From NCBI GenBank assembly GCA_028689145.1, contig JAQTWT010000003.1, positions 1-64,000 on the forward strand: 64,000 nt of DNA, given 5' to 3'. Positions within the stretch are counted from its first letter, which is position 1. Each line of letters opens with the position of its first letter. Origin of the DNA: Gallionella sp. GTDB lineage: Bacteria > Pseudomonadota > Gammaproteobacteria > Burkholderiales > Gallionellaceae. The notes below the pieces were generated by a model, which had not been told where the DNA came from, searched no databases, and saw only the letters and a list, made by a program, of their open reading frames with translations. This document shows positions 1 to 64,000 of the stretch, one piece after another. The translations under genes and the position numbers were made by a program.

Positions 1-89
1 ACTCTGGTATTCTTTCATCGTGAATCTCCATCTCTTAGTCGAGATTACAGATTCACTCTCACCGTGGTATAGGTCAAACCTTTGTGAGT

Positions 90-108
90 CCCCCGGCATA
101 GCCGGGGG
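90..108. terminator. Strong hairpin CCCCCGGC-ATA-GCCGGGGG followed by TTT; terminator or mobile-element end
   Basis: Perfect 8-bp inverted repeat with 3-nt loop read directly; a second inverted repeat GTGAATCT/AGATTCAC at 20-27/49-56 precedes it. Confidence 0.5.
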
Positions 109-138
109 TTTACCTCAGTGAATTATAGAGCGCCCGGA

Positions 139-2157
139 TCAGCCTTGCCCAATCTTTCTATATGCCGCCTCCAAAGCAAGCGCACGCACAATGTCAGCGG
201 CTTGCCGAACCGGCTCCATCCAAGATTCACCGAATTTTCGTCCGATGGAGGTCATTGAGGGGAAAAACGGGTTATGGTCGGCACCCAGATTAAAATAATC
301 ATACCCTGAGAATAATCTGATCGTTGGCGCACCCACTGCTGCTGCAATCAACGCTGATGATCCGTCCGTTCCGATCACTAAATCGCATGCTTTCATTAAA
401 GCAGCCGAGGTATCTATATCATCAAAATGGTCAACATTTTCGAAATTCACAATAGATATACCGAATTGCTGTTCGGCTTTTTTTAATTCTTCAGTTACTT
501 CGCCATGCTGCAGGTTAACCCAAATAATATTCGGAATATCGAATAGTGCCTGCCAGAATTCCAGATAAGGATAAAGCGCCCGGCGGCTCAGGGTCAGCAG
601 GCGACCACGCCATGCAATACCAATCACCAATGAGCCATGTTTGAGAGCAAGCTGTTCACGAAAAATATCCACTTTTTTCGGGTCTGGCAGGAGAAACTGG
701 TGATGCAGCGGGAAAGACTCCAAATTCGGCCGCACAATAGGCAGCAAGCCGCCAATGGCAATTTGCCAGTCCAAATCCGCTATATCTGCCTCAGTCAGCG
801 CATCAGCCCCGCTGCGAAATTCTATTTTTGGGAAACTTCGCGCAAACAAGGGTTTCAGCTTGGCTTGGCAAACACAAACAATACGCTCAAACCGATTAAG
901 AATATCAGGAAGGCAGCTCGCAAAAAATATTTCGTCGCCGATACCCTGTTCGCGATAAACCAGCAAGGATCGCCCTGTGCTTGGCGTGCCGGTCCACTCC
1001 GCCACCGGAAGATTCGGCTTGCTGCCGCTATCTTTCAGTTGCCAACGAAGCTCCCAATTTTTGTATGCTTCCCTAAGCTGCCCAAGTGCAAAGTGTGTTT
1101 CGCTTAGCGCATAGCGCATTTGCGCATTATCCGGTGATCCTGCCAGAGCCGCATAACCATGCTCGAGCGCGAGATCAGGCCGCCCCGCATTGCGCAAAAA
1201 ACCCGCCAAATGATAATGCAATATGGAATTCTCCGGATCTATGGCAAGGGCCTTATCAAACCAGCCAATCGCGTCACACAAGTCTTCCTGATAAACGGCA
1301 AGCTTGGCAAGGTTGACATAAGGTTCGATATTTTTTGGTGCAAGCGCATTGGCTTTTTCGAATTGCACTTTGGCCGCATCAGGCTCGTCCATATCCATCA
1401 GGATCACACCGTAATCAGTGACTATCTTGGGCAGAAGTTCGCGATGTTCCGGTTTGGCGGAATGTTCCAGCTCGCTGATGATATTTTCGGCCAACTCTCT
1501 GGCTTCGCCAAATGCTCGCGTTAGCCACAAGGAAGAGATGAGATTGACTTTAAAGTTCAATCGATTGCCGGGGGCAATATGTTCAATAGCGCATTTGGCA
1601 ACCTGTACGGCTTCTTGATGACGCGCGTTTGCATTAAGTACCTGATACCAATTGCGGTATGCCATTTCAAATGACGCGTCGAGTTTGCAAGCAGTTTCAA
1701 ATGCCTGCAATGCAGGCTCAAGATGACCTTGTTCGGCCATGATGACACCCATTTCGTTTAGCGCCGCAGAGTGGCCGGGGTTAACTTGCAACAGGTTGGT
1801 CAGTGTTGCAACAGCGGCATCAATCCGGTTGGTAAGTTTGAACACTTTTGATAAACCGTATAAGGCCTCGACATCAGAGCGATTTACGGTCAATGCTTCC
1901 ATAAAATAATGCTCTGCCAATGGCCAGTTCTCAAGCCGTGCAGCAAAATTTGCAGCCAAAATAAGCGCCCGCAGATCGCGCGGCTGTTTGCCCAAATGCG
2001 TTTGAATAAGTTCAAGCGCATTCTTGTCTTTGCCCTGCGCCGAGAGCGAAATTGCTCTCTGAATTAAATTGGTTTGGCGGGCATGCGACATGTGGTTGTT
2101 CATAACGGACTGATGAAAAAATTTAATATCCCGCTTGCATATGCAAAGATCATGCAA
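139..2157 (-). CDS. TPR-repeat protein with C-terminal GT-B/heptosyltransferase-like domain (FlmG-like putative flagellin glycosyltransferase)
   Basis: 672 aa; N-terminal TPRs, C-terminal 'YREQGIGDEIFFASCLPDIL...DLVIGTDGSSALIAAAVGAPTIRLF'; last gene of the pse operon. Confidence 0.8.
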   Translation of the reverse strand: MHDLCICKRDIKFFHQSVMNNHMSHARQTNLIQRAISLSAQGKDKNALELIQTHLGKQPRDLRALILAANFAARLENWPLAEHYFMEALTVNRSDVEALYGLSKVFKLTNRIDAAVATLTNLLQVNPGHSAALNEMGVIMAEQGHLEPALQAFETACKLDASFEMAYRNWYQVLNANARHQEAVQVAKCAIEHIAPGNRLNFKVNLISSLWLTRAFGEARELAENIISELEHSAKPEHRELLPKIVTDYGVILMDMDEPDAAKVQFEKANALAPKNIEPYVNLAKLAVYQEDLCDAIGWFDKALAIDPENSILHYHLAGFLRNAGRPDLALEHGYAALAGSPDNAQMRYALSETHFALGQLREAYKNWELRWQLKDSGSKPNLPVAEWTGTPSTGRSLLVYREQGIGDEIFFASCLPDILNRFERIVCVCQAKLKPLFARSFPKIEFRSGADALTEADIADLDWQIAIGGLLPIVRPNLESFPLHHQFLLPDPKKVDIFREQLALKHGSLVIGIAWRGRLLTLSRRALYPYLEFWQALFDIPNIIWVNLQHGEVTEELKKAEQQFGISIVNFENVDHFDDIDTSAALMKACDLVIGTDGSSALIAAAVGAPTIRLFSGYDYFNLGADHNPFFPSMTSIGRKFGESWMEPVRQAADIVRALALEAAYRKIGQG

Positions 2158-2169
2158 CGAAAACCATGA

Positions 2170-4134
2170 TCACGGCGATTGGTGCACGCGCTGGGCATGC
2201 TCTTCTGCAAGTGTGCGCACAATATCAGCGACTCGCTTAACAGGCACCTCCCAAGTTTCACCAAAGTGGCGCTTGACTGGAATTATGTTGGGGAACCACG
2301 GATCGTGATCCGTACCCATACAGAAAAGATCGACATAGGGGAAAATTCTAAATGTTGGCACCCCTACACCAGCCGCTATAAAAGTTGTGGAAGAGCCCGG
2401 GCCGATAACTATGTCGCAGGCTTTCATTAGTGCTGCAGATGAGTCAAGGTCATCGAAATGATCAACATCGGGAAAATTGATAATACTAACCCCAAAGTCG
2501 CGCTCTGCCTGTTTGATTTCTTCTCCGACATCACCATACTGAAGATTAACCCATACTATATTTTGCAGTTCAAACAGCGGCTTCCAAAACTCGAGTTGCG
2601 GATAAATAGAACGGCGCACAATGTTTTCGACTGAACTCCTCCAGCCAACCCCGACAATCAGTTTGCCGTTATTTTGCGGCAACCGATTACGAAATAACGA
2701 GACTTTTGCCGCATCCGGCATTAATAACTGCTGCAGATTGGGGAAATCCTCGATTCTTTTCCGGAAAATACGAGGCAAACTGCCGATAGGTATCTGGAAC
2801 TCAGGGTTCCCCAAATCTGCCGCTGTGAGATTGCTATCCAAATCACGAAATTCAATTTTTGGAAAACTTCGTGCAAACAGGGTCTTTAACTTGGGGTGGC
2901 AAATGCAAACAATATGCTCGAATCGTCCAAGCAGATCCGGCAGGCAGGTGGCAAATACAACTTCGTCACCCAAGCCCTGTTCTTTATAAACAAATATGGA
3001 TCGCCCAAACCCCGGAGATCCTGTCCATTCCGGAATCGCGAGCTGAGATTTAACCCCGCCTTCACGCCGCGCCCAGCGTAACTCATAGTTCTCGTAAGCC
3101 TGATCCAAGTGTCCAAGCGCAAACTGCGTCATGCCTAGATAGCAGCGCAATTCAGGGTTGGCAGGTGATTGAACGACGGCGGATTGCATATAAGGCAATG
3201 CCAGTTCCGGACGCCCTGCATCGCGCAGCACAGTGCCCAAATGAAGGTGCAATTCCGCATTACCCGGTGCAATTTTTAGCGCTTCATCAAACCAATGAAT
3301 AGCCTGCAATAGATCCTCCACATACCAATAGGATTTTGCGAGGTTAATATAAGGCTCGATATTTTCCGGGTCCAGCGAAATCGCTTTTCTGAATTGTTCC
3401 TGGGCTGGTTCAACCTCATTTAGCTCCATGAATACGATGCCATAATGGGAATAAGCTCGCGCTAAAAGCTTCCGATACTGCAGGCCATTCAACGGTGTCA
3501 GTTCGGCGATAATATCTTCCGCCGCCAATCGTCCTTCTTGAATCGCACCCGATTTAGAGAGACAAACAACAAGGTCAACCTTGAAGGTGTAACGATAATC
3601 AGTAGTGCTATTTTGAATAGCCAATTTGGCGGCCAGCGCTGCCTCCTCATATCGGCTGCAAGTAATCAATGCGGCATATAGATTGCGATATCCCAACTCA
3701 AACGAAGGGGCAAGTTGAACACATTTGTCGAATGTTTGTAGAGCAGAAGCCATGTCACCTTGCCCGACAAGCAGCACCCCGCGTTCATTGAGAACGTTGA
3801 CGTTATCCGGTTCAAGCTCGAGTATTCTGGATAACATCCCATCTGCTTCATCCAGACGATTTAAAACTTTAAGCACCTCAAACAACTTGTAAAGAACGTT
3901 AATATCAACCTTGTTAATAGCCAGCATACCCGCAAAGCACTTTTCAGCAAGTGCCCAGTCCTCCAGCCGCATAGCAAGCATTCCGGCCAAATTGAGCGCA
4001 TCAATATCGTCCGGCGATTGGTGCAAATGTGCTTGAATAACCGTTAGGGCTTGCTTGTCGTTACCCTGGGCAGAAAGTCTGCTTGCTTTCCGGATAGCCG
4101 CGTTCATGTGTGGCTGGTCACTGCGCTTTACCAT
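2170..4134 (-). CDS. TPR-repeat protein with C-terminal GT-like domain, paralog of the preceding gene
   Basis: 654 aa; co-linear similarity to 139..2157 throughout ('YKEQGLGDEVVFATCLPDLL', 'VDHFDDLDSSAALMKACDIVIG'). Confidence 0.8.
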   Translation of the reverse strand: MVKRSDQPHMNAAIRKASRLSAQGNDKQALTVIQAHLHQSPDDIDALNLAGMLAMRLEDWALAEKCFAGMLAINKVDINVLYKLFEVLKVLNRLDEADGMLSRILELEPDNVNVLNERGVLLVGQGDMASALQTFDKCVQLAPSFELGYRNLYAALITCSRYEEAALAAKLAIQNSTTDYRYTFKVDLVVCLSKSGAIQEGRLAAEDIIAELTPLNGLQYRKLLARAYSHYGIVFMELNEVEPAQEQFRKAISLDPENIEPYINLAKSYWYVEDLLQAIHWFDEALKIAPGNAELHLHLGTVLRDAGRPELALPYMQSAVVQSPANPELRCYLGMTQFALGHLDQAYENYELRWARREGGVKSQLAIPEWTGSPGFGRSIFVYKEQGLGDEVVFATCLPDLLGRFEHIVCICHPKLKTLFARSFPKIEFRDLDSNLTAADLGNPEFQIPIGSLPRIFRKRIEDFPNLQQLLMPDAAKVSLFRNRLPQNNGKLIVGVGWRSSVENIVRRSIYPQLEFWKPLFELQNIVWVNLQYGDVGEEIKQAERDFGVSIINFPDVDHFDDLDSSAALMKACDIVIGPGSSTTFIAAGVGVPTFRIFPYVDLFCMGTDHDPWFPNIIPVKRHFGETWEVPVKRVADIVRTLAEEHAQRVHQSP

Positions 4135-4239
4135 GGTGCACTGCCTATTCTAAAAAGAAGCTGGTTATTCATTGTGCATTCACAAAAAATTTATACGAAC
4201 ATTCATCTTGCAAATCTGTGTTTTCGAATCCGCACATAC

Positions 4240-4905
4240 CTATACCTTCTCTGCTACCAGATTCCACGAGGCAAACAAATGCATTGTTTGAGGAATTGCT
4301 GAAACAATCTGCTTGTGCTCCAACCGGACTATCGCCATACCGGCCTCCGAGAACAATTCGATCAGATGTTCCTTGCTTGAAAAATGCACATTACCGACAC
4401 CGGCAAATTGCCCCTCTGTAATATTAGCCCGTGTATATTCATCAATCCGTTCTCCCAAGCCAAAGCCGGAGTGTTCAACCGAGAACCAATCAACACCGAT
4501 ATATTTGGCACCCGGCCTCATGGCAGCACATAGATTTTTAAGTCCCAGCTTAATCGCACTGGTATCGTTATGCGTCATTGAACTCCGATCAATCACAAGA
4601 TCGTACATGTCCGAATGTTTTTGGGAAATAAAATCGCCGGTTTTCAGTCTGTTTTTAAGTTCAGGATATTGTTCACGAACGCGCGCCGCGATTGAGTCGC
4701 TGCCTTCGATCCCATAGTAGTCCACGCCGATTGAGAGAAAGAAGGGAATATTAGCGCCAGCACCGAACCCGATCTCCAATACTTTGGTGCTGGACGAGAA
4801 TGGTTTCGCATAGCGATGCATATAACTGACCAAGTCAGACCACGGCCAAATAGAGATATTGGATTGTTCGCGATAGACCTGCTCCCACTGTGGTGAGAAA
4901 GACAT
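4240..4905 (-). CDS. SAM-dependent class I methyltransferase
   Basis: 221 aa; 'VLEIGFGAGANIPFF' motif I. Confidence 0.75.
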   Translation of the reverse strand: MSFSPQWEQVYREQSNISIWPWSDLVSYMHRYAKPFSSSTKVLEIGFGAGANIPFFLSIGVDYYGIEGSDSIAARVREQYPELKNRLKTGDFISQKHSDMYDLVIDRSSMTHNDTSAIKLGLKNLCAAMRPGAKYIGVDWFSVEHSGFGLGERIDEYTRANITEGQFAGVGNVHFSSKEHLIELFSEAGMAIVRLEHKQIVSAIPQTMHLFASWNLVAEKV

Positions 4906-5592
4906 TTAGAGCACCATATAACTAATGTTGGGTTCATACTCGAAGCAGCGTAGCTCACAATCCCTAATATTTAGCTGTTCAAGCATAGCCTTGGTTTCGC
5001 CGGGCCAATCCGCATTGTTGACCTCATCAAAAGCAAGCACTGCTCCTTTGGGCATTCTCGGCAACAATGTCTTTAATGCGGTGACAGTCGGTTCATAAAC
5101 ATCAAAGTCGAGATATAAAAGGGACACCAGTAGATGTGGATTTTTTTCAAGATATTCGGGTATTTTCAAATTCGCATCACCCTGAACCAGATCGATTTTT
5201 GGAATATGGTTCAAGAATCTGTTTTCATCGTATTCCTTCACACACAAATTCAATTCATCGTAGATATTGTAAGCCTCCGAGAACATCCCTGCTTTTACAT
5301 CTGATCGGTTTAATACATCAATGGGCGCAACATGGGGAAAACCTGCAAAAGTGTCGAACCCGATAATTTTTCGATGATAATTATAGGGTTCAAGAGTAGT
5401 TGACAACTTTGCCCAAGCCATTACTCCACCGCCATGATGTACACCGCATTCAACGATACTGCCTTTTACCGGCAACTGCAGTTTAAATATTTCTGTTTGC
5501 GCCAGAAATCTTGCAATATTTTGACGGCGTACATATTTTGAAAAATTGGCTAATTTTTTATCCACCGCACAAGAACTTTCTTCGAAAATCAT
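4906..5592 (-). CDS. TylF/macrocin O-methyltransferase-like protein
   Basis: 228 aa; 'GSIVECGVHHGGGVMAWA...IIGFDTFAGFP' and 'LYLDFDVYEPT'. Confidence 0.75.
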   Translation of the reverse strand: MIFEESSCAVDKKLANFSKYVRRQNIARFLAQTEIFKLQLPVKGSIVECGVHHGGGVMAWAKLSTTLEPYNYHRKIIGFDTFAGFPHVAPIDVLNRSDVKAGMFSEAYNIYDELNLCVKEYDENRFLNHIPKIDLVQGDANLKIPEYLEKNPHLLVSLLYLDFDVYEPTVTALKTLLPRMPKGAVLAFDEVNNADWPGETKAMLEQLNIRDCELRCFEYEPNISYMVL

Positions 5593-6302
5593 TATTTATC
5601 TCCCTGATAATTGCGAATATTCCCCGACATCAGAATCTCCAAGGATTCTGGTCCAACATTAAATAAAAGATCTATGACCGACATATATGGTTCAAAATCC
5701 CCATGAAGCTGCGGGTACACCGGGTGATGGTAATCCTGAAAATATACTTTTATCCCGCAGTCTGAAAATGACTCCACATTTGCATAATTGCTGCCCTGCG
5801 CCCCAAAGATGTAGCTGGTAGCACCAAGCTTCTTGCACATATCCAGCACCAAGTCGGATTTGTTGCCCTGAAAATCATGCGCGCTTGCTGTGTCAATGGG
5901 CACATTGATACCGAGTGATTTAAGCCCGAATTCGAGTGTCGCAAAATTCAAATCGGCCAAATAAGTGTATGTCCGGCTTGCCAATATAGCCTCCAGCTCA
6001 CCTATATAGTCGGAATAAAACGGCGCTTTGCGATAAGCCAGATCAATAGATTTGAAATGCTTTCTGTTCCAGCCATTGTTTACAATTTTGATGTCGCAGA
6101 GCTTTTTTTCAAAGTGACCCTTAGACTCAACGGGTACCGATAACCAGATCGGGCCGGCATTGGTTTTAATCTTGTTGCGGTTATTAAAGTCTTTAGTTTG
6201 ATATTGTGCAATATCAAAAATACAAAATCGTTCGGCGAGCGCTATCTTGTGAAAAAGACCGAGCCAAGGCATATATACGGGTTGATGAGCAGTTAAAATC
6301 AT
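5592..6302 (-). CDS. WbqC-like family protein
   Basis: 236 aa; N-term 'MILTAHQPVYMPWLGLFHKIALAERFCIFDIAQY' typical of WbqC. Confidence 0.85.
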   Translation of the reverse strand: MILTAHQPVYMPWLGLFHKIALAERFCIFDIAQYQTKDFNNRNKIKTNAGPIWLSVPVESKGHFEKKLCDIKIVNNGWNRKHFKSIDLAYRKAPFYSDYIGELEAILASRTYTYLADLNFATLEFGLKSLGINVPIDTASAHDFQGNKSDLVLDMCKKLGATSYIFGAQGSNYANVESFSDCGIKVYFQDYHHPVYPQLHGDFEPYMSVIDLLFNVGPESLEILMSGNIRNYQGDK

Positions 6303-7324
6303 GCGAAATCCCCGGCGATACCTGCCACTCTTCGAGCATCACCAGCCGCGAGCGTGGGATAAATGGGCAGTGAAACGGTGGTGCTAGCAAGCCTGCTTGC
6401 CATCGGATATTTCTCCGGCTCGTCGAGCAACTCCCATTGCTCTACGGGAACAATGGCGCGAATACCATTGTTTTGCAACGTCTCGATCAGCCGACTCGGG
6501 GCGGTGCAGCGCATTACCGCACGGTAGCGCACTGGCTGCATCGACGCTGTTAATGGCCCAAGCAGTTCCAAACCGGCATTGGCATAGATTCCAAACAGAC
6601 GTTCGCGCTGCTCCACAAATTCGGGCAGCTTGGCAAGCTGCACCCTGCCCACGGCCGCTTGCATATCCGTCATCTGGAAGTTGAAACGAAGCCTTGTATC
6701 CTTGCGCGAGTCAAATTGACGGTAGTCACGAACCCTCTCAATCAATGCACGGTCACGACTGATTACTGCGCCACCCTGTCCACCGGTGGTTATCAGCTTG
6801 GTGGCGTAGAAGGAACAAATACCCAATTCACCGCGCAACCCGATTCGTTCGCCACCAACTCTTGCACCGAGCGCCTGCGCCAAATCTTCAATAAGCAGGT
6901 AATCGCGGGCATTTGGCAAATCGACCGGAATGCCAAACATCGAGGGCGCAATCAAAATATCAACACCCGCTTTTGCAGCGGCAGCCATATCGACATTGGG
7001 GCCATTTTCTTCGCAGTCGAGATATGCGCATTTTCCTTCAACCAGCCCCACGGCATTGCGCAATGCCGCGCAGGCATAAACCGGCAAGCCTATCAGCTTA
7101 TTCTTTCCATCCAATGCCCACAAAGCCAAAAAAAGTGCGGCTGAACCACTCGACACAGCTATCGCGTGTCCGTCCGGGAGACCCAGAAAACGGCATAATT
7201 CATTCTCAAACTCCTCAACTTCCGGTCCCTGTGCAACCCAACCGCTTGCCAGTACTCTGGCAGCGGCAGCTTGTTCTTCCATTCCAAGCGTTGGAAGATT
7301 ATGCGGGATCATGCCCACCCTCAA
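6299..7324 (-). CDS. DegT/DnrJ/EryC1/StrS-family sugar aminotransferase
   Basis: 341 aa; 'AVSSGSAALFLALWAL', 'SFYATKLITTGGQGGAVIS' PLP-lysine region. Confidence 0.85.
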   Translation of the reverse strand: MRVGMIPHNLPTLGMEEQAAAARVLASGWVAQGPEVEEFENELCRFLGLPDGHAIAVSSGSAALFLALWALDGKNKLIGLPVYACAALRNAVGLVEGKCAYLDCEENGPNVDMAAAAKAGVDILIAPSMFGIPVDLPNARDYLLIEDLAQALGARVGGERIGLRGELGICSFYATKLITTGGQGGAVISRDRALIERVRDYRQFDSRKDTRLRFNFQMTDMQAAVGRVQLAKLPEFVEQRERLFGIYANAGLELLGPLTASMQPVRYRAVMRCTAPSRLIETLQNNGIRAIVPVEQWELLDEPEKYPMASRLASTTVSLPIYPTLAAGDARRVAGIAGDFA

Positions 7325-7772
7325 GCCGATTCAGGTAATACCCGGATTTGACGACCGCCGGATTTCCAACTACCAGCGAATATGGCGGCACCTCGACGGC
7401 ACCGACTATCGTTCCTGCTGCAATGACCGAGTGATGCCCGATTCGTGCTCCTCCTTTGATGACTGAATGTGAGCCAACAAATACGTGGTTTTCGATCAAA
7501 ATATCCCGGCGCTCTACTTCCTCAGACAAGCCGATGCATTTCTTGTGAGAGTCAGCGCAATTAATGGTGACAAAAGACGCAATATCGCAATTGTCGCCAA
7601 TACTGACTCGCGCGCCCTTTGCATTTACTTCTGAAAAACCGCCAATATAGACATCCGTACCGATTTCCGGATCACCGACTACCCAAACTAATGGGTGAAA
7701 ACGGTTTGAGGGAAAAGTAGTCAGCCTGGTAAACCACTCCTGAAGCGCTGCATCATCGGGCTGGTCATTCAT
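7299..7772 (-). CDS. Left-handed beta-helix (hexapeptide) acyltransferase, NeuD/PglD-like
   Basis: 157 aa; hexapeptide repeats 'IGDNCDIASFVTINCADSHK...IGHHSVIAAGTIVGA'. Confidence 0.8.
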   Translation of the reverse strand: MNDQPDDAALQEWFTRLTTFPSNRFHPLVWVVGDPEIGTDVYIGGFSEVNAKGARVSIGDNCDIASFVTINCADSHKKCIGLSEEVERRDILIENHVFVGSHSVIKGGARIGHHSVIAAGTIVGAVEVPPYSLVVGNPAVVKSGYYLNRLEGGHDPA

Positions 7773-8836
7773 ACGCGCATATCTCCAAGTGATAGCCGCT
7801 CCCCTTTTTTAATGTCACGAGTCGCGGTTAATCCAAGTACTTTACCGATCATATCCGGAGACAGACCGCCACCCGGTCGCCGCAAACCCGTATTGGCGCT
7901 ATCGAACGTTGTACCAAGAGCTATGTCACGCAATGCAACCACACTCCGTCGCGCGACCAATCGCATTGCTTGCTCGGCTTTTGTGGGCTGCACCAATGGA
8001 CTACCCAGAATGATGTCCGCTATTCGAATATTATTAATCCACTCGGCAAGCCCCGCAGGCTCTTCTGAAAACCAGTGATCCGGCCCCGGCATATCCTTTC
8101 CGAGTGTGAAATGCTTCTCGAAAACCCTGGCACCCCGGGAGACGGCCAGCGCAGCCGCTAGCGCACCTTGGGTATGGTCGGAAAAACCCACCAGCAAACC
8201 GGGAAATGCTTGTTGCAGCGTGGTGAGCTTTGCGATGTTCACGTCCTCGGGAGGTGTCGGATACTGCGAAGTACACAGCAACAGCGCCACAGGATAACCA
8301 TCGAACCACCCTACCGCATCAAGCGCTTGGTGAACTTCCGCCAGATCGCTCATACCGCACGAGAGAATCAGCGGCAACTTGCTTCCGACATAGCTTCGCA
8401 ACAGCGGCAGGTTGGTAAAATCATCCGAACCGATTTTAATGGCGGGCACGCCGATTTCCATTAGCAGCTCAAGATCGCTAAGGTTTTGCGGCGTTGAAAA
8501 AAAAGTAATACCGACGGCTTCACAATACGCTTTAATTTCTCGCCAACTTCCCGCGGGCAGCTCATAGCGCCGGAACATCCCCAGCATTGACTCTGTAACA
8601 GCCTTTCCCTGCGACTGGTAAGTAAAGGTCTGATCCGGATCGCCGCAAAACTCTTCAGCCTTGAATGTCTGAAATTTGACCGCATCAGCACCGGCTGCCT
8701 TGGCTGCCTCTATCATCCGCTTGGCAATGGCGAGGTCGCCGTTATGATTAATGCCGACCTCGGCAATACAATAGGGGGGGCTGCTAACGCCGATGCTTCG
8801 TCCAGCGATTTGGAATGTTCCTGGTTGGTTTGGCAT
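7769..8836 (-). CDS. pseI: Pseudaminic acid synthase (NeuB/PseI family)
   Basis: 355 aa; 'YCIAEVGINHNGDLAIAKRMIEAAKAAGADAVKFQTF', SAF domain at C-terminus. Confidence 0.88.
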   Translation of the reverse strand: MPNQPGTFQIAGRSIGVSSPPYCIAEVGINHNGDLAIAKRMIEAAKAAGADAVKFQTFKAEEFCGDPDQTFTYQSQGKAVTESMLGMFRRYELPAGSWREIKAYCEAVGITFFSTPQNLSDLELLMEIGVPAIKIGSDDFTNLPLLRSYVGSKLPLILSCGMSDLAEVHQALDAVGWFDGYPVALLLCTSQYPTPPEDVNIAKLTTLQQAFPGLLVGFSDHTQGALAAALAVSRGARVFEKHFTLGKDMPGPDHWFSEEPAGLAEWINNIRIADIILGSPLVQPTKAEQAMRLVARRSVVALRDIALGTTFDSANTGLRRPGGGLSPDMIGKVLGLTATRDIKKGERLSLGDMRV

Positions 8837-8868
8837 GATTGACCGCTTTTTTAGTTTTGAATCATTAG

Positions 8869-9936
8869 TTAGGCCAACAGCAGAATATCTGCCACCCGCT
8901 CTGCACCCAGAGCATCGACAAGCGCCAATGCCTTTTCAGACATGCCGGCAAGCTGCTGGCGGTTCAGCGAGCACAGCGCATCCGCATAATTTTCTGCTTG
9001 CAGGTCATGACACCGACCGAGATTATGTACAACGCCTGCGTTATCCAATGCCTGCGCAATCAATACCTGATTCTCCGCAAGCACTGTAACCAAAGCCGGC
9101 ACACCGAGCGCGCAACGTTCCCAATTACTGGACCCACCTGCCCCGATAGCAAGATCGGCCCGAGCAATTAATGCCGGCATGTAATCAATCTGGCAGTGAT
9201 ACCCCCAATGAAGCGCCTCGCACTTTTCAATTATTGCTGCATTATTCGGGTTCGATGTGCCTGTGACCACATCGACACCGTCGGCTTTTCCGTAAAGCTC
9301 GATACCTCGCATGGCTTTCAGCGTTTCCCCCTGATCATCGCCAGCGGTAAAGAAAACCAGAATCCTCCTTAAGTCATGCAGCCGAGTCTCGATCCGATCC
9401 CGCATATCTTTGAAATCTTTTTTCAGCAATGCATAACCGGAGCCCAGCAGGATTTTACACTGCACCGGCACAAGCCCCGCGTAACGCTGGCTGCCGTCTG
9501 CCGAATAGTTTTGATCCAACAATAGATCGCAGTCATGTTTACGATTGGCAAGATCATCAATCACCATCAATTTTCCAACATGCGAACGCAGACGCATTTC
9601 CCATTCGATACTCAGCCCATAATGGTCCACTACCAACCAATCCGGTTTTTTGCCGCCAAATGCCTCAATGCTCTGGTCAGCGTCTTCTGCCTGCGAAACG
9701 CCCAGCCATGTGGCATAGCCAACATCAGTTATTGCATTACCCGTCGTCGGTGCAGGCAACACCGAGACCGGCATGCCTTTCTGTTGAAGCAGCGCAATCA
9801 TATGACCGGCATGCTCGCGACAAATAAATTGTATCTGCACGCCGCGTCCGCGTAGCGCTTCCGCCAATGTCAGACAGCGCATAAGATGGCCGGCACCGAT
9901 GCGCGCCGACGAATCGACGCGGAAAAAAACCTTCAT
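8869..9936 (-). CDS. pseG: UDP-2,4-diacetamido-2,4,6-trideoxy-beta-L-altropyranose hydrolase
   Basis: 355 aa; 'FRVDSSARIGAGHLMRCLTLAEALRGRG' PseG signature. Confidence 0.9.
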   Translation of the reverse strand: MKVFFRVDSSARIGAGHLMRCLTLAEALRGRGVQIQFICREHAGHMIALLQQKGMPVSVLPAPTTGNAITDVGYATWLGVSQAEDADQSIEAFGGKKPDWLVVDHYGLSIEWEMRLRSHVGKLMVIDDLANRKHDCDLLLDQNYSADGSQRYAGLVPVQCKILLGSGYALLKKDFKDMRDRIETRLHDLRRILVFFTAGDDQGETLKAMRGIELYGKADGVDVVTGTSNPNNAAIIEKCEALHWGYHCQIDYMPALIARADLAIGAGGSSNWERCALGVPALVTVLAENQVLIAQALDNAGVVHNLGRCHDLQAENYADALCSLNRQQLAGMSEKALALVDALGAERVADILLLA

Positions 9937-10613
9937 GTCAGTTGCCGGCCCAATACGAATGCCTCCGCGGCTTCCGCGCCCACAGTGGCACCGCGCCAGC
10001 GGGCCAGATGCTCGACACCCTGCCTTGAGCGCGGATGCGGCCAGTCACGCAGTTCGGCCGCATAGGCATCCAGTGCGGCGAACTTACGATCCAAGGTATC
10101 CGAAATATCCACAAACCAGTTCGGGGCAAAAAACGGCGCACTGCCAGACAACTGCCATTCGGTGCTGGACGGCACCTCGAAACACAGCAGCGTCTTCACC
10201 GGATGGCCGCACTGCGGCCGGCAGGCGGTTGCTACCGCTTCATGCACGCGCCGATGGTCAACATTTAAATCTCCCGAGTGGTGAGTCAAGATCGTATCGG
10301 GCCGGTACAGATCAATTAGCCTCTCCACCTCCCTGATGATATCGAGAAGAGCGACAGCATCCATACGGTTATCCGGAAAATCGCCAAAAGACAAAGAATT
10401 GATATGCAGAATATCGCAGGATTTTTGGGCAGCTTCACGGCGTGCGTCTAAAACACCCCTGCCCAATTTATCTTCACCGGTGCGCGAGGACACACCATCG
10501 GCCAAAAAAGCCGCATGAATAATTGCACCCTGATTTGCCAGCTTGGCGATGGTGCCGCCACAGCCTAGAACCTCGTCGTCAGGGTGTGCTGCAATAATTA
10601 GGATTGATTTCAT
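9933..10613 (-). CDS. PIG-L family deacetylase (LmbE-like)
   Basis: 226 aa; 'IIAAHPDDEVLGCGGTIAKLA'. Confidence 0.9.
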   Translation of the reverse strand: MKSILIIAAHPDDEVLGCGGTIAKLANQGAIIHAAFLADGVSSRTGEDKLGRGVLDARREAAQKSCDILHINSLSFGDFPDNRMDAVALLDIIREVERLIDLYRPDTILTHHSGDLNVDHRRVHEAVATACRPQCGHPVKTLLCFEVPSSTEWQLSGSAPFFAPNWFVDISDTLDRKFAALDAYAAELRDWPHPRSRQGVEHLARWRGATVGAEAAEAFVLGRQLT

Positions 10614-11242
10614 CTTTTTTCCATTAAGAACCAGGTGATGTCGTCGTCAGGAAAAGCCGGATCCCTGCGATAGACAAAGCCATAATCAACGAGAGTTAGA
10701 TCAGGATACTTTTCCAGCATTTCACCCGCAAAATCCCTTTTGAACAAGCGATCTGCATGGCCACGATATGAAATCGACACCGGCGATGGGTTGTAATATT
10801 CGCCCAAAAGAATAAAACGTTTCGATGCTTGATATAATTTCTCGTAAACAATAGGCAGCATGTCGGGATGAATGTGAATAAGCACACCCCGTATCAATGA
10901 TATATCCACTTGATCGGATACCTGATATTCGAAAATTGAACCTTCAAACACATTACTTTCACCAATCAAATTCGCCAGCAGCTTTGCGGCAGCAGGGTTA
11001 ATTTCAACTGCCTTCAGATGGATATTTGGATAAAGAAGCTGTAGCGCCTTTAAATTCATCCCTATGTTCGCCCCGAACTCAAGGCAGGAAGAAATACGAC
11101 CTGCTTGTTTTAGTGCTTTCGAAAGCAGGTTCAGGTTTGAAGCCAGCATCTGTGCGCCGTCGTTGCGGTAAATATACTCGGTACCGAATTCTCCAGCCCA
11201 GAACGCTTCTTGTGGCGTTGCATAATTATCCGCAGCTGTCAT
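10610..11242 (-). CDS. Class I SAM-dependent methyltransferase associated with pseudaminic acid genes
   Basis: 210 aa; 'SCLEFGANIGMNLKALQLLYPNIHLKAVEIN'. Confidence 0.75.
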   Translation of the reverse strand: MTAADNYATPQEAFWAGEFGTEYIYRNDGAQMLASNLNLLSKALKQAGRISSCLEFGANIGMNLKALQLLYPNIHLKAVEINPAAAKLLANLIGESNVFEGSIFEYQVSDQVDISLIRGVLIHIHPDMLPIVYEKLYQASKRFILLGEYYNPSPVSISYRGHADRLFKRDFAGEMLEKYPDLTLVDYGFVYRRDPAFPDDDITWFLMEKR

Positions 11243-11245
11243 AAC

Positions 11246-11935
11246 CTAAAGCACCCCCACTTGATTAAAAATCAGTTCCGCCCTTATCCAGTCGTCCTGT
11301 GTATCGATATCCTGGACGCGCCAGCGTGGAATCACAACCGGTATGGAGTGGCGATCAAAAATGCGTCTTCCCTCGATCCAGGCTGAATGCCGTCCCCAAT
11401 AAAATTGCCCGGCATCGTGTAGCGCCATTGGCAAATCCTGCGAGCGCGTCAGGAAATGTTCCGGATAGAACATTTCTATACCACCATCGCTATTCTGCTT
11501 GAATGAGCGAAAGATCGGCGCGGCAAAATCGGTCACGGTAAACGCATATGACCACTCACCCGATTCCAAGGCCACTAAGCCCCGCTTGAGATCATCCGCT
11601 TGAATAAACGGTGCAGTAGCATAGATGCAGCACACCGCACCCACATCAAAACCTTGTTTTAACGCCCATTGTGCTGCATGCGCAACAACCTCGGTTGTTC
11701 CTGCATAGTCATCCGACAGTTCCGGCGGACGCATGAAAGGCACCTCCGCACCCCATTGTTTCGCCACTTCGGCAATCTCGGCATCATCAGTGGAAACGAT
11801 GATGCGATCAAACAAGCCAGAAGCTTTTGCCGCTTCAATCGACCAAGCTATCATGGGCTTGCCGCAGAAGTCCTTGATATTCTTGCGCGGGATGCGTTTG
11901 CTGCCGCCACGCGCGGGAATAACGGCAATATTCAT
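11246..11935 (-). CDS. pseF: Pseudaminic acid cytidylyltransferase
   Basis: Start set at 'MNIAVIPARGGSKRIPRKNIKDFCGKPMIAWSI' inside ORF 11246..12049. Confidence 0.9.
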   Translation of the reverse strand: MNIAVIPARGGSKRIPRKNIKDFCGKPMIAWSIEAAKASGLFDRIIVSTDDAEIAEVAKQWGAEVPFMRPPELSDDYAGTTEVVAHAAQWALKQGFDVGAVCCIYATAPFIQADDLKRGLVALESGEWSYAFTVTDFAAPIFRSFKQNSDGGIEMFYPEHFLTRSQDLPMALHDAGQFYWGRHSAWIEGRRIFDRHSIPVVIPRWRVQDIDTQDDWIRAELIFNQVGVL

Positions 11936-13095
11936 GCGCTTACAGCCTCGCGCAAGGCTACCGCCACCCGGTCTTGCTGCGCTTCCATCAGGGTCGCATA
12001 AATCGGCAAACTGATCGCCTCGGTGTAATATCGCTCTGCCTCCGGACAATATCCGGCCTTGAAGCCCATTTGTTCGTAATATGGCTGTCTGTACACGGGG
12101 ATGTAGTGCAGATTCACGCCGATACCTGCCGCGCGCATCGCATTAAAAACTTCGCGCTGCGTCTTGCCGATCTCTCCCTGTTTCAACCGAATGACATACA
12201 AGTGATATCCGGAATAGCTGTCTGCATGTTGCCTGTGCGTAATCACCGGTAGCTCTGCCAATAACTCCTCATAACGCTTGGCAATAGCATGGCGTCTGGC
12301 AACGAAGTCGTCCAGCCGCTGCATTTGACTCAAGCCTAAGGCGGCATGTATATCGGTCATGCGGTAATTAAAACCCAAGGCTGTCTGCTGATAAAACCAA
12401 AGCTCTCCGGTTGCCCGAGGAAGCATATCCGCCACGTCACTGGTAATGCCGTGGCTGCGCAATAATTTCATACGCTCGGCTAATTGCGCGTCGTTGGTCA
12501 GCGCCATACCTCCCTCTCCGGCGGTGATGATCTTGACCGGATGAAAGCTGAATACGCTGATGTCGCTGTAGCGTCCGCTGCCGATAGGTTCTCCGCGGTA
12601 TTTCCCGCCTACGGCATGCGAAGCATCCTCAATGATTTTGAAACCATAACGCTGGCTTAATGCGTGGATACCTGCCATATCGCACGACTGGCCGCACAAG
12701 TGCACCGGGATGATAATTTTTGGCAAACAACCGGACTGTTCCGCTTGCGCCAGCTTTTCCGACAGGCGCTCCACGCTCATGTTGTAGGAATGCGGGTCGA
12801 TATCCACAAAATCGACCTGTGCACCGCAATACAACGCGCAATTAGCACTGGCCACAAAGGTGATTGGACTGGTCCAGACCACATCTCCCGCACCTGCGCC
12901 AAGCGCCAGACAAGCAACATGCAGTGCACTGGTAGCGCTATTGAGCGCCACTGCATGCTCGGCACCGCAATATGTTGCAATCGCTTTTTCAAATGCCGGT
13001 ACGGCAGGTCCCTGAGTAAGAAAATCCGAGCGCAACACATCCACTACAGCCTGAATGTCGGCATCGGAGATATCCTGGCGACCGTAAGGAATCAT
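11932..13095 (-). CDS. pseC: UDP-4-amino-4,6-dideoxy-N-acetyl-beta-L-altrosamine transaminase
   Basis: Start set at 'MIPYGRQDISDADIQAVVDVLRSDFLTQGPAVPAFE' typical PseC N-terminus; ORF 11932..13128. Confidence 0.9.
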   Translation of the reverse strand: MIPYGRQDISDADIQAVVDVLRSDFLTQGPAVPAFEKAIATYCGAEHAVALNSATSALHVACLALGAGAGDVVWTSPITFVASANCALYCGAQVDFVDIDPHSYNMSVERLSEKLAQAEQSGCLPKIIIPVHLCGQSCDMAGIHALSQRYGFKIIEDASHAVGGKYRGEPIGSGRYSDISVFSFHPVKIITAGEGGMALTNDAQLAERMKLLRSHGITSDVADMLPRATGELWFYQQTALGFNYRMTDIHAALGLSQMQRLDDFVARRHAIAKRYEELLAELPVITHRQHADSYSGYHLYVIRLKQGEIGKTQREVFNAMRAAGIGVNLHYIPVYRQPYYEQMGFKAGYCPEAERYYTEAISLPIYATLMEAQQDRVAVALREAVSA

Positions 13096-13105
13096 GCCCA
13101 AATAT

Positions 13106-14116
13106 TCAAGTACTACGTGTTGAATCAACTTCCGCCTGAATCAATCCGCGCAACTCTTCTACAGTCAGAAAACGATGGTTGCTGCCGCTGTTATAGCAGA
13201 AGCCGGGCTCAACCAGCTTGGCACCCGTTTTTGCACAGTAGTCTGCAATGCTATAGTCTCCGCCAAACGGCAGAATAGCGTAATAACTACCCATGTCTAC
13301 AGTATTGAGGCTGTCGCTTGATGTGACCATTTCCTCATGTATCTTTTCGCCCGGGCGCACCCCTACCACTTGCTGCCTGCATTCCGGCCCGATAGCCATG
13401 GCCACGTCAGTGATGCGATAAGAAGGGATTTTCGGAACCAGTATCTCACCGCCCATGGCGTTATCGATCGCCCATAAAACCATCTCGACACCTTCGCGCA
13501 AGCTGATATTGAAGCGTGTCATGGCAGGGTCGGTTATCGGCAATACCCCGCTTGCCCGTTTTTCAAGAAAAAATGGAATAACCGAGCCGCGGCTGCACAT
13601 CACGTTGCCGTATCGCACCACACTGAAACGAAGATCGCGGCTTCCCTTGATGTTGTTGGCAGCGACGAACAGCTTATCTGAACACAGCTTGGTCGCGCCG
13701 TAGAGATTGATCGGCGCTGCAGCTTTATCGGTAGACAGCGCAACCACCCGCTGCACACCCGAATCAAGACAGGCTTCGATCAGGTTTTGCGCACCGATCA
13801 CATTGGTCTTGATATACTCAAACGGGTTGTATTCGGCAGTCGGAACCTGCTTGAGCGCGGCGGCATGAATCACCACATCAATACCTTCCATTGCACGGCG
13901 CAAGCGTGACTGATCGCGAACATCGCCAATAAAAAATCTAATGTTTTTATTTGGGCTACCGGAAAGCTGCTGTGACATCTCATGTTGCTTGAGTTCGTCA
14001 CGCGAATAAACCACCAGACGCTTAATATCCGGATATTTATTCAGAATAGTTCTAACAAAAGCCTTACCGAAGGAGCCTGTACCACCGGTGATAAGAAGTG
14101 ATTTATTGTTGAGCAT
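13106..14116 (-). CDS. pseB: UDP-N-acetylglucosamine 4,6-dehydratase (inverting)
   Basis: 336 aa; 'MLNNKSLLITGGTGSFGKAFVRTIL', SDR Rossmann motif, 'STDKAAAPINLYGATKLCSDKLF'. Confidence 0.92.
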   Translation of the reverse strand: MLNNKSLLITGGTGSFGKAFVRTILNKYPDIKRLVVYSRDELKQHEMSQQLSGSPNKNIRFFIGDVRDQSRLRRAMEGIDVVIHAAALKQVPTAEYNPFEYIKTNVIGAQNLIEACLDSGVQRVVALSTDKAAAPINLYGATKLCSDKLFVAANNIKGSRDLRFSVVRYGNVMCSRGSVIPFFLEKRASGVLPITDPAMTRFNISLREGVEMVLWAIDNAMGGEILVPKIPSYRITDVAMAIGPECRQQVVGVRPGEKIHEEMVTSSDSLNTVDMGSYYAILPFGGDYSIADYCAKTGAKLVEPGFCYNSGSNHRFLTVEELRGLIQAEVDSTRST

Positions 14117-14176
14117 AACGCTTCCCGGAAATGCCGAAGATGTGCTGGATAATGCCCGACTTCAGATTTACACGTA

Positions 14177-15658
14177 TTACTTTAGCAACTGCAACACAGT
14201 ATTAGGCAAAGCGTTCGCCTGCGCCAGCATCGCCGTACCCGCCTGTTGCAATATCTGGTTGCGGGTGAGGTTGGCGGTTTCCAGCGCAAAGTCCGCATCG
14301 CGGATGCGCGAGCGCGAAGCCGACAGGTTCTCCGAAGCGGTCTTCAGGTTCGCCACCGTTGATTCGAAACGCGATTGCACCGCACCGTATTTCGCCCGCA
14401 TGCTATTAACCGACTGCAGCGCCCCGTCCACCAGCGCGATCGTGCGATTTGCCGCATCCACGTTGCCCACGTCCACCTGGCTGGTCTTTTGCAGCGAGGC
14501 CGAAACCGCTGTCGCGGTGTTGCCCCAGTCGGTGGTGTTACCGGCAACCAGGCCGAACGACTTGTCCGAATCCAGCGTCAGCTGGCCCGTGACGTACCCG
14601 AGAATTGTCGTTGCCGTCGCAACACCGCCTATCGACACGGTGCCGGTCACGGTGGAGATTTTGATATCCTCGCCCGACGCGTTGAGCAGCGTGATCCCCG
14701 TTCCCGCCGCATTAACTTTGGCGGTCACCCCGGTCTTCGCGCTGGCATCGTTGATCGCGTTAATCCCGGCGGCGAGGCCGTCCGCATTGACGGCGGTGCC
14801 GACGCTAAAATTGATATTGACCGCCGAGGTGGTGTTGTTCGAATAGAGATTGAACGAATAACTGGTATTCGCGGCATAACCGGTTAAATCAACTTGTGTT
14901 TTGGTGGTCGCCGTCACGCCCGTTGTTGAGGCTTTGTCGTTGATCGCCTTGGCGACCGTTTTGGCGGAAGCGCTGGCGGCGTAGGTGATCGTGGCGGAGC
15001 CGAGCGCGCCGTTGATGGTCAGGCTGCCGCCGGCAACGCGGCCTGCCGCCTGGATGGTAGCAGTCGAACCCAGCATGGCCGACGAGCTGCCCAGCGTCAG
15101 ATCACCCAGCGTGCTGGTGGTAGTGGCCGCCAAAGCGCCCATGCGATAACTACCATAATTGTCGGTACGGAAATTGGTGGTGCTCACCGTGATCACTTCG
15201 CCTGCGTTCGCGCCAACCTGATAGCTGTTCGAGCTTGATCCATCAAGCAACTGCAGGCCGTTAAAGGAGGTGGTAGCGGCGATACGGTCGAGTTCGGAGG
15301 CCAGCTGGCTGACTTCGTTGTTCAGCGCGGCGCGGTCGGCGGCAGAGTTGGTCGCGTTGGCCGATTGCACCGCCAGTTCGCGGATACGCTGCAGGATGCT
15401 GCTGGCCGAACCCAGCGCGCCTTCGCCGGTCTGCGCCAGCGAGATGCCGTCGTTGGCATTGCGCGCCGCCTGGTCGATACCGCGAATTTGCGAAGTGAAA
15501 CGCTCGGAAATCGCCAGACCCGCCGCGTCGTCCTTGGCGGTATTGATACGCAACCCCGAGGACAGCCGCTGCAAAGATGTCGCCAAAGCCAGACCCGACG
15601 ATGTAAGATTCCGCTGTGCATTCAACGACGGAATATTAGTAAGAATCTGTGTTGTCAT
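14177..15658 (-). CDS. fliC: Flagellin
   Basis: 493 aa; conserved flagellin N- ('SLNAQRNL...[20 protein letters not shown]') and C-terminal ('[35 protein letters not shown]') regions, Thr/Ser-rich centre. Confidence 0.95.
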
Positions 15659-16357
15659 ATTCGCTTTTCCTGACTTTAAATTTTAAGCTCTAAGGAATTC
15701 AGCCCATCACCCATTCCACTTGACACCCACAATCAAGTAATCAAAGCAATGCAGTCTGCATTCACAGCACCCTTGATTCCGCCCACGTCACCAAAAGGAA
15801 ACAGACTTAGGCTCACCACCCGCTATAACGGGAATTTAGTTCGGGCGATTATCATGCATCACAAGACTGGCGATACTCCGAACAGAGGGGAGTATTCCCT
15901 CTATTTAATTTGTTGGCATTCAATCGGCTAGATGCAATCCAGTGTTAGCAGCCTCAACGCCATAGCCAATGACCACCGCGCGTTTATGACAAAAAGCGCA
16001 AGTAATTTAACCAGTTCCCCGTATTTCCAGCCCATCAGACAAGTACCGACAGCCGAATTCACCATAATCAGTCAAACACCAATACCGGCCCAGCATCAAA
16101 CAAGGCACTATTTGCTTATTTTTCTCAAAACCAAGCGGCAAATTCATTTACCATGCACAACCGCTTGAAATACATGCTAAAAATCATCCCATATGCAACG
16201 AGAAGCAACCATTCCGGGAACAATAATAATTTGGCCCGCATGCTTTAATCAGCCGGAACATACCGCTGGTTCTAACAACCCCCCCGATTATCGGTTGATG
16301 ATTTACACAGATGGGGCAAGTTCAATAAAGTAAACACAACATAACTTGGGAGTAGCA

Positions 16358-16876
16358 ATGCCAACCAAACAACGACAAACCGGCCTGACGATGATCGAAC
16401 TAATGATTGTCGTCACCATTGCCGCCATACTGGCTGGCATAGCCGCACCATCGTTCAGCGATTTGATCAACAACACGCGCCAGGCTTCCGCCATGTCGCA
16501 GCTCACCAACGATTTAAATCGTGCCCGAAGCGAGGCGATCAAACGTAACCGGCGCGTACTGATTTGCGTGCGCGGCACCGATACAGCCTGCGGAACGGGC
16601 ACTAACTGGCAAAACGGCTGGCTGGTCTGTTATGACGAAGATCAGAATGGCACATGCGATGCCACTTCCACCACCAATCCGAATCCGATTGTGGTACACC
16701 GCGCCATTAATTCGCGCCTTACTCTGACCGGCAGCGCCGCAACAATCTACTTCAACCCCAGCGGTACCCAAGGGGCGGGCGGCGCTGCAACCCTCACGCT
16801 TGCCGGCAACTGGGGCGGAGCAGTCACCAACGTCGCCACCATTGCCGCTACCGGCAACACATCCAGGACACCATAG
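16358..16876 (+). CDS. fimT: GspH/FimT-type minor pseudopilin
   Basis: Prepilin motif 'QTGLTMIELMIVVTIAAILAGIAAPSF'; ATG at 16358. Confidence 0.85.
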   Translation: MPTKQRQTGLTMIELMIVVTIAAILAGIAAPSFSDLINNTRQASAMSQLTNDLNRARSEAIKRNRRVLICVRGTDTACGTGTNWQNGWLVCYDEDQNGTCDATSTTNPNPIVVHRAINSRLTLTGSAATIYFNPSGTQGAGGAATLTLAGNWGGAVTNVATIAATGNTSRTP

Positions 16877-16886
16877 GATTCAACCA

Positions 16887-17432
16887 ATGCGCAGCGATTT
16901 AAAATTCTTTCCTCCCAGCCCGAAACAACGCGGCTTCTCCATGCTGGAAATTCTGATTACGCTGGTGATCGTCGCGATTGCGCTGCTCGGCACTGCGGGT
17001 TTGCAAATCTATGCGATGCGCATGAACAAGGGCGGACAATTCCGCACCCAGGCGATTTTTTTGGCATCGGGCATCGCCGAACGCATGGAAGCCAATAAAG
17101 CAGGTGCCGTTGCGGGCGGTTACATTGCCACCTCTACAGCTCCGACCACGATGATGACTGATTGCGGGGCAGCAGCTTGCGATTCCACCAATCTGGCCAG
17201 ATATGACCTTAGCCAGTGGGAGGCAACCATTACCAACCCCGCACTTCCGTTACCGGGAGCGAGCTGGCAAATTTGCATTGACGCGGACAGCGACAATGTT
17301 TGCGATGCCCTACAAACCCCGACCAATCCGATTAACTACCGCATAGTCATTAATTGGACTGATCGAAGCTCGGTCACAACCGGCAGTGGCGAAACATTTT
17401 CCTACACCTCAACCCGAACCATCGGCAACTGA
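16887..17432 (+). CDS. pilV: Type IV pilus minor pilin PilV
   Basis: 'QRGFSMLEILITLVIVAIALLGTAGLQ'; ATG at 16887. Confidence 0.85.
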   Translation: MRSDLKFFPPSPKQRGFSMLEILITLVIVAIALLGTAGLQIYAMRMNKGGQFRTQAIFLASGIAERMEANKAGAVAGGYIATSTAPTTMMTDCGAAACDSTNLARYDLSQWEATITNPALPLPGASWQICIDADSDNVCDALQTPTNPINYRIVINWTDRSSVTTGSGETFSYTSTRTIGN

Positions 17433-17436
17433 CACC

Positions 17437-18447
17437 ATGAACGCCTGCACACATAAATGCATACAACATCCTTCGCGTGCCAAGATATCCGGCTTCAGCA
17501 TGGTCGAAATGATGATTTCCATCGCCATCGGGTTGATGATTATCGCCGCTTTAGTCGGCGTGCTGAGCAGCAACTCGCGCAGCACCAAAACCAACGACCG
17601 CACTTCCGAATTACAGAGCAACGGGCGTTATGCCCTGGATCATCTTGCGCACCAACTGCGCCATGCCGGCTACCGCGCCTACACCCCTGTCGCACCCGAA
17701 TCAACCGGCTGGACCACCCCAACCATCACCAATGAATGCGGCACCGCCGGCAGTTTTGTCAAAAACATCCGCCAAGGCGTATGGGGGAGTAACGACAATA
17801 ATGGCAACAACACCGACAATCCGTTTTCAGCAACCTGCATATCCGGCAGCAGCGCGGCCGCAACATATTTGCGCGGGGATGTACTGGTCATTCGCCGCGC
17901 TGCCGACACCCCGACCTTGGCTGCCTCGGCAGTAGCCAACACAATTTACATACGCAGTTCTTATTCAAACGTGAGCGTGCTGCAAGGCTCCGCGTTACCC
18001 GCGGGCACCACTGTCGGCACCGACAATTTGGCACTGCAAGTTTATGTTTATTACATCGGTGGGGACGATAACAACGCGGCTATTCCGGCACTGCGCAGAG
18101 TTACTCTGGTTGGCAATACCATGCTGGACGAAATGGTGGTCAGCGGCATCGAAAATATACAATTCGAATTTGGCCTAACCAACACTGACGGCACTACGCA
18201 ATATTTTACCGCCAACAACATTAACGGCAGCCACAGCGCGACCGGCGCAACCGATTGGGACAAAGTAAGTTCGGTGCGCATCTGGTTGCTGACGCGCAAT
18301 GTCAGACCTGAAAACGGATACAGCAACACCAACAGTTACGAGATGAGCGACCACACCGTACTGAATGGAAATGCATACACCGTAAACGACAGCTTACGGC
18401 GCCAACTACTCACCACCGTTGTGCAACTGCGTAATTTTAGAAGCTGA
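17437..18447 (+). CDS. pilW: Type IV pilus minor pilin PilW
   Basis: 'ISGFSMVEMMISIAIGLMIIAALVGVLSSNSRS'; ATG at 17437. Confidence 0.85.
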   Translation: MNACTHKCIQHPSRAKISGFSMVEMMISIAIGLMIIAALVGVLSSNSRSTKTNDRTSELQSNGRYALDHLAHQLRHAGYRAYTPVAPESTGWTTPTITNECGTAGSFVKNIRQGVWGSNDNNGNNTDNPFSATCISGSSAAATYLRGDVLVIRRAADTPTLAASAVANTIYIRSSYSNVSVLQGSALPAGTTVGTDNLALQVYVYYIGGDDNNAAIPALRRVTLVGNTMLDEMVVSGIENIQFEFGLTNTDGTTQYFTANNINGSHSATGATDWDKVSSVRIWLLTRNVRPENGYSNTNSYEMSDHTVLNGNAYTVNDSLRRQLLTTVVQLRNFRS

Positions 18448-18449
18448 GG

Positions 18450-18929
18450 ATGAGCATCATGAAATTCGGCCAAACTTTCAAACTACCCGACCGGCAATCC
18501 GGCTCCACCCTGATCATCAGCCTGATCATTCTGATCCTACTGATGCTGCTTGGCGTAACGGCAATGAATGCCTCCGACACCCAATACAAGTTGGCCGGCA
18601 ATTTGCAATTTGAGCAGGCGGCGCTGAACAATGCCGAAGCATCCATAGGTGTTGCTGAACGTTTGCTGGAAACAAACGCCGCCACAGCACCGTCGGCAAG
18701 CGCGGTTAGCGCATTACCCGACCCGCTCACCATGAGCTCGCCCGGCTACATGATTGGCTATGTATCCACCCAGGCCTCACCGGGTGCCGGAGTGGGACTG
18801 GATTGCACCGACCCCAGCAATGAAAAGAATTTCGATTGCGTAAACACTTATCTGGTCACCGCTCGCGGTGAAGGCGGGCGCGGAGCCACCAAATTTATCC
18901 AAACTTATTACGCAGTACCTCTTAAATAG
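18450..18929 (+). CDS. pilX: Type IV pilus assembly protein PilX
   Basis: 'QSGSTLIISLIILILLMLLGVTAMNASDTQYKLAGN'; position between pilW and pilY1. Confidence 0.85.
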   Translation: MSIMKFGQTFKLPDRQSGSTLIISLIILILLMLLGVTAMNASDTQYKLAGNLQFEQAALNNAEASIGVAERLLETNAATAPSASAVSALPDPLTMSSPGYMIGYVSTQASPGAGVGLDCTDPSNEKNFDCVNTYLVTARGEGGRGATKFIQTYYAVPLK

Positions 18930-18938
18930 GAGCGCATC

Positions 18939-21900
18939 ATGACCCATCGCATGCTTAATAAAACCCAACCGGCGTACTGGCTATGCGCACTTATTCTATT
19001 GGGCATGATGGGCAATTCTAGCAAGCCGGTGTTTGCCATTACCGCGTTCACCCCTCAAGCCCAGCCGGTCGCTTATCTGGGTCAGGAAGTGGTCACCAAC
19101 GGCACCCTGACCAGCGGCAACGAAACGCTGTTTCGCACCGAATATGAAAAGGAATTCTGGAGCGGCAACATGTATGCCTACCCCATAGATGCGAACGGAA
19201 ACTTGAACACTGTCGCCGAAAGATGGTCGGGCGGCACAGCGGTCCACATTGAAGCGCAAAACTTTAGTACCGGGCGCTTCATCGGCACCATGAAGGATGA
19301 CGGCACCAAGATTCCTTTCCTCTCCGCCAGTTTATCCGTTACGCAACAAGGCACGCTGGCCGCCACGGTAAACTCTGTCGCCTACACCAGCACACAAATT
19401 GTAAATTTCCTGCGCGGCGACCACAGCAACGAAAGCGCGACCACACTGCGCCAGCGCAAAGCACCGCAGGGGTCTTCCAGCACACCAACCGTGCTGGGCG
19501 ATATTATCCACTCCAAGCCTTTCTATCTGGCCGATGCCACCAACCCCACCATTTTTGTCGGTGCGAACGATGGCATGTTGCATGCCATCAAAGCAACCGA
19601 TGGCACGGAACGGTGGGCTTACATACCATCCATGCTGCTGTCTAAAATGAAATCGCTGGCGGCCAATCCCTATACACATGACTATTATGTGGACGGACAG
19701 ATTACGGTAGGCAATGCCACTATAGGCGGCGTTACCACGCGCATTCTGGTCGGCAGCCTGGGTGCCGGGGGCAAAGGTTTGTACGCCTTGAATATTGACG
19801 GCAGTACGGGCTTAACCGCATCTACCGATCAACAGGCGGCCAATAAAGCACTTTGGGAGATCACCCCCACCAAGGTGAACTACGCCACCCCGCAAAACAA
19901 TGACGGCACAGCCAATGCCTCTGCCTACAGCAACCTTGGCTACACCTATGGCACCCCGCAAATCAAGCTGGTTAACGTGGGCACCGCCGCCAGCCCCGTT
20001 CCGCTGCGCGCGGTCATCATCGGTAATGGCTATAACAACGGCGGCGATTACCAGTCTTATCTGTTCATCGTCAATGCAGAAAATGGCAGGCTTGTCAGGG
20101 CGATCAAAGCCGATAACACCGCCACAAACACCACCGGCACAGCCGCAACCAACGGCACTGCCGCCAGCCCAAACGGGCTGTCCAATATTTTGGCTTTTGA
20201 CAGCAACGCCGACGGCTATGTCGATCGCGTTTATGCGGGTGATCTGAACGGCACCATGTGGAAATTTGATTTATCCAGCGCAACGGCTAACTTGGCCGGC
20301 GCAACTGCCAGCGTGCTGCATGTCACTTCGCCAGCACAACCCATTACCGCCACACCTGCCGCAATTCTTCATCCGTCCGGCAGCGGTTACATGGTCAATT
20401 TTGCCACCGGCGGCATTTTTACCGGCACGCAACCGACGACCGGCACAGGAGCCACAGGCGACTTGAGCGACACAGCAACGTTTTACACTTACGGTATATG
20501 GGATGGCGCTCCCGCCGGCAACACCACGTTAACCCAACCCGTTCTGACAGAACGCTGCTACAACAGCTCCGGCATACCCAGCACACTGCCTTGCAGCGCC
20601 GCCGAAACAAGAGTGCGCAGAGTAACATCCGCTCCGCCGAGTTGGGCATCTGGCGGCGATAAAGGCTGGAAGGTCGCCTTGCCGATCGGCGGCGAGCGTG
20701 TCGTGGGTGAAGGCAGCTTTATTTCCAGCAGCCGCTACTACTTTTCCACCTATAACCCGACCATCAGTTACAACGTGCCCGGCACCACCACTTGGGTATG
20801 GGGTGAAAACTGGCAAATGGCACTGGAATCCTTTACCGGCGGCAGCACCGACCCGTTCATGGATCTGAACGGCAACGGTACTGTCACCATTGAAGACCGG
20901 ATTCGCTACACAGCGACGGATACCGAAGTCGTTGCCGCCACCAAAGTAGCCGGCGACCCGATTACCGTCCCCAATGTTGACGGCATCGAGGTCGGCAAAT
21001 GGGTGGCGCGCGGCGTGCAATCCCAGCCGACCCTGGTAAAACTGACCTCTCTATTCACCACCCTGTTCAACACCAATCCGGACGTGACATTCCCGCCCCC
21101 CGCCGCTACGGGGTCTGGGGTGAGCGGCGGTCACTTCGATGAGGATATTTATTTTGGTGCCGTTACCAACAGCGCGCAGGCCACCGCCACCATCACGGTA
21201 AGCAGCACCGGCAGCAGCGCACCCGCAACATTGGGCGGCATACAAGTGGATGGAGAGACCATCGTGCCCGCCTTGACCGTCACGGATATCACCAACGGCA
21301 CAGCCACATCCACCAACGCCACCACCATCAATAGCAAAGTAACCGGTGGGGTTTACACCGCCACCAAATCGGGCAGCACGATTACCATCAAGGCCCCGTC
21401 CGGTGCCAGCTACAACGGCAAAACTCTCACGATACTGGCCGGCACCTCGTCCGTCTCGCCCGGCACTGCACCTGCCAACGGCACACTCGTCATTACAGCT
21501 GTAGCCAAAAATCAGTCTATTAGACTCAGATGCAATAGCGTCTACATCGGCAAGTCCTCTTCGTGGACATCGTCCAATGACAACACTGCCAGCACCAGAC
21601 TAAATGCCCTTTTCGGCGATATTAACGGCACAACTGTCAACGGCTACACCATGACATGCACCAAGAACCCGAACACCACTTCGCCGACCAGCCTGACCTG
21701 CACTGTTTCAGCGCCAGCCGGCGTTTCGGCTTGCAGCGGGGGCTTTTCGGTTGATTCGGATATCACCACAAGCACCAACACCGGACCGTCGGGCGGAACC
21801 GCATCCGTCACCAACTGGAGCGATCTGGCTCCGGCGCTATCGACTACCACCTTCAGCGGCGGCGCGGATGGAGGCACATCCGGCGACACATGCACGTCGG

Positions 21901-23153
21901 GATGCCAATACGACACCCACGTTCACCAATACGACGACAAATATGACGTTACCGGGGTAAACATGCTGAATGCCAGCACCACCTCGTTTAACCTTTCGCG
22001 AGCCATACCCAGCACCTCGCAAAATTTCAAGGTCATCATGCACAACCAGTACCTGAATCCGGCGGTAAAAATCCACATCGGCGACGCGAGCTATTTGCCG
22101 AATGTGGATTTCGGCTACACCAGCATCAAGAATTACACCACCTCCGCCACGCTTGATCTGGCCACCCTGCCCACGTATAACCGCAATCCGGCCTCGGCAG
22201 GAGACGGTTTGACCACGGGAGCAAAATATATCGGCAGTCTGGCCGTCAACATGCCGATTGATGCCCTCACCGCAAAAAACTGGTGGGGCAACGGCGATGT
22301 GCGTGTCGGCCTCATCCCTACCACACCATACTGTGTCTGGGATGCTGCCGGATCAACCGATGGCAACATGTATCAACCCGTATTGGCACCCGCCAATGAT
22401 GCAACCTTGGGTTACCCCCTGGATGGGCCGGGCACATTGGGTTATTCCGGTTCCACAACCCCGGCCACGGCGACCGGCGTTAGACACGGCGGTGCGTTGA
22501 CCATCCAGATCATCCGCGACACCACACCCAACAGCGCGCTTGAACTTAACGATCATCTGGGACGTGCCGAGTACGGTTGGCGTGTCAAATCGGCCTTGTT
22601 CAGCACTTACGTACTGGCGGAATACAACACTTACTGGCACCACCCGAACGGCAAGTGTTTCCACACTTCTGGCTGGACCAAAACTCCCGGCGCGGATACC
22701 GGCAGCAGTACCGCCTCCGCACCGGCTGCCGGTTCCACCGACCCCAAGATCGGCAGTCTGAGCGGTTCCGGCGGCACGGTCAGCAGTGTAGTCACGACCG
22801 GCGACACCACTACCATCACTTACGTTGACGGCTCCAGAGACATTATCCAAAAAATCACAAATGCGAATGGTACCGTTACCACGATAACCATCCATTTCCC
22901 GGCCGGAATCAATGGCACGATTGCCAATATCATCAATGCGGATAGCTCTGTCAGCACCACCATCACGCACGCGGACGGCACCACGGCGACCGGCAGCGCT
23001 GCCGCTGGCGGCTCTGTTACACTAAGCAATGGCGTGATTGTCACCAATGCAACTACCGCAAACACCAGCGGCAGCAGCGGCAGTGGCGGTTTGCTCAATC
23101 AGAATGCGATTGGGTACAGGCGCATATCCTGGAAAGAACTGATTAGAAACTAA
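18939..23153 (+). CDS. pilY1: PilY1-like pilus-tip/biogenesis protein, beta-propeller type, without an evident N-terminal vWA domain
   Basis: 1404 aa; 'LGDIIHSKPFYLADATNPTIFVGANDGMLHAIKATDGTERWAYIPSMLL', Ca-binding-like 'DSNADGYVDRVYAGDLNGTMWKFDL', C-term 'YRRISWKELIRN'. Confidence 0.88.
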   Translation: MTHRMLNKTQPAYWLCALILLGMMGNSSKPVFAITAFTPQAQPVAYLGQEVVTNGTLTSGNETLFRTEYEKEFWSGNMYAYPIDANGNLNTVAERWSGGTAVHIEAQNFSTGRFIGTMKDDGTKIPFLSASLSVTQQGTLAATVNSVAYTSTQIVNFLRGDHSNESATTLRQRKAPQGSSSTPTVLGDIIHSKPFYLADATNPTIFVGANDGMLHAIKATDGTERWAYIPSMLLSKMKSLAANPYTHDYYVDGQITVGNATIGGVTTRILVGSLGAGGKGLYALNIDGSTGLTASTDQQAANKALWEITPTKVNYATPQNNDGTANASAYSNLGYTYGTPQIKLVNVGTAASPVPLRAVIIGNGYNNGGDYQSYLFIVNAENGRLVRAIKADNTATNTTGTAATNGTAASPNGLSNILAFDSNADGYVDRVYAGDLNGTMWKFDLSSATANLAGATASVLHVTSPAQPITATPAAILHPSGSGYMVNFATGGIFTGTQPTTGTGATGDLSDTATFYTYGIWDGAPAGNTTLTQPVLTERCYNSSGIPSTLPCSAAETRVRRVTSAPPSWASGGDKGWKVALPIGGERVVGEGSFISSSRYYFSTYNPTISYNVPGTTTWVWGENWQMALESFTGGSTDPFMDLNGNGTVTIEDRIRYTATDTEVVAATKVAGDPITVPNVDGIEVGKWVARGVQSQPTLVKLTSLFTTLFNTNPDVTFPPPAATGSGVSGGHFDEDIYFGAVTNSAQATATITVSSTGSSAPATLGGIQVDGETIVPALTVTDITNGTATSTNATTINSKVTGGVYTATKSGSTITIKAPSGASYNGKTLTILAGTSSVSPGTAPANGTLVITAVAKNQSIRLRCNSVYIGKSSSWTSSNDNTASTRLNALFGDINGTTVNGYTMTCTKNPNTTSPTSLTCTVSAPAGVSACSGGFSVDSDITTSTNTGPSGGTASVTNWSDLAPALSTTTFSGGADGGTSGDTCTSGCQYDTHVHQYDDKYDVTGVNMLNASTTSFNLSRAIPSTSQNFKVIMHNQYLNPAVKIHIGDASYLPNVDFGYTSIKNYTTSATLDLATLPTYNRNPASAGDGLTTGAKYIGSLAVNMPIDALTAKNWWGNGDVRVGLIPTTPYCVWDAAGSTDGNMYQPVLAPANDATLGYPLDGPGTLGYSGSTTPATATGVRHGGALTIQIIRDTTPNSALELNDHLGRAEYGWRVKSALFSTYVLAEYNTYWHHPNGKCFHTSGWTKTPGADTGSSTASAPAAGSTDPKIGSLSGSGGTVSSVVTTGDTTTITYVDGSRDIIQKITNANGTVTTITIHFPAGINGTIANIINADSSVSTTITHADGTTATGSAAAGGSVTLSNGVIVTNATTANTSGSSGSGGLLNQNAIGYRRISWKELIRN

Positions 23154-23211
23154 CAGTTGGGTACCGCCAACTTTGGCTGTACCCAACCGTTTCACTTACC
23201 CGGAGCAGACA

Positions 23212-23670
23212 ATGAAATTTCATCGTAGCAGAGGCTTCAGCCTGATCGAGCTAATGATCGCGGTGGTAATCGTGGGCATTCTGGCCGCCATCGCCGTGCC
23301 GAGTTACCAAAACCATATCGTCAAAGCCTCGCGTGCGGCGGCACAGACCGAATTGCTTGAACTGGCCAGCTTGCAGGAAAAGATCTACCTTAACTCCAAT
23401 GCCTACACACCCAACCTCACCGGTACCTATAACGGCTCCACTGCCGCGAATAATACGGCTGCGGCGGGAGGTCTGAACAGGCCCGCCGGCACGACGGCAG
23501 GGTGCGGCTTGACCGCCGACGGCAAATACGAACTCTGTCTCAACATTGCCGCACCCGCCCAGACCTATACCATCACCGCCACACCGGTCGCCGGAAAAGC
23601 ACAGGAAGGCGACGGCAATCTCACCATCAGCGAAAACGGCCTGCGTTTATGGGGTACCGTTGCCTGGTAG
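23212..23670 (+). CDS. pilE: Type IV pilin PilE-like
   Basis: '[55 protein letters not shown]'; ATG at 23212. Confidence 0.88.
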
Positions 23671-23794
23671 CGGCACAGCGCACCGTGCCCGCACCGCCTG
23701 TTTTCGCCCCCCGCGAAGTATTGTTGCCATAAGCACCCAAAATAACGTAGAATTCGCGCCCTTTCGCTGGGCTAATTATTTTATAGGTTCTTTT

Positions 23795-24049
23795 ATGGTC
23801 ATCATTCGTCTTTCCCGTGGCGGTTCAAAGAATCGTCCGTTTTACAACGTAGTAGTAGCCGATTCGCGCAATCGCCGCGATGGCCGTTTTATCGAGCGCG
23901 TTGGTTTCTACAATCCGCTCGTGTCGGAAGGTCAGGAATCGCTGCGCCTGCAACTGGAGCGTGTGAGCCACTGGCAAAGCAAGGGCGCGCAGTTGAGCCC
24001 TACCGTTGCCAAGCTGGTCAAGCGCGCCGGTGCCACAGCAACCGCCTAA
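23795..24049 (+). CDS. rpsP: 30S ribosomal protein S16
   Basis: 84 aa '[41 protein letters not shown]'. Confidence 0.97.
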
Positions 24050-24065
24050 AGATTCAGGCGGCTCC

Positions 24066-24566
24066 ATGGTGATCATGGGGCGTATCGCAGCCGCACACGG
24101 TATTCGCGGCTGGGTCAAAGTTCAGCCGTTCACCGAATACATCGATAGCCTGCTGGATTATCGAACCTGGTGGATCGGCCCGGAGCATGGCCCGTGGCGC
24201 GAAGTCAAAGTCGGGCAATGCGAGGCGCATCACAAAACGCTGGCCGCGCAATTGCCGGATTGCCCGGATCGCACCGCGGCAGAGAAACTGAAAGGTTTGC
24301 TGATCGCGGTACCGCGCGACAGTCTGCCGAAGCAGGACGATGGCGCATACTACTGGTCCGACCTGATCGGTCTGGCAGTAATTAACGAAACGGGTGTAAC
24401 GCTCGGAACGGTAACAAACCTGCTGGAAACCGGCGCGAACGATGTGTTGAGCGTGCAGGGCGACAGCGGCGAAATCCTGATCCCGTTTGTGGCCTCGGCC
24501 ATCAAACAGGTGGATGTGAAGAACAAGACCATCCGCGTGGATTGGTCGGCGGATTACCTGAGATGA
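24066..24566 (+). CDS. rimM: Ribosome maturation factor RimM
   Basis: '[24 protein letters not shown]'; between rpsP and trmD. Confidence 0.95.
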
Positions 24567-25336
24567 TCTTCGATGTCATCACATTGTTTCCGCAAATGTT
24601 CGATGCGCTGACGCAATACGGCATCACGAGGCGCGCGGCAGAACAGGGCAATTATGTATTAAAGACGTGGAATCCGCGCGATTTCACCAGCGACAATTAC
24701 CGCACCATCGACGACCGTCCCTACGGCGGCGGCCCTGGGATGGTGATGCTGGCAGAGCCGCTGGCAGGCGCGATCAACGCGGCCAGACAGCGGCAGGCAG
24801 CCAGCGGAGTGGCCAAGAGCCGCGTGGTGTACATGTCACCGCAGGGCAGGTTGCTGACCCATGCGCTGGTCAAGGAATTGGTAGCACAGCCGGAAGAAGG
24901 GCTAATCCTGCTGGCGGGGCGTTACGAAGGCATCGATGAACGCCTGTTGCGCCAGCATGTGGATGAAGAGATTTCCATCGGCGACTACGTGTTGTCCGGT
25001 GGCGAGTTGGCGGCAATGGTGTTGATGGACAGTCTGGTTCGGCAACTGCCCGGCGTATTGGGCGATGCGGAATCCGCCGAGCAGGACTCGTTCGTGCAGG
25101 GCCTGCTGGATTGCCCGCACTACACCCGCCCGGAAATGTTTAATGGTGAAGCCGTGCCCCCGGTGTTGTTGTCCGGCAATCATGCGGATATACAGCGTTG
25201 GCGGCTTCAGCAGTCGTTGGGCAGGACGTGGTTGCGCAGACCGGATTTATTGGCTGAGCGTGATTTTACAAAAGAGGAGTCTGGGCTTCTGGCAGTGTTC
25301 CAGAAGGAACAAGACCCGCATAAAAAGGAGCAGTAA
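24563..25336 (+). CDS. trmD: tRNA (guanine-N1)-methyltransferase
   Basis: '[25 protein letters not shown]', '[13 protein letters not shown]'. Confidence 0.96.
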
Positions 25337-25699
25337 ATGAACTTGATCGAAACATTGGAACAAGAAGAAATCGCCCGTCTGGGTAAAACCATCCCCTCAT
25401 TCGCACCCGGCGACACCGTCGTGGTTAGCGTGAACGTGGTCGAAGGCGAACGCAAGCGCGTTCAGGCTTTCGAAGGTGTCGTAATCGCCAAGCGCAATCG
25501 CGGCCTGAATTCCGCCTTCATCGTGCGTAAAATATCCGCCGGCGAAGGTGTGGAACGTACTTTCCAGACCTACTCACCAGCCATTGCCACTATCGAAGTA
25601 AAGCGCCGCGGCTCGGTGCGTCGCGCCAAACTGTACTACCTGCGCGAGCGTTCCGGCAAGTCGGCACGTATCAAAGAAAAACTGGCTACCCGCGCTTAA
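25337..25699 (+). CDS. rplS: 50S ribosomal protein L19
   Basis: '[51 protein letters not shown]'. Confidence 0.97.
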
Positions 25700-25723
25700 C
25701 CGCAAACAGTTGTTTAGCATGAC

Positions 25724-25750
25724 AAAAACGGGAGCTAGGCTCCCGTTTTT
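25724..25750 (+). terminator. Rho-independent terminator after rplS
   Basis: AAAAACGGGAGC-TAG-GCTCCCGTTTTT. Confidence 0.9.
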
Positions 25751-25827
25751 TATTGTACCGCCTTGCGCATTCAAGTCCGGTAGCGTGCGCTGTGCGCACG
25801 ACATTATTTGTGCGCTATCATCGCGGC

Positions 25828-26289
25828 ATGAACTACCAAGCCAAAATAAAATCGCCGTTCGGCGTACTCGGCATCCGCAGCAGCGATGCGGCGCTGACCG
25901 GCATCGACTTCCTGCCGTCAACCACCAAACCGCAACACGCCACCAACGCTCTGGCAGAGGCTGTATGTGAGCAGTTACTAAACTATATTGAGAATCCCGA
26001 CGCGCCATTTTCCGTACCACTGGAACTGCACGGCACCGCGCACCAGAAAAAAGTCTGGCAAGCCATGCTGGACATCCCGCGCGGCCAAACGCGCAGCTAC
26101 GGCGAATTGGCCGCCGAACTGAAATCCTGCGCACAGGCCGTCGGCCAAGCCTGCGGCGCGAACCCGATCCCGGTCATCGTCCCCTGCCATCGCGTGGTAG
26201 GCAAAGCAGGCTTGGGCGGTTTCATGAAACACGCCGACGGCGATCCGCTCGACATCAAGCGCTGGCTGTTGGCACATGAACAACGCTGA
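25828..26289 (+). CDS. ogt: Methylated-DNA--protein-cysteine S-methyltransferase
   Basis: 'NPIPVIVPCHRVVGKAGLGGF' active site; ATG at 25828. Confidence 0.92.
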   Translation: MNYQAKIKSPFGVLGIRSSDAALTGIDFLPSTTKPQHATNALAEAVCEQLLNYIENPDAPFSVPLELHGTAHQKKVWQAMLDIPRGQTRSYGELAAELKSCAQAVGQACGANPIPVIVPCHRVVGKAGLGGFMKHADGDPLDIKRWLLAHEQR

Positions 26290-27172
26290 ACTGCTCGACG
26301 AGTTCTGCGACAACTTGTGGCTGGAAGACGGCCTGTCGCGCAACACGCTGGACAGCTACCGGCGCGACCTGACCAAGTTCGCCGCATGGCTGGAGAAGCA
26401 GCGCGGCCTGACCATTCTGCAAACCTCGCACGGCGATATACAGGGCTTTCTCGCCCACCTGTTCGTCGAACAGAAAGCCAAACCGAGCAGCACCGGGCGC
26501 AACATCTCCAGCCTCAAGCGGCTATTCCGCTACCTGCTGCGCCAAGGCAAAATAAGCGCCGATCCCACCCTACAGATCGACACGCCCAAGCTGCCGCGCA
26601 ACCTACCCAAGAGCCTCACCGAACAGGATGTCGAGCAACTGCTCGATGCGCCGGATACCCAGACCCCGCTCGGCCTACGCGACCGCACCATGTTTGAAGT
26701 GCTGTACGCCACCGGCCTGCGCGTCTCCGAGCTGGTCACGCTGCGCGTCACGCAGGTGAGCATGGACATGGGCGTGGTGCGCGTGATGGGCAAGGGCAGC
26801 AAGGAACGCCTCGTGCCGCTCGGCGAAGAAGCACTGGACTGGTTGCGCCGCTATCTGGCGGACGGACGCGGCGTGTTGCTGGGCAGACAGATGACCGACG
26901 CGCTGTTCGTCACCGCCAGAGGCGAAGGCATGACTCGGCAGATGTTCTGGTACCTGATCAAGAAGCACGCCAGAACCGGCGGCCTAAACAAACCAATGTC
27001 GCCGCACACCCTGCGCCACGCCTTCGCCACGCACCTGCTCAACCACGGTGCTGATTTGCGCGTGGTGCAGATGTTATTGGGTCATGCGGATATTTCCACC
27101 ACGCAGATTTATACGCATGTGGCGCGGGAGAGGTTGAAGCAATTGCATGCGATGCATCATCCGAGAGGGTAG
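26276..27172 (+). CDS. xerD: Tyrosine recombinase XerD
   Basis: 298 aa; 'LYATGLRVSELVTLR', 'SPHTLRHAFATHLLNHGADLRVVQMLLGHADISTTQIYTHV'. Confidence 0.92.
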   Translation: MNNAELLDEFCDNLWLEDGLSRNTLDSYRRDLTKFAAWLEKQRGLTILQTSHGDIQGFLAHLFVEQKAKPSSTGRNISSLKRLFRYLLRQGKISADPTLQIDTPKLPRNLPKSLTEQDVEQLLDAPDTQTPLGLRDRTMFEVLYATGLRVSELVTLRVTQVSMDMGVVRVMGKGSKERLVPLGEEALDWLRRYLADGRGVLLGRQMTDALFVTARGEGMTRQMFWYLIKKHARTGGLNKPMSPHTLRHAFATHLLNHGADLRVVQMLLGHADISTTQIYTHVARERLKQLHAMHHPRG

Positions 27173-27318
27173 CCCGGCTTCGCGTTATGCCTTTTCAGAA
27201 AGGAATTGCACCATGCTTTGCGTATTCGAAAAACCGAACGTTCTATTAGAACTTGAAGGTAGGTCTTACGCTTCGACATTGCCGCTCGACAATTGATCCG
27301 GCACTAATTAAGCATCAC

Positions 27319-27408
27319 GTTCGCCCTGAGGTTTCGAAGGGTGAGCGCTGCAAATAAGGGGCTTCGATACGTTTTGCGTACCCTGTGCTGAGTTTGTCGA
27401 AGCATCAG
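27319..27408. repeat. REP-like fragments related to GCCCTGAG(n)TCGAAGGG
   Basis: GTTCGCCCTGAGGTTTCGAAGGGTGAG at 27319-27345 and ACCCTGTGCTGAGTTTGTCGAAGCATCAG at 27380-27408, oppositely oriented halves in the xerD-topA intergenic. Confidence 0.55.
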
Positions 27409-27515
27409 CCAGAATGAAAACGGAAAGATTATTCGTGCCGGATCAATAAGCTGACAAAGAACGCCAGCCAAGTTGCTAATTATCAGGGCAAACGGATTAT
27501 TTAATCCGCATTTCT

Positions 27516-30191
27516 TTAAGCTTTGCTCTTGGCCGTTTTCTTTGCTGCCGGCTTTTTAGCCGCCGGCTTCTTGGCGACAGCTTTTTTCGCGGCGGGTTTA
27601 GCCGCTTTTTCAACCACTGCCTTTTTTGCTGCAGGTTTTTTAGCAGCAGGTTTGGCCTTCGGTTCGGCTTTGGCTTTTGGCGCGGCTTTCGCCTTGGCAA
27701 TTTTGGCTTTGGTGGTCTTGGCTTTCGCGGCCGGTTTCCTGCCCTTGCCGGTATCGCCCTTCGCCGCTTTGGCGGCGATCAGTTCCAGCGCTTCTTCCAG
27801 GGTGATGTCGTCGGGCGACACGCCCTTCGGCAATGTGGCATTGATCTTGCCGTGGCGCGCGTAGGCGCCGTAGCGGCCGCTGCATATCTCGACGCTGGCC
27901 TTGTCGTCCGGATGGTCGCCGAGGGTGCGCAGCACGGTGGCGCCGCCGTCCCTGGCCTGTGCCAGCAGTTCCACCGCGCGCTGCATGCCGATGTCGAAGA
28001 TGCTGTCACTGCGCGGGATGGATTTGAATTTGCCGTCGTGGCCGATATACGGGCCGAAACGGCCGATGTTGACGATGACCTTCTTGCCGGTTTCGGGATG
28101 GGCGCCGAGCTCGCGCGGCAGCGACAGCAGCTTTAGCGCGCTGGATAGGTCGGCCTGCTCCAGCGGCATTTCTTTCGGCCAGGAGACGCGCTTGGGTTTG
28201 ACCTTTTCGCCTTTGACCGCCTCACCGAGTTGCACGTAATGGCCGTACGGGCCGCGCAGCAGCAGCACCGGCAGCTTGGCTTCGGGATGTTCGCCGAACT
28301 CCACTCTGGCCGAGGCGTCGTCCTGCGATTCGCCGCTCAGGCTGCGTTTGTATTTGCACTCGGGGTAGTTGGTGCAGCTGATGAAGCTGCCGTAGCGGCT
28401 GAGCTTCTTGGCGAGCGGCTTGCCGCACTCCGGGCAGACTTCGTCGATCAATTCCACCGGGCGCTCGATGTCGGCTTTTTCCTTGATCAGTTTGGAAAAA
28501 CCTTTCCAGAACGAGTCCATCACGCCGATCCAGTCGCGCTTACCTTCGGAAACTTCGTCCAGCTCGTCTTCGAGATGGGCGGTGAAACCGTAATCCACAT
28601 AACGGGTGAAGTGGTCGTTGAGGAAGCGCGTGACGACCCGCCCGACATCGGTCGGGACGAAGCGCTTCTTATCCAGAATGGCGTATTCACGGGCTTGCAG
28701 CGTGGAAATAATGGTGGCGTAGGTGGACGGACGACCGATGCCGTATTCTTCCAGCGACTTGACTAGGCTGGCTTCGGAGAAGCGCGGCGGCGGCTGGGTG
28801 AAGTGCTGTTCGCCGTACAGTTTGTCGACCGGTAGCACATCGCCCTCGGCCAGCGGCGGCAGTTTGCCGCCCTCCTCTTCCTCGGCATCGTCCACGTCTT
28901 CCATATACACGCCGATGAAGCCGGGGAATACCAGCACCTGGCCGGAAGCGCGGAACAGCGTGGTGTCGCCGCCCAGCCGGATGTCGAGGCTGACGGTATC
29001 GAAACGCGCCGGAGACATCTGGCACGCGAGTGTGCGCTTCCACACCATTTCGTACAGGCGCGCCTGATCGGCAGTCAGATGGTCGCGGATGCTGTCCGGG
29101 GTGCGCAGGATCGAGGTCGGGCGGATCGCTTCGTGCGATTCTTGCGCGTTCTTGGTCTTGCTCTTGAAAGCGGGCTGAGTGGCGGGCAGGTATTCCGACG
29201 AGTAATTATCCTTGATGTAGTCGCGAATTTCCTGCACCGCTTCCTTGGCCAGCGATACCGAGTCGGTACGCATGTAGGAGATCAGACCGACGGTCTGTCC
29301 GCCGATGTCCACGCCTTCATACAGCGACTGCGCGGTGCGCATGGTGCGGTCGGCGGTCATGCCGAGCTTGCGCACCGCTTCCTGTTGCAGCGTGGAGGTG
29401 GTGAACGGCGCGGCGGCATAGCGCTGCTTGGCCTTCTTCTCGACGCGCACCACCTTGGGCGGCAGCTTGGCATCGTTGAGTTTGGCGAAGATCGCATCGT
29501 ATTCGGCCTGGCTGCCGATGCTGAGTTGCTCCAGCTTCTTGCCCTGATACTGGAACAGCTTGGCAGTGAACGGCTGGTGATCCTTGTGGCTGTCCAGATG
29601 CACCGTCCAGTATTCCTGACTCTTGAACGCCTCGATTTCCAGCTCGCGCTCGACGATCATGCGCAACGCGGGGCTTTGCACGCGCCCAGCGGATAGACCG
29701 GGGCGGATTTTGCGCCACAGCAGCGGCGACAGATTGAAGCCGACCAGATAATCCAGCGCGCGCCGTGCCTGTTGCGCATTCACCAGCGGCATCGAGATTT
29801 CACGGGGGTGAGCGACCGCTTCTTGCACCGCCGACTGGGTGATTTCATAGAACACCACGCGCTGCATGTTCTTGTTTTTCAGCGCGCGCTTGCTCTTGAG
29901 CAACTCGGAAATATGCCAGGCGATCGCCTCCCCTTCGCGGTCCGGATCTGGTGCCAGCAGGATGTTGTCGGCCAGCGCGGCAGCTTTGGCGATCGCGTCC
30001 ACATGCTTGCTGTTGCGCGCGATGGTCTCGTACTGCATCGCGAAACCGTTCTCGGTATCGACCGCGCCGGTCTTGGGCACCAGGTCGCGCACGTGGCCGA
30101 ACGAGGCGAGGACTTCAAAATCCTTGCCCAGATATTTTTTAAGGGTCTTGGCCTTGGCCGGAGACTCGACGATCAGAAGATTTTGTGCCAT
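27516..30191 (-). CDS. topA: DNA topoisomerase I with Lys/Ala/Pro-rich C-terminal tail
   Basis: 891 aa; 'MAQNLLIVESPAKAKTLKKYLGKDFEVLASFGHVRDLV', 'SYMRTDSVSL'; tail of AAKKPAAKK-type repeats. Confidence 0.96.
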   Translation of the reverse strand: MAQNLLIVESPAKAKTLKKYLGKDFEVLASFGHVRDLVPKTGAVDTENGFAMQYETIARNSKHVDAIAKAAALADNILLAPDPDREGEAIAWHISELLKSKRALKNKNMQRVVFYEITQSAVQEAVAHPREISMPLVNAQQARRALDYLVGFNLSPLLWRKIRPGLSAGRVQSPALRMIVERELEIEAFKSQEYWTVHLDSHKDHQPFTAKLFQYQGKKLEQLSIGSQAEYDAIFAKLNDAKLPPKVVRVEKKAKQRYAAAPFTTSTLQQEAVRKLGMTADRTMRTAQSLYEGVDIGGQTVGLISYMRTDSVSLAKEAVQEIRDYIKDNYSSEYLPATQPAFKSKTKNAQESHEAIRPTSILRTPDSIRDHLTADQARLYEMVWKRTLACQMSPARFDTVSLDIRLGGDTTLFRASGQVLVFPGFIGVYMEDVDDAEEEEGGKLPPLAEGDVLPVDKLYGEQHFTQPPPRFSEASLVKSLEEYGIGRPSTYATIISTLQAREYAILDKKRFVPTDVGRVVTRFLNDHFTRYVDYGFTAHLEDELDEVSEGKRDWIGVMDSFWKGFSKLIKEKADIERPVELIDEVCPECGKPLAKKLSRYGSFISCTNYPECKYKRSLSGESQDDASARVEFGEHPEAKLPVLLLRGPYGHYVQLGEAVKGEKVKPKRVSWPKEMPLEQADLSSALKLLSLPRELGAHPETGKKVIVNIGRFGPYIGHDGKFKSIPRSDSIFDIGMQRAVELLAQARDGGATVLRTLGDHPDDKASVEICSGRYGAYARHGKINATLPKGVSPDDITLEEALELIAAKAAKGDTGKGRKPAAKAKTTKAKIAKAKAAPKAKAEPKAKPAAKKPAAKKAVVEKAAKPAAKKAVAKKPAAKKPAAKKTAKSKA

Positions 30192-30207
30192 GCGTATGGT
30201 TCGCTGT

Positions 30208-30663
30208 TCAGTGTAATTGTGCGGAATGTAACGGGGACAGCAATTCCTCGATCAGCAGCGGATCGAGGTCGCGATGGCGGTTCCACAGCACCATCAGCAT
30301 GATCAGCTTGAGCTTGTCCAGTTTGATATTGTCCTGTGCCAGCGCGACGGCGCGGTCGATGACCATCTCGCGTTCGACCGCGGAGATCATGTGCTGCTGC
30401 TCGGCGAAGATCAGGAACTGGCGCGCTTCATAGCTGATGCGCTGCAGTTCCAACTCAGCAAAATGGCGCAACCCGGCGTGCTCCAGCGTTTCGGGATAGC
30501 TGTCCGGATTCTGCTGTTGCAGCGCGGACAACCAGGTCAGCGCCTCGTTGATCTCTTCGCCTTCAAAACCGGCGGCGGATAGCTTGCGCGACAGCTTGTC
30601 CGGCTCCGGATAGCTGCCCGCGTCAAAGTAACTTTCAAACAGATACATCAGTATTTCGAACAT
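30208..30663 (-). CDS. smg: Smg/DUF494 family protein
   Basis: 151 aa; 'MFEILMYLFESYF'; adjacent to dprA and topA. Confidence 0.85.
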   Translation of the reverse strand: MFEILMYLFESYFDAGSYPEPDKLSRKLSAAGFEGEEINEALTWLSALQQQNPDSYPETLEHAGLRHFAELELQRISYEARQFLIFAEQQHMISAVEREMVIDRAVALAQDNIKLDKLKLIMLMVLWNRHRDLDPLLIEELLSPLHSAQLH

Positions 30664-30688
30664 AGTCTATTGTAGCAATGGCGTGGTT

Positions 30689-31789
30689 TTAGTGAATTCT
30701 TTGGTACAAGCCGCCGGGTAACGCACTTATGCGCCCCTCCAGTTCGAATGACAACAGCATGGCGGATAGCTCGGCTATCGTCAAGCCGCTGCGTGTGCCG
30801 AGGGTGTCCAAATCGACCGGATCGAAGCCGAGATGGCCGAGCAGCGCGGTATCCGGGCCTGGTATATCGCTTTGCAGCGCGGTGGCGCGTGCCGGTATGG
30901 CAACCAGCCCGCCCAGCTCCTCCAGGATGTCCTGCGCGGTCTCGACCAGTTTTGCGCCCTGCTTGAGCAGCGCGTGGCAGCCTTTGCTTTGCGGCGCATG
31001 GATCGAGCCGGGGATGGCGAACACGTCCCTGCCCTGCTCCAGCGCCAGCCGCGCGGTGATCAGCGAGCCGCTTTGCAGCGACGCTTCCACCACCAGGCAG
31101 CCTGAACTCATGCCGCTGATGATGCGGTTGCGGCGCGGGAAATTGGCGGCCAGCGGCGGTGTGCCGAGCGGAAACTCCGAGATCAGCGCGCCCAGCTGCG
31201 CGAGTGCATGGGCAAGATCGCGGTTGGCCGACGGGTAGACCTTGTCCAGACCGGTGCCGACCACGCCGATGCTGCTCCCGCAATTGTTTCCTTGGCAACG
31301 CAATGCTCCGCGATGCGCGGCGGCATCGATGCCATGCGCCATGCCGCTGATGATGCACAGCCCGGCTTCGCTCAGGGCCTTGGCAAACGCTTCGGCGCTG
31401 CTGACCCCTTGCGGGGTGGCGTTGCGGCTGCCGACTATCGCCAGCGCGGCACGGTTGAGCAGGTCGAGGCGCCCTTTTACATACAGCAACAGCGGCGGGT
31501 CGGTGATGTTCAGCAGGGCTTGCGGATAGTCGCTGTCGGCGAGAGTGACGATATGGTTGTTGCCGTCTTCCAGCCAATTCAGCGCGGGTGTAACGGAATC
31601 GTCGTCGATGCCTTTGGCGACTTCGGCGGCGACCTCTGCTTTGACCACGGATTTGAGCGTGCCGGTGGATGCGGCGAAAACCGCTTCAGGCGAGCCGAAT
31701 TCCTTCAGCAGGCGGCGCGCGCCTTCGCCGCCCAAGCCCCGCGTTAGGCTTAGGGCCAGCCAAGCCTTGAGCGAAGCATCGGCTTTCAT
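30689..31789 (-). CDS. dprA: DNA processing protein DprA
   Basis: 366 aa; 'AIVGSRNATPQGVSSAEAFAKALSEAGLCIISGMAHGIDAAAHRGAL'. Confidence 0.93.
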   Translation of the reverse strand: MKADASLKAWLALSLTRGLGGEGARRLLKEFGSPEAVFAASTGTLKSVVKAEVAAEVAKGIDDDSVTPALNWLEDGNNHIVTLADSDYPQALLNITDPPLLLYVKGRLDLLNRAALAIVGSRNATPQGVSSAEAFAKALSEAGLCIISGMAHGIDAAAHRGALRCQGNNCGSSIGVVGTGLDKVYPSANRDLAHALAQLGALISEFPLGTPPLAANFPRRNRIISGMSSGCLVVEASLQSGSLITARLALEQGRDVFAIPGSIHAPQSKGCHALLKQGAKLVETAQDILEELGGLVAIPARATALQSDIPGPDTALLGHLGFDPVDLDTLGTRSGLTIAELSAMLLSFELEGRISALPGGLYQRIH

Positions 31790-31792
31790 TGG

Positions 31793-32857
31793 TTAGGGGG
31801 TTTGTGCGCGATCCAGCAGTTGCACCGGCAAGCGGGTCTGCATCACCAGCGCGTACGACACCTTGTCGAATACGCGGAACACGAAGGCCAAGCCATAGCG
31901 TTCATCAGGCAGGGTATATTCCTTGCCTTCGTTCTTTATCACTTCCCCCTTGCGGTACAGTGCCAGCACATGGCCGCTTTCCAGTCCTTCGCGTTTTCCT
32001 TTGTTCAGAGTGATGACGGTATTTTGTCCGGCCTGCGAAACGCCGCCGTACACTGAAATGACGCGCGCGGAGATATTGCCGCTTGGTGCATGCGGCAGGT
32101 AGGCATTGCTTACTTTGTCTGACATGGCGACCAGGCGATCGCCCTTTTGGATCTCCTGAACAGACTTGGTGATGGTGACAGTACTGACATCGGCAAAAGT
32201 TGTCGCGTCGGCATCGCCCAGATAGACAGCCTCGATACCGAGCAATTCCTTGGTATCAGGATCGGTAAAGGCTTTTCCGGGGCGATAAATTTGCCATTTG
32301 CTGCCTTTGTCGGCGGACAAGCCAGTGGCGAAACCGGTATCGTGCGTGCCGAGTATCACACGGCCTTCGCGCGCGCCGATCAGGGTCGGCGCATCCTTCA
32401 GCGCGTTTTCCGCAATGACCAGCGGTTGGCTTAAAAATGGTTCGATGGCGCTTGAGGGGATACTCGGTATCGCATCGTGATCGCTGTGGCCAGCGCGCGC
32501 TCTGGGAGAAAGTATCACAACATCCGAAGTGACGGCAGTGCTGGTTTTGACCGTGCTTACGGTATTGGCAGCAACGGCTGCACCTACGCGCAAAGTGCCG
32601 GTGGCGCGATCCAGTACGATCACATCCCCGGGGTAGATCCAGTGCGGGTCCTTGATGCTTTCCTTGTTCATCCCCCAGATATATTGCCATTTCCACGGGT
32701 CTTTGAAGAATTTGCCGGAGATGTCCCACAGCGTATCGCCTTTGACGACAACGTGCTGATCAGGCGCGTCGCTGCGAAGTTCCGGTGTGGTATCGGGCTG
32801 TGAGGCAAAGGCCAATGCGGGCAACAAAAAGCAAATCAGCGATATAATCTTGCGCAT
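31793..32857 (-). CDS. LysM peptidoglycan-binding domain protein
   Basis: 'MRKIISLICFLLPALAFA' signal peptide; 'HVVVKGDTLWDISGKFFKDPWKWQYIWGMNKESIKDPHWIYPGDVIVL'. Confidence 0.88.
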   Translation of the reverse strand: MRKIISLICFLLPALAFASQPDTTPELRSDAPDQHVVVKGDTLWDISGKFFKDPWKWQYIWGMNKESIKDPHWIYPGDVIVLDRATGTLRVGAAVAANTVSTVKTSTAVTSDVVILSPRARAGHSDHDAIPSIPSSAIEPFLSQPLVIAENALKDAPTLIGAREGRVILGTHDTGFATGLSADKGSKWQIYRPGKAFTDPDTKELLGIEAVYLGDADATTFADVSTVTITKSVQEIQKGDRLVAMSDKVSNAYLPHAPSGNISARVISVYGGVSQAGQNTVITLNKGKREGLESGHVLALYRKGEVIKNEGKEYTLPDERYGLAFVFRVFDKVSYALVMQTRLPVQLLDRAQTP

Positions 32858-32959
32858 GTAAAACTCCGGCAGAGTCAATGTAAGGGGTACGCAAAGTGAC
32901 TGCGTTGCGTTAAATTCTGCATCCAGTCATATAAATTAGCAAGCTATTATAGGTCAGGC

Positions 32960-33463
32960 ATGGCGATTCTAAAAATTTTGCAGTACCCGGATGAGCGTTT
33001 GCGCAAAGTCGCCGAACGGGTTGAACAGGTTAATGATGCCACCCGCAAGCTGGTGCGCGACATGGCGGAAACAATGTATGCCGCGCCCGGGGTGGGACTG
33101 GCCGCGACCCAGGTGGACGTGCACCGGCAGATCGTCGTGCTGGATGTTTCCGAAGAGCACAACCAGCTGAAAGTCTTCATCAATCCTGAGATTACCGCCA
33201 GCAGCGGCGAGGAGGAGTGCGAAGAAGGCTGCCTGTCGGTGCCGGGTATCTATGACGTGGTGCGCCGCGCGGAAAAAGTCACGGTGCGCGCGCTGGACGA
33301 GCAAGGCAAACCGTTTACGTTGGAAGCGGATGGTTTTCTGGCCGTATGTATCCAGCACGAGCTGGATCATCTGCGCGGCAAGGTGTTTGTCGAATATCTG
33401 TCGCGACTCAAGCAAACCCGGATTCGCGCCAAACTGAAAAAGCGTTTGCGTGAAACTATGTAA
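32960..33463 (+). CDS. def: Peptide deformylase
   Basis: '[12 protein letters not shown]', 'EEGCLSVPG', '[12 protein letters not shown]'. Confidence 0.96.
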
Positions 33464-33514
33464 TGTGTACATCCGGATTAGCAATGGCGGCGGATTGCGC
33501 AGGCCGCACCTTTG

Positions 33515-33607
33515 GTAGGGGCGTATGGCAATACGCCCTCGTGAAACATCTTGTACCGCTCCGAAAGAGCCATGCAATGCCATGGGCGTATTGCCATACG
33601 CCCCTAC
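33515..33607. repeat. 24-bp perfect inverted repeat, each arm itself palindromic (REP/MITE-like)
   Basis: GTAGGGGCGTATGGCAATACGCCC (33515-33538) and GGGCGTATTGCCATACGCCCCTAC (33584-33607). Confidence 0.9.
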
Positions 33608-33633
33608 GAACCGATTAATCCGTATTTAATACC

Positions 33634-34572
33634 TTGCCCAAATTGAAAATCATCTTTGCCGGAACGCCGCAATTTGCGGCCAGCGCGTTGGACGCGCTGC
33701 TCAAGGAACATCAGGTCGTTGCGGTATTGACCCAACCGGATCGCCCGTCGGGGCGCGGTATGCAGCTCTCCGCCAGCCCGGTGAAACAGCTTGCGCTGCA
33801 ACATGGTGTGCCGGTTTTGCAGCCAGCCACCCTGAAGACGGCCGAGGCGCAGCAGGAGATCGCCGCGCTGGATGCCGATGTGATGGTGGTGGCCGCCTAC
33901 GGGTTGATTCTGCCGCAGGCGGTGCTGCAATTGCCGCGCCACGGCTGTTTGAATATCCATGCGTCGCTGCTGCCGCGCTGGCGCGGCGCGGCACCGATAC
34001 AGCGGGCGATTCTGGCGGGCGACCGCGAGACCGGCATCACCATCATGCAGATGGACGAAGGGCTGGATACCGGCGACATGCTGTTGCGCAGTGCCTGTCC
34101 GATCACACCGAATGACACCGCGCAAACTCTGCATGACAAGCTGGCGGAAATTGGTGCCGACAGCATCGTAGAGACGTTGCGCCTGTTGCAGGAGCAACGT
34201 TTGATGCCGGTCAAACAGGACAATGCCGCGGCATGTTATGCGGCCAAGCTGCTCAAGAGCGAAGCGCAGATCGACTGGCAACAGGAAGCGCGGCAGATCG
34301 AGTGCGCGGTGCGCGCCTATAACCCTTTTCCGGTATGCCATGCCAGCCTGAACGGTGTGGCAATCAAGATATGGCAGTCTGCGCTGTGCCAGGGGCAACA
34401 GGGCGAACCGGGCACGATACTGGCGGTTGACAAGCACGGTATCACCGTCGCTTGCGGCAAGGATGCGCTGCGTCTGGAGGTGTTGCAGCGCCCCGGCGGC
34501 AAGGCGCAACCGGCTGTGCAGTTTTTGCAGGCGATGCCGGTCAAGGTCGGCGATATTTTCGCCGCAAACTAA
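33634..34572 (+). CDS. fmt: Methionyl-tRNA formyltransferase (TTG start)
   Basis: 'LKIIFAGTPQFAASALDALL', 'NIHASLLPRWRGAAPIQRAI'. Confidence 0.95.
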   Translation: MPKLKIIFAGTPQFAASALDALLKEHQVVAVLTQPDRPSGRGMQLSASPVKQLALQHGVPVLQPATLKTAEAQQEIAALDADVMVVAAYGLILPQAVLQLPRHGCLNIHASLLPRWRGAAPIQRAILAGDRETGITIMQMDEGLDTGDMLLRSACPITPNDTAQTLHDKLAEIGADSIVETLRLLQEQRLMPVKQDNAAACYAAKLLKSEAQIDWQQEARQIECAVRAYNPFPVCHASLNGVAIKIWQSALCQGQQGEPGTILAVDKHGITVACGKDALRLEVLQRPGGKAQPAVQFLQAMPVKVGDIFAAN

Positions 34573-35844
34573 ATGCACAACATCCAACTCGCAGCCGGGC
34601 AAATCGTTCAGCAGGTAATTGCAGACGGGCGCAACCTTAATCAAGTGCTGGATGAGTCGCTGCGCCGCAAGTCGGTATGGACTCCGGCGCAGCGCGCGGC
34701 TTTGCAGGACTTGAGTTACGGCACGCTGCGTTTCTACGGGCAATTAAAAACCGTGCTGGGCCTGTTGCTGCACAAGCCGATGCTGGATCAGCGTATCTAC
34801 TACATGCTGCTGGTGGCACTGTACCAGCTGCAATACAGCAAAGCCGCGCAGCATGCGGTGGTCGACCACGCGGTGCGTTCCGCGCAAATGCTCAACGTGA
34901 AAGTCAGCGGTCTGGTAAACGCGATCCTGCGCAATTTCTTGCGCAAACAGGCGGCGTTGCTGGAACAGGCGGCACAGCACGCGGAAGGAAAATACAGCCA
35001 CCCGCAGTGGTGGATAGATGAGCTGCAAGCGCAATATGGCGAGCGCAGCGCGGCGATCCTCGAAGCGGGCAACCGGCATCCGCCGATGACCCTGCGCGTC
35101 AACCGGCGGTGCGGTACGACTGCGGATTATCGGGCGCAGCTTGAACAGCGGAATATTCCGGCACAACCAATCGAGCCGGACGCGCTGCAACTGGACAAGC
35201 CGGTCGGTGTGGACAAGCTGCCGGGATTTTTTGCCGGGCTGGTTTCGGTGCAGGATGCCGGCGCGCAATACGCCGCGCGACTGCTGGATGTTCATGACGG
35301 GATGCGCGTACTGGATGCCTGTGCCGCGCCGGGCGGCAAGACGGCGCATATTCTGGAATGTGCGCAGGCGGAGATGCTGGCGGTAGACAAGGATGAGCAG
35401 CGCTTGCAGCGCGTCGCGGAAAATTTGCGGCGGCTGGAATTGTCCGCGCAACTGCTGGTTGGCGATGCTGCCACACCGGAGAAGTGGTGGGACGGAAAAC
35501 CGTTCCAGCGTATCCTCGCCGATGTGCCCTGCTCCGCTTCCGGCGTGGTGCGCCGCCATCCGGACATCAAGTGGCTGCGGCGCCACTCGGATATTGCCGG
35601 TTTTGCCGCGCAACAGCTCGATATACTGCGTGCATTGTGGCGGCTGCTGGCGCAAGATGGTAAATTGCTCTACGCCACCTGTTCGGTTTTTCATCAGGAG
35701 AACGGACAGGTCATCGCGGCGTTTCTGGCACAGCAGCCGGATGCGCGGCAAGTACCGATAATTTTGCCGGAAAATAGCAGCGGGCAAATGTTGCCTAATA
35801 ACCAGCATGACGGATTCTTTTATGCATTGCTGCAAAAAATTTAG
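34573..35844 (+). CDS. rsmB: 16S rRNA (cytosine-967-C5)-methyltransferase
   Basis: 'VLDACAAPGGKTAHILE', 'DVPCSASGVVRRHPDIKWLRR'. Confidence 0.94.
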   Translation: MHNIQLAAGQIVQQVIADGRNLNQVLDESLRRKSVWTPAQRAALQDLSYGTLRFYGQLKTVLGLLLHKPMLDQRIYYMLLVALYQLQYSKAAQHAVVDHAVRSAQMLNVKVSGLVNAILRNFLRKQAALLEQAAQHAEGKYSHPQWWIDELQAQYGERSAAILEAGNRHPPMTLRVNRRCGTTADYRAQLEQRNIPAQPIEPDALQLDKPVGVDKLPGFFAGLVSVQDAGAQYAARLLDVHDGMRVLDACAAPGGKTAHILECAQAEMLAVDKDEQRLQRVAENLRRLELSAQLLVGDAATPEKWWDGKPFQRILADVPCSASGVVRRHPDIKWLRRHSDIAGFAAQQLDILRALWRLLAQDGKLLYATCSVFHQENGQVIAAFLAQQPDARQVPIILPENSSGQMLPNNQHDGFFYALLQKI

Positions 35845-36445
35845 CCTTTTCGCTTTGTTGCGGCGTAGCGCGGGCCTGCTGCTGCGCGCTGTGCTGCTGG
35901 CCGGGGTATGCAGTGCCATGGCTCATGCCGAGGGCATCTCCATCAACAAGGCCGAGGCCCGGATGGGCGATGAGGGCTACCGGCTTTCCGCCAGCTATGA
36001 CATCAATCTGACTTTTGCGGCGCAACAGGCTTTGACGCGCGGCATTCCGCTTTATTTCGTCGGGGAATTTTCCCTGACGCGGTCACGCTGGTATTGGCTG
36101 GACGAGGAAATATTTCAAAGCGAGCATACCGTCAAGCTTTCCTACAATGTGCTGACGCGCCAGTACCGCATTTCACGCGGTGCGCTGTTCCAGAATTTTG
36201 CCAGCATGGAAGACGCGTTAAACATATTGGCCAGACAGAGTTCCGAAACCGTTCCGGCAGAGTTGCTAAAAAATGACGGCAACTTTATCGCCGCGGTGCG
36301 CTTGCGTCTGGACAACACGCAGTTGCCAAAGCTGTTGCAGGTGAACGCGTTGGCAGGCAAAGACTGGACGCTTAATTCAGACTGGTACCGATGGGTGATC
36401 CGCCCGGCGGAAGTCAATGCGCGCGGCGCAGGCAAGGCAGAGTAA
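35807..36445 (+). CDS. DUF4390 domain-containing protein
   Basis: 212 aa with signal sequence, located between rsmB and ntrY. Confidence 0.75.
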   Translation: MTDSFMHCCKKFSLFALLRRSAGLLLRAVLLAGVCSAMAHAEGISINKAEARMGDEGYRLSASYDINLTFAAQQALTRGIPLYFVGEFSLTRSRWYWLDEEIFQSEHTVKLSYNVLTRQYRISRGALFQNFASMEDALNILARQSSETVPAELLKNDGNFIAAVRLRLDNTQLPKLLQVNALAGKDWTLNSDWYRWVIRPAEVNARGAGKAE

Positions 36446-36452
36446 CCGTATA

Positions 36453-38573
36453 GTGAAATACCTGAATTTCATCAGCATCATCGTCGGCTGCACGCTGTTG
36501 TATCTGCTGTCCAGCAGCAGCGCAAATACCGAAGTATTTTCCGTTAACTATTATGTGTTGCTCGGATTAACCGGTTTGCTGGCATTGTGCCTGACGGGAT
36601 TGGTCGGTTACCAGCTGGTGCGTTTGCGCAACAAGCTCAAAAACAAGGTGTTCGGCGCAAGACTAACCTTGCGGCTGGTGCTGTTTTTTACCCTGATCGC
36701 CGTTTTACCGGGATTGCTGGTTTATGTGGTATCGGTAAATTTTCTGGGTAAGAGTATCGAGTCATGGTTTGATGTGCGCGTTGAAAAAGCGCTGGAAGGC
36801 GGCCTCAATCTTGGCAGAAGCGGCCTTGATAACAGTCTCAAGGAGCTGACCAAAAAGACCCAGTTTATCGGGCTGCTGCTGGCGGAAAAGCAGCCGGAAC
36901 ACTATCAGCGCGCACTGGTTCAACTGGTGGATGAGGCGGTGGCGCAGGAAGCGGCGCTGTTTACCGGCACGGGAAAGCTGGTTGCGTTTTCTTCGACTGA
37001 CAAGTCGCCGTCACCGGACATTCCCGGTGCGGATTTACTCCAAATTGTCAGTGACAAAGGTGCGTATTCGGTAATAGACACGCTGCCCAAAAAAGGACTG
37101 ACCTTGCGCGCATTGGTAAAAGTCAATTCCAATGTGCAAGCCGGCGGACGCTATGTGCTGCAATTCACCCAGCCGGTGCCGAAACAGGTTGAGGCGGATG
37201 CCGAAACGGTGCAGGCGGTGTACCGAGATTATCAGGAGCTTACACTGTCCCGCCTCGGCCTGAAACGTCTGTATGCGATCACCCTGACGCTGTCGCTGTT
37301 GGTGGTGCTGTTGACGGCGGTATCGGCGGCGTTTTTTATCAGCGAACGGCTGGGGTTTTCACTGGAAGCACTGGCGGAAGGCACTCGCGCGGTGGCGCAG
37401 GGAGACTTTACCGGACAGTATCCGATCCAGAGCAGCGATGAACTGGGCGCGCTGACCGGTTTATTCAACCAGATGACGCGGCAACTATTGGAAGCCAAGC
37501 AGGCCAGCGAGCTACAACAGCGCGAAGTCGAAAGCGCCAAAGGCTATCTGGAAAGCGTGCTGACCCATTTATCTTCCGGCGTGCTGGCATTGGATGACAA
37601 ATTGCGCCTGCGTTCGGTCAATACCAGCGCGGCGCAAATCCTTGCCGCACCGTTGCAGGAAATGCAGCGCATGTCGCTGGAGCAGATTGCCGAAAAACAC
37701 AGTCTGCTCAGATCGTTTTGTAATACCGTCACGGAGGCTTTTGCCAAAACGGACAGCGGCGAGTGGCAGCGTCAGATCGAACGCCTGAGCAAGAACGGCA
37801 ACCAGATATTGCTGATGCGCGGCACCCGCCTGCCGCAGGGCGGCGAGGCGGGCTATGTGGTCGTGTTTGACGACATCAGCCATCTGCTGAGGGCTGAGCG
37901 GCAAGCGGCATGGGGCGAGGTGGCACGCCGTCTTGCGCATGAAATCAAAAACCCGCTCACCCCGATCCAGCTTTCGGCGGAGCGTTTGCAGCACAAACTA
38001 GGCAGCAAGCTCGACGAAGCGGACGCGCAACTGTTGCAGCGCGCCACGCAAACCATAGTCAGCCAAGTCGGCGCGATGAAAAATATGGTCAGCGATTTTG
38101 CTGACTATGCGCGCGGCCCGGCGTTGAAGCTGACGCATCTGGATATGCACAACCTGATCAGGGAGGTGTTGGGCTTATATGAAGCGAATGCCATTCCCAA
38201 TGTGCTGAAACTGGGAGCGGCGCGTAGCGAAGTCAACGGGGATGCGACCCGTTTGCGGCAGGTTATCCATAATCTGTTGCAGAATGCGCAGGACGCGTTG
38301 CAGGGAGTCGAACAGCCGAAAATTACGTTGACGACCACGGTGCATCAGGGCGAGATCCGGCTCAGCGTTGAAGATAACGGTGCGGGGTTTCCGGAGAGCG
38401 TATTGCCGCGTGCCTTTGAGCCGTACATGACGACCAAGACCAAGGGCACCGGGCTGGGGCTGGCCATCGTGAAAAAGATAATTGAAGAGCATGGCGGGCA
38501 TATCGCCATTGAGAATAATTTGAACGGCGGCGCATGCGTCAATGTGTGTCTGCCGCTGATCGAGGAGGCGTAA
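36453..38573 (+). CDS. ntrY: NtrY-like sensor histidine kinase (GTG start)
   Basis: TM segments, HAMP, PAS, 'RRLAHEIKNPLTPIQLSAERL' H-box, 'GTGLGLAIVKKIIEEHGG'. Confidence 0.88.
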   Translation: MKYLNFISIIVGCTLLYLLSSSSANTEVFSVNYYVLLGLTGLLALCLTGLVGYQLVRLRNKLKNKVFGARLTLRLVLFFTLIAVLPGLLVYVVSVNFLGKSIESWFDVRVEKALEGGLNLGRSGLDNSLKELTKKTQFIGLLLAEKQPEHYQRALVQLVDEAVAQEAALFTGTGKLVAFSSTDKSPSPDIPGADLLQIVSDKGAYSVIDTLPKKGLTLRALVKVNSNVQAGGRYVLQFTQPVPKQVEADAETVQAVYRDYQELTLSRLGLKRLYAITLTLSLLVVLLTAVSAAFFISERLGFSLEALAEGTRAVAQGDFTGQYPIQSSDELGALTGLFNQMTRQLLEAKQASELQQREVESAKGYLESVLTHLSSGVLALDDKLRLRSVNTSAAQILAAPLQEMQRMSLEQIAEKHSLLRSFCNTVTEAFAKTDSGEWQRQIERLSKNGNQILLMRGTRLPQGGEAGYVVVFDDISHLLRAERQAAWGEVARRLAHEIKNPLTPIQLSAERLQHKLGSKLDEADAQLLQRATQTIVSQVGAMKNMVSDFADYARGPALKLTHLDMHNLIREVLGLYEANAIPNVLKLGAARSEVNGDATRLRQVIHNLLQNAQDALQGVEQPKITLTTTVHQGEIRLSVEDNGAGFPESVLPRAFEPYMTTKTKGTGLGLAIVKKIIEEHGGHIAIENNLNGGACVNVCLPLIEEA

Positions 38574-39223
38574 TGGCAAGCAAGCAAATTCTGGTGGTGG
38601 ATGACGAGATCGGCATCCGCGAATTATTGTCGGAAATATTGTTCGATGAAGGCTATCAGGTGCATCTGGCGGAAAATGCCGCGCAGGCGCGTGCTTACCG
38701 CAACGAACATGAACCGGACATGGTGTTGCTCGACATCTGGATGCCGGAGACCGATGGCGTAACTTTGCTGAAGGAGTGGGTCGAGCAGGATCTGCTGACC
38801 ATGCCGGTGGTAATGATGTCCGGACACGGAACCATTGAAACGGCGGTCGAAGCGACACGCATCGGCGCAGTGGATTTTCTGGAAAAGCCCATCGCGCTGC
38901 AAAAGCTGCTGAGCACGATTGCCAAAACGCTTAAAGAGGGAGCGTCCAAGCCGCAGATGCCGGACACCGAGGCGAAAGTCCAGGAAATCACCATGGATAT
39001 CGACGGTGAAATGCTGTCATTTTCTTTGCCGCTGGATTTGCCGTTGCGCGAAGCGCGCGATCATTTTGACGCGCTTTACTTCAACTACCATTTACGCAAA
39101 GAGACCGGCAATGTCTCGAGGGTGGCCGACAAGGTCGGCCTGGAGCGCACCCATCTGTACCGCAAACTGAAGCAGCTGGGGATTAAATTCGTCAAGAAGG
39201 GCAGCGAAGACCGGCAGCAGTAG
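38573..39223 (+). CDS. NtrX-position response regulator: REC + Fis-type HTH, no AAA+ domain
   Basis: 'ILVVDDEIGIRELLSEILFDEGY' REC; C-term 'GNVSRVADKVGLERTHLYRKLKQLGIKF' HTH; 217 aa. Confidence 0.88.
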   Translation: MASKQILVVDDEIGIRELLSEILFDEGYQVHLAENAAQARAYRNEHEPDMVLLDIWMPETDGVTLLKEWVEQDLLTMPVVMMSGHGTIETAVEATRIGAVDFLEKPIALQKLLSTIAKTLKEGASKPQMPDTEAKVQEITMDIDGEMLSFSLPLDLPLREARDHFDALYFNYHLRKETGNVSRVADKVGLERTHLYRKLKQLGIKFVKKGSEDRQQ

Positions 39224-39326
39224 CACCGGCAAACCGGCAAATCAGGCACAACGTTATCCCCCTATTATTCCTACAAGCGGGGAAAACTTTGCTTGAAAAT
39301 CACTGAAAAAAGGCTTTTTCTACAGC

Positions 39327-39389
39327 GGTTAACGTAAAGCTAAGCGGCGCGCCGCTTTTGGCGCGTCTCGCTTGAGCGAGAGGTTAGGC
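39327..39389 (-). mobile_element. attC-like integron cassette recombination site (attC-1)
   Basis: Minus strand: GCCTAAC-CTCTCGCTCAAGCGAGACGCGCC-AAAAGC-GGCGCGCCGCTTAGCTTTAC-GTTAACC; RYYYAAC/GTTRRRY cores, TCAAG/CTTA asymmetry and long imperfect stem. Confidence 0.78.
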
Positions 39390-39663
39390 TTGAAGATGAC
39401 TCTACAAGTCGCCCCGATACAAACTTGTGAAGGACACTGGCGATCAGCGTCTGATATGGCAAACCTTCTTCAAGTGCCCGGGCTTGAATATCCATCAGGT
39501 CAGGTGTTGTAAGGCGGATATTCACCCGTTTTTCCTTGAGAAAAGTTGCTGTGGCGGCAGCCTTGAATTTCGCCAGCTTGGCTTTTGAAGGGGAGGTTGT
39601 TTTTAGCTCCCCCCTTTCATATGCGGCCAAAACGTCTTTCTCAAACGCATCAAGTTTTTTCAT
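39340..39663 (-). CDS. BrnA/CopG-like ribbon-helix-helix antitoxin
   Basis: 107 aa; 'VNIRLTTPDLMDIQARALEEGLPYQTLIASVLHKFVSGRL'; 4 bp after the toxin-like ORF. Confidence 0.72.
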   Translation of the reverse strand: MKKLDAFEKDVLAAYERGELKTTSPSKAKLAKFKAAATATFLKEKRVNIRLTTPDLMDIQARALEEGLPYQTLIASVLHKFVSGRLVESSSSLTSRSSETRQKRRAA

Positions 39664-39667
39664 TTCG

Positions 39668-39943
39668 TTACTCCTTAAGCAAGTAGTCCCTCGTAGCTTT
39701 TCTGCTGGGAATTACTGTTTTCAAGAAATAGTAATCCGGCTCTTCAACGTAAGGTACCAAGTAAACATAACCCTCAAGTGCCACGACAAAAACAGATTGG
39801 TTTGGATATTTTTCCGTGTTTGGGTGGCGCAACTCATCCAATAAGCCATCGGCTTCAATCGCGAGAACTATTTCTTCAAACGAAATACTGCGCTCAACTT
39901 TCAGCGCTTCGTTTTTATCGTGATTCCAGCGAAATGGTTTCAT
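39668..39943 (-). CDS. BrnT-like toxin
   Basis: 91 aa; 'FRWNHDKNEALKVERSISFEEIV...VFVVALEGYVYLVPYVE...LKTVIPSRKATRDYL'; toxin-first order as in BrnTA. Confidence 0.65.
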   Translation of the reverse strand: MKPFRWNHDKNEALKVERSISFEEIVLAIEADGLLDELRHPNTEKYPNQSVFVVALEGYVYLVPYVEEPDYYFLKTVIPSRKATRDYLLKE

Positions 39944-40022
39944 TTGGCAAGCTTACTGCAATGTGTGCCTATTGTCACCTTTTGGCGTTTGGTGTTAAAA
40001 CCGTAAAACTGGGGACAGCATG

Positions 40023-40088
40023 CTGAAGCAGTTGGGGATTAAATTCGTCAAGAAGGGCAGCGAAGACAGGCAGCAGTAGCACCGCCAA
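40023..40088 (+). repeat. Duplicated 3'-end fragment of the ntrX-like gene (copy 2)
   Basis: 63/66 identity to 39167-39232: CTGAAGCAG(C/T)TGGGGATTAAATTCGTCAAGAAGGGCAGCGAAGAC(C/A)GGCAGCAGTAGCACCG(G/C)CAA. Confidence 0.95.
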
Positions 40089-40097
40089 TGTAAAAGT

Positions 40098-40130
40098 GAA
40101 GGGCTGCGAAGACCGGCAGCAGTAGCGCAA
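40098..40130 (+). repeat. Third partial copy of the ntrX 3' end
   Basis: GAAGGGCTGCGAAGACCGGCAGCAGTAGCGC versus GAAGGGCAGCGAAGACCGGCAGCAGTAGCAC. Confidence 0.85.
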
Positions 40131-40195
40131 GGCTGCATTTGAAAGTGTTGGTATTTTTATCGGTAGCGCGCGCTGCGCGCCGGGACACACTAAAC

Positions 40196-40219
40196 GGAAG
40201 CCTGCCTAATCAGGCTTCC
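40196..40219 (-). terminator. Hairpin overlapping the stop codon of the GGDEF gene
   Basis: GGAAGCCTG-CCTAAT-CAGGCTTCC, followed on the minus strand by GTTTAG. Confidence 0.5.
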
Positions 40220-41129
40220 AGACTATCCGGTTGCGCCCGCGATGCTTCGCCTCGTAGAGCATGGCATCGGCGGTTTCGATGATGCTCATGGCAGCATCGT
40301 TCCCGCCGCACACTGTCACCCCCCCGATGGATACGGTGACATGGGGTGCCGCGACAGAAGCTTCATGCGGGATTGCCAGTTGTTCCACCCCGTCGCGCAC
40401 TTTTTCGGCGATCTCTCGCCCGCCCGCCACATCGGTATCCGGCAGGATCAACACGAATTCTTCGCCGCCGTAACGGGCGGCAAAATCGGACGGACGCCGC
40501 AGCGACCGGGTTAACACGCGCGCCACCATTTTCAAGGCCGCATCGCCGCTGGCATGGCCGTAACGGTCGTTGTATTGCTTGAAGTAATCGAGATCGAGCA
40601 TGACCAGCGAGAACGGCTGGGCATTGCGCTGGTTGCGTCCCCACTCGCGCTCCAGCGTTTCGTCGAAGCGGCGACGGTTGGCGATCTCGGTCAAGCCATC
40701 CCGCCCCGCCAAAACTTCCAGCATCTTGCGCTGGCGCACAAAACCCAGAATATTCGCCACCCGGACTTGCACGATGGCCGGACTGAACGGTTTGCCGATG
40801 TAGTCGCAAGCGCCCAGCCGCAGGCCGCATTCTTCATCGCCGACCGTATTGAGCGCCGTAATGAACATGACCGGAATATCCTTGGTTTTACTGTTGTCCT
40901 TCAGGCGGCGCAGCACCTCGTAGCCATCCAGCTCCGGCATCATTACGTCGAGCAAAATCAGGTCGATCTCCTGCTCCTGCGCCACCCGCTCCAGCGCCTG
41001 CTGGCCGTTCTTGGCCAGCAACACGCGATATTCGCCCTTGAGCAATTCGGACAACACGGCCAGATTCACCCGCTCGTCGTCAACGACGAGTACCGTCTGC
41101 CGTTGCTCCTGCCTGTTGCCACAACTCAT
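40206..41129 (-). CDS. Response regulator with GGDEF output (diguanylate cyclase, REC-GGDEF)
   Basis: 'VLVVDDERVNLAVLSELL', 'RYGGEEFVLILPDTD'; start chosen at MSCGNRQEQ. Confidence 0.88.
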   Translation of the reverse strand: MSCGNRQEQRQTVLVVDDERVNLAVLSELLKGEYRVLLAKNGQQALERVAQEQEIDLILLDVMMPELDGYEVLRRLKDNSKTKDIPVMFITALNTVGDEECGLRLGACDYIGKPFSPAIVQVRVANILGFVRQRKMLEVLAGRDGLTEIANRRRFDETLEREWGRNQRNAQPFSLVMLDLDYFKQYNDRYGHASGDAALKMVARVLTRSLRRPSDFAARYGGEEFVLILPDTDVAGGREIAEKVRDGVEQLAIPHEASVAAPHVTVSIGGVTVCGGNDAAMSIIETADAMLYEAKHRGRNRIVWKPD

Positions 41130-41195
41130 GCGCCCTCCCCAGATTCGCCATCCGTTTTTCCGCCAGAGCCGTCGCGACCTCGAGGTAATAATAAA

Positions 41196-41298
41196 GGGAT
41201 AGACCCCGAGGTTTCCATTAACGTCAATCACTCGAGAAACCTGAACCGACAGAAACCGGGGACACTGCAGGCTTCAGGAAACCGTGGTCTGTCCCCTA
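41196..41298. repeat. REP-like pair GGGATAGACCCCGAGGTTTCC / GGAAACCGTGGTCTGTCCCCTA
   Basis: 41196-41216 and its inverted relative at 41277-41298; a further copy at 42077-42095. Confidence 0.7.
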
Positions 41299-41304
41299 TT
41301 GTCC

Positions 41305-41562
41305 CTACCGCTTGGCGGAGAGAAAAGCTAGGCCACCCACCACAACAGCCCCGAAGATTTGCACGAGCAATGTCTTTACGTTTACGCTCGCCGGGATCGA
41401 TGAACCAGACTGCATCGCGTATGACGGAAGGTCAAACAAGAAACCGTACCCGGCCATTATTGTTACCGCCCTGTAGTTCTCAACTATGTAAGGCGGGAAT
41501 ATGACCATCAGGGCAACTACACCAGCAGTAGCTATAAGAATCTTTCGTTGCGTCTCGTTCAT
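41305..41562 (-). CDS. Small integral membrane protein, probable integron gene-cassette protein
   Basis: 85 aa 'MNETQRKILIATAGVVALMVIFPPYIVENYRAVTIMAGYGFLFDLP...LLVQIFGAVVVGGLAFLSAKR'; starts 22 nt after attC-2 on the minus strand. Confidence 0.7.
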   Translation of the reverse strand: MNETQRKILIATAGVVALMVIFPPYIVENYRAVTIMAGYGFLFDLPSYAMQSGSSIPASVNVKTLLVQIFGAVVVGGLAFLSAKR

Positions 41563-41583
41563 GTGGATGACCTCAATGAAAAC

Positions 41584-41643
41584 CCCCAACGTAAAGGTAA
41601 GAGGCTCGCCGTAGGCGAGTCCTGCTTGACCGACAGGTTAGCC
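41584..41643 (-). mobile_element. attC-like integron cassette recombination site (attC-2)
   Basis: Minus strand: GGCTAAC-CTGTCGGTCAAGCAGGACTCGCC-TAC-GGCGAGCCTCTTACCTTTAC-GTTGGGG; aligns with attC-1. Confidence 0.82.
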
Positions 41644-41812
41644 GCACGCCTGAATAAGACGCGGTTTTTTGGAGAGCTAAAAATGGAAACGTATCTCACG
41701 GAAAAGCCAATATCTGCCGGTGAAAATATAGAGGCGAATAGTTTTGAAGAAGCCAACAACAAGGCCGAAGAATTAGGGCTTAAAGTTGTCGGCGTTCTTG
41801 AGTCAGAACACT

Positions 41813-41995
41813 TCAAGACCCCTTGTAACCGTTGCGCTGTGCATTGGCAACGCAATCGGATTTATTTACGTATCCTTGAGTGGATGCTCCTACAATATTT
41901 CCGTTTGATGCAGTCCTACGCCAACGCCACTCGCTTTTTGGGTCTTTATAGAATTCCCATTTGTCACCGGCGACACTATTGATAAGCCCTGCCAT
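41813..41995 (-). CDS. DUF1508/YegP-like small protein
   Basis: 60 aa 'KWEFYKDPKSEWRWRRTASNGNIVGASTQGYVNKSDCVANAQRNGYKGS'; AGGAGG ribosome-binding site upstream on the minus strand. Confidence 0.8.
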   Translation of the reverse strand: MAGLINSVAGDKWEFYKDPKSEWRWRRTASNGNIVGASTQGYVNKSDCVANAQRNGYKGS

Positions 41996-42076
41996 GATTA
42001 CCCTCCTTGGTTGTGCTACGGTTGATGAAACTAAAGCGGCTAACGAAGCTGCAGAATAATTGGGTGCAGAATAATT

Positions 42077-42095
42077 GGGGGCAGACCACGGTTTC
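42077..42095 (+). repeat. REP-like motif GGGGCAGACCACGGTTTCC
   Basis: Inverted relative of 41277-41298. Confidence 0.7.
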
Positions 42096-42278
42096 CCTTT
42101 CTACAGCCAGCTTTCGCGAACCATATCCCCCAATACCCAGCCCGTCAATATGCCGAAAGGCCTAATTTTCTGACGGTCGGCTGCGACTCAATACGCCAAG
42201 GGGGAAGCTATCCTGAATTGACTCCCCCGCCTGTGCCGCGCTTTTGTTTATAATCCGCCATCTTCAGGAAGCCGCACA

Positions 42279-43643
42279 ATGAAACCATTGCAAATCGTTA
42301 TTCTCGCTGCCGGCAAAGGCACGCGCATGTATTCCGAAAAACCCAAGGTGCTGCATGCGCTGGCGGGCAAGCCGCTGGTGCAGCATGTGCTGGACTGCGC
42401 GGTGGCGTTGCAGCCGCAGCAGGTTTGCGTGGTGTACGGACACGGCGGCGAAGCGGTGCCGCAGGCGATGCGGCAATATCCCGCGCAATTCGTGGTGCAG
42501 GAACCGCAGCTCGGCACCGGCCACGCGGTGCAGCAAGCCATGCCGCAGCTCGCCGATACCGGGCAGGTGATGGTACTGTACGGCGATGTGCCGCTGATCC
42601 AGCACAGCACTTTGCACCGGATGCAGCAGGCGGGCGACGGTCTGGTGCTGCTGACGGTGAATCTGGCTAACCCGACCGGTTACGGGCGCATCGTGCGCAA
42701 CGGGCAGGGCGATGTGCTCGGCATCGTCGAGGAAAAAGATGCCTCGCCGGAACAGCGCGAAATATGCGAAGTGCATACCGGCATCCTGCTGGCTCCGGCC
42801 AAGCAATTGCGCGAGTGGCTGAACAAATTGCGCAACGACAATGCGCAGGGCGAGTATTACCTGACCGACGTGGTCGGCATGGCGGTGCAGCAGGGCGTGA
42901 CGGTGCATACTGTGCAGCCTGCGCACGAGTGGGAGATCCACGGCATCAACAGCAAGGCGCAACTGGCGGTATTGGAGCGCACCTGGCAGCAGGTGGAAGC
43001 GGCGCGCCTGCTGGCGCTCGGCGTGACGCTGGCCGATCCGGCGCGCCTCGATGTGCGCGGTAAGCTGAAGTGCGGGCAGGATGTCGAGATCGATGTCGGC
43101 TGCATTTTCGAGGGCGAGGTGAGCCTCGGCAACAACGTGCAAGTGGGCGCTTACAGTGTCATCCGCAACGCGGTCATTGCCGACGGTACGATCATCGCTC
43201 CTTACAGTTCGATCGACAGCAGCGAAGTGGGCGCCAACTGCCGCATCGGCCCGTATGCGCGGCTGCGCCCCGGCAGCAAACTGCACGACGAGGTGCATAT
43301 CGGCAATTTCGTCGAGGTCAAGAACAGCGAGATCGCGCTGGGCAGCAAAGCCAATCACCTCAGCTATATCGGCGACAGCACGGTGGGCAGCCGGGTCAAT
43401 ATCGGCGCAGGCACCATCACCTGCAATTACGACGGCGCGAACAAGTACCGCACCATCATCGAAGACGATGCATTTATCGGCTCGGACACGCAGCTGGTTG
43501 CGCCGGTGACGGTGGGCAAGGGGGCGACTATCGGCGCCGGTTCCACCATCACCAAGGATGCGCCGGCGGGCGAGCTCACCCTGTCGCGCAGCAAGCAGAT
43601 CACCATTGCCGGATGGAAGCGGCCACAAAAAGGAAAAAAATAG
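42279..43643 (+). CDS. glmU: Bifunctional GlcNAc-1-P uridyltransferase / GlcN-1-P acetyltransferase
   Basis: '[29 protein letters not shown]', hexapeptide C-terminal domain. Confidence 0.97.
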
Positions 43644-43644
43644 C

Positions 43645-45477
43645 ATGTGCGGAATCGTAGGCGCCATCGCCAACAACAACGTCGTGCCCTTGCTGGTCGA
43701 GGGGCTGAGCCGGCTGGAATACCGCGGCTACGACTCGGCGGGCATCGCCGTGGTCGGCGCGAACGGGATCAGGCGCGTGCGCGCGGTGGGCCGTGTCGCC
43801 GAGATGCAGGGGCGCGCCGACCGTGAGCAACTCACCGGCAATCTCGGTATCGGCCATACGCGCTGGGCGACGCATGGCGGCGTCACCGAATTCAACGCGC
43901 ATCCGCATATCTCCGGCGACGATATCGCCGTGGTGCACAACGGCATCATCGAGAACCACGACGAGCAGCGCGCGCGCCTGAAGCAGATGGGTTACGTGTT
44001 CGAGTCGCAGACCGACACCGAAGTCATCGCACACCTGATTCACCACTATTTTCAGCAAAGCAAGAACCTGTTCGCAGCGACGCGGCAGGCAGCCGCCGAG
44101 CTGACGGGTGCCTATGCGATCGCCGTCATCAGCCGGCAGGCGCCGGACCGGTTGGTCTGCGCGCGCATGGGCTGCCCGCTGCTGGTCGGTCTGGGAGAAG
44201 GCGAAAATTTCATCGCTTCCGACGTGTCGGCGCTGCTGTCCGCGACGCGGCGGGTGATCTACCTGGAAGACGGCGATTCAGCCGAACTCACCCGCGAGGG
44301 CATTACGCTGCTCGACCGTAGCGGCAACCGCATCGAGCGTCCGGTGCATGTCAGCGACGTGTCGCTGGCCTCGCTGGAACTGGGACCGTATAGCCATTTT
44401 ATGCAGAAGGAAATTCACGAGCAGCCGCGCGCGCTGACCGACAGCATCGAGGCGGTGATCGACAGCAACGGTTTCGATGTCGAACTTTTCGGCGCGCAAG
44501 CCGCCGAGACGTTCCGCGACATCGACTCGATCCTGATCCTCGCCGCCGGCACCAGCTATTACGCCGGGCTTACCGCCAAATACTGGCTGGAGAGCATCGC
44601 CAAACTGCCGACCTCGGTGGAGATCGCCAGCGAATACCGCTACCGCGTTTCGGTACCCAATCCGCGCCAGCTGATTGTCACCATCTCGCAGTCCGGCGAG
44701 ACGCTGGACACGATGGAAGCGCTCAAGCACGCCAAGTCGCTCGGGCAGACGCAGACGCTGTCGATCTGCAACGTGCAGGAGAGCGCCATCCCGCGCGCGT
44801 CGAAACTGGTGTTTTACACCCGCGCAGGCGCGGAGATCGGCGTTGCGTCGACCAAGGCATTCACCACCCAGCTGGTCGCGCTGTTCATCCTCACCGCCAC
44901 ACTGGCGCGTCAGCGCGGCGGTCTGCAGCCGGAGCAGCAGCGCGAAATGCTGGAAGCGCTGCGCCAGTTGCCTGCCAGCGTGCAGCACGCGCTCAACCTC
45001 GAACCGCAGATCCGCGAATGGGCCAAAGCCTTCGCCGACAAGCAGCACGCGCTGTTCCTGGGGCGTGGTATCCACTATCCGATCGCGCTGGAAGGCGCGC
45101 TCAAGCTCAAGGAAATTTCCTACATCCATGCCGAGGCTTATCCGGCCGGCGAGTTGAAACACGGCCCGCTGGCGCTGGTGGACGAGAACATGCCGGTGGT
45201 GGTGATCGCGCCGAACGATGCGCTGCTGGAGAAGGTGAAATCCAATATGCAGGAAGTGCGGGCGCGCGGCGGCCAGGTTTACGTGTTCGCCGACCTCGAC
45301 AGCCATTTCGGCGAGAGCGAGGGGGTGTATGTCATCCGCACCCCGCGTCACGTCGGGCTGCTTTCGCCGATCCTGCATTCGATCCCGGTGCAACTGCTGG
45401 CCTATCACACCGCCCTGCTCAAGGGCACGGATGTGGACAAACCCCGCAATCTTGCAAAATCAGTCACTGTTGAGTGA
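43645..45477 (+). CDS. glmS: Glutamine--fructose-6-phosphate aminotransferase
   Basis: '[36 protein letters not shown]'; C-term '[13 protein letters not shown]'. Confidence 0.97.
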
Positions 45478-45496
45478 CTGATTTTGCGCGGGGTTT
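45439..45496. terminator. Large hairpin spanning the glmS stop codon
   Basis: AAACCCCGC-aatctt-GCAAAATCAGTCACT-GTTG-AGTGACTGATTTTGC-GCGGGGTTT. Confidence 0.75.
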
Positions 45497-45694
45497 GCGG
45501 CGCAAGCAGCCCGATCGGGCGCGCTTTACCACAATTCACTTCCAAACCCGCGAAGACGCGGGATATTCCGCCGCTATTCGCGGCGCAATTCGGGCGCAAC
45601 TCTGGCATATTACCCACTGGCGCAAAGCGCGTCCGGCCGACAGACCAAGCGGCGCGACGGCAGGCGAACCTTTGCAATCGTGGAGAAGTCAGAC

Positions 45695-46459
45695 ATGGCG
45701 GTAATCGCCGTATTCAATCAAAAAGGCGGAGTGGGCAAAACCACTACCTGCCTGAACGTGACGGCTGCGCTGAATATTGCGCGGCAGAATCCCATCGCGA
45801 TGGATATGGATCCGCAGGGGCATCTGACTTTGTCCAGCGGCGTAGGCAGGACCCCACCGAATGGCGGCATGGCCGCGTTTTTCAAACACAAGACACCGCT
45901 GTCCAGCCTGCTGCAGCAGACCCCGTCCGGCTGGCGGATCATTCCCTCATCGCTGGAACTGGCAAAAATAGATGCGATGTTCGGCAGCGACCCTAAGGCT
46001 GCCACGCTGTTGCGGCAAGGCTTGCAGGATGAGCGGGCGCTTGCCAATGTGCCCATTCTGATCGACTGTTGCCCGATGCTGGGGGTGCTGACGTTGAACG
46101 CTTTGCTGGCGACCGACCGTGTGCTGATTCCGGTTTCGGCGGATTTTCTCTCGTTGCAGGGGGTGCACCGTCTCGATAGCGCGCTCAATGTCCTTGAGAA
46201 AAAGCTCAACCGCAGGTTCGAAAGGCGCATCGTCGTGACGCGCTTCGACCATCGGCGCAAAATGGCCTACGATATTTTCGAAAAACTCAGGGAGCGCTAC
46301 GGCGCGCTGGTATGCGAAACGCGTATCTGCGAAAACGTCGGTCTGGCAACCAGCCCGATGCACGGCAAGGATGTATTTGAGTTCGCGCCGAACAGTCCGG
46401 GTGCGGCGGATTACCGGTCGCTGACCCAGGAATTGTGGGATAGCGGGTTCTTCGTTTAG
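45695..46459 (+). CDS. ParA/Soj-family ATPase (orphan)
   Basis: 'MAVIAVFNQKGGVGKTTTCLNVTAAL' deviant Walker A; no ParB in window. Confidence 0.85.
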   Translation: MAVIAVFNQKGGVGKTTTCLNVTAALNIARQNPIAMDMDPQGHLTLSSGVGRTPPNGGMAAFFKHKTPLSSLLQQTPSGWRIIPSSLELAKIDAMFGSDPKAATLLRQGLQDERALANVPILIDCCPMLGVLTLNALLATDRVLIPVSADFLSLQGVHRLDSALNVLEKKLNRRFERRIVVTRFDHRRKMAYDIFEKLRERYGALVCETRICENVGLATSPMHGKDVFEFAPNSPGAADYRSLTQELWDSGFFV

Positions 46460-46514
46460 AAAATTGTGCGCATGGCGTATGCTGCGCCGTACCGGATTTC
46501 AGATTGAACCAACC

Positions 46515-48035
46515 TTAGATTGAAGCCCAAATCCCCAAGGCAAGAATAGCCAGCAGCAACAAGCCGATTCTCGCCAGCAAAGTGTTGTAACGTTTTTGCT
46601 GTTCCATTATTTGGCGCAGCATCTCTCCGCTGTAAGTGGCGCCGTCGTTCGTCAGATAGCGGCTCAGGATGCGCGGCAGCTGCGGCAGCAGGGTGGCGTA
46701 GTTCGGCGCTTCGGCGCGCAATGCCTTGAATAATCCGCGCCAGCCGATCTGTTCGTTCATCCAGCGTTCCAGCCACGGCTTGGCGGTTTTCCACAAATCC
46801 AGCTCGGGGTCGAGCTGCAAACCCAGCCCCTCGATATTGAGCAGCGTCTTCTGCAGCAGCACCAGTTGCGGCTGAACCTGGATGCCGAAGCGGCGCGAAG
46901 TCTGGAATAGCCGCAGCAGCACGCGGCCAAACGAAACCTCGCGCAGCGGCCGGTCGAAGATCGGTTCGCATACCGCGCGGATCGCAGCTTCCAGTTCGTC
47001 CACGCGGGTTTCGGCGGGCGCCCAGCCGGATTCGATATGCACCTCGGCGACGCGCTTGTAGTCGCGCTGGAAGAACGCGATGAAGTTCTGCGCGAGGTAA
47101 TGCTTGTCGCTGTCTGTGAGCGAGCCCATGATGCCGAAGTCCAGCGCGATATAGCGGCCGTCCGCAGCCACCTGCACATTGCCGGGATGCATGTCAGCGT
47201 GGAAAAAACCGTCGCGGAACACCTGGGTATAGAAAATCTCCACGCCGTTGGCGGCCAATTGCGCAATGTCGATGCCCGCCTCGCGCAGCGCACCTACCTG
47301 GCTGATCGGCGTGCCGTACATGCGCTGCATCACCATCACTTCGCTGGTGCAAAAATCCCAATATATTTCCGGCACCAGCAGCAACGGTGAGTCGGCGAAA
47401 TTGCGTTTGAGCTGGCTGGCGCTGGATGCTTCGCGCATCAAATCCAGCTCGTCGCGCAAAATCTTTTCGAATTCGCCCACCACTTCACGGGGCCTGAGAC
47501 GGCGTCCGTCCGACCACAGCCGCTCCATCAGCTCGGCGCAGATGTTCAGCAGCGCGATGTCATGCGCGATCACCGGCGCGATGCCGGGGCGCAGGATTTT
47601 TACCGCCGCTTCCCGACCGTCCGGCAGCACCGCGAAATGCACCTGCGCCACCGATGCGCTGGCGACCGGTGTTTCCTCGAAGCTCTGGAATACCTCGCGC
47701 AGCGGCTTGCGGTAAGCATCTTCCAGCACGGCGATGGCTTGCGACGACGGGAACGGCGGTACCTGATCCTGCAACTTGGCGAGTTCGTCGGCTAGGTCGG
47801 ACGGCAGCAGATCGCGCCGCGTGGAAAGCATTTGGCCGAATTTGACGAAGATCGGGCCGAGGCTTTCCAGCGCAAGCCGCAGCCTGACAGCGCGCGGTTC
47901 GGAAGTGTCGCGCAGGAACAGCACCAGATTCAGGGGGATGCGCAGCCAGCGCACCCGCGAATGCGCCAGCAGGAATTCATCCAAGCCGAAACGCAGCACC
48001 ACGAAGATGATCTTGATCAGGCGGAACAGGCGCAT
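46515..48035 (-). CDS. ubiB: UbiB-family ubiquinone biosynthesis kinase-like protein
   Basis: 506 aa; '[40 protein letters not shown]'. Confidence 0.92.
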
Positions 48036-48064
48036 GCTAATTCCGGTTTATCCCTGAAAATTCA

Positions 48065-48220
48065 TTAGAACCGAATTGCCCCTTCCCCCTTGCAGAGGGG
48101 GAGAGCGAAGCGAGGGGGCAATTGGGATGGGGGTAGAAGCGCTGAAACATACAGGTTTCTACCCCCTCCCTAGCCCTCCCCCTGCAAGGGGGAGGGGATA
48201 TTGTAGTTAATGGATTAACC
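48065..48220. repeat. GC-skewed palindromic MITE/REP-like element, copy A
   Basis: TTAGAACCGAATTGCCCCTTCCCCCTTGCAGAGGGG...GGTTTCTACCCCCTCCCTAGCCCTCCCCCTGCAAGGGGGAGGGGATATTGTAG; reverse-complement relative at 63213-63350. Confidence 0.85.
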
Positions 48221-48272
48221 GGGTTTATTTTGAATAGCATTAGTTGGGGTGAATCTAGTCGAACGCTAGTGG

Positions 48273-49121
48273 TTAATGCAGGGTAGTTTGTTGAATGCCG
48301 GCCAGCAGCCATACCGACTTGTTGTCGCGCAGGTTTTTCTGCACGTGCCAGATTTCATCGACGCTTTCCGGCGTGCCGTTGTTCTCGCGCAGTTGTCCGG
48401 TGAAGCGCACGCTGGCAATCGCCAGATCGCCTTCCTCGACCGCTTCCAGCAGTTCGCCGTTGATAGCGACCACGTCGGTTTTTTGCGGCGCATCGTCGCG
48501 TTCCTGCATCTGCATCGAAATTTCCGCGAACATTTCCGGTGTGGTGTATTCGCGGATGTCGTTCAGATCTTTGCGGTCATTGGCGGCCTGCAGGCGGATG
48601 AACGAAGTCTTGGCGCTGCGCAAAAAACTTTCCACCGGAAAATCGGCAGGAATGCGGCCGGTTGTTGAAGACGTTGCGACAGGCGCTACCGAACCGCCGG
48701 ACAATGGCTGCTGCACCGGTTGCGATTCATGATAGGGCGCACCCGCTCCGGCATATTGCATCGCCGGTTGCTGTTTTTTGCGGAACTTCGAGATCAGGAA
48801 CATTACCGCGACACCGGCCAGCAGCGCCATCAGAATACCGCCCATTGCGCCGCCCATGCCCATGCTGGCGAACAGCGCGCCCAGACCGGCACCAATCGCC
48901 AGACCTGCCAGCGGCCCCATCCACTTGTTACCTGCCGCTGCCGGAGCTGCGCCGGGAGTCGGCGCGGGCGCAGCAGCGGGAGCCTTGGGCGCGGCTTGCG
49001 GAGTCATGCTGCGTTGCTTGCCAAAGCTGCTGCCACCACCAAAACGCTTGGCTTCAGCCGTCGCGGCAAACAGGCTCGCACTGGTCAGTGCAATCGCTAA
49101 CAGCAATAAAAATCGTTTCAT
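48273..49121 (-). CDS. Tim44-like domain protein
   Basis: 282 aa; signal peptide, Gly-rich TM region, C-terminal 'FLRSAKTSFIRLQAANDRKDLNDIREYTTPEMFAEI'. Confidence 0.88.
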   Translation of the reverse strand: MKRFLLLLAIALTSASLFAATAEAKRFGGGSSFGKQRSMTPQAAPKAPAAAPAPTPGAAPAAAGNKWMGPLAGLAIGAGLGALFASMGMGGAMGGILMALLAGVAVMFLISKFRKKQQPAMQYAGAGAPYHESQPVQQPLSGGSVAPVATSSTTGRIPADFPVESFLRSAKTSFIRLQAANDRKDLNDIREYTTPEMFAEISMQMQERDDAPQKTDVVAINGELLEAVEEGDLAIASVRFTGQLRENNGTPESVDEIWHVQKNLRDNKSVWLLAGIQQTTLH

Positions 49122-49527
49122 GTATTTCTCCGTTCGTGGTTAAAGCAAACGGGTATGGCAAGTGCCCACCCTGATAATGAAACTCGCCATGCCCGTTTCC
49201 CCCTATCCAACTTTCCCCCGCAAGCGGGAGAAAGGGCAAACGAATCGCTACGCGAGTTTCACGTTAATGCGCATAAGTATAGCATCGGCGCTATAAACAG
49301 ACCGCAAGGTTATGCGCTCTGCGTTATGAGTCCGGGAACATGGCTGAATCCTATAAACCCAGATAATTGGAGATTATAAGCGCTTCGCGGGGGCGGCAAT
49401 TTTACCGGAATGGAACTGCTTCACTTTGATTGCGCTACGGTGGTCAGGTACAGCCTCGCGGGGGCAGTTCGCTGCTTTGCTGGCTTCGTGCGGGGGAAAC
49501 GTGCTATATTTCAAAGAGATATATTAA

Positions 49528-51762
49528 ATGAGTAATCAGGTGTTCTCCAGACAAATGCGCTTTCGTTTTGGCCACATATTGTTTTTATCCATCCTGACCT
49601 GGTGGCAACCGGCTGTTGCAGCGGATACGCTCGACGTTGATCTCGAAAAACTGTATTCCTTGTCGCTGGAGGATTTGATCAACATGCCCATCGTGACGGC
49701 TTCGCGCCAGAACGAAACGCGCGACCAGACCCCTGCGCACATCATGCTCATCACGCGCGAGCAGATCCGTGAACGGCGCTACAAAAATCTGGCGGATTTG
49801 CTGGAAGACATGCCTGGGGTGGATCTCATGCGCGGCACCAAGTCGTCGTCCTACAACAACTTTACCGTGCAGGGCAATGCCGGATCGAACATGCTGATGA
49901 TCATGCTAGACGGGGTTAGGGTAGGGCATCCGGTGGGCGGCACTTTCCCCGTGGCAGAAAACTTTTCGCTGTTTGCCGCCAAACAGGTGGAAATCCTGTT
50001 TGGCCCGGCAGCGGCCCTTTATGGTGCCGATGCGGTTGCGGGCGTGGTCAACATCATCACCGATCATGCCGGTAGGCAGAAAGGAGCTTGGGCTTCCGTG
50101 GGAACGGGCAGCTCCGGCAGCCGCGAAGCATCGTTTATGGCCGGCCTCAAGACCGATGGAGAATTTTCTCTGGATGTCGGCGGACACTGGCAGCGCTCGG
50201 ATCGCGCGGCGCTACAGAATTATTACCCGGCTGAATTTGCCAAAACGGATGCCAGGAATTTTGCCGGCACGGTGGTGGTGCCGGTGGCAATGCGCGAAGA
50301 TTATGTCGGTGGAATCGGCAGCCACAGTCTGTTTGCCCGCATGGACATGGGCAAGGATTTGACCGTCGGTTTTTACCGCAACGGTTTTAGCAGCCTGACC
50401 AGCACCGGCGACAAACCTTCGACCGCCCTGTATCTGAGCGATTCGCACTGGATCAGCAAAACCGATACCGTCTATGGCAAGTACCGTTTCGACTTGAAGC
50501 CAAACCTATCGGGGGAGCTGGTGATCGATTACTCGAACAGGGATGTCGATCCGCAGGCAAAGTATGTCAACATCTACACTGCCTTCGTCGACAGCTACTC
50601 CTATGTGCTGGGCAATCGCCTCGGCATCGAGCAAAACCTGAACTGGAAGCTGAACGACATGCATCGTGCCCAGATGGGCATCGGCTACCAAAAGTATTAC
50701 GCCATCGAAACCTCTTCTTTACCCGGCCCATATGACACTGGCAAGGGGCCGGGCGAGCAGGGGTTCTACTATCCGAACACCAGCATTCCTCTTCCCATAT
50801 ACGATGCTTCGTTCAACAATATTTCGGCTTACGCGCAACTTCAATCCGAGTGGAGTAGCCAGTTTTCGACCATGGCCGGGCTGCGCCTCGATAGACGATC
50901 GGACTACGGCAAGTCGATTAACCCGCGTCTCGGCATGGTGTGGCGGGCCAGCAAGCAGCACCTGTTCAAGGCACTTTATGGCGAGGCTTTTCGTGCGCCT
51001 TCTCCCGAGGAAAGCCTGACTTCCTTCGGCTCCTTCGATGGTTCCAAAGATGCGAATGGGCTTTACAGGGGCACGGGTTTTCGCGCGCCCAACTTCAACC
51101 TCAAGCCGGAAAAGGCCAAAACGCTCAGCCTGACCTGGGACTGGCGACCGCGTGAAGATTTGAATGTTGTCGCCAACGCCTATCACAGCCAGATCCAGAA
51201 CCTGATCGTCACCCTGCCGTCGACAGCGGTGAACGCCATTCCCGGCGCAATTCTGATCAATCCGGAAATCAAGGGCAATGCGGGCACTCAAACGCAAACC
51301 GGCCTCGACCTGATGGCGCAGTGGAACTTTCAGATAAATCCCACTTGGGCGGCCAAGCTGTGGAGCAGCGCCAGTTGGATCGAAGGCAAGAGCAACGAAG
51401 GTGACAGCGTGGAATGGGACCTGAGATACGTCGCCAGCCACAAGTACAAGCTGGGCACGACGCTGAGCTATTTCGACCGAGTCAGCATCACCCCGAAAAT
51501 CCTGTGGATAGGCGGCACGACCAACGGGCGCAAGAAGAATTCGAGAAATCCGCCGGAGCGGCTGGTAACCCCGGGCTATACCCTAACCAATCTGCACATT
51601 GGCTGGCATAAACTTCTCGATGGCAAGGGCACGCTCTGGCTGGATGTATACAATCTGTTCGACAAGCGCTATTACGCCGCCGCCGGTTCGGGCAGCCTCA
51701 CTTTCTTCGACATGCCGCAACAGCCGCGCAGCGGGATGGTTGCGTTCGAATATAATTTTTGA
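49528..51762 (+). CDS. TonB-dependent outer membrane receptor
   Basis: 744 aa; plug 'LADLLEDMPGVDLMRG...VQGNAGSNMLMIMLDGVRV...VEILFGPAAALYGADAVAGVVNIIT', C-terminal aromatic 'VAFEYNF'. Confidence 0.92.
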   Translation: MSNQVFSRQMRFRFGHILFLSILTWWQPAVAADTLDVDLEKLYSLSLEDLINMPIVTASRQNETRDQTPAHIMLITREQIRERRYKNLADLLEDMPGVDLMRGTKSSSYNNFTVQGNAGSNMLMIMLDGVRVGHPVGGTFPVAENFSLFAAKQVEILFGPAAALYGADAVAGVVNIITDHAGRQKGAWASVGTGSSGSREASFMAGLKTDGEFSLDVGGHWQRSDRAALQNYYPAEFAKTDARNFAGTVVVPVAMREDYVGGIGSHSLFARMDMGKDLTVGFYRNGFSSLTSTGDKPSTALYLSDSHWISKTDTVYGKYRFDLKPNLSGELVIDYSNRDVDPQAKYVNIYTAFVDSYSYVLGNRLGIEQNLNWKLNDMHRAQMGIGYQKYYAIETSSLPGPYDTGKGPGEQGFYYPNTSIPLPIYDASFNNISAYAQLQSEWSSQFSTMAGLRLDRRSDYGKSINPRLGMVWRASKQHLFKALYGEAFRAPSPEESLTSFGSFDGSKDANGLYRGTGFRAPNFNLKPEKAKTLSLTWDWRPREDLNVVANAYHSQIQNLIVTLPSTAVNAIPGAILINPEIKGNAGTQTQTGLDLMAQWNFQINPTWAAKLWSSASWIEGKSNEGDSVEWDLRYVASHKYKLGTTLSYFDRVSITPKILWIGGTTNGRKKNSRNPPERLVTPGYTLTNLHIGWHKLLDGKGTLWLDVYNLFDKRYYAAAGSGSLTFFDMPQQPRSGMVAFEYNF

Positions 51763-52151
51763 CCGGACGAGGGTTGTCGCACAAACGATGCTGGGGCGGA
51801 ACCTTCTAAGATTAAAGGTACCGGAGTCGAATTGTTTTGGGTGAACCAATATCCTCAGGATCTACTCCGCGTTACTTTCTCCTGTCGGGTTGGGTTACGC
51901 AATGTTCACCCTGCCGTTGGGAGCAAATAGAACTGTCCAGATGGCCTTTTTGCGCCATACGACGACATCAATATCCACAAGACGCTGCACAAGGCGGCGT
52001 AGAAAATGACCATTTGAAGCGGAATTTATCCCAAAGAGCTAAAGGGTGGCGCCTTTACGCTTCCAAATTTTTGATGGGGTAATTCGGTCATTTGCTGTCC
52101 CGCAGACGATTGATTACAATGATGGCAATGCAATCATTATTGGGGGCTAAC

Positions 52152-52397
52152 ATGGCGGCACTTACGATCAGAAATATTGATGATGAGGTCAAGAACCGTT
52201 TGCGTTTACAGGCAGCGCAGCACGGTTGTTCTATGGAGCAGGAGGTGCGCGAGATTCTGTTGCGTGCGGTTTTGCCGAAGAGAAACCAGCCGGCATTTGC
52301 GCAACGTATTCAAAAGCATTTTGCCGCTCTGGAGTTGGATGTTTTGCCTATTCCCGAGCGTCAGATGGCAAGAACTCCGCCTTCGATGGAGGGCTGA
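52152..52397 (+). CDS. FitA-like ribbon-helix-helix antitoxin
   Basis: 'MAALTIRNIDDEVKNRLRLQAAQHGCSMEQEVREILLRAV'. Confidence 0.88.
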   Translation: MAALTIRNIDDEVKNRLRLQAAQHGCSMEQEVREILLRAVLPKRNQPAFAQRIQKHFAALELDVLPIPERQMARTPPSMEG

Positions 52398-52399
52398 TC

Positions 52400-52831
52400 A
52401 TGCAGGGCGTGTTGCTGGACACCAATGTGCTGTCTGAGTTGATGCGTCCACAGCCGTCTTCGGTGGTGCTTGATTGGTTTGCGCAACAAGAGGGTGCCGA
52501 GTTTTATACCAGCGCAATTACTCAAGCTGAATTGTTGCTGGGTGTGGCTTTGTTGCCGGGCGGCAAGCGCAGAGATGCAATGGCCGATGCGTTGGAGCAG
52601 ATGTTCGATCAGGACTTTGTCGGACGGTGCCTGCCGTTTGAGGAGTTAGCTGCGCATGAGTATGCCGCTTTGGTTGCTACCCGTAATAAGCTCGGCATGC
52701 CAATTTCTGCCGAGGATGCGCAGATAGCGGCCATTGCGCTACGAAATGGCTTGGTCTTGGCAACCCGTAACACTAAAGATTTTCGCAACATAAGTGAGTT
52801 GGTCTTGGTTGATCCGTGGCTTGCGCGCTAA
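52400..52831 (+). CDS. FitB/VapC-like PIN-domain toxin
   Basis: 'MQGVLLDTNVLSELMRPQPSSVVLDWFA...LATRNTKDF'. Confidence 0.9.
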   Translation: MQGVLLDTNVLSELMRPQPSSVVLDWFAQQEGAEFYTSAITQAELLLGVALLPGGKRRDAMADALEQMFDQDFVGRCLPFEELAAHEYAALVATRNKLGMPISAEDAQIAAIALRNGLVLATRNTKDFRNISELVLVDPWLAR

Positions 52832-52845
52832 AGGTCTAAATTAAA

Positions 52846-54990
52846 GTGGCTCACATTAGTTCGCTAAATTTTCCACGAGTCATGGCTTCCCTGCTGGCCA
52901 TACTGCTGTCCGCCTGCGACGGCGGGTTGTGGAACAACCCCTATCCGGCGGCGGATGGTGGCAAGCCGATCCTCTATACCGCGTTCACCGAACGCCCCAA
53001 GCATCTCGATCCGGCGCAGGCCTACAGCGAAAACGAGTACGAATTCCTCGCGCAGATTTACGCGCCGCCGCTGCAATACCATTATCTGAAGCGCCCTTAC
53101 GAGCTGATCCCGCTGGCCGCCAGCGCGATGCCGACGGTGCGCTATCTGGACAAGCAGCGCCGTCCATTGCCGGACAATGTAGCGCCGGAAAAAATCGCAT
53201 TCAGCGTGTATGAAATCCACATCAAGCCGAATATGCGTTATCAGCCGCATCCGGCATTCGCCCCGAAAAACGCCGTGCTGACTTCGGACGCGCTGCGCGA
53301 TATTCATGCATTGGGGGACTTTAAGCACAGCGGCACGCGCGCTGTCACGGCGGCGGATTATGTGTACCAGATCAAACGCCTTGCGCATCCGCAGTTGCAT
53401 CTGCCGATCTTCGGCGTGATGAGCGAATACATCGTCGGACTGAAAGACTACGCCGCGACGCTGCAGCAGGCGCTGAAAAATAATCCCGACGCGTTCCTCG
53501 ACCTGAATGCCTATCCATTGCCGGGGGCGCAAGTGGTGGACGAACATACCTACCGCATCGAGGTGCAGGGCAAGTATCCGCAGTTTGCCTACTGGCTGGC
53601 GATGCCGTTTTTCGCGCCGATGCCGCACGAGGCCGAACGCTTTTACGCGCAGCCCGGAATGCGCGAACGCAACCTGACGCTGGACTGGTGGCCGGTCGGT
53701 AGCGGCCCGTATTACCTGTCCGAGAACGATCCCAACCGGCGCATGGTATTGAGCCGCAACCCTTATTACGACAGCGAAACTTATCCGGCGCAAGGCGAAG
53801 CGGACGATGCGCAGGCTGGGCTGCTGGCGGATGCGGGCAAGCCGTTGCCGTTGATCGACCAAGTGATATTCAGTCTGGAAAAAGAAACCATTCCGTACTG
53901 GAATAAATTTTTGCAGGGCTATTACGATGCCTCGGGCATCAGCTCGGACAGCTTCGATCAGGCGGTGCAGGTGAACGTCGGCGGCGAAGCGGCGGTGACC
54001 GACGGAATGAAAGTGCAGGGCATCAGTCTTTCGACCGAGGTTTCGACTTCAACAATGTACACCGGCTTTAACTGGCTTGATCCGGTGGTTGGGGGCAATT
54101 CTGAAAAGGCGCGCAAACTGCGCCAAGCCATCGCCATCGCGGTGGATTTCGAGGAGTTTGTGTCAATTTTCGCCAACGGGCGCGGCATCGCGGCGCAGTC
54201 GCCGCTGCCGCCCGGCATTTTTGGTTACCGTAACGGCGAAGCGGGCGTCAACCGCACGGTGTATGACTGGGTGGACGGCGCGCCGAGGCGCAAAACTGTC
54301 GGGGAGGCCAAGCGGTTGCTCGCTGAAGCGGGCTATGCCAATGGTGTGGACGCAAAGACCATGCAGCCGTTGGTAATACATATGGATACAACCGCGACCG
54401 GGGTGGGCGGCAAGTCGCGATTGGATTGGCTGCGCAAACAATTTGAGAAAATCAACGTACAACTCGATGTGCGCAGCACGGACTGGAATCGTTTTCAGGA
54501 CAAGATACGGCGCGGCGATACGCAAATGTTCTACATGGGCTGGAACGCCGACTACCCCGACCCGGAGAACTTCCTGTTCCTGCTGCACGGCGCGCAGGCC
54601 AAGGTGGGCAAAAGCGGCGAGAACGCGGCGAACTACAGCAACCCGGAATACGACCGGTTGTTCGAGCAGATGAAAAACATGGAAAATAGCCCGGAACGGC
54701 TGGTCATCATCGACCGGATGCTGGGAATTCTGCGCCGCGATTCGCCGTGGCTATGGGGCTTTCACCCGAAGAGCTACGTGTTGCAGCACGGCTGGCTGCA
54801 TAACGTGAAGCCCAATGTGATGGCGAACAACAAGCTCAAATATTGGCGCGTTGATACGGCGCAGCGCGGTAAACTGCGCCGCAGCTGGAACCAGCCGGAT
54901 TACTGGCCGCTAGGGCTGGGTGCCGCGGTGTTGCTGTTGTTGGGCGGATGGATGCGGCGCGCATTGCGTCGCCGTGAAGAACAGGCCTAG
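52846..54990 (+). CDS. Family 5 extracellular solute-binding (peptide) protein with C-terminal TM helix
   Basis: 714 aa; GTG start; 'LLSACDGG' lipobox-like N-term; C-term 'LGLGAAVLLLLGGWMRRALRRREEQA'. Confidence 0.85.
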   Translation: MAHISSLNFPRVMASLLAILLSACDGGLWNNPYPAADGGKPILYTAFTERPKHLDPAQAYSENEYEFLAQIYAPPLQYHYLKRPYELIPLAASAMPTVRYLDKQRRPLPDNVAPEKIAFSVYEIHIKPNMRYQPHPAFAPKNAVLTSDALRDIHALGDFKHSGTRAVTAADYVYQIKRLAHPQLHLPIFGVMSEYIVGLKDYAATLQQALKNNPDAFLDLNAYPLPGAQVVDEHTYRIEVQGKYPQFAYWLAMPFFAPMPHEAERFYAQPGMRERNLTLDWWPVGSGPYYLSENDPNRRMVLSRNPYYDSETYPAQGEADDAQAGLLADAGKPLPLIDQVIFSLEKETIPYWNKFLQGYYDASGISSDSFDQAVQVNVGGEAAVTDGMKVQGISLSTEVSTSTMYTGFNWLDPVVGGNSEKARKLRQAIAIAVDFEEFVSIFANGRGIAAQSPLPPGIFGYRNGEAGVNRTVYDWVDGAPRRKTVGEAKRLLAEAGYANGVDAKTMQPLVIHMDTTATGVGGKSRLDWLRKQFEKINVQLDVRSTDWNRFQDKIRRGDTQMFYMGWNADYPDPENFLFLLHGAQAKVGKSGENAANYSNPEYDRLFEQMKNMENSPERLVIIDRMLGILRRDSPWLWGFHPKSYVLQHGWLHNVKPNVMANNKLKYWRVDTAQRGKLRRSWNQPDYWPLGLGAAVLLLLGGWMRRALRRREEQA

Positions 54991-55038
54991 TTTGAAATAG
55001 AACGCGGGCAAAGAGCAGAGGTAGTCAGCTGCCGGATT

Positions 55039-57039
55039 GTGCCTATAATGAACCGGTTCATCCGCAAAGGAGGCAGCTTGAGCGAAAAGCCAAACGAGCA
55101 AGACTTGCTGCGCGTAGCCGCCGAAGCGAAGCTCGCGCACGTGCCGAAATTGCCGCCGCGTCCCGCCGAGGTATTGTTGCACGAGCTTCAGGTTTACCAG
55201 ATCGAACTGGAGATGCAGAACGAGCAATTGCGTCAGACGCAGCTCGCGCTGGAGGAATCGCGCGACCGTTTCATGAATCTGTATGAATTCGCGCCGGTCG
55301 GTTATCTCACCCTCAACGAACAAGGCCTGATCAGCGAGATTAATCTCACCGGGGCCGCATTGCTCAAGCGGGAGCGAGGCAAGCTGCTGCACAAGCGCTT
55401 CAATCTTTTCGTTGCGCCGGAATCTCACGAGCGATGGCATGTGCAGTTCGCGGATTTATTGCGGCATGCGGGGAGCCAGAGTCTGGAGCTTGTCCTCAAA
55501 AACGGCGACGGGGAAATAATGCTGGCTTATCTGGACTGCAGGCATCATGTGGCCGATGACAAGCAACATGTGTTGCGCATCTCGTTCAGCGACATCACCT
55601 ATTGGCGCAAGGCTGAAGAGTCCATGCGCGAATGGCAGGCATTCGTCGAAAATGCCACTTGGGGTATGACCATCGGGGAAGTCGAGAGTCGGGTGATCAG
55701 GCTGGCAAATCCTGCTTATGCGCGTATGCACGGTTATACCGTGGAGGAGTTGCACAATCTTCAGGCGGATGTCATGTACGCGCCGGAAAGCCGCGCCAAC
55801 CTGCCGCATTATGTTGAATGTGTGCGCAAAAACGGATACCACAGCTTTGAATGTGTGCGTCTGCGCAAGGACGGCAGCACGTTTCCGGCCGAAGTGGATA
55901 TTTCAGTGGTTGACGGCATCGGCGGAAAAGCCACCGTCATGGTCAACGTAAAAGATATCACCGAACGCAAACTGGCCAAATTACAACTGATAGAAAGCGA
56001 GCATAAATTCGGGATTTTGGCGGATTCCGGGCAGGCATTGATATGGACATCAGGTACGGACAAACTACGCAACTATTTCAACCAGACCTGGCTGAATTTT
56101 ACCGGGCGCAGTCTGGAACAGGAAATCGGCAACGGCTGGAAAGAAGGTGTGCACCCGGATGATTTGCAACGCTGTATTGGGGTATATACAGCAGCCTTCG
56201 GGCGACGTGAGAAATTCAGTATGGATTACCGGTTGATGCACCGCGACGGCAATTATCGCTGGGTACAGGACGATGGATGTCCGCGCTATAACAGCAAGAA
56301 TGAGTTCGTCGGTTACATCGGCTATTGTCTCGATATCACAGTGCGCAAGAAGATGGAACGCAAAATGCGTGAACTCGCCTCGCATCTGCAAACTGTGCGC
56401 GAGGAAGAAAAAACCAGAATCGCACGAGAATTGCACGACGAACTGGGCGGCACATTGACGGCGCTTAAACTGGATAATTATTGGTTGGCACGAAAACTGC
56501 CGGCAAATGAAGAAACAGCGCTGTTTAGCGAGCGTATCGAGTCGATGTCGCAATTGATTGACAATGCGGTGGGTGTCACTCGGCGGATCATCTCGGATTT
56601 GCGCCCGACTATTCTGGACGATCTGGGGTTACTGGCTGCTCTGGAATGGCAAGCCGTTCAATTCAACAAACATACCGGGATCGAATGCAGGGTGACTTGT
56701 ATTGAAGATCAAGGCGGGTTGGACAAGCCGCGCTCGATTGCGTTGTTCCGTATCCTTCAAGAGTCGCTGAATAATGTTTCACGGCATTCCGGTGCCTCCA
56801 AAGTGGAGATAGAATTTATCCACGGTCAAAACGAACTCAGCTTAACGGTAAGCGACAATGGTCGGGGTATACCGGACAATCACGTTGTTTTACCCAGTTC
56901 CTATGGCATGCTCGGCATGACCGAGCGAGCCAATCAGCTGGGTGGCCGAATCAGCTTCGGCAGTTCGCCCAGTGGCGGATTGAGTGTGGTGGTGACTTTG
57001 CCGCTGCCTGACAAGAATAACCGGGAAAAAGACGAATGA
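55039..57039 (+). CDS. Multi-PAS sensor histidine kinase, HisKA_3 (NarX-type) class
   Basis: 'TRIARELHDELGGTLTALKLDNYWLARKL', 'SYGMLGMTERANQLGG'; PAS domains. Confidence 0.9.
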   Translation: MPIMNRFIRKGGSLSEKPNEQDLLRVAAEAKLAHVPKLPPRPAEVLLHELQVYQIELEMQNEQLRQTQLALEESRDRFMNLYEFAPVGYLTLNEQGLISEINLTGAALLKRERGKLLHKRFNLFVAPESHERWHVQFADLLRHAGSQSLELVLKNGDGEIMLAYLDCRHHVADDKQHVLRISFSDITYWRKAEESMREWQAFVENATWGMTIGEVESRVIRLANPAYARMHGYTVEELHNLQADVMYAPESRANLPHYVECVRKNGYHSFECVRLRKDGSTFPAEVDISVVDGIGGKATVMVNVKDITERKLAKLQLIESEHKFGILADSGQALIWTSGTDKLRNYFNQTWLNFTGRSLEQEIGNGWKEGVHPDDLQRCIGVYTAAFGRREKFSMDYRLMHRDGNYRWVQDDGCPRYNSKNEFVGYIGYCLDITVRKKMERKMRELASHLQTVREEEKTRIARELHDELGGTLTALKLDNYWLARKLPANEETALFSERIESMSQLIDNAVGVTRRIISDLRPTILDDLGLLAALEWQAVQFNKHTGIECRVTCIEDQGGLDKPRSIALFRILQESLNNVSRHSGASKVEIEFIHGQNELSLTVSDNGRGIPDNHVVLPSSYGMLGMTERANQLGGRISFGSSPSGGLSVVVTLPLPDKNNREKDE

Positions 57040-57668
57040 TTCGTATCATGATTGCCGACGACCACGCCATCGTGCGCCATGGATTGAGGCAAATTCTGGA
57101 GGAAGACAGCGAAATGAAGGTCGTGGCGGAGCATGCCAACGGCATTGATGCGCTGAACTGGATTCGCAGCAATAACTGCGACATTGCGTTGATTGATATT
57201 GCCATGCCGGGCATGAACGGTATCGATATGATCAAGCAGTTGCGCAAAGATGTACCGGGGTTACCGGTGCTGGTTATCAGCATTTATGCGGAAGACCAAT
57301 ACGCTGTGCGCCTCATCAAGGCTGGCGCAGCCGGCTACCTGACCAAGGAGTGCGCGCCGGCTAAAATCGTGGACGCGGTACGGTGTGTGGCGGGCGGAAA
57401 GAAATACCTCAGCCCGGCGGTGATTGAATTGCTCGCCAACGAAATCGGCGATGCGCATCAGGACTCGCCGCATGAAACCCTGTCGGATCGCGAATACCAG
57501 ATTTTTCTGTTGCTCGCCTCGGCGCATCCGGTGATGAAAATTGCCGAGATGCTGAACCTGAGTGTGAAAACCATCAGTACCTACCGCAGCCGCATTATGG
57601 AGAAAATGCATCTGAGCAACAATGCCGAACTGATGCACTATGCTTTCGACAAACGTCTAATTGAATGA
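57036..57668 (+). CDS. NarL/FixJ-family response regulator
   Basis: REC 'IRIMIADDHAIVRHGLRQIL', LuxR-type HTH; 4-bp overlap with the kinase gene. Confidence 0.93.
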   Translation: MIRIMIADDHAIVRHGLRQILEEDSEMKVVAEHANGIDALNWIRSNNCDIALIDIAMPGMNGIDMIKQLRKDVPGLPVLVISIYAEDQYAVRLIKAGAAGYLTKECAPAKIVDAVRCVAGGKKYLSPAVIELLANEIGDAHQDSPHETLSDREYQIFLLLASAHPVMKIAEMLNLSVKTISTYRSRIMEKMHLSNNAELMHYAFDKRLIE

Positions 57669-57870
57669 TTGATATCGCAAACTTTCGGTAATTTATTGCA
57701 TATCCCGCCAAGTCACGCTTTTCTTGCTGTCAGACAAACACTGACAACAGAACCTCCTGCCCTCCTACACAATTATCAGATAAAAACCTATGCGCAACAC
57801 CTGCGCAAAGGAACATTATTCTCACACTGAAATTCCTGATGTAACGCGGTTCAACCAATAGCGGGGTGGC

Positions 57871-58287
57871 ATGATGAATGTATTTGTGGTGGAAGATTCG
57901 GATGCCGTACGGGGGCATTTGCAGCATATGCTTTCCGATATTCCCGGCGTTGAGTTAATCGGTTATGCAAAGGATGAACAGGGAGCGATCGAAAGCATCG
58001 ACAAATTGCTGCCGGACGTGGTGATTCTCGATATCAGGCTACAACCCGGATCGGGAATCGCGGTTCTGGAAAATATTAAAAACAACCATGCCATGATTAA
58101 AGTCATCGTGCTGACCAACTACATCGACGAGTTTTATGCGGATTACTGCAAGAATGCCGGTGCGGACTGCTTCTTCGACAAAACTTTCCAGTTTTCGCGG
58201 GTTCGTTCGGCATTGTGGTCGTGGGTGTATGCCGATGGAGCAGGCGGTATGGTAAAGGCAGAAAGTGGCGAAATGCGCGGTGTTTGA
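57871..58287 (+). CDS. Single-domain (REC) response regulator
   Basis: 'MNVFVVEDSDAVRGHLQHMLSDIPGVELIGYAKDEQGAIESIDKLLPDVVILDIRL'. Confidence 0.88.
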   Translation: MMNVFVVEDSDAVRGHLQHMLSDIPGVELIGYAKDEQGAIESIDKLLPDVVILDIRLQPGSGIAVLENIKNNHAMIKVIVLTNYIDEFYADYCKNAGADCFFDKTFQFSRVRSALWSWVYADGAGGMVKAESGEMRGV

Positions 58288-58500
58288 TTCGGTATTAAGA
58301 CACGGTCGCACAGTCAAATAATCGCAACAATCGGCTGCTATTGTATCGCCAACTTGGCAACCAGCTTGCCGTATCTGGTGGATAAGTTGATCGTGGCGTG
58401 CAAACCGACAGTGCGTGAAAAAGTTGCGAACTGATTGGGTGGGCAGCCATGCATCGTGAGCGAAACTCATCGGAAGCATTAAACCGAATGGGGGTGCATC

Positions 58501-58986
58501 ATGCAAGCAAACGAAGGAAAAACAACGGAAGGCAATAGCCGTGAGCTGTTAACTTTTACGCTGGGCAAAGAAGAATACGGTATCGATATTCTCAAGGTTC
58601 AGGAAATCCGCGGCTACGATGCGGTCACCACCATCGCCAATTCGCCCGAGTTCATCAAGGGCGTGATCAACCTGCGCGGCATCATCGTGCCGATCATCGA
58701 CATGCGCATCAAATTTAACCTCTGCAACGTAACCTATAACGAACTGACTGTGGTCATCATTCTCAATGTTGCCCATCGCGTGATGGGCATCGTGGTGGAC
58801 GGCGTATCGGATGTGATCGCTTTGACTGCCGACCAAATCAAGCCTGCACCAGAATTCAGCGCCTCGCTGGACATGCAATACATCACCGGTGTTGGCACAG
58901 TGGACGAACGCATGATCATCGTAATCGACATCGAAAAACTAATGACCAGCCGCGACATGGATCTGGTCGAGGCCGTTGCGGCTTAA
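58501..58986 (+). CDS. cheW: Chemotaxis coupling protein CheW
   Basis: '[56 protein letters not shown]'. Confidence 0.95.
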
Positions 58987-59015
58987 CAATACAACTATCG
59001 TCAGGAGAAAACATC

Positions 59016-61313
59016 ATGTTCAAGAACCTTACCATCAAGGCGCGCCTGATCTACCTGATCGCGTTCCTGTCGGTCGCGCTCGCGATCGTCGGCTTCGTTG
59101 GCTTGCGCGGCATGGGGCAGGCCAACGACGGGCTGCGCACAGTGTATTTGGATCGCACCATTCCGCTGGATCAGATCGCCGAGATTTCCGACCTGATGGC
59201 GGAAAATATCCGCCAATTGCATCTGGCCAGCATGCACGACCCGCGCATGGAAGAAAGCAAGTTGCACGACCACCCGATCGCAATGCATACCGACAAGGTC
59301 GAGCAGAACATCGCCGAGATCACCAAGGTCTGGGGCAGTTACATGGAGACCTACCTGACGCCGGAAGAGCGGAGGATAGCCGAAGAATATATTTTGGCGC
59401 GCAAGGACTTCGTCCAGAACGGGCTGCTGGTTGCGATGGATATGTACAAACAGGGGCGCTACCCTGAAGCGAATGCACAGATGGTCAAGTCCGTCGGCCC
59501 CAAGGGACTCAAGGCGATGGATCTGGCCGACGATCTGAAAACCCTGCAGACTGATGTCGCCAAGGAGGAATACGAGAAAGCCGAGGCGGCCTACAATGCT
59601 ACTTGGATCATCTCCATTGCGTCCATCACGCTCGGCATTGGCCTTGCTGTATTCATCGGCTTCATGCTGATCCGCAACATCTCGCGTTCGATGGAAGCAG
59701 CGCAGAATGTTGCGGGCGCGATCGCGGGTGGCGACTTGAGTTCGGATATAGACACCAGTCAGCATGACGAGATCGGCGTGCTACTGCGCTCTCTCAAAGC
59801 CATGCAGGATAGCCTGCGCGCCATCGTCGCCGAGATCAAGCAGATCGTCGAAGATGCCGCGGTGCGCGGCAGCTTCGATTACAAGATGAAAATGGAAGGC
59901 AAGGCTGGTTTCACCAAAGAGCTGTCCGAGTTGCTCAACCAGTTGAGTGACACCGTTGACGACGCGTTGAAGGATACCGTCCGCGTGGCCACCGCTCTGG
60001 CCAACGGCGACTTATCGCAAAAGGTCACCAAAGAATATCAGGGCATGTTCGGCCAGACCAAAGAAGGGGTGAACGGCACCGTGGATTCGCTAACTAAGAT
60101 CGTCGCCGAAATCCAGAACATCGTCGAAGACGCGGCAGTACATGGCAGTTTCAGCACCAAGATGGACTTGAACGGCAAACAGGGTTACACCAAAACCCTG
60201 TCCGAGTTGCTCAACCAGCTGTCCAACGTCACCGAAACCGGCATCGCCGACGTGGTGCGTGTCGCCAATGCGCTGGCCAAGGGCGACCTAACACAGACCA
60301 TCGCCAAGGACTACCCAGGCTCGTTCGGCGACATGAAGGCCGGTGTGAACGGCACGGTAGACAACCTCAAGGTGCTAGTCGGCGAAATCAAGGAGGCGAC
60401 CGACACCATCGCCACAGCGTCCAAGGAAATAGCCCAAGGCAATCAGGATTTGTCGCAACGCACCGAAGAACAGGCCTCCAGTCTGGAAGAAACAGCTTCC
60501 AGTATGGAAGAACTCACTTCCACCGTGAAACAGAACGCCGAAAATGCCAAACAGGCCAACCAACTGGCCATCGGTGCCTCGGACGTGGCGGGCAAAGGCG
60601 GCGCGGTGGTCGGTCAAGTGGTGACCACCATGGACTCGATCAACGAATCGTCGCGCAAGATCGTGGATATTATTTCCGTGATCGACGGTATCGCGTTCCA
60701 GACCAATATTCTGGCGCTGAATGCCGCGGTTGAAGCGGCCAGAGCCGGTGAACAGGGACGCGGTTTTGCGGTGGTCGCCGGTGAAGTGCGTAACCTTGCC
60801 CAAAGAAGTGCCGCAGCAGCCAAGGAAATCAAGACGCTGATTGGCGATTCGGTGGGTAAGGTCGAGGAAGGCAGCAAGCTGGTCGCGCAGGCCGGACAGA
60901 CCATGGAAGAGATTGTCACCAGCATCAAGCGCGTGACCGACATCATGTCCGAGATCACTGCGGCATCCCAAGAACAAAGCCAGGGTATCGAGCAGGTCAA
61001 TACCGCCATCACCCAGATGGACGAAGTGACCCAGCAGAATGCCGCGTTGGTCGAGGAAGCCGCCGCTGCCGCCGAATCGCTGGAAGAGCAGGCGCAGAAC
61101 CTGTCGGTATCGGTCGGGACGTTCAAGATGGACAGCCATTCAAATACGGCAGTTGCGGTGGTACGCCGCGAGTCCGCTCCTGTCGTCAAACATGCGGCAC
61201 CGGCACGCAAGGGATCTGTTGTGACCAAATCCGCAGCGGTTAAAGATGTACCGGTAAAACCGCCAGCCAAGCAGCAAATGCAGGACAAAGACGGCGAATG
61301 GGCAGAGTTTTGA
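59016..61313 (+). CDS. Methyl-accepting chemotaxis protein with tandem HAMP-like repeats and C-terminal WxxF
   Basis: 4-helix-bundle N-term, repeated HAMP segments, '[40 protein letters not shown]', C-term 'GEWAEF'. Confidence 0.95.
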
Positions 61314-61331
61314 AGAGCTGATTTTCCTCCC

Positions 61332-61382
61332 CCGCCGGCCGATTTCTTCCTCTCCCCCCTTTTTCAGCCGGCGGTTTTTTAT
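61332..61382 (+). terminator. Rho-independent terminator after the MCP gene
   Basis: CCGCCGGC ... GCCGGCGG-TTTTTT. Confidence 0.75.
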
Positions 61383-61516
61383 TAGTATCACGGTTGCCTC
61401 AGGCAGCGTGTGTTGCAGGTTGGGCAACAGTCTGGCCGAATAACTCGGGTTTATGGTTGCTTGGCGAAATGGTTAAACGGGGAACGCATTTCAAATGCGC
61501 CTGTTGATAAACAAAA

Positions 61517-63166
61517 TTACACCAGCGTGAAGCCGACGCGTTCGTAATCCAAGCCGTGTTCTATACTGAGACTCATTTTTGCATTCTGTTTTTCGGTGTT
61601 CTGGTGCAGGACTTCCACCACCCGTCCAGTCTGAAACCAGCCGCGCGGAATGACCAGGCTGGCGGGAATCTTGAGCGCCACAACAGCAGGCAGCAAAAAA
61701 GCCGGAACATAGGTGTCCGACACGGTCATGTTGATGCCGGTGGCGCGGATGCTGACGGCTTCCGCACTTCCCGGCAGATAGCGCACGCCGAGCTGCAATT
61801 GTCCGCTGCGCGTGATGTTGGTCCAAGCCGTGCTGCACAGTATGAAGGTCCCGTGATCGCCCGCGCGCAGGCCGACCAACTGGTTGCGGTTTAACCGTTC
61901 GCCAAAGCTGTCAAGGCGCGTCAGCTGTGCTCCCAGAATGCTTTCATTGTCGAATTGCCATGTTTCCAGCGGAGGTATAGCTGGTGCATGTTCCTTGTTG
62001 GAGTCTTTTTGCAAAACCCGGCCAAAGGTCTCGATCTGTTTGCGTGCTGTACTGCTCAATGTGCTATCGCTGCGTCCCGGTTGTTTGAATAATTTTCCGG
62101 ATATATGCGCGTAAATGCCTTCCGGTTTGTAGCACAGTTGCGCATGATGCGCGGCCGGATGGCGTTCACCGAAACGGGCGCTGATGTCTTCGCACCAGCT
62201 TTGATGCAGAAAAGTCAGCAACTCGATGCAATCATTGCTGTTGCAGTGTTCGCACAGACCGATTTGTTGCGGTGTTTGACCCTGCTGCAGCATGATCGTT
62301 TTGACGCGCAGCAATTTGCTTAACGGAACCATCGCCAGATAGCGCATGCTGTCGTTGTGGGTCTCAGGCAAAGCCGCCACTTGTTTGGCGGGCTGCAAAC
62401 CGCGCGTGCCGGACAAGTCTGCCGCGAGCGGCTGCGCGTCACCTTGGCTGGCGGTATAGCCGCGCTCCACGGTCAGCATGCCGCTCCATTGCGTCAGCCA
62501 GCTGTCCAGCAGTTGCAGTTGCGAGCGGTTTAGCTCGGCAGGACGCGCATAGCAGGCCAGCAGGGTTTTGATATAGCTGCCGGCGCAGCTGCTGTGTGGT
62601 TGTTTGGTGTTCAGCGGGTCGGGTATTTGGGTCGTTTGCCAACCCCGTTCTTCGGCGAAGGCATACAACTCATGCAGTTGTTGCCATAGTTTGGTATCAA
62701 ATTCGTAGCCGGTGCGCAGATGCTCGAAAATTTCCAGCCCGCTATACATCAGACAGCGCTGGCACAGCAAGGCACCGTGCTTTTCAAGTTGTTTGTCGCC
62801 GGCAATCAAAGCTTGCAGGCAGCGCTGATAGCCCAAGACCAGAGCCTGCCAGAGTTGCACGATGGCAGCGAACACGATCAATTCGTGTTCGCTCAGCGGC
62901 AACGGTTTCGCGATCAGTTTTTTGGCGTAATCGTCCTGTACATAGCCGACGGTTTCGCGCAGCAGTTCCAGGGTGTGCAGGCGCTCCAGACCGCGCATCG
63001 GAAAACGGTTGAGCTGGTTGATTTGGGTGAGCAACAGGCTGTGTGCCAGCTGCAGGTTGGTTAGCTGCAACTGCCCGAGCCATAACGCGCAACCCGCCGC
63101 ATCCTTGAAATGCGGATTGGCGCGGTCGTCGGTCGGTTCGAGCGGAAGTGTAAGCATGGTTTTCAA
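61517..63166 (-). CDS. Conserved hypothetical protein, possibly with a PilZ-like C-terminal domain
   Basis: 549 aa single long ORF; no motif recognised with certainty. Confidence 0.6.
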   Translation of the reverse strand: MKTMLTLPLEPTDDRANPHFKDAAGCALWLGQLQLTNLQLAHSLLLTQINQLNRFPMRGLERLHTLELLRETVGYVQDDYAKKLIAKPLPLSEHELIVFAAIVQLWQALVLGYQRCLQALIAGDKQLEKHGALLCQRCLMYSGLEIFEHLRTGYEFDTKLWQQLHELYAFAEERGWQTTQIPDPLNTKQPHSSCAGSYIKTLLACYARPAELNRSQLQLLDSWLTQWSGMLTVERGYTASQGDAQPLAADLSGTRGLQPAKQVAALPETHNDSMRYLAMVPLSKLLRVKTIMLQQGQTPQQIGLCEHCNSNDCIELLTFLHQSWCEDISARFGERHPAAHHAQLCYKPEGIYAHISGKLFKQPGRSDSTLSSTARKQIETFGRVLQKDSNKEHAPAIPPLETWQFDNESILGAQLTRLDSFGERLNRNQLVGLRAGDHGTFILCSTAWTNITRSGQLQLGVRYLPGSAEAVSIRATGINMTVSDTYVPAFLLPAVVALKIPASLVIPRGWFQTGRVVEVLHQNTEKQNAKMSLSIEHGLDYERVGFTLV

Positions 63167-63212
63167 GTAGGGGAGTGATTTATCACGCCCATTTGCTGTT
63201 GCAATAATCCCA

Positions 63213-63350
63213 GGTAATCTATTATCTACAACATCCCCTCCCCCTTGCAGGGGGAGGGCTAGGGAGGGGGTAGAAACGTCTACACTTCACCACCTCTACC
63301 CCCATCCTAACCTTCCCCCTGCAAGGGGGAAGGGACAATTCGGTTCTAAG
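63213..63350. repeat. GC-skewed palindromic MITE/REP-like element, copy B (inverted relative to copy A)
   Basis: Reverse complement reads CTTAGAACCGAATTGTCCCTTCCCCCTTGCAGGGGGAAGG...GTTTCTACCCCCTCCCTAGCCCTCCCCCTGCAAGGGGGAGGGGATGTTGTAGATAATAGATTACC. Confidence 0.85.
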
Positions 63351-63393
63351 GAACCTTTTGGGGTAATAAATCAAAGCGCGATAAATTACTCAC

Positions 63394-63990
63394 CTACAGT
63401 AGAACCCTCTCAATGCCGCCGTTATTTGCCTTTGCTACATAGTCCGCCAACCAGTTCTCACCGAGCAGATACTTGGCCATTTCAACCACGATATAGTCGG
63501 GCGCGGTGTCGCAATCCTCGTTGTAGCGCGACAGCCCCTGATTACAGGCAGGGCAGGAAGTGAGTATTTTGATTTTGCCGGCATAGCCGTCGGCGCGCAG
63601 CGAGTTTACCCCTTTGCGCAGCTCCTCTTCCTTGCGGAAACGCACCTGCGTGGCAATGTGCGGCAGCGTCACGCCGAAGCTGCCCGCTTCGCCGCAGCAG
63701 CGGTCATTGAGCGGTACAGTTACGCCCATCAGCTCGCTTGCCACCTTGAGCGGCTGGTGGGTTTTCATCGGCGAGTGGCACGGGTCGTGAAGCATATAGC
63801 GCAACCCGGTGGGAGTTTGCAGTTTCACGCCTTTTTCCAGCAGGTATTCGTGGATATCCAGCAGGCGGCAGCCGGGAAAGATTTTCTCGAACTGATATTT
63901 CAGCAATTGATCCAGACAGGTGCCGCACGACACGATCACCGTCTTGATGTCGAGATAGTTCAGCGTGTTGGCCACACGGTGGAACAGCAC
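63394..63990 (-). CDS. Fe-S oxidoreductase / CCG-domain protein (5' end outside window)
   Basis: 'SCGTCLDQLLKYQF', 'DPCHSPMKTHQPL', 'RCCGEAGSFGVTLPHIATQVRFRKEEEL', 'SCPACNQGL'. Confidence 0.85.
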   Translation of the reverse strand: MLFHRVANTLNYLDIKTVIVSCGTCLDQLLKYQFEKIFPGCRLLDIHEYLLEKGVKLQTPTGLRYMLHDPCHSPMKTHQPLKVASELMGVTVPLNDRCCGEAGSFGVTLPHIATQVRFRKEEELRKGVNSLRADGYAGKIKILTSCPACNQGLSRYNEDCDTAPDYIVVEMAKYLLGENWLADYVAKANNGGIERVLL

Positions 63991-64000
63991 GCGGTTGTCG

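Follow-up and report, generated by a model that had tools for sequence, protein, structure and literature searches.

An intI-less integron cassette remnant between ntrX and glmU in a Gallionella genome

Clusters of attC sites without intI (CALINs) are well described (IntegronFinder 2.0, PMC9024848). In Xanthomonas, a sedentary integron occupies a site at ilvD, where intI has been repeatedly inactivated, and CALINs are found elsewhere (PMC12444791). Insertion at attG sites, as far as it is described where PMC12444791 cites Loot et al. 2024, could also yield chromosomal cassettes without a local intI. The locus reported here lies between ntrX and glmU in a Gallionella sp. genome, within a window of 64,000 nucleotides (the whole stretch of DNA that was analysed). 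It resembles published CALINs in its chromosomal location, its few cassettes, at least two complete attC sites and the absence of a nearby intI, but differs from them in holding just two complete attC and one half site, in containing a long GGDEF unit and repeated copies of the ntrX end, and in having an intact IntI elsewhere in the genome. With the Xanthomonas system the Gallionella genus shares a conserved platform site, frameshifts and deletions in intI, and CALINs at recurrent loci; unlike that system, the genus carries intI at several sites, with a mismatch between clade and site. Compared with attG insertion, insofar as the citing paper presents it, the window units sit at the gene that hosts the platform in relatives, and clean attG junctions were not found. 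The literature searched contained no integron survey for Gallionella or the Nitrosomonadales, only a passing mention for Ferriphaselus, and no link between glmU and chromosomal integrons.

The original prediction had named two attC-like sequences, and both were found on the minus strand exactly where it had put them, together with a third, partial site.

39327..39389, minus strand: attC-1, complete attC; R'' GCCTAAC at 39389-39383, R' GTTAACC at 39333-39327; E 4e-13 (model R1)
41584..41643, minus strand: attC-2, complete attC; R'' GGCTAAC at 41643-41637, R' GTTGGGG at 41590-41584; E 2.3e-13 (model R1)
40084..40107, minus strand: probable attC-3, 3' half only (GCAGCCCTTCACTTTTACATTGGC), with a mutated core, directly abutting an ntrX 3'-end copy

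The identity of the complete sites was examined with two covariance models. R1 was built from 14 attC taken at loci with intI in other genomes within the genus, with the window's own genome excluded, and encodes the classical R''-L''-L'-R' pairing plus three one-sided unpaired bases. It matched the window at 41585-41643 (57.5 bits) and 39328-39389 (56.6 bits), the next best match reaching 11.9 bits; one intI-linked attC of the same genome scored in this range (58.1 bits). The arms of attC-2 are paired, and its three extra bases, all one-sided, occupy the canonical positions. R2, derived solely from class 1 plasmid attC (five sites), ranked attC-1 first (23.0 bits) and attC-2 second (22.4 bits), with a weak margin over a third, unrelated match at 48933-48981 (21.6 bits). 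Both sites were full-length R''-L''-L'-R' matches under either model; low scores at both would have counted against the prediction. In the genus attC alignment the pairing covaries: 94.9% of cells are paired and 10 pairs are changed on both sides, compared with 33-53% in slid controls. By folding energy alone attC-1 and attC-2 do not stand out, falling just ~2 sd below shuffles, and no window match was returned by Rfam at the gathering threshold. The modest folding energy, along with REP-like repeats nearby, could be taken to mean that the two sites only look like attC and are REP elements, terminators or hairpins arising by chance. Against a background of 12 bits, model scores of ~57 bits rule out that identity for both sites, as does the 58.1-bit intI-linked attC of the same genome, and this reading is extremely improbable. 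Judged by structure and score, attC-1 and attC-2 are genuine attC sites, and they are predicted to recombine: the bottom strand of each attC would fold, and an integron integrase would cut G|TT in R'.

Because the full attC covariance model, run on the local stretch, did not report the attC-3 half site, a weight matrix of the attC 3' half was used. It gave 19.8 bits for attC-3, which has no R'', and 9.9 bits for the best non-attC place in the window; its maxima were 14.5 in 174,846 other genome positions and 15.6 in 20 shuffles. The earlier two-site picture holds for both of its sites, but it had overlooked this half attC, a cassette start at 42044 and the duplicated ntrX ends described below.

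Read on the minus strand from glmU toward ntrX, the order is cassette A, attC-2, unit B, the attC-3 half, ntrX-end copy 2, a toxin-antitoxin pair, attC-1 and ntrX.

41590..42043, minus strand: cassette A, beginning after the G of GTTAGCC (42044-42038) and ending in attC-2
41813-41995, minus strand: DUF1508-like ORF of 60 aa in cassette A (PF07411, 27.5 bits, cut-off 22)
40089..41589, minus strand: unit B, between attC-2 and attC-3, with a small membrane protein and a GGDEF gene
41305-41562, minus strand: small membrane protein ORF
40206-41132 or longer, minus strand: response-regulator/GGDEF diguanylate cyclase (GGDEF 172.7 bits, Response_reg 87.7 bits)
39340..39943, minus strand: unit C, toxin-antitoxin; weak Pfam matches below cut-off
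39668-39943, minus strand: BrnT-like toxin
39340-39663, minus strand: CopG/BrnA-like antitoxin, its C-terminal tail encoded by attC-1

Within 39300-42300, GTTAGCC at 42044 is the sole sequence starting in GTT that pairs 7/7 with the R'' of attC-2. It follows the rule that a cassette start (GTTRRRY) is complementary to the cassette's own R''; for unit B, the R'' of attC-3 is gone. At the other end, the R'' of attC-1 forms just 5/7 pairs plus one wobble with the GTTGGGG after attC-2, and no cassette start matching it was found before the toxin-antitoxin pair. The DUF1508 protein of cassette A had no match in other genomes of the family. In unit B, the small membrane protein has a possible start at 41562, ~21 nt after attC-2, close to the 22 nt that had been claimed; two weak homologues occur in the family, with no attC near either, and none in viral contigs. 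The GGDEF gene is candidate cassette content only, by its position in unit B. The toxin-antitoxin pair had been described as ending in attC-1, and the antitoxin stop codon indeed lies inside that site. Homologous BrnT/BrnA cassettes occur in the glmU integron of a relative (L040, the locus of genome G005); they too end inside attC, with the antitoxin tail attC-encoded. The locus is thus a CALIN, with two complete attC 2.2 kb apart, one fragment and three units (DUF1508; membrane protein plus GGDEF; BrnT/BrnA-type toxin-antitoxin), as the original prediction had proposed: covariance models, cassette layout and relatives all support a CALIN-like cassette remnant. As integron remnants go, it is clear-cut but rather unremarkable.

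The 3' end of ntrX recurs within the array.

39159..39232, plus strand: ntrX 3' end, copy 1 (end of the functional gene)
40015..40088, plus strand: ntrX 3' end, copy 2, 92% identical to copy 1, between attC-3 and the toxin-antitoxin pair (compared with the ntrX ends of G016 and G042)
40098..40126, plus strand: ntrX 3' end, copy 3 (partial); overlaps the half site attC-3

The duplication suggests at least one further recombination event. Copies 1 and 2 flank the toxin-antitoxin unit and share only 92% identity, as would be expected if homologous recombination had brought in that unit and attC-1 along with a foreign ntrX end, with the attC-2 unit arriving in a separate event. The locus would then be a SALIN pair, two independent solo attC insertions with the GGDEF gene between them being ordinary chromosome; unit B is also, at 1.5 kb, large for a cassette, and it lacks a complete attC. 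This account, which overlaps with the attG explanation considered below, is doubtful, given that the two sites share strand and attC type, that a half attC lies between them, and that a BrnTA cassette stands within the glmU array of G005.

The locus had been predicted to lack an integrase, and the recombinase at 26.3 kb to be an ordinary XerD.

26276..27172, plus strand: xerD, no integron integrase (TIGR02225, 392.8 bits, cut-off 329.6; under the IntI cut-off)
L006:15514-18046 (G000:C13:30513-33045): a complete integron, also chromosomal, on another contig of this genome; a yejF-like ABC transporter gene comes a few nt past the intI stop codon

The XerD assignment was confirmed by its score, and no intI lies near the attC cluster, XerD being the only such enzyme in the window. 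The lack of an integrase holds for the window but not for the genome, which encodes a full-length IntI with an attC array on contig C13. This IntI is intact (349 aa; TIGR02249, 493.5 bits, cut-off 265), and three attC lie upstream of its gene on the opposite (minus) strand. Every cassette start there pairs at 7/7 positions with its own R'', which supports the rule as applied to cassette A. Elsewhere the genome has four additional solo attC at scattered positions (C22:28737-28798, C16:84874-84933, C6:141970-142027 and C17:153-232), one of them at a contig edge. Since the C13 IntI is tied to attC of the same type, it could in principle excise or shuffle the window cassettes in trans, and it may still act on them. 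With a live IntI and a stranded array in the same genome, reactivation in trans is open to testing.

A gene next to the array is the anchor of an integron site in relatives.

42279..43643, plus strand: glmU, anchor gene of the relatives' integron site (TIGR01173, 629.9 bits)
42238..42278, plus strand: glmU leader/promoter segment (GCTTTTGTTTATAATCCGCCATCTTCAG...), located in relatives directly after the intI stop codon

In L150, L040 and L107, the region of the intI-glmU spacer is 84-87% identical to the leader and glmU start of the window. An IntI above cut-off was present in 31 of the 61 genomes of the genus and attC in 56 of the 61, the latter bearing out the expectation that attC of this type would recur in the genus; chromosomal integrons are thereby documented throughout the iron-oxidising bacteria of the Gallionella group. 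At the glmU site, intI ends ~53-70 bp before glmU in G005, G007, G050 and G057, with the cassettes on the opposite strand. A BrnTA pair stands between intI and glmU in G012, the two matches abut or overlap slightly in G019, and intI lies 0.8 kb upstream of glmU in L043. Degenerate versions are also found: residues ~90-313 are deleted from the intI before glmU in G054 and L055 (near-identical deletions in L193 and L055, two genomes), a stop splits the gene into a pseudogene in G059, and only N-terminal fragments are left in G049 and L039. In both G054 and G059, a dead glmU site coexists with an intact intI elsewhere. glmU is therefore a recurrent integron site in the genus, with a natural decay series at one site that runs from intact intI through frameshift, internal deletion and fragment to attC only. 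The window has the layout of a glmU-site integron minus intI.

The best reading of the locus, to which we assign a probability of about 0.6, is that a chromosomal integron of the glmU site survives here as a remnant without intI. The ntrX-glmU gap would then be a stranded cassette array, and its intI, formerly situated immediately before glmU, would since have been lost. This reading draws on the attC identity, an orientation and order matching those of the relatives' glmU integrons, repeated decay at the site, the BrnTA cassettes of G005, the intact IntI of the same genome, and the parallels in G054 and G059. It draws further on a GlmU tree in which the window and the sister genome G016 pair (99*) and group with G005 and G050, where intI is intact, at SH-aLRT 81. 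It is weakened because this tree support is moderate, because no trace of intI or attI was detected between 42044 and 42279, so that intI, attI and attC do not occur together at the window locus, and because the site has been rearranged. In relatives with no integron there, atpC usually precedes glmU; in this genome, atpC is 89 kb away and glmU is preceded by ntrX, a gene normally followed by tkt. In addition, intI from several clades is found at the glmU site, so that the platform need not have a single ancestry.

The missing intI/attI trace also makes a serious contender of the main rival explanation, by which cassettes were inserted after ntrX and glmU became neighbors, by the C13 IntI acting at intergenic attG-type (non-attI, non-attC) sites. 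ntrX was seen before glmU only in this genome and in G016, where the two genes are 86 bp apart with no cassettes in the gap, so a later insertion is possible. The four further solo attC in the genome fit such a history, as does the direct contact of attC-3 with the ntrX 3' end at the crossover position, and attG insertion is established in E. coli according to the citation of Loot et al. 2024 in PMC12444791. Insertion of this kind would nevertheless have had to place the units in the same orientation beside the very gene that is the integron site of relatives, and a clean pair of empty and filled sites was not found. We regard it as possible but unlikely, and an origin of the array in a glmU platform, not in later insertions, as probable.

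Across the genus, intI was also found just before different genes, namely nagZ, a yejF-like gene, the ndk/rlmN region, the hemH region, ruvA and glmU.

L119, L121-L123, L126-L127, L129-L134, L136-L137 and L160-L161: loci showing the varied intI sites

The clades of intI are not congruent with its chromosomal sites, which looks as though platforms move or are swapped. Inspection by eye revealed no shared boundary motif behind intI at these different sites. A more speculative and rather improbable proposal for the genus is that whole platforms relocate among a few recurrent sites, with intI placed before the start of a housekeeping gene and dead arrays left behind; the ntrX-glmU junction might itself be IntI-made, by attC x attG recombination between the ntrX 3' end and a former glmU array. 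The recurrent intI sites with incongruent clades are the unusual part of these data and the one most worth following.

Several small repeats were noted around the array. The sequence after attC-1, GTTAACCGCTGTAGAAAAA (39306-39332), resembles that after an attC in L040 and L152 (GTTGACGCTGTAGAAAAA) and is perhaps the end of a small element targeting attC. A repeat-like sequence after attC-1, GCTGTAGAAAAA, has the same neighbor in two relatives; with a trailing T-run it is present just once in this genome. An inverted REP-like repeat, GGAAACCGTGGTCTGTCCCC, flanks cassette A and the membrane-protein gene (41277-41300 and 42073-42096) and also occurs near integrons of relatives (L149 and L042).
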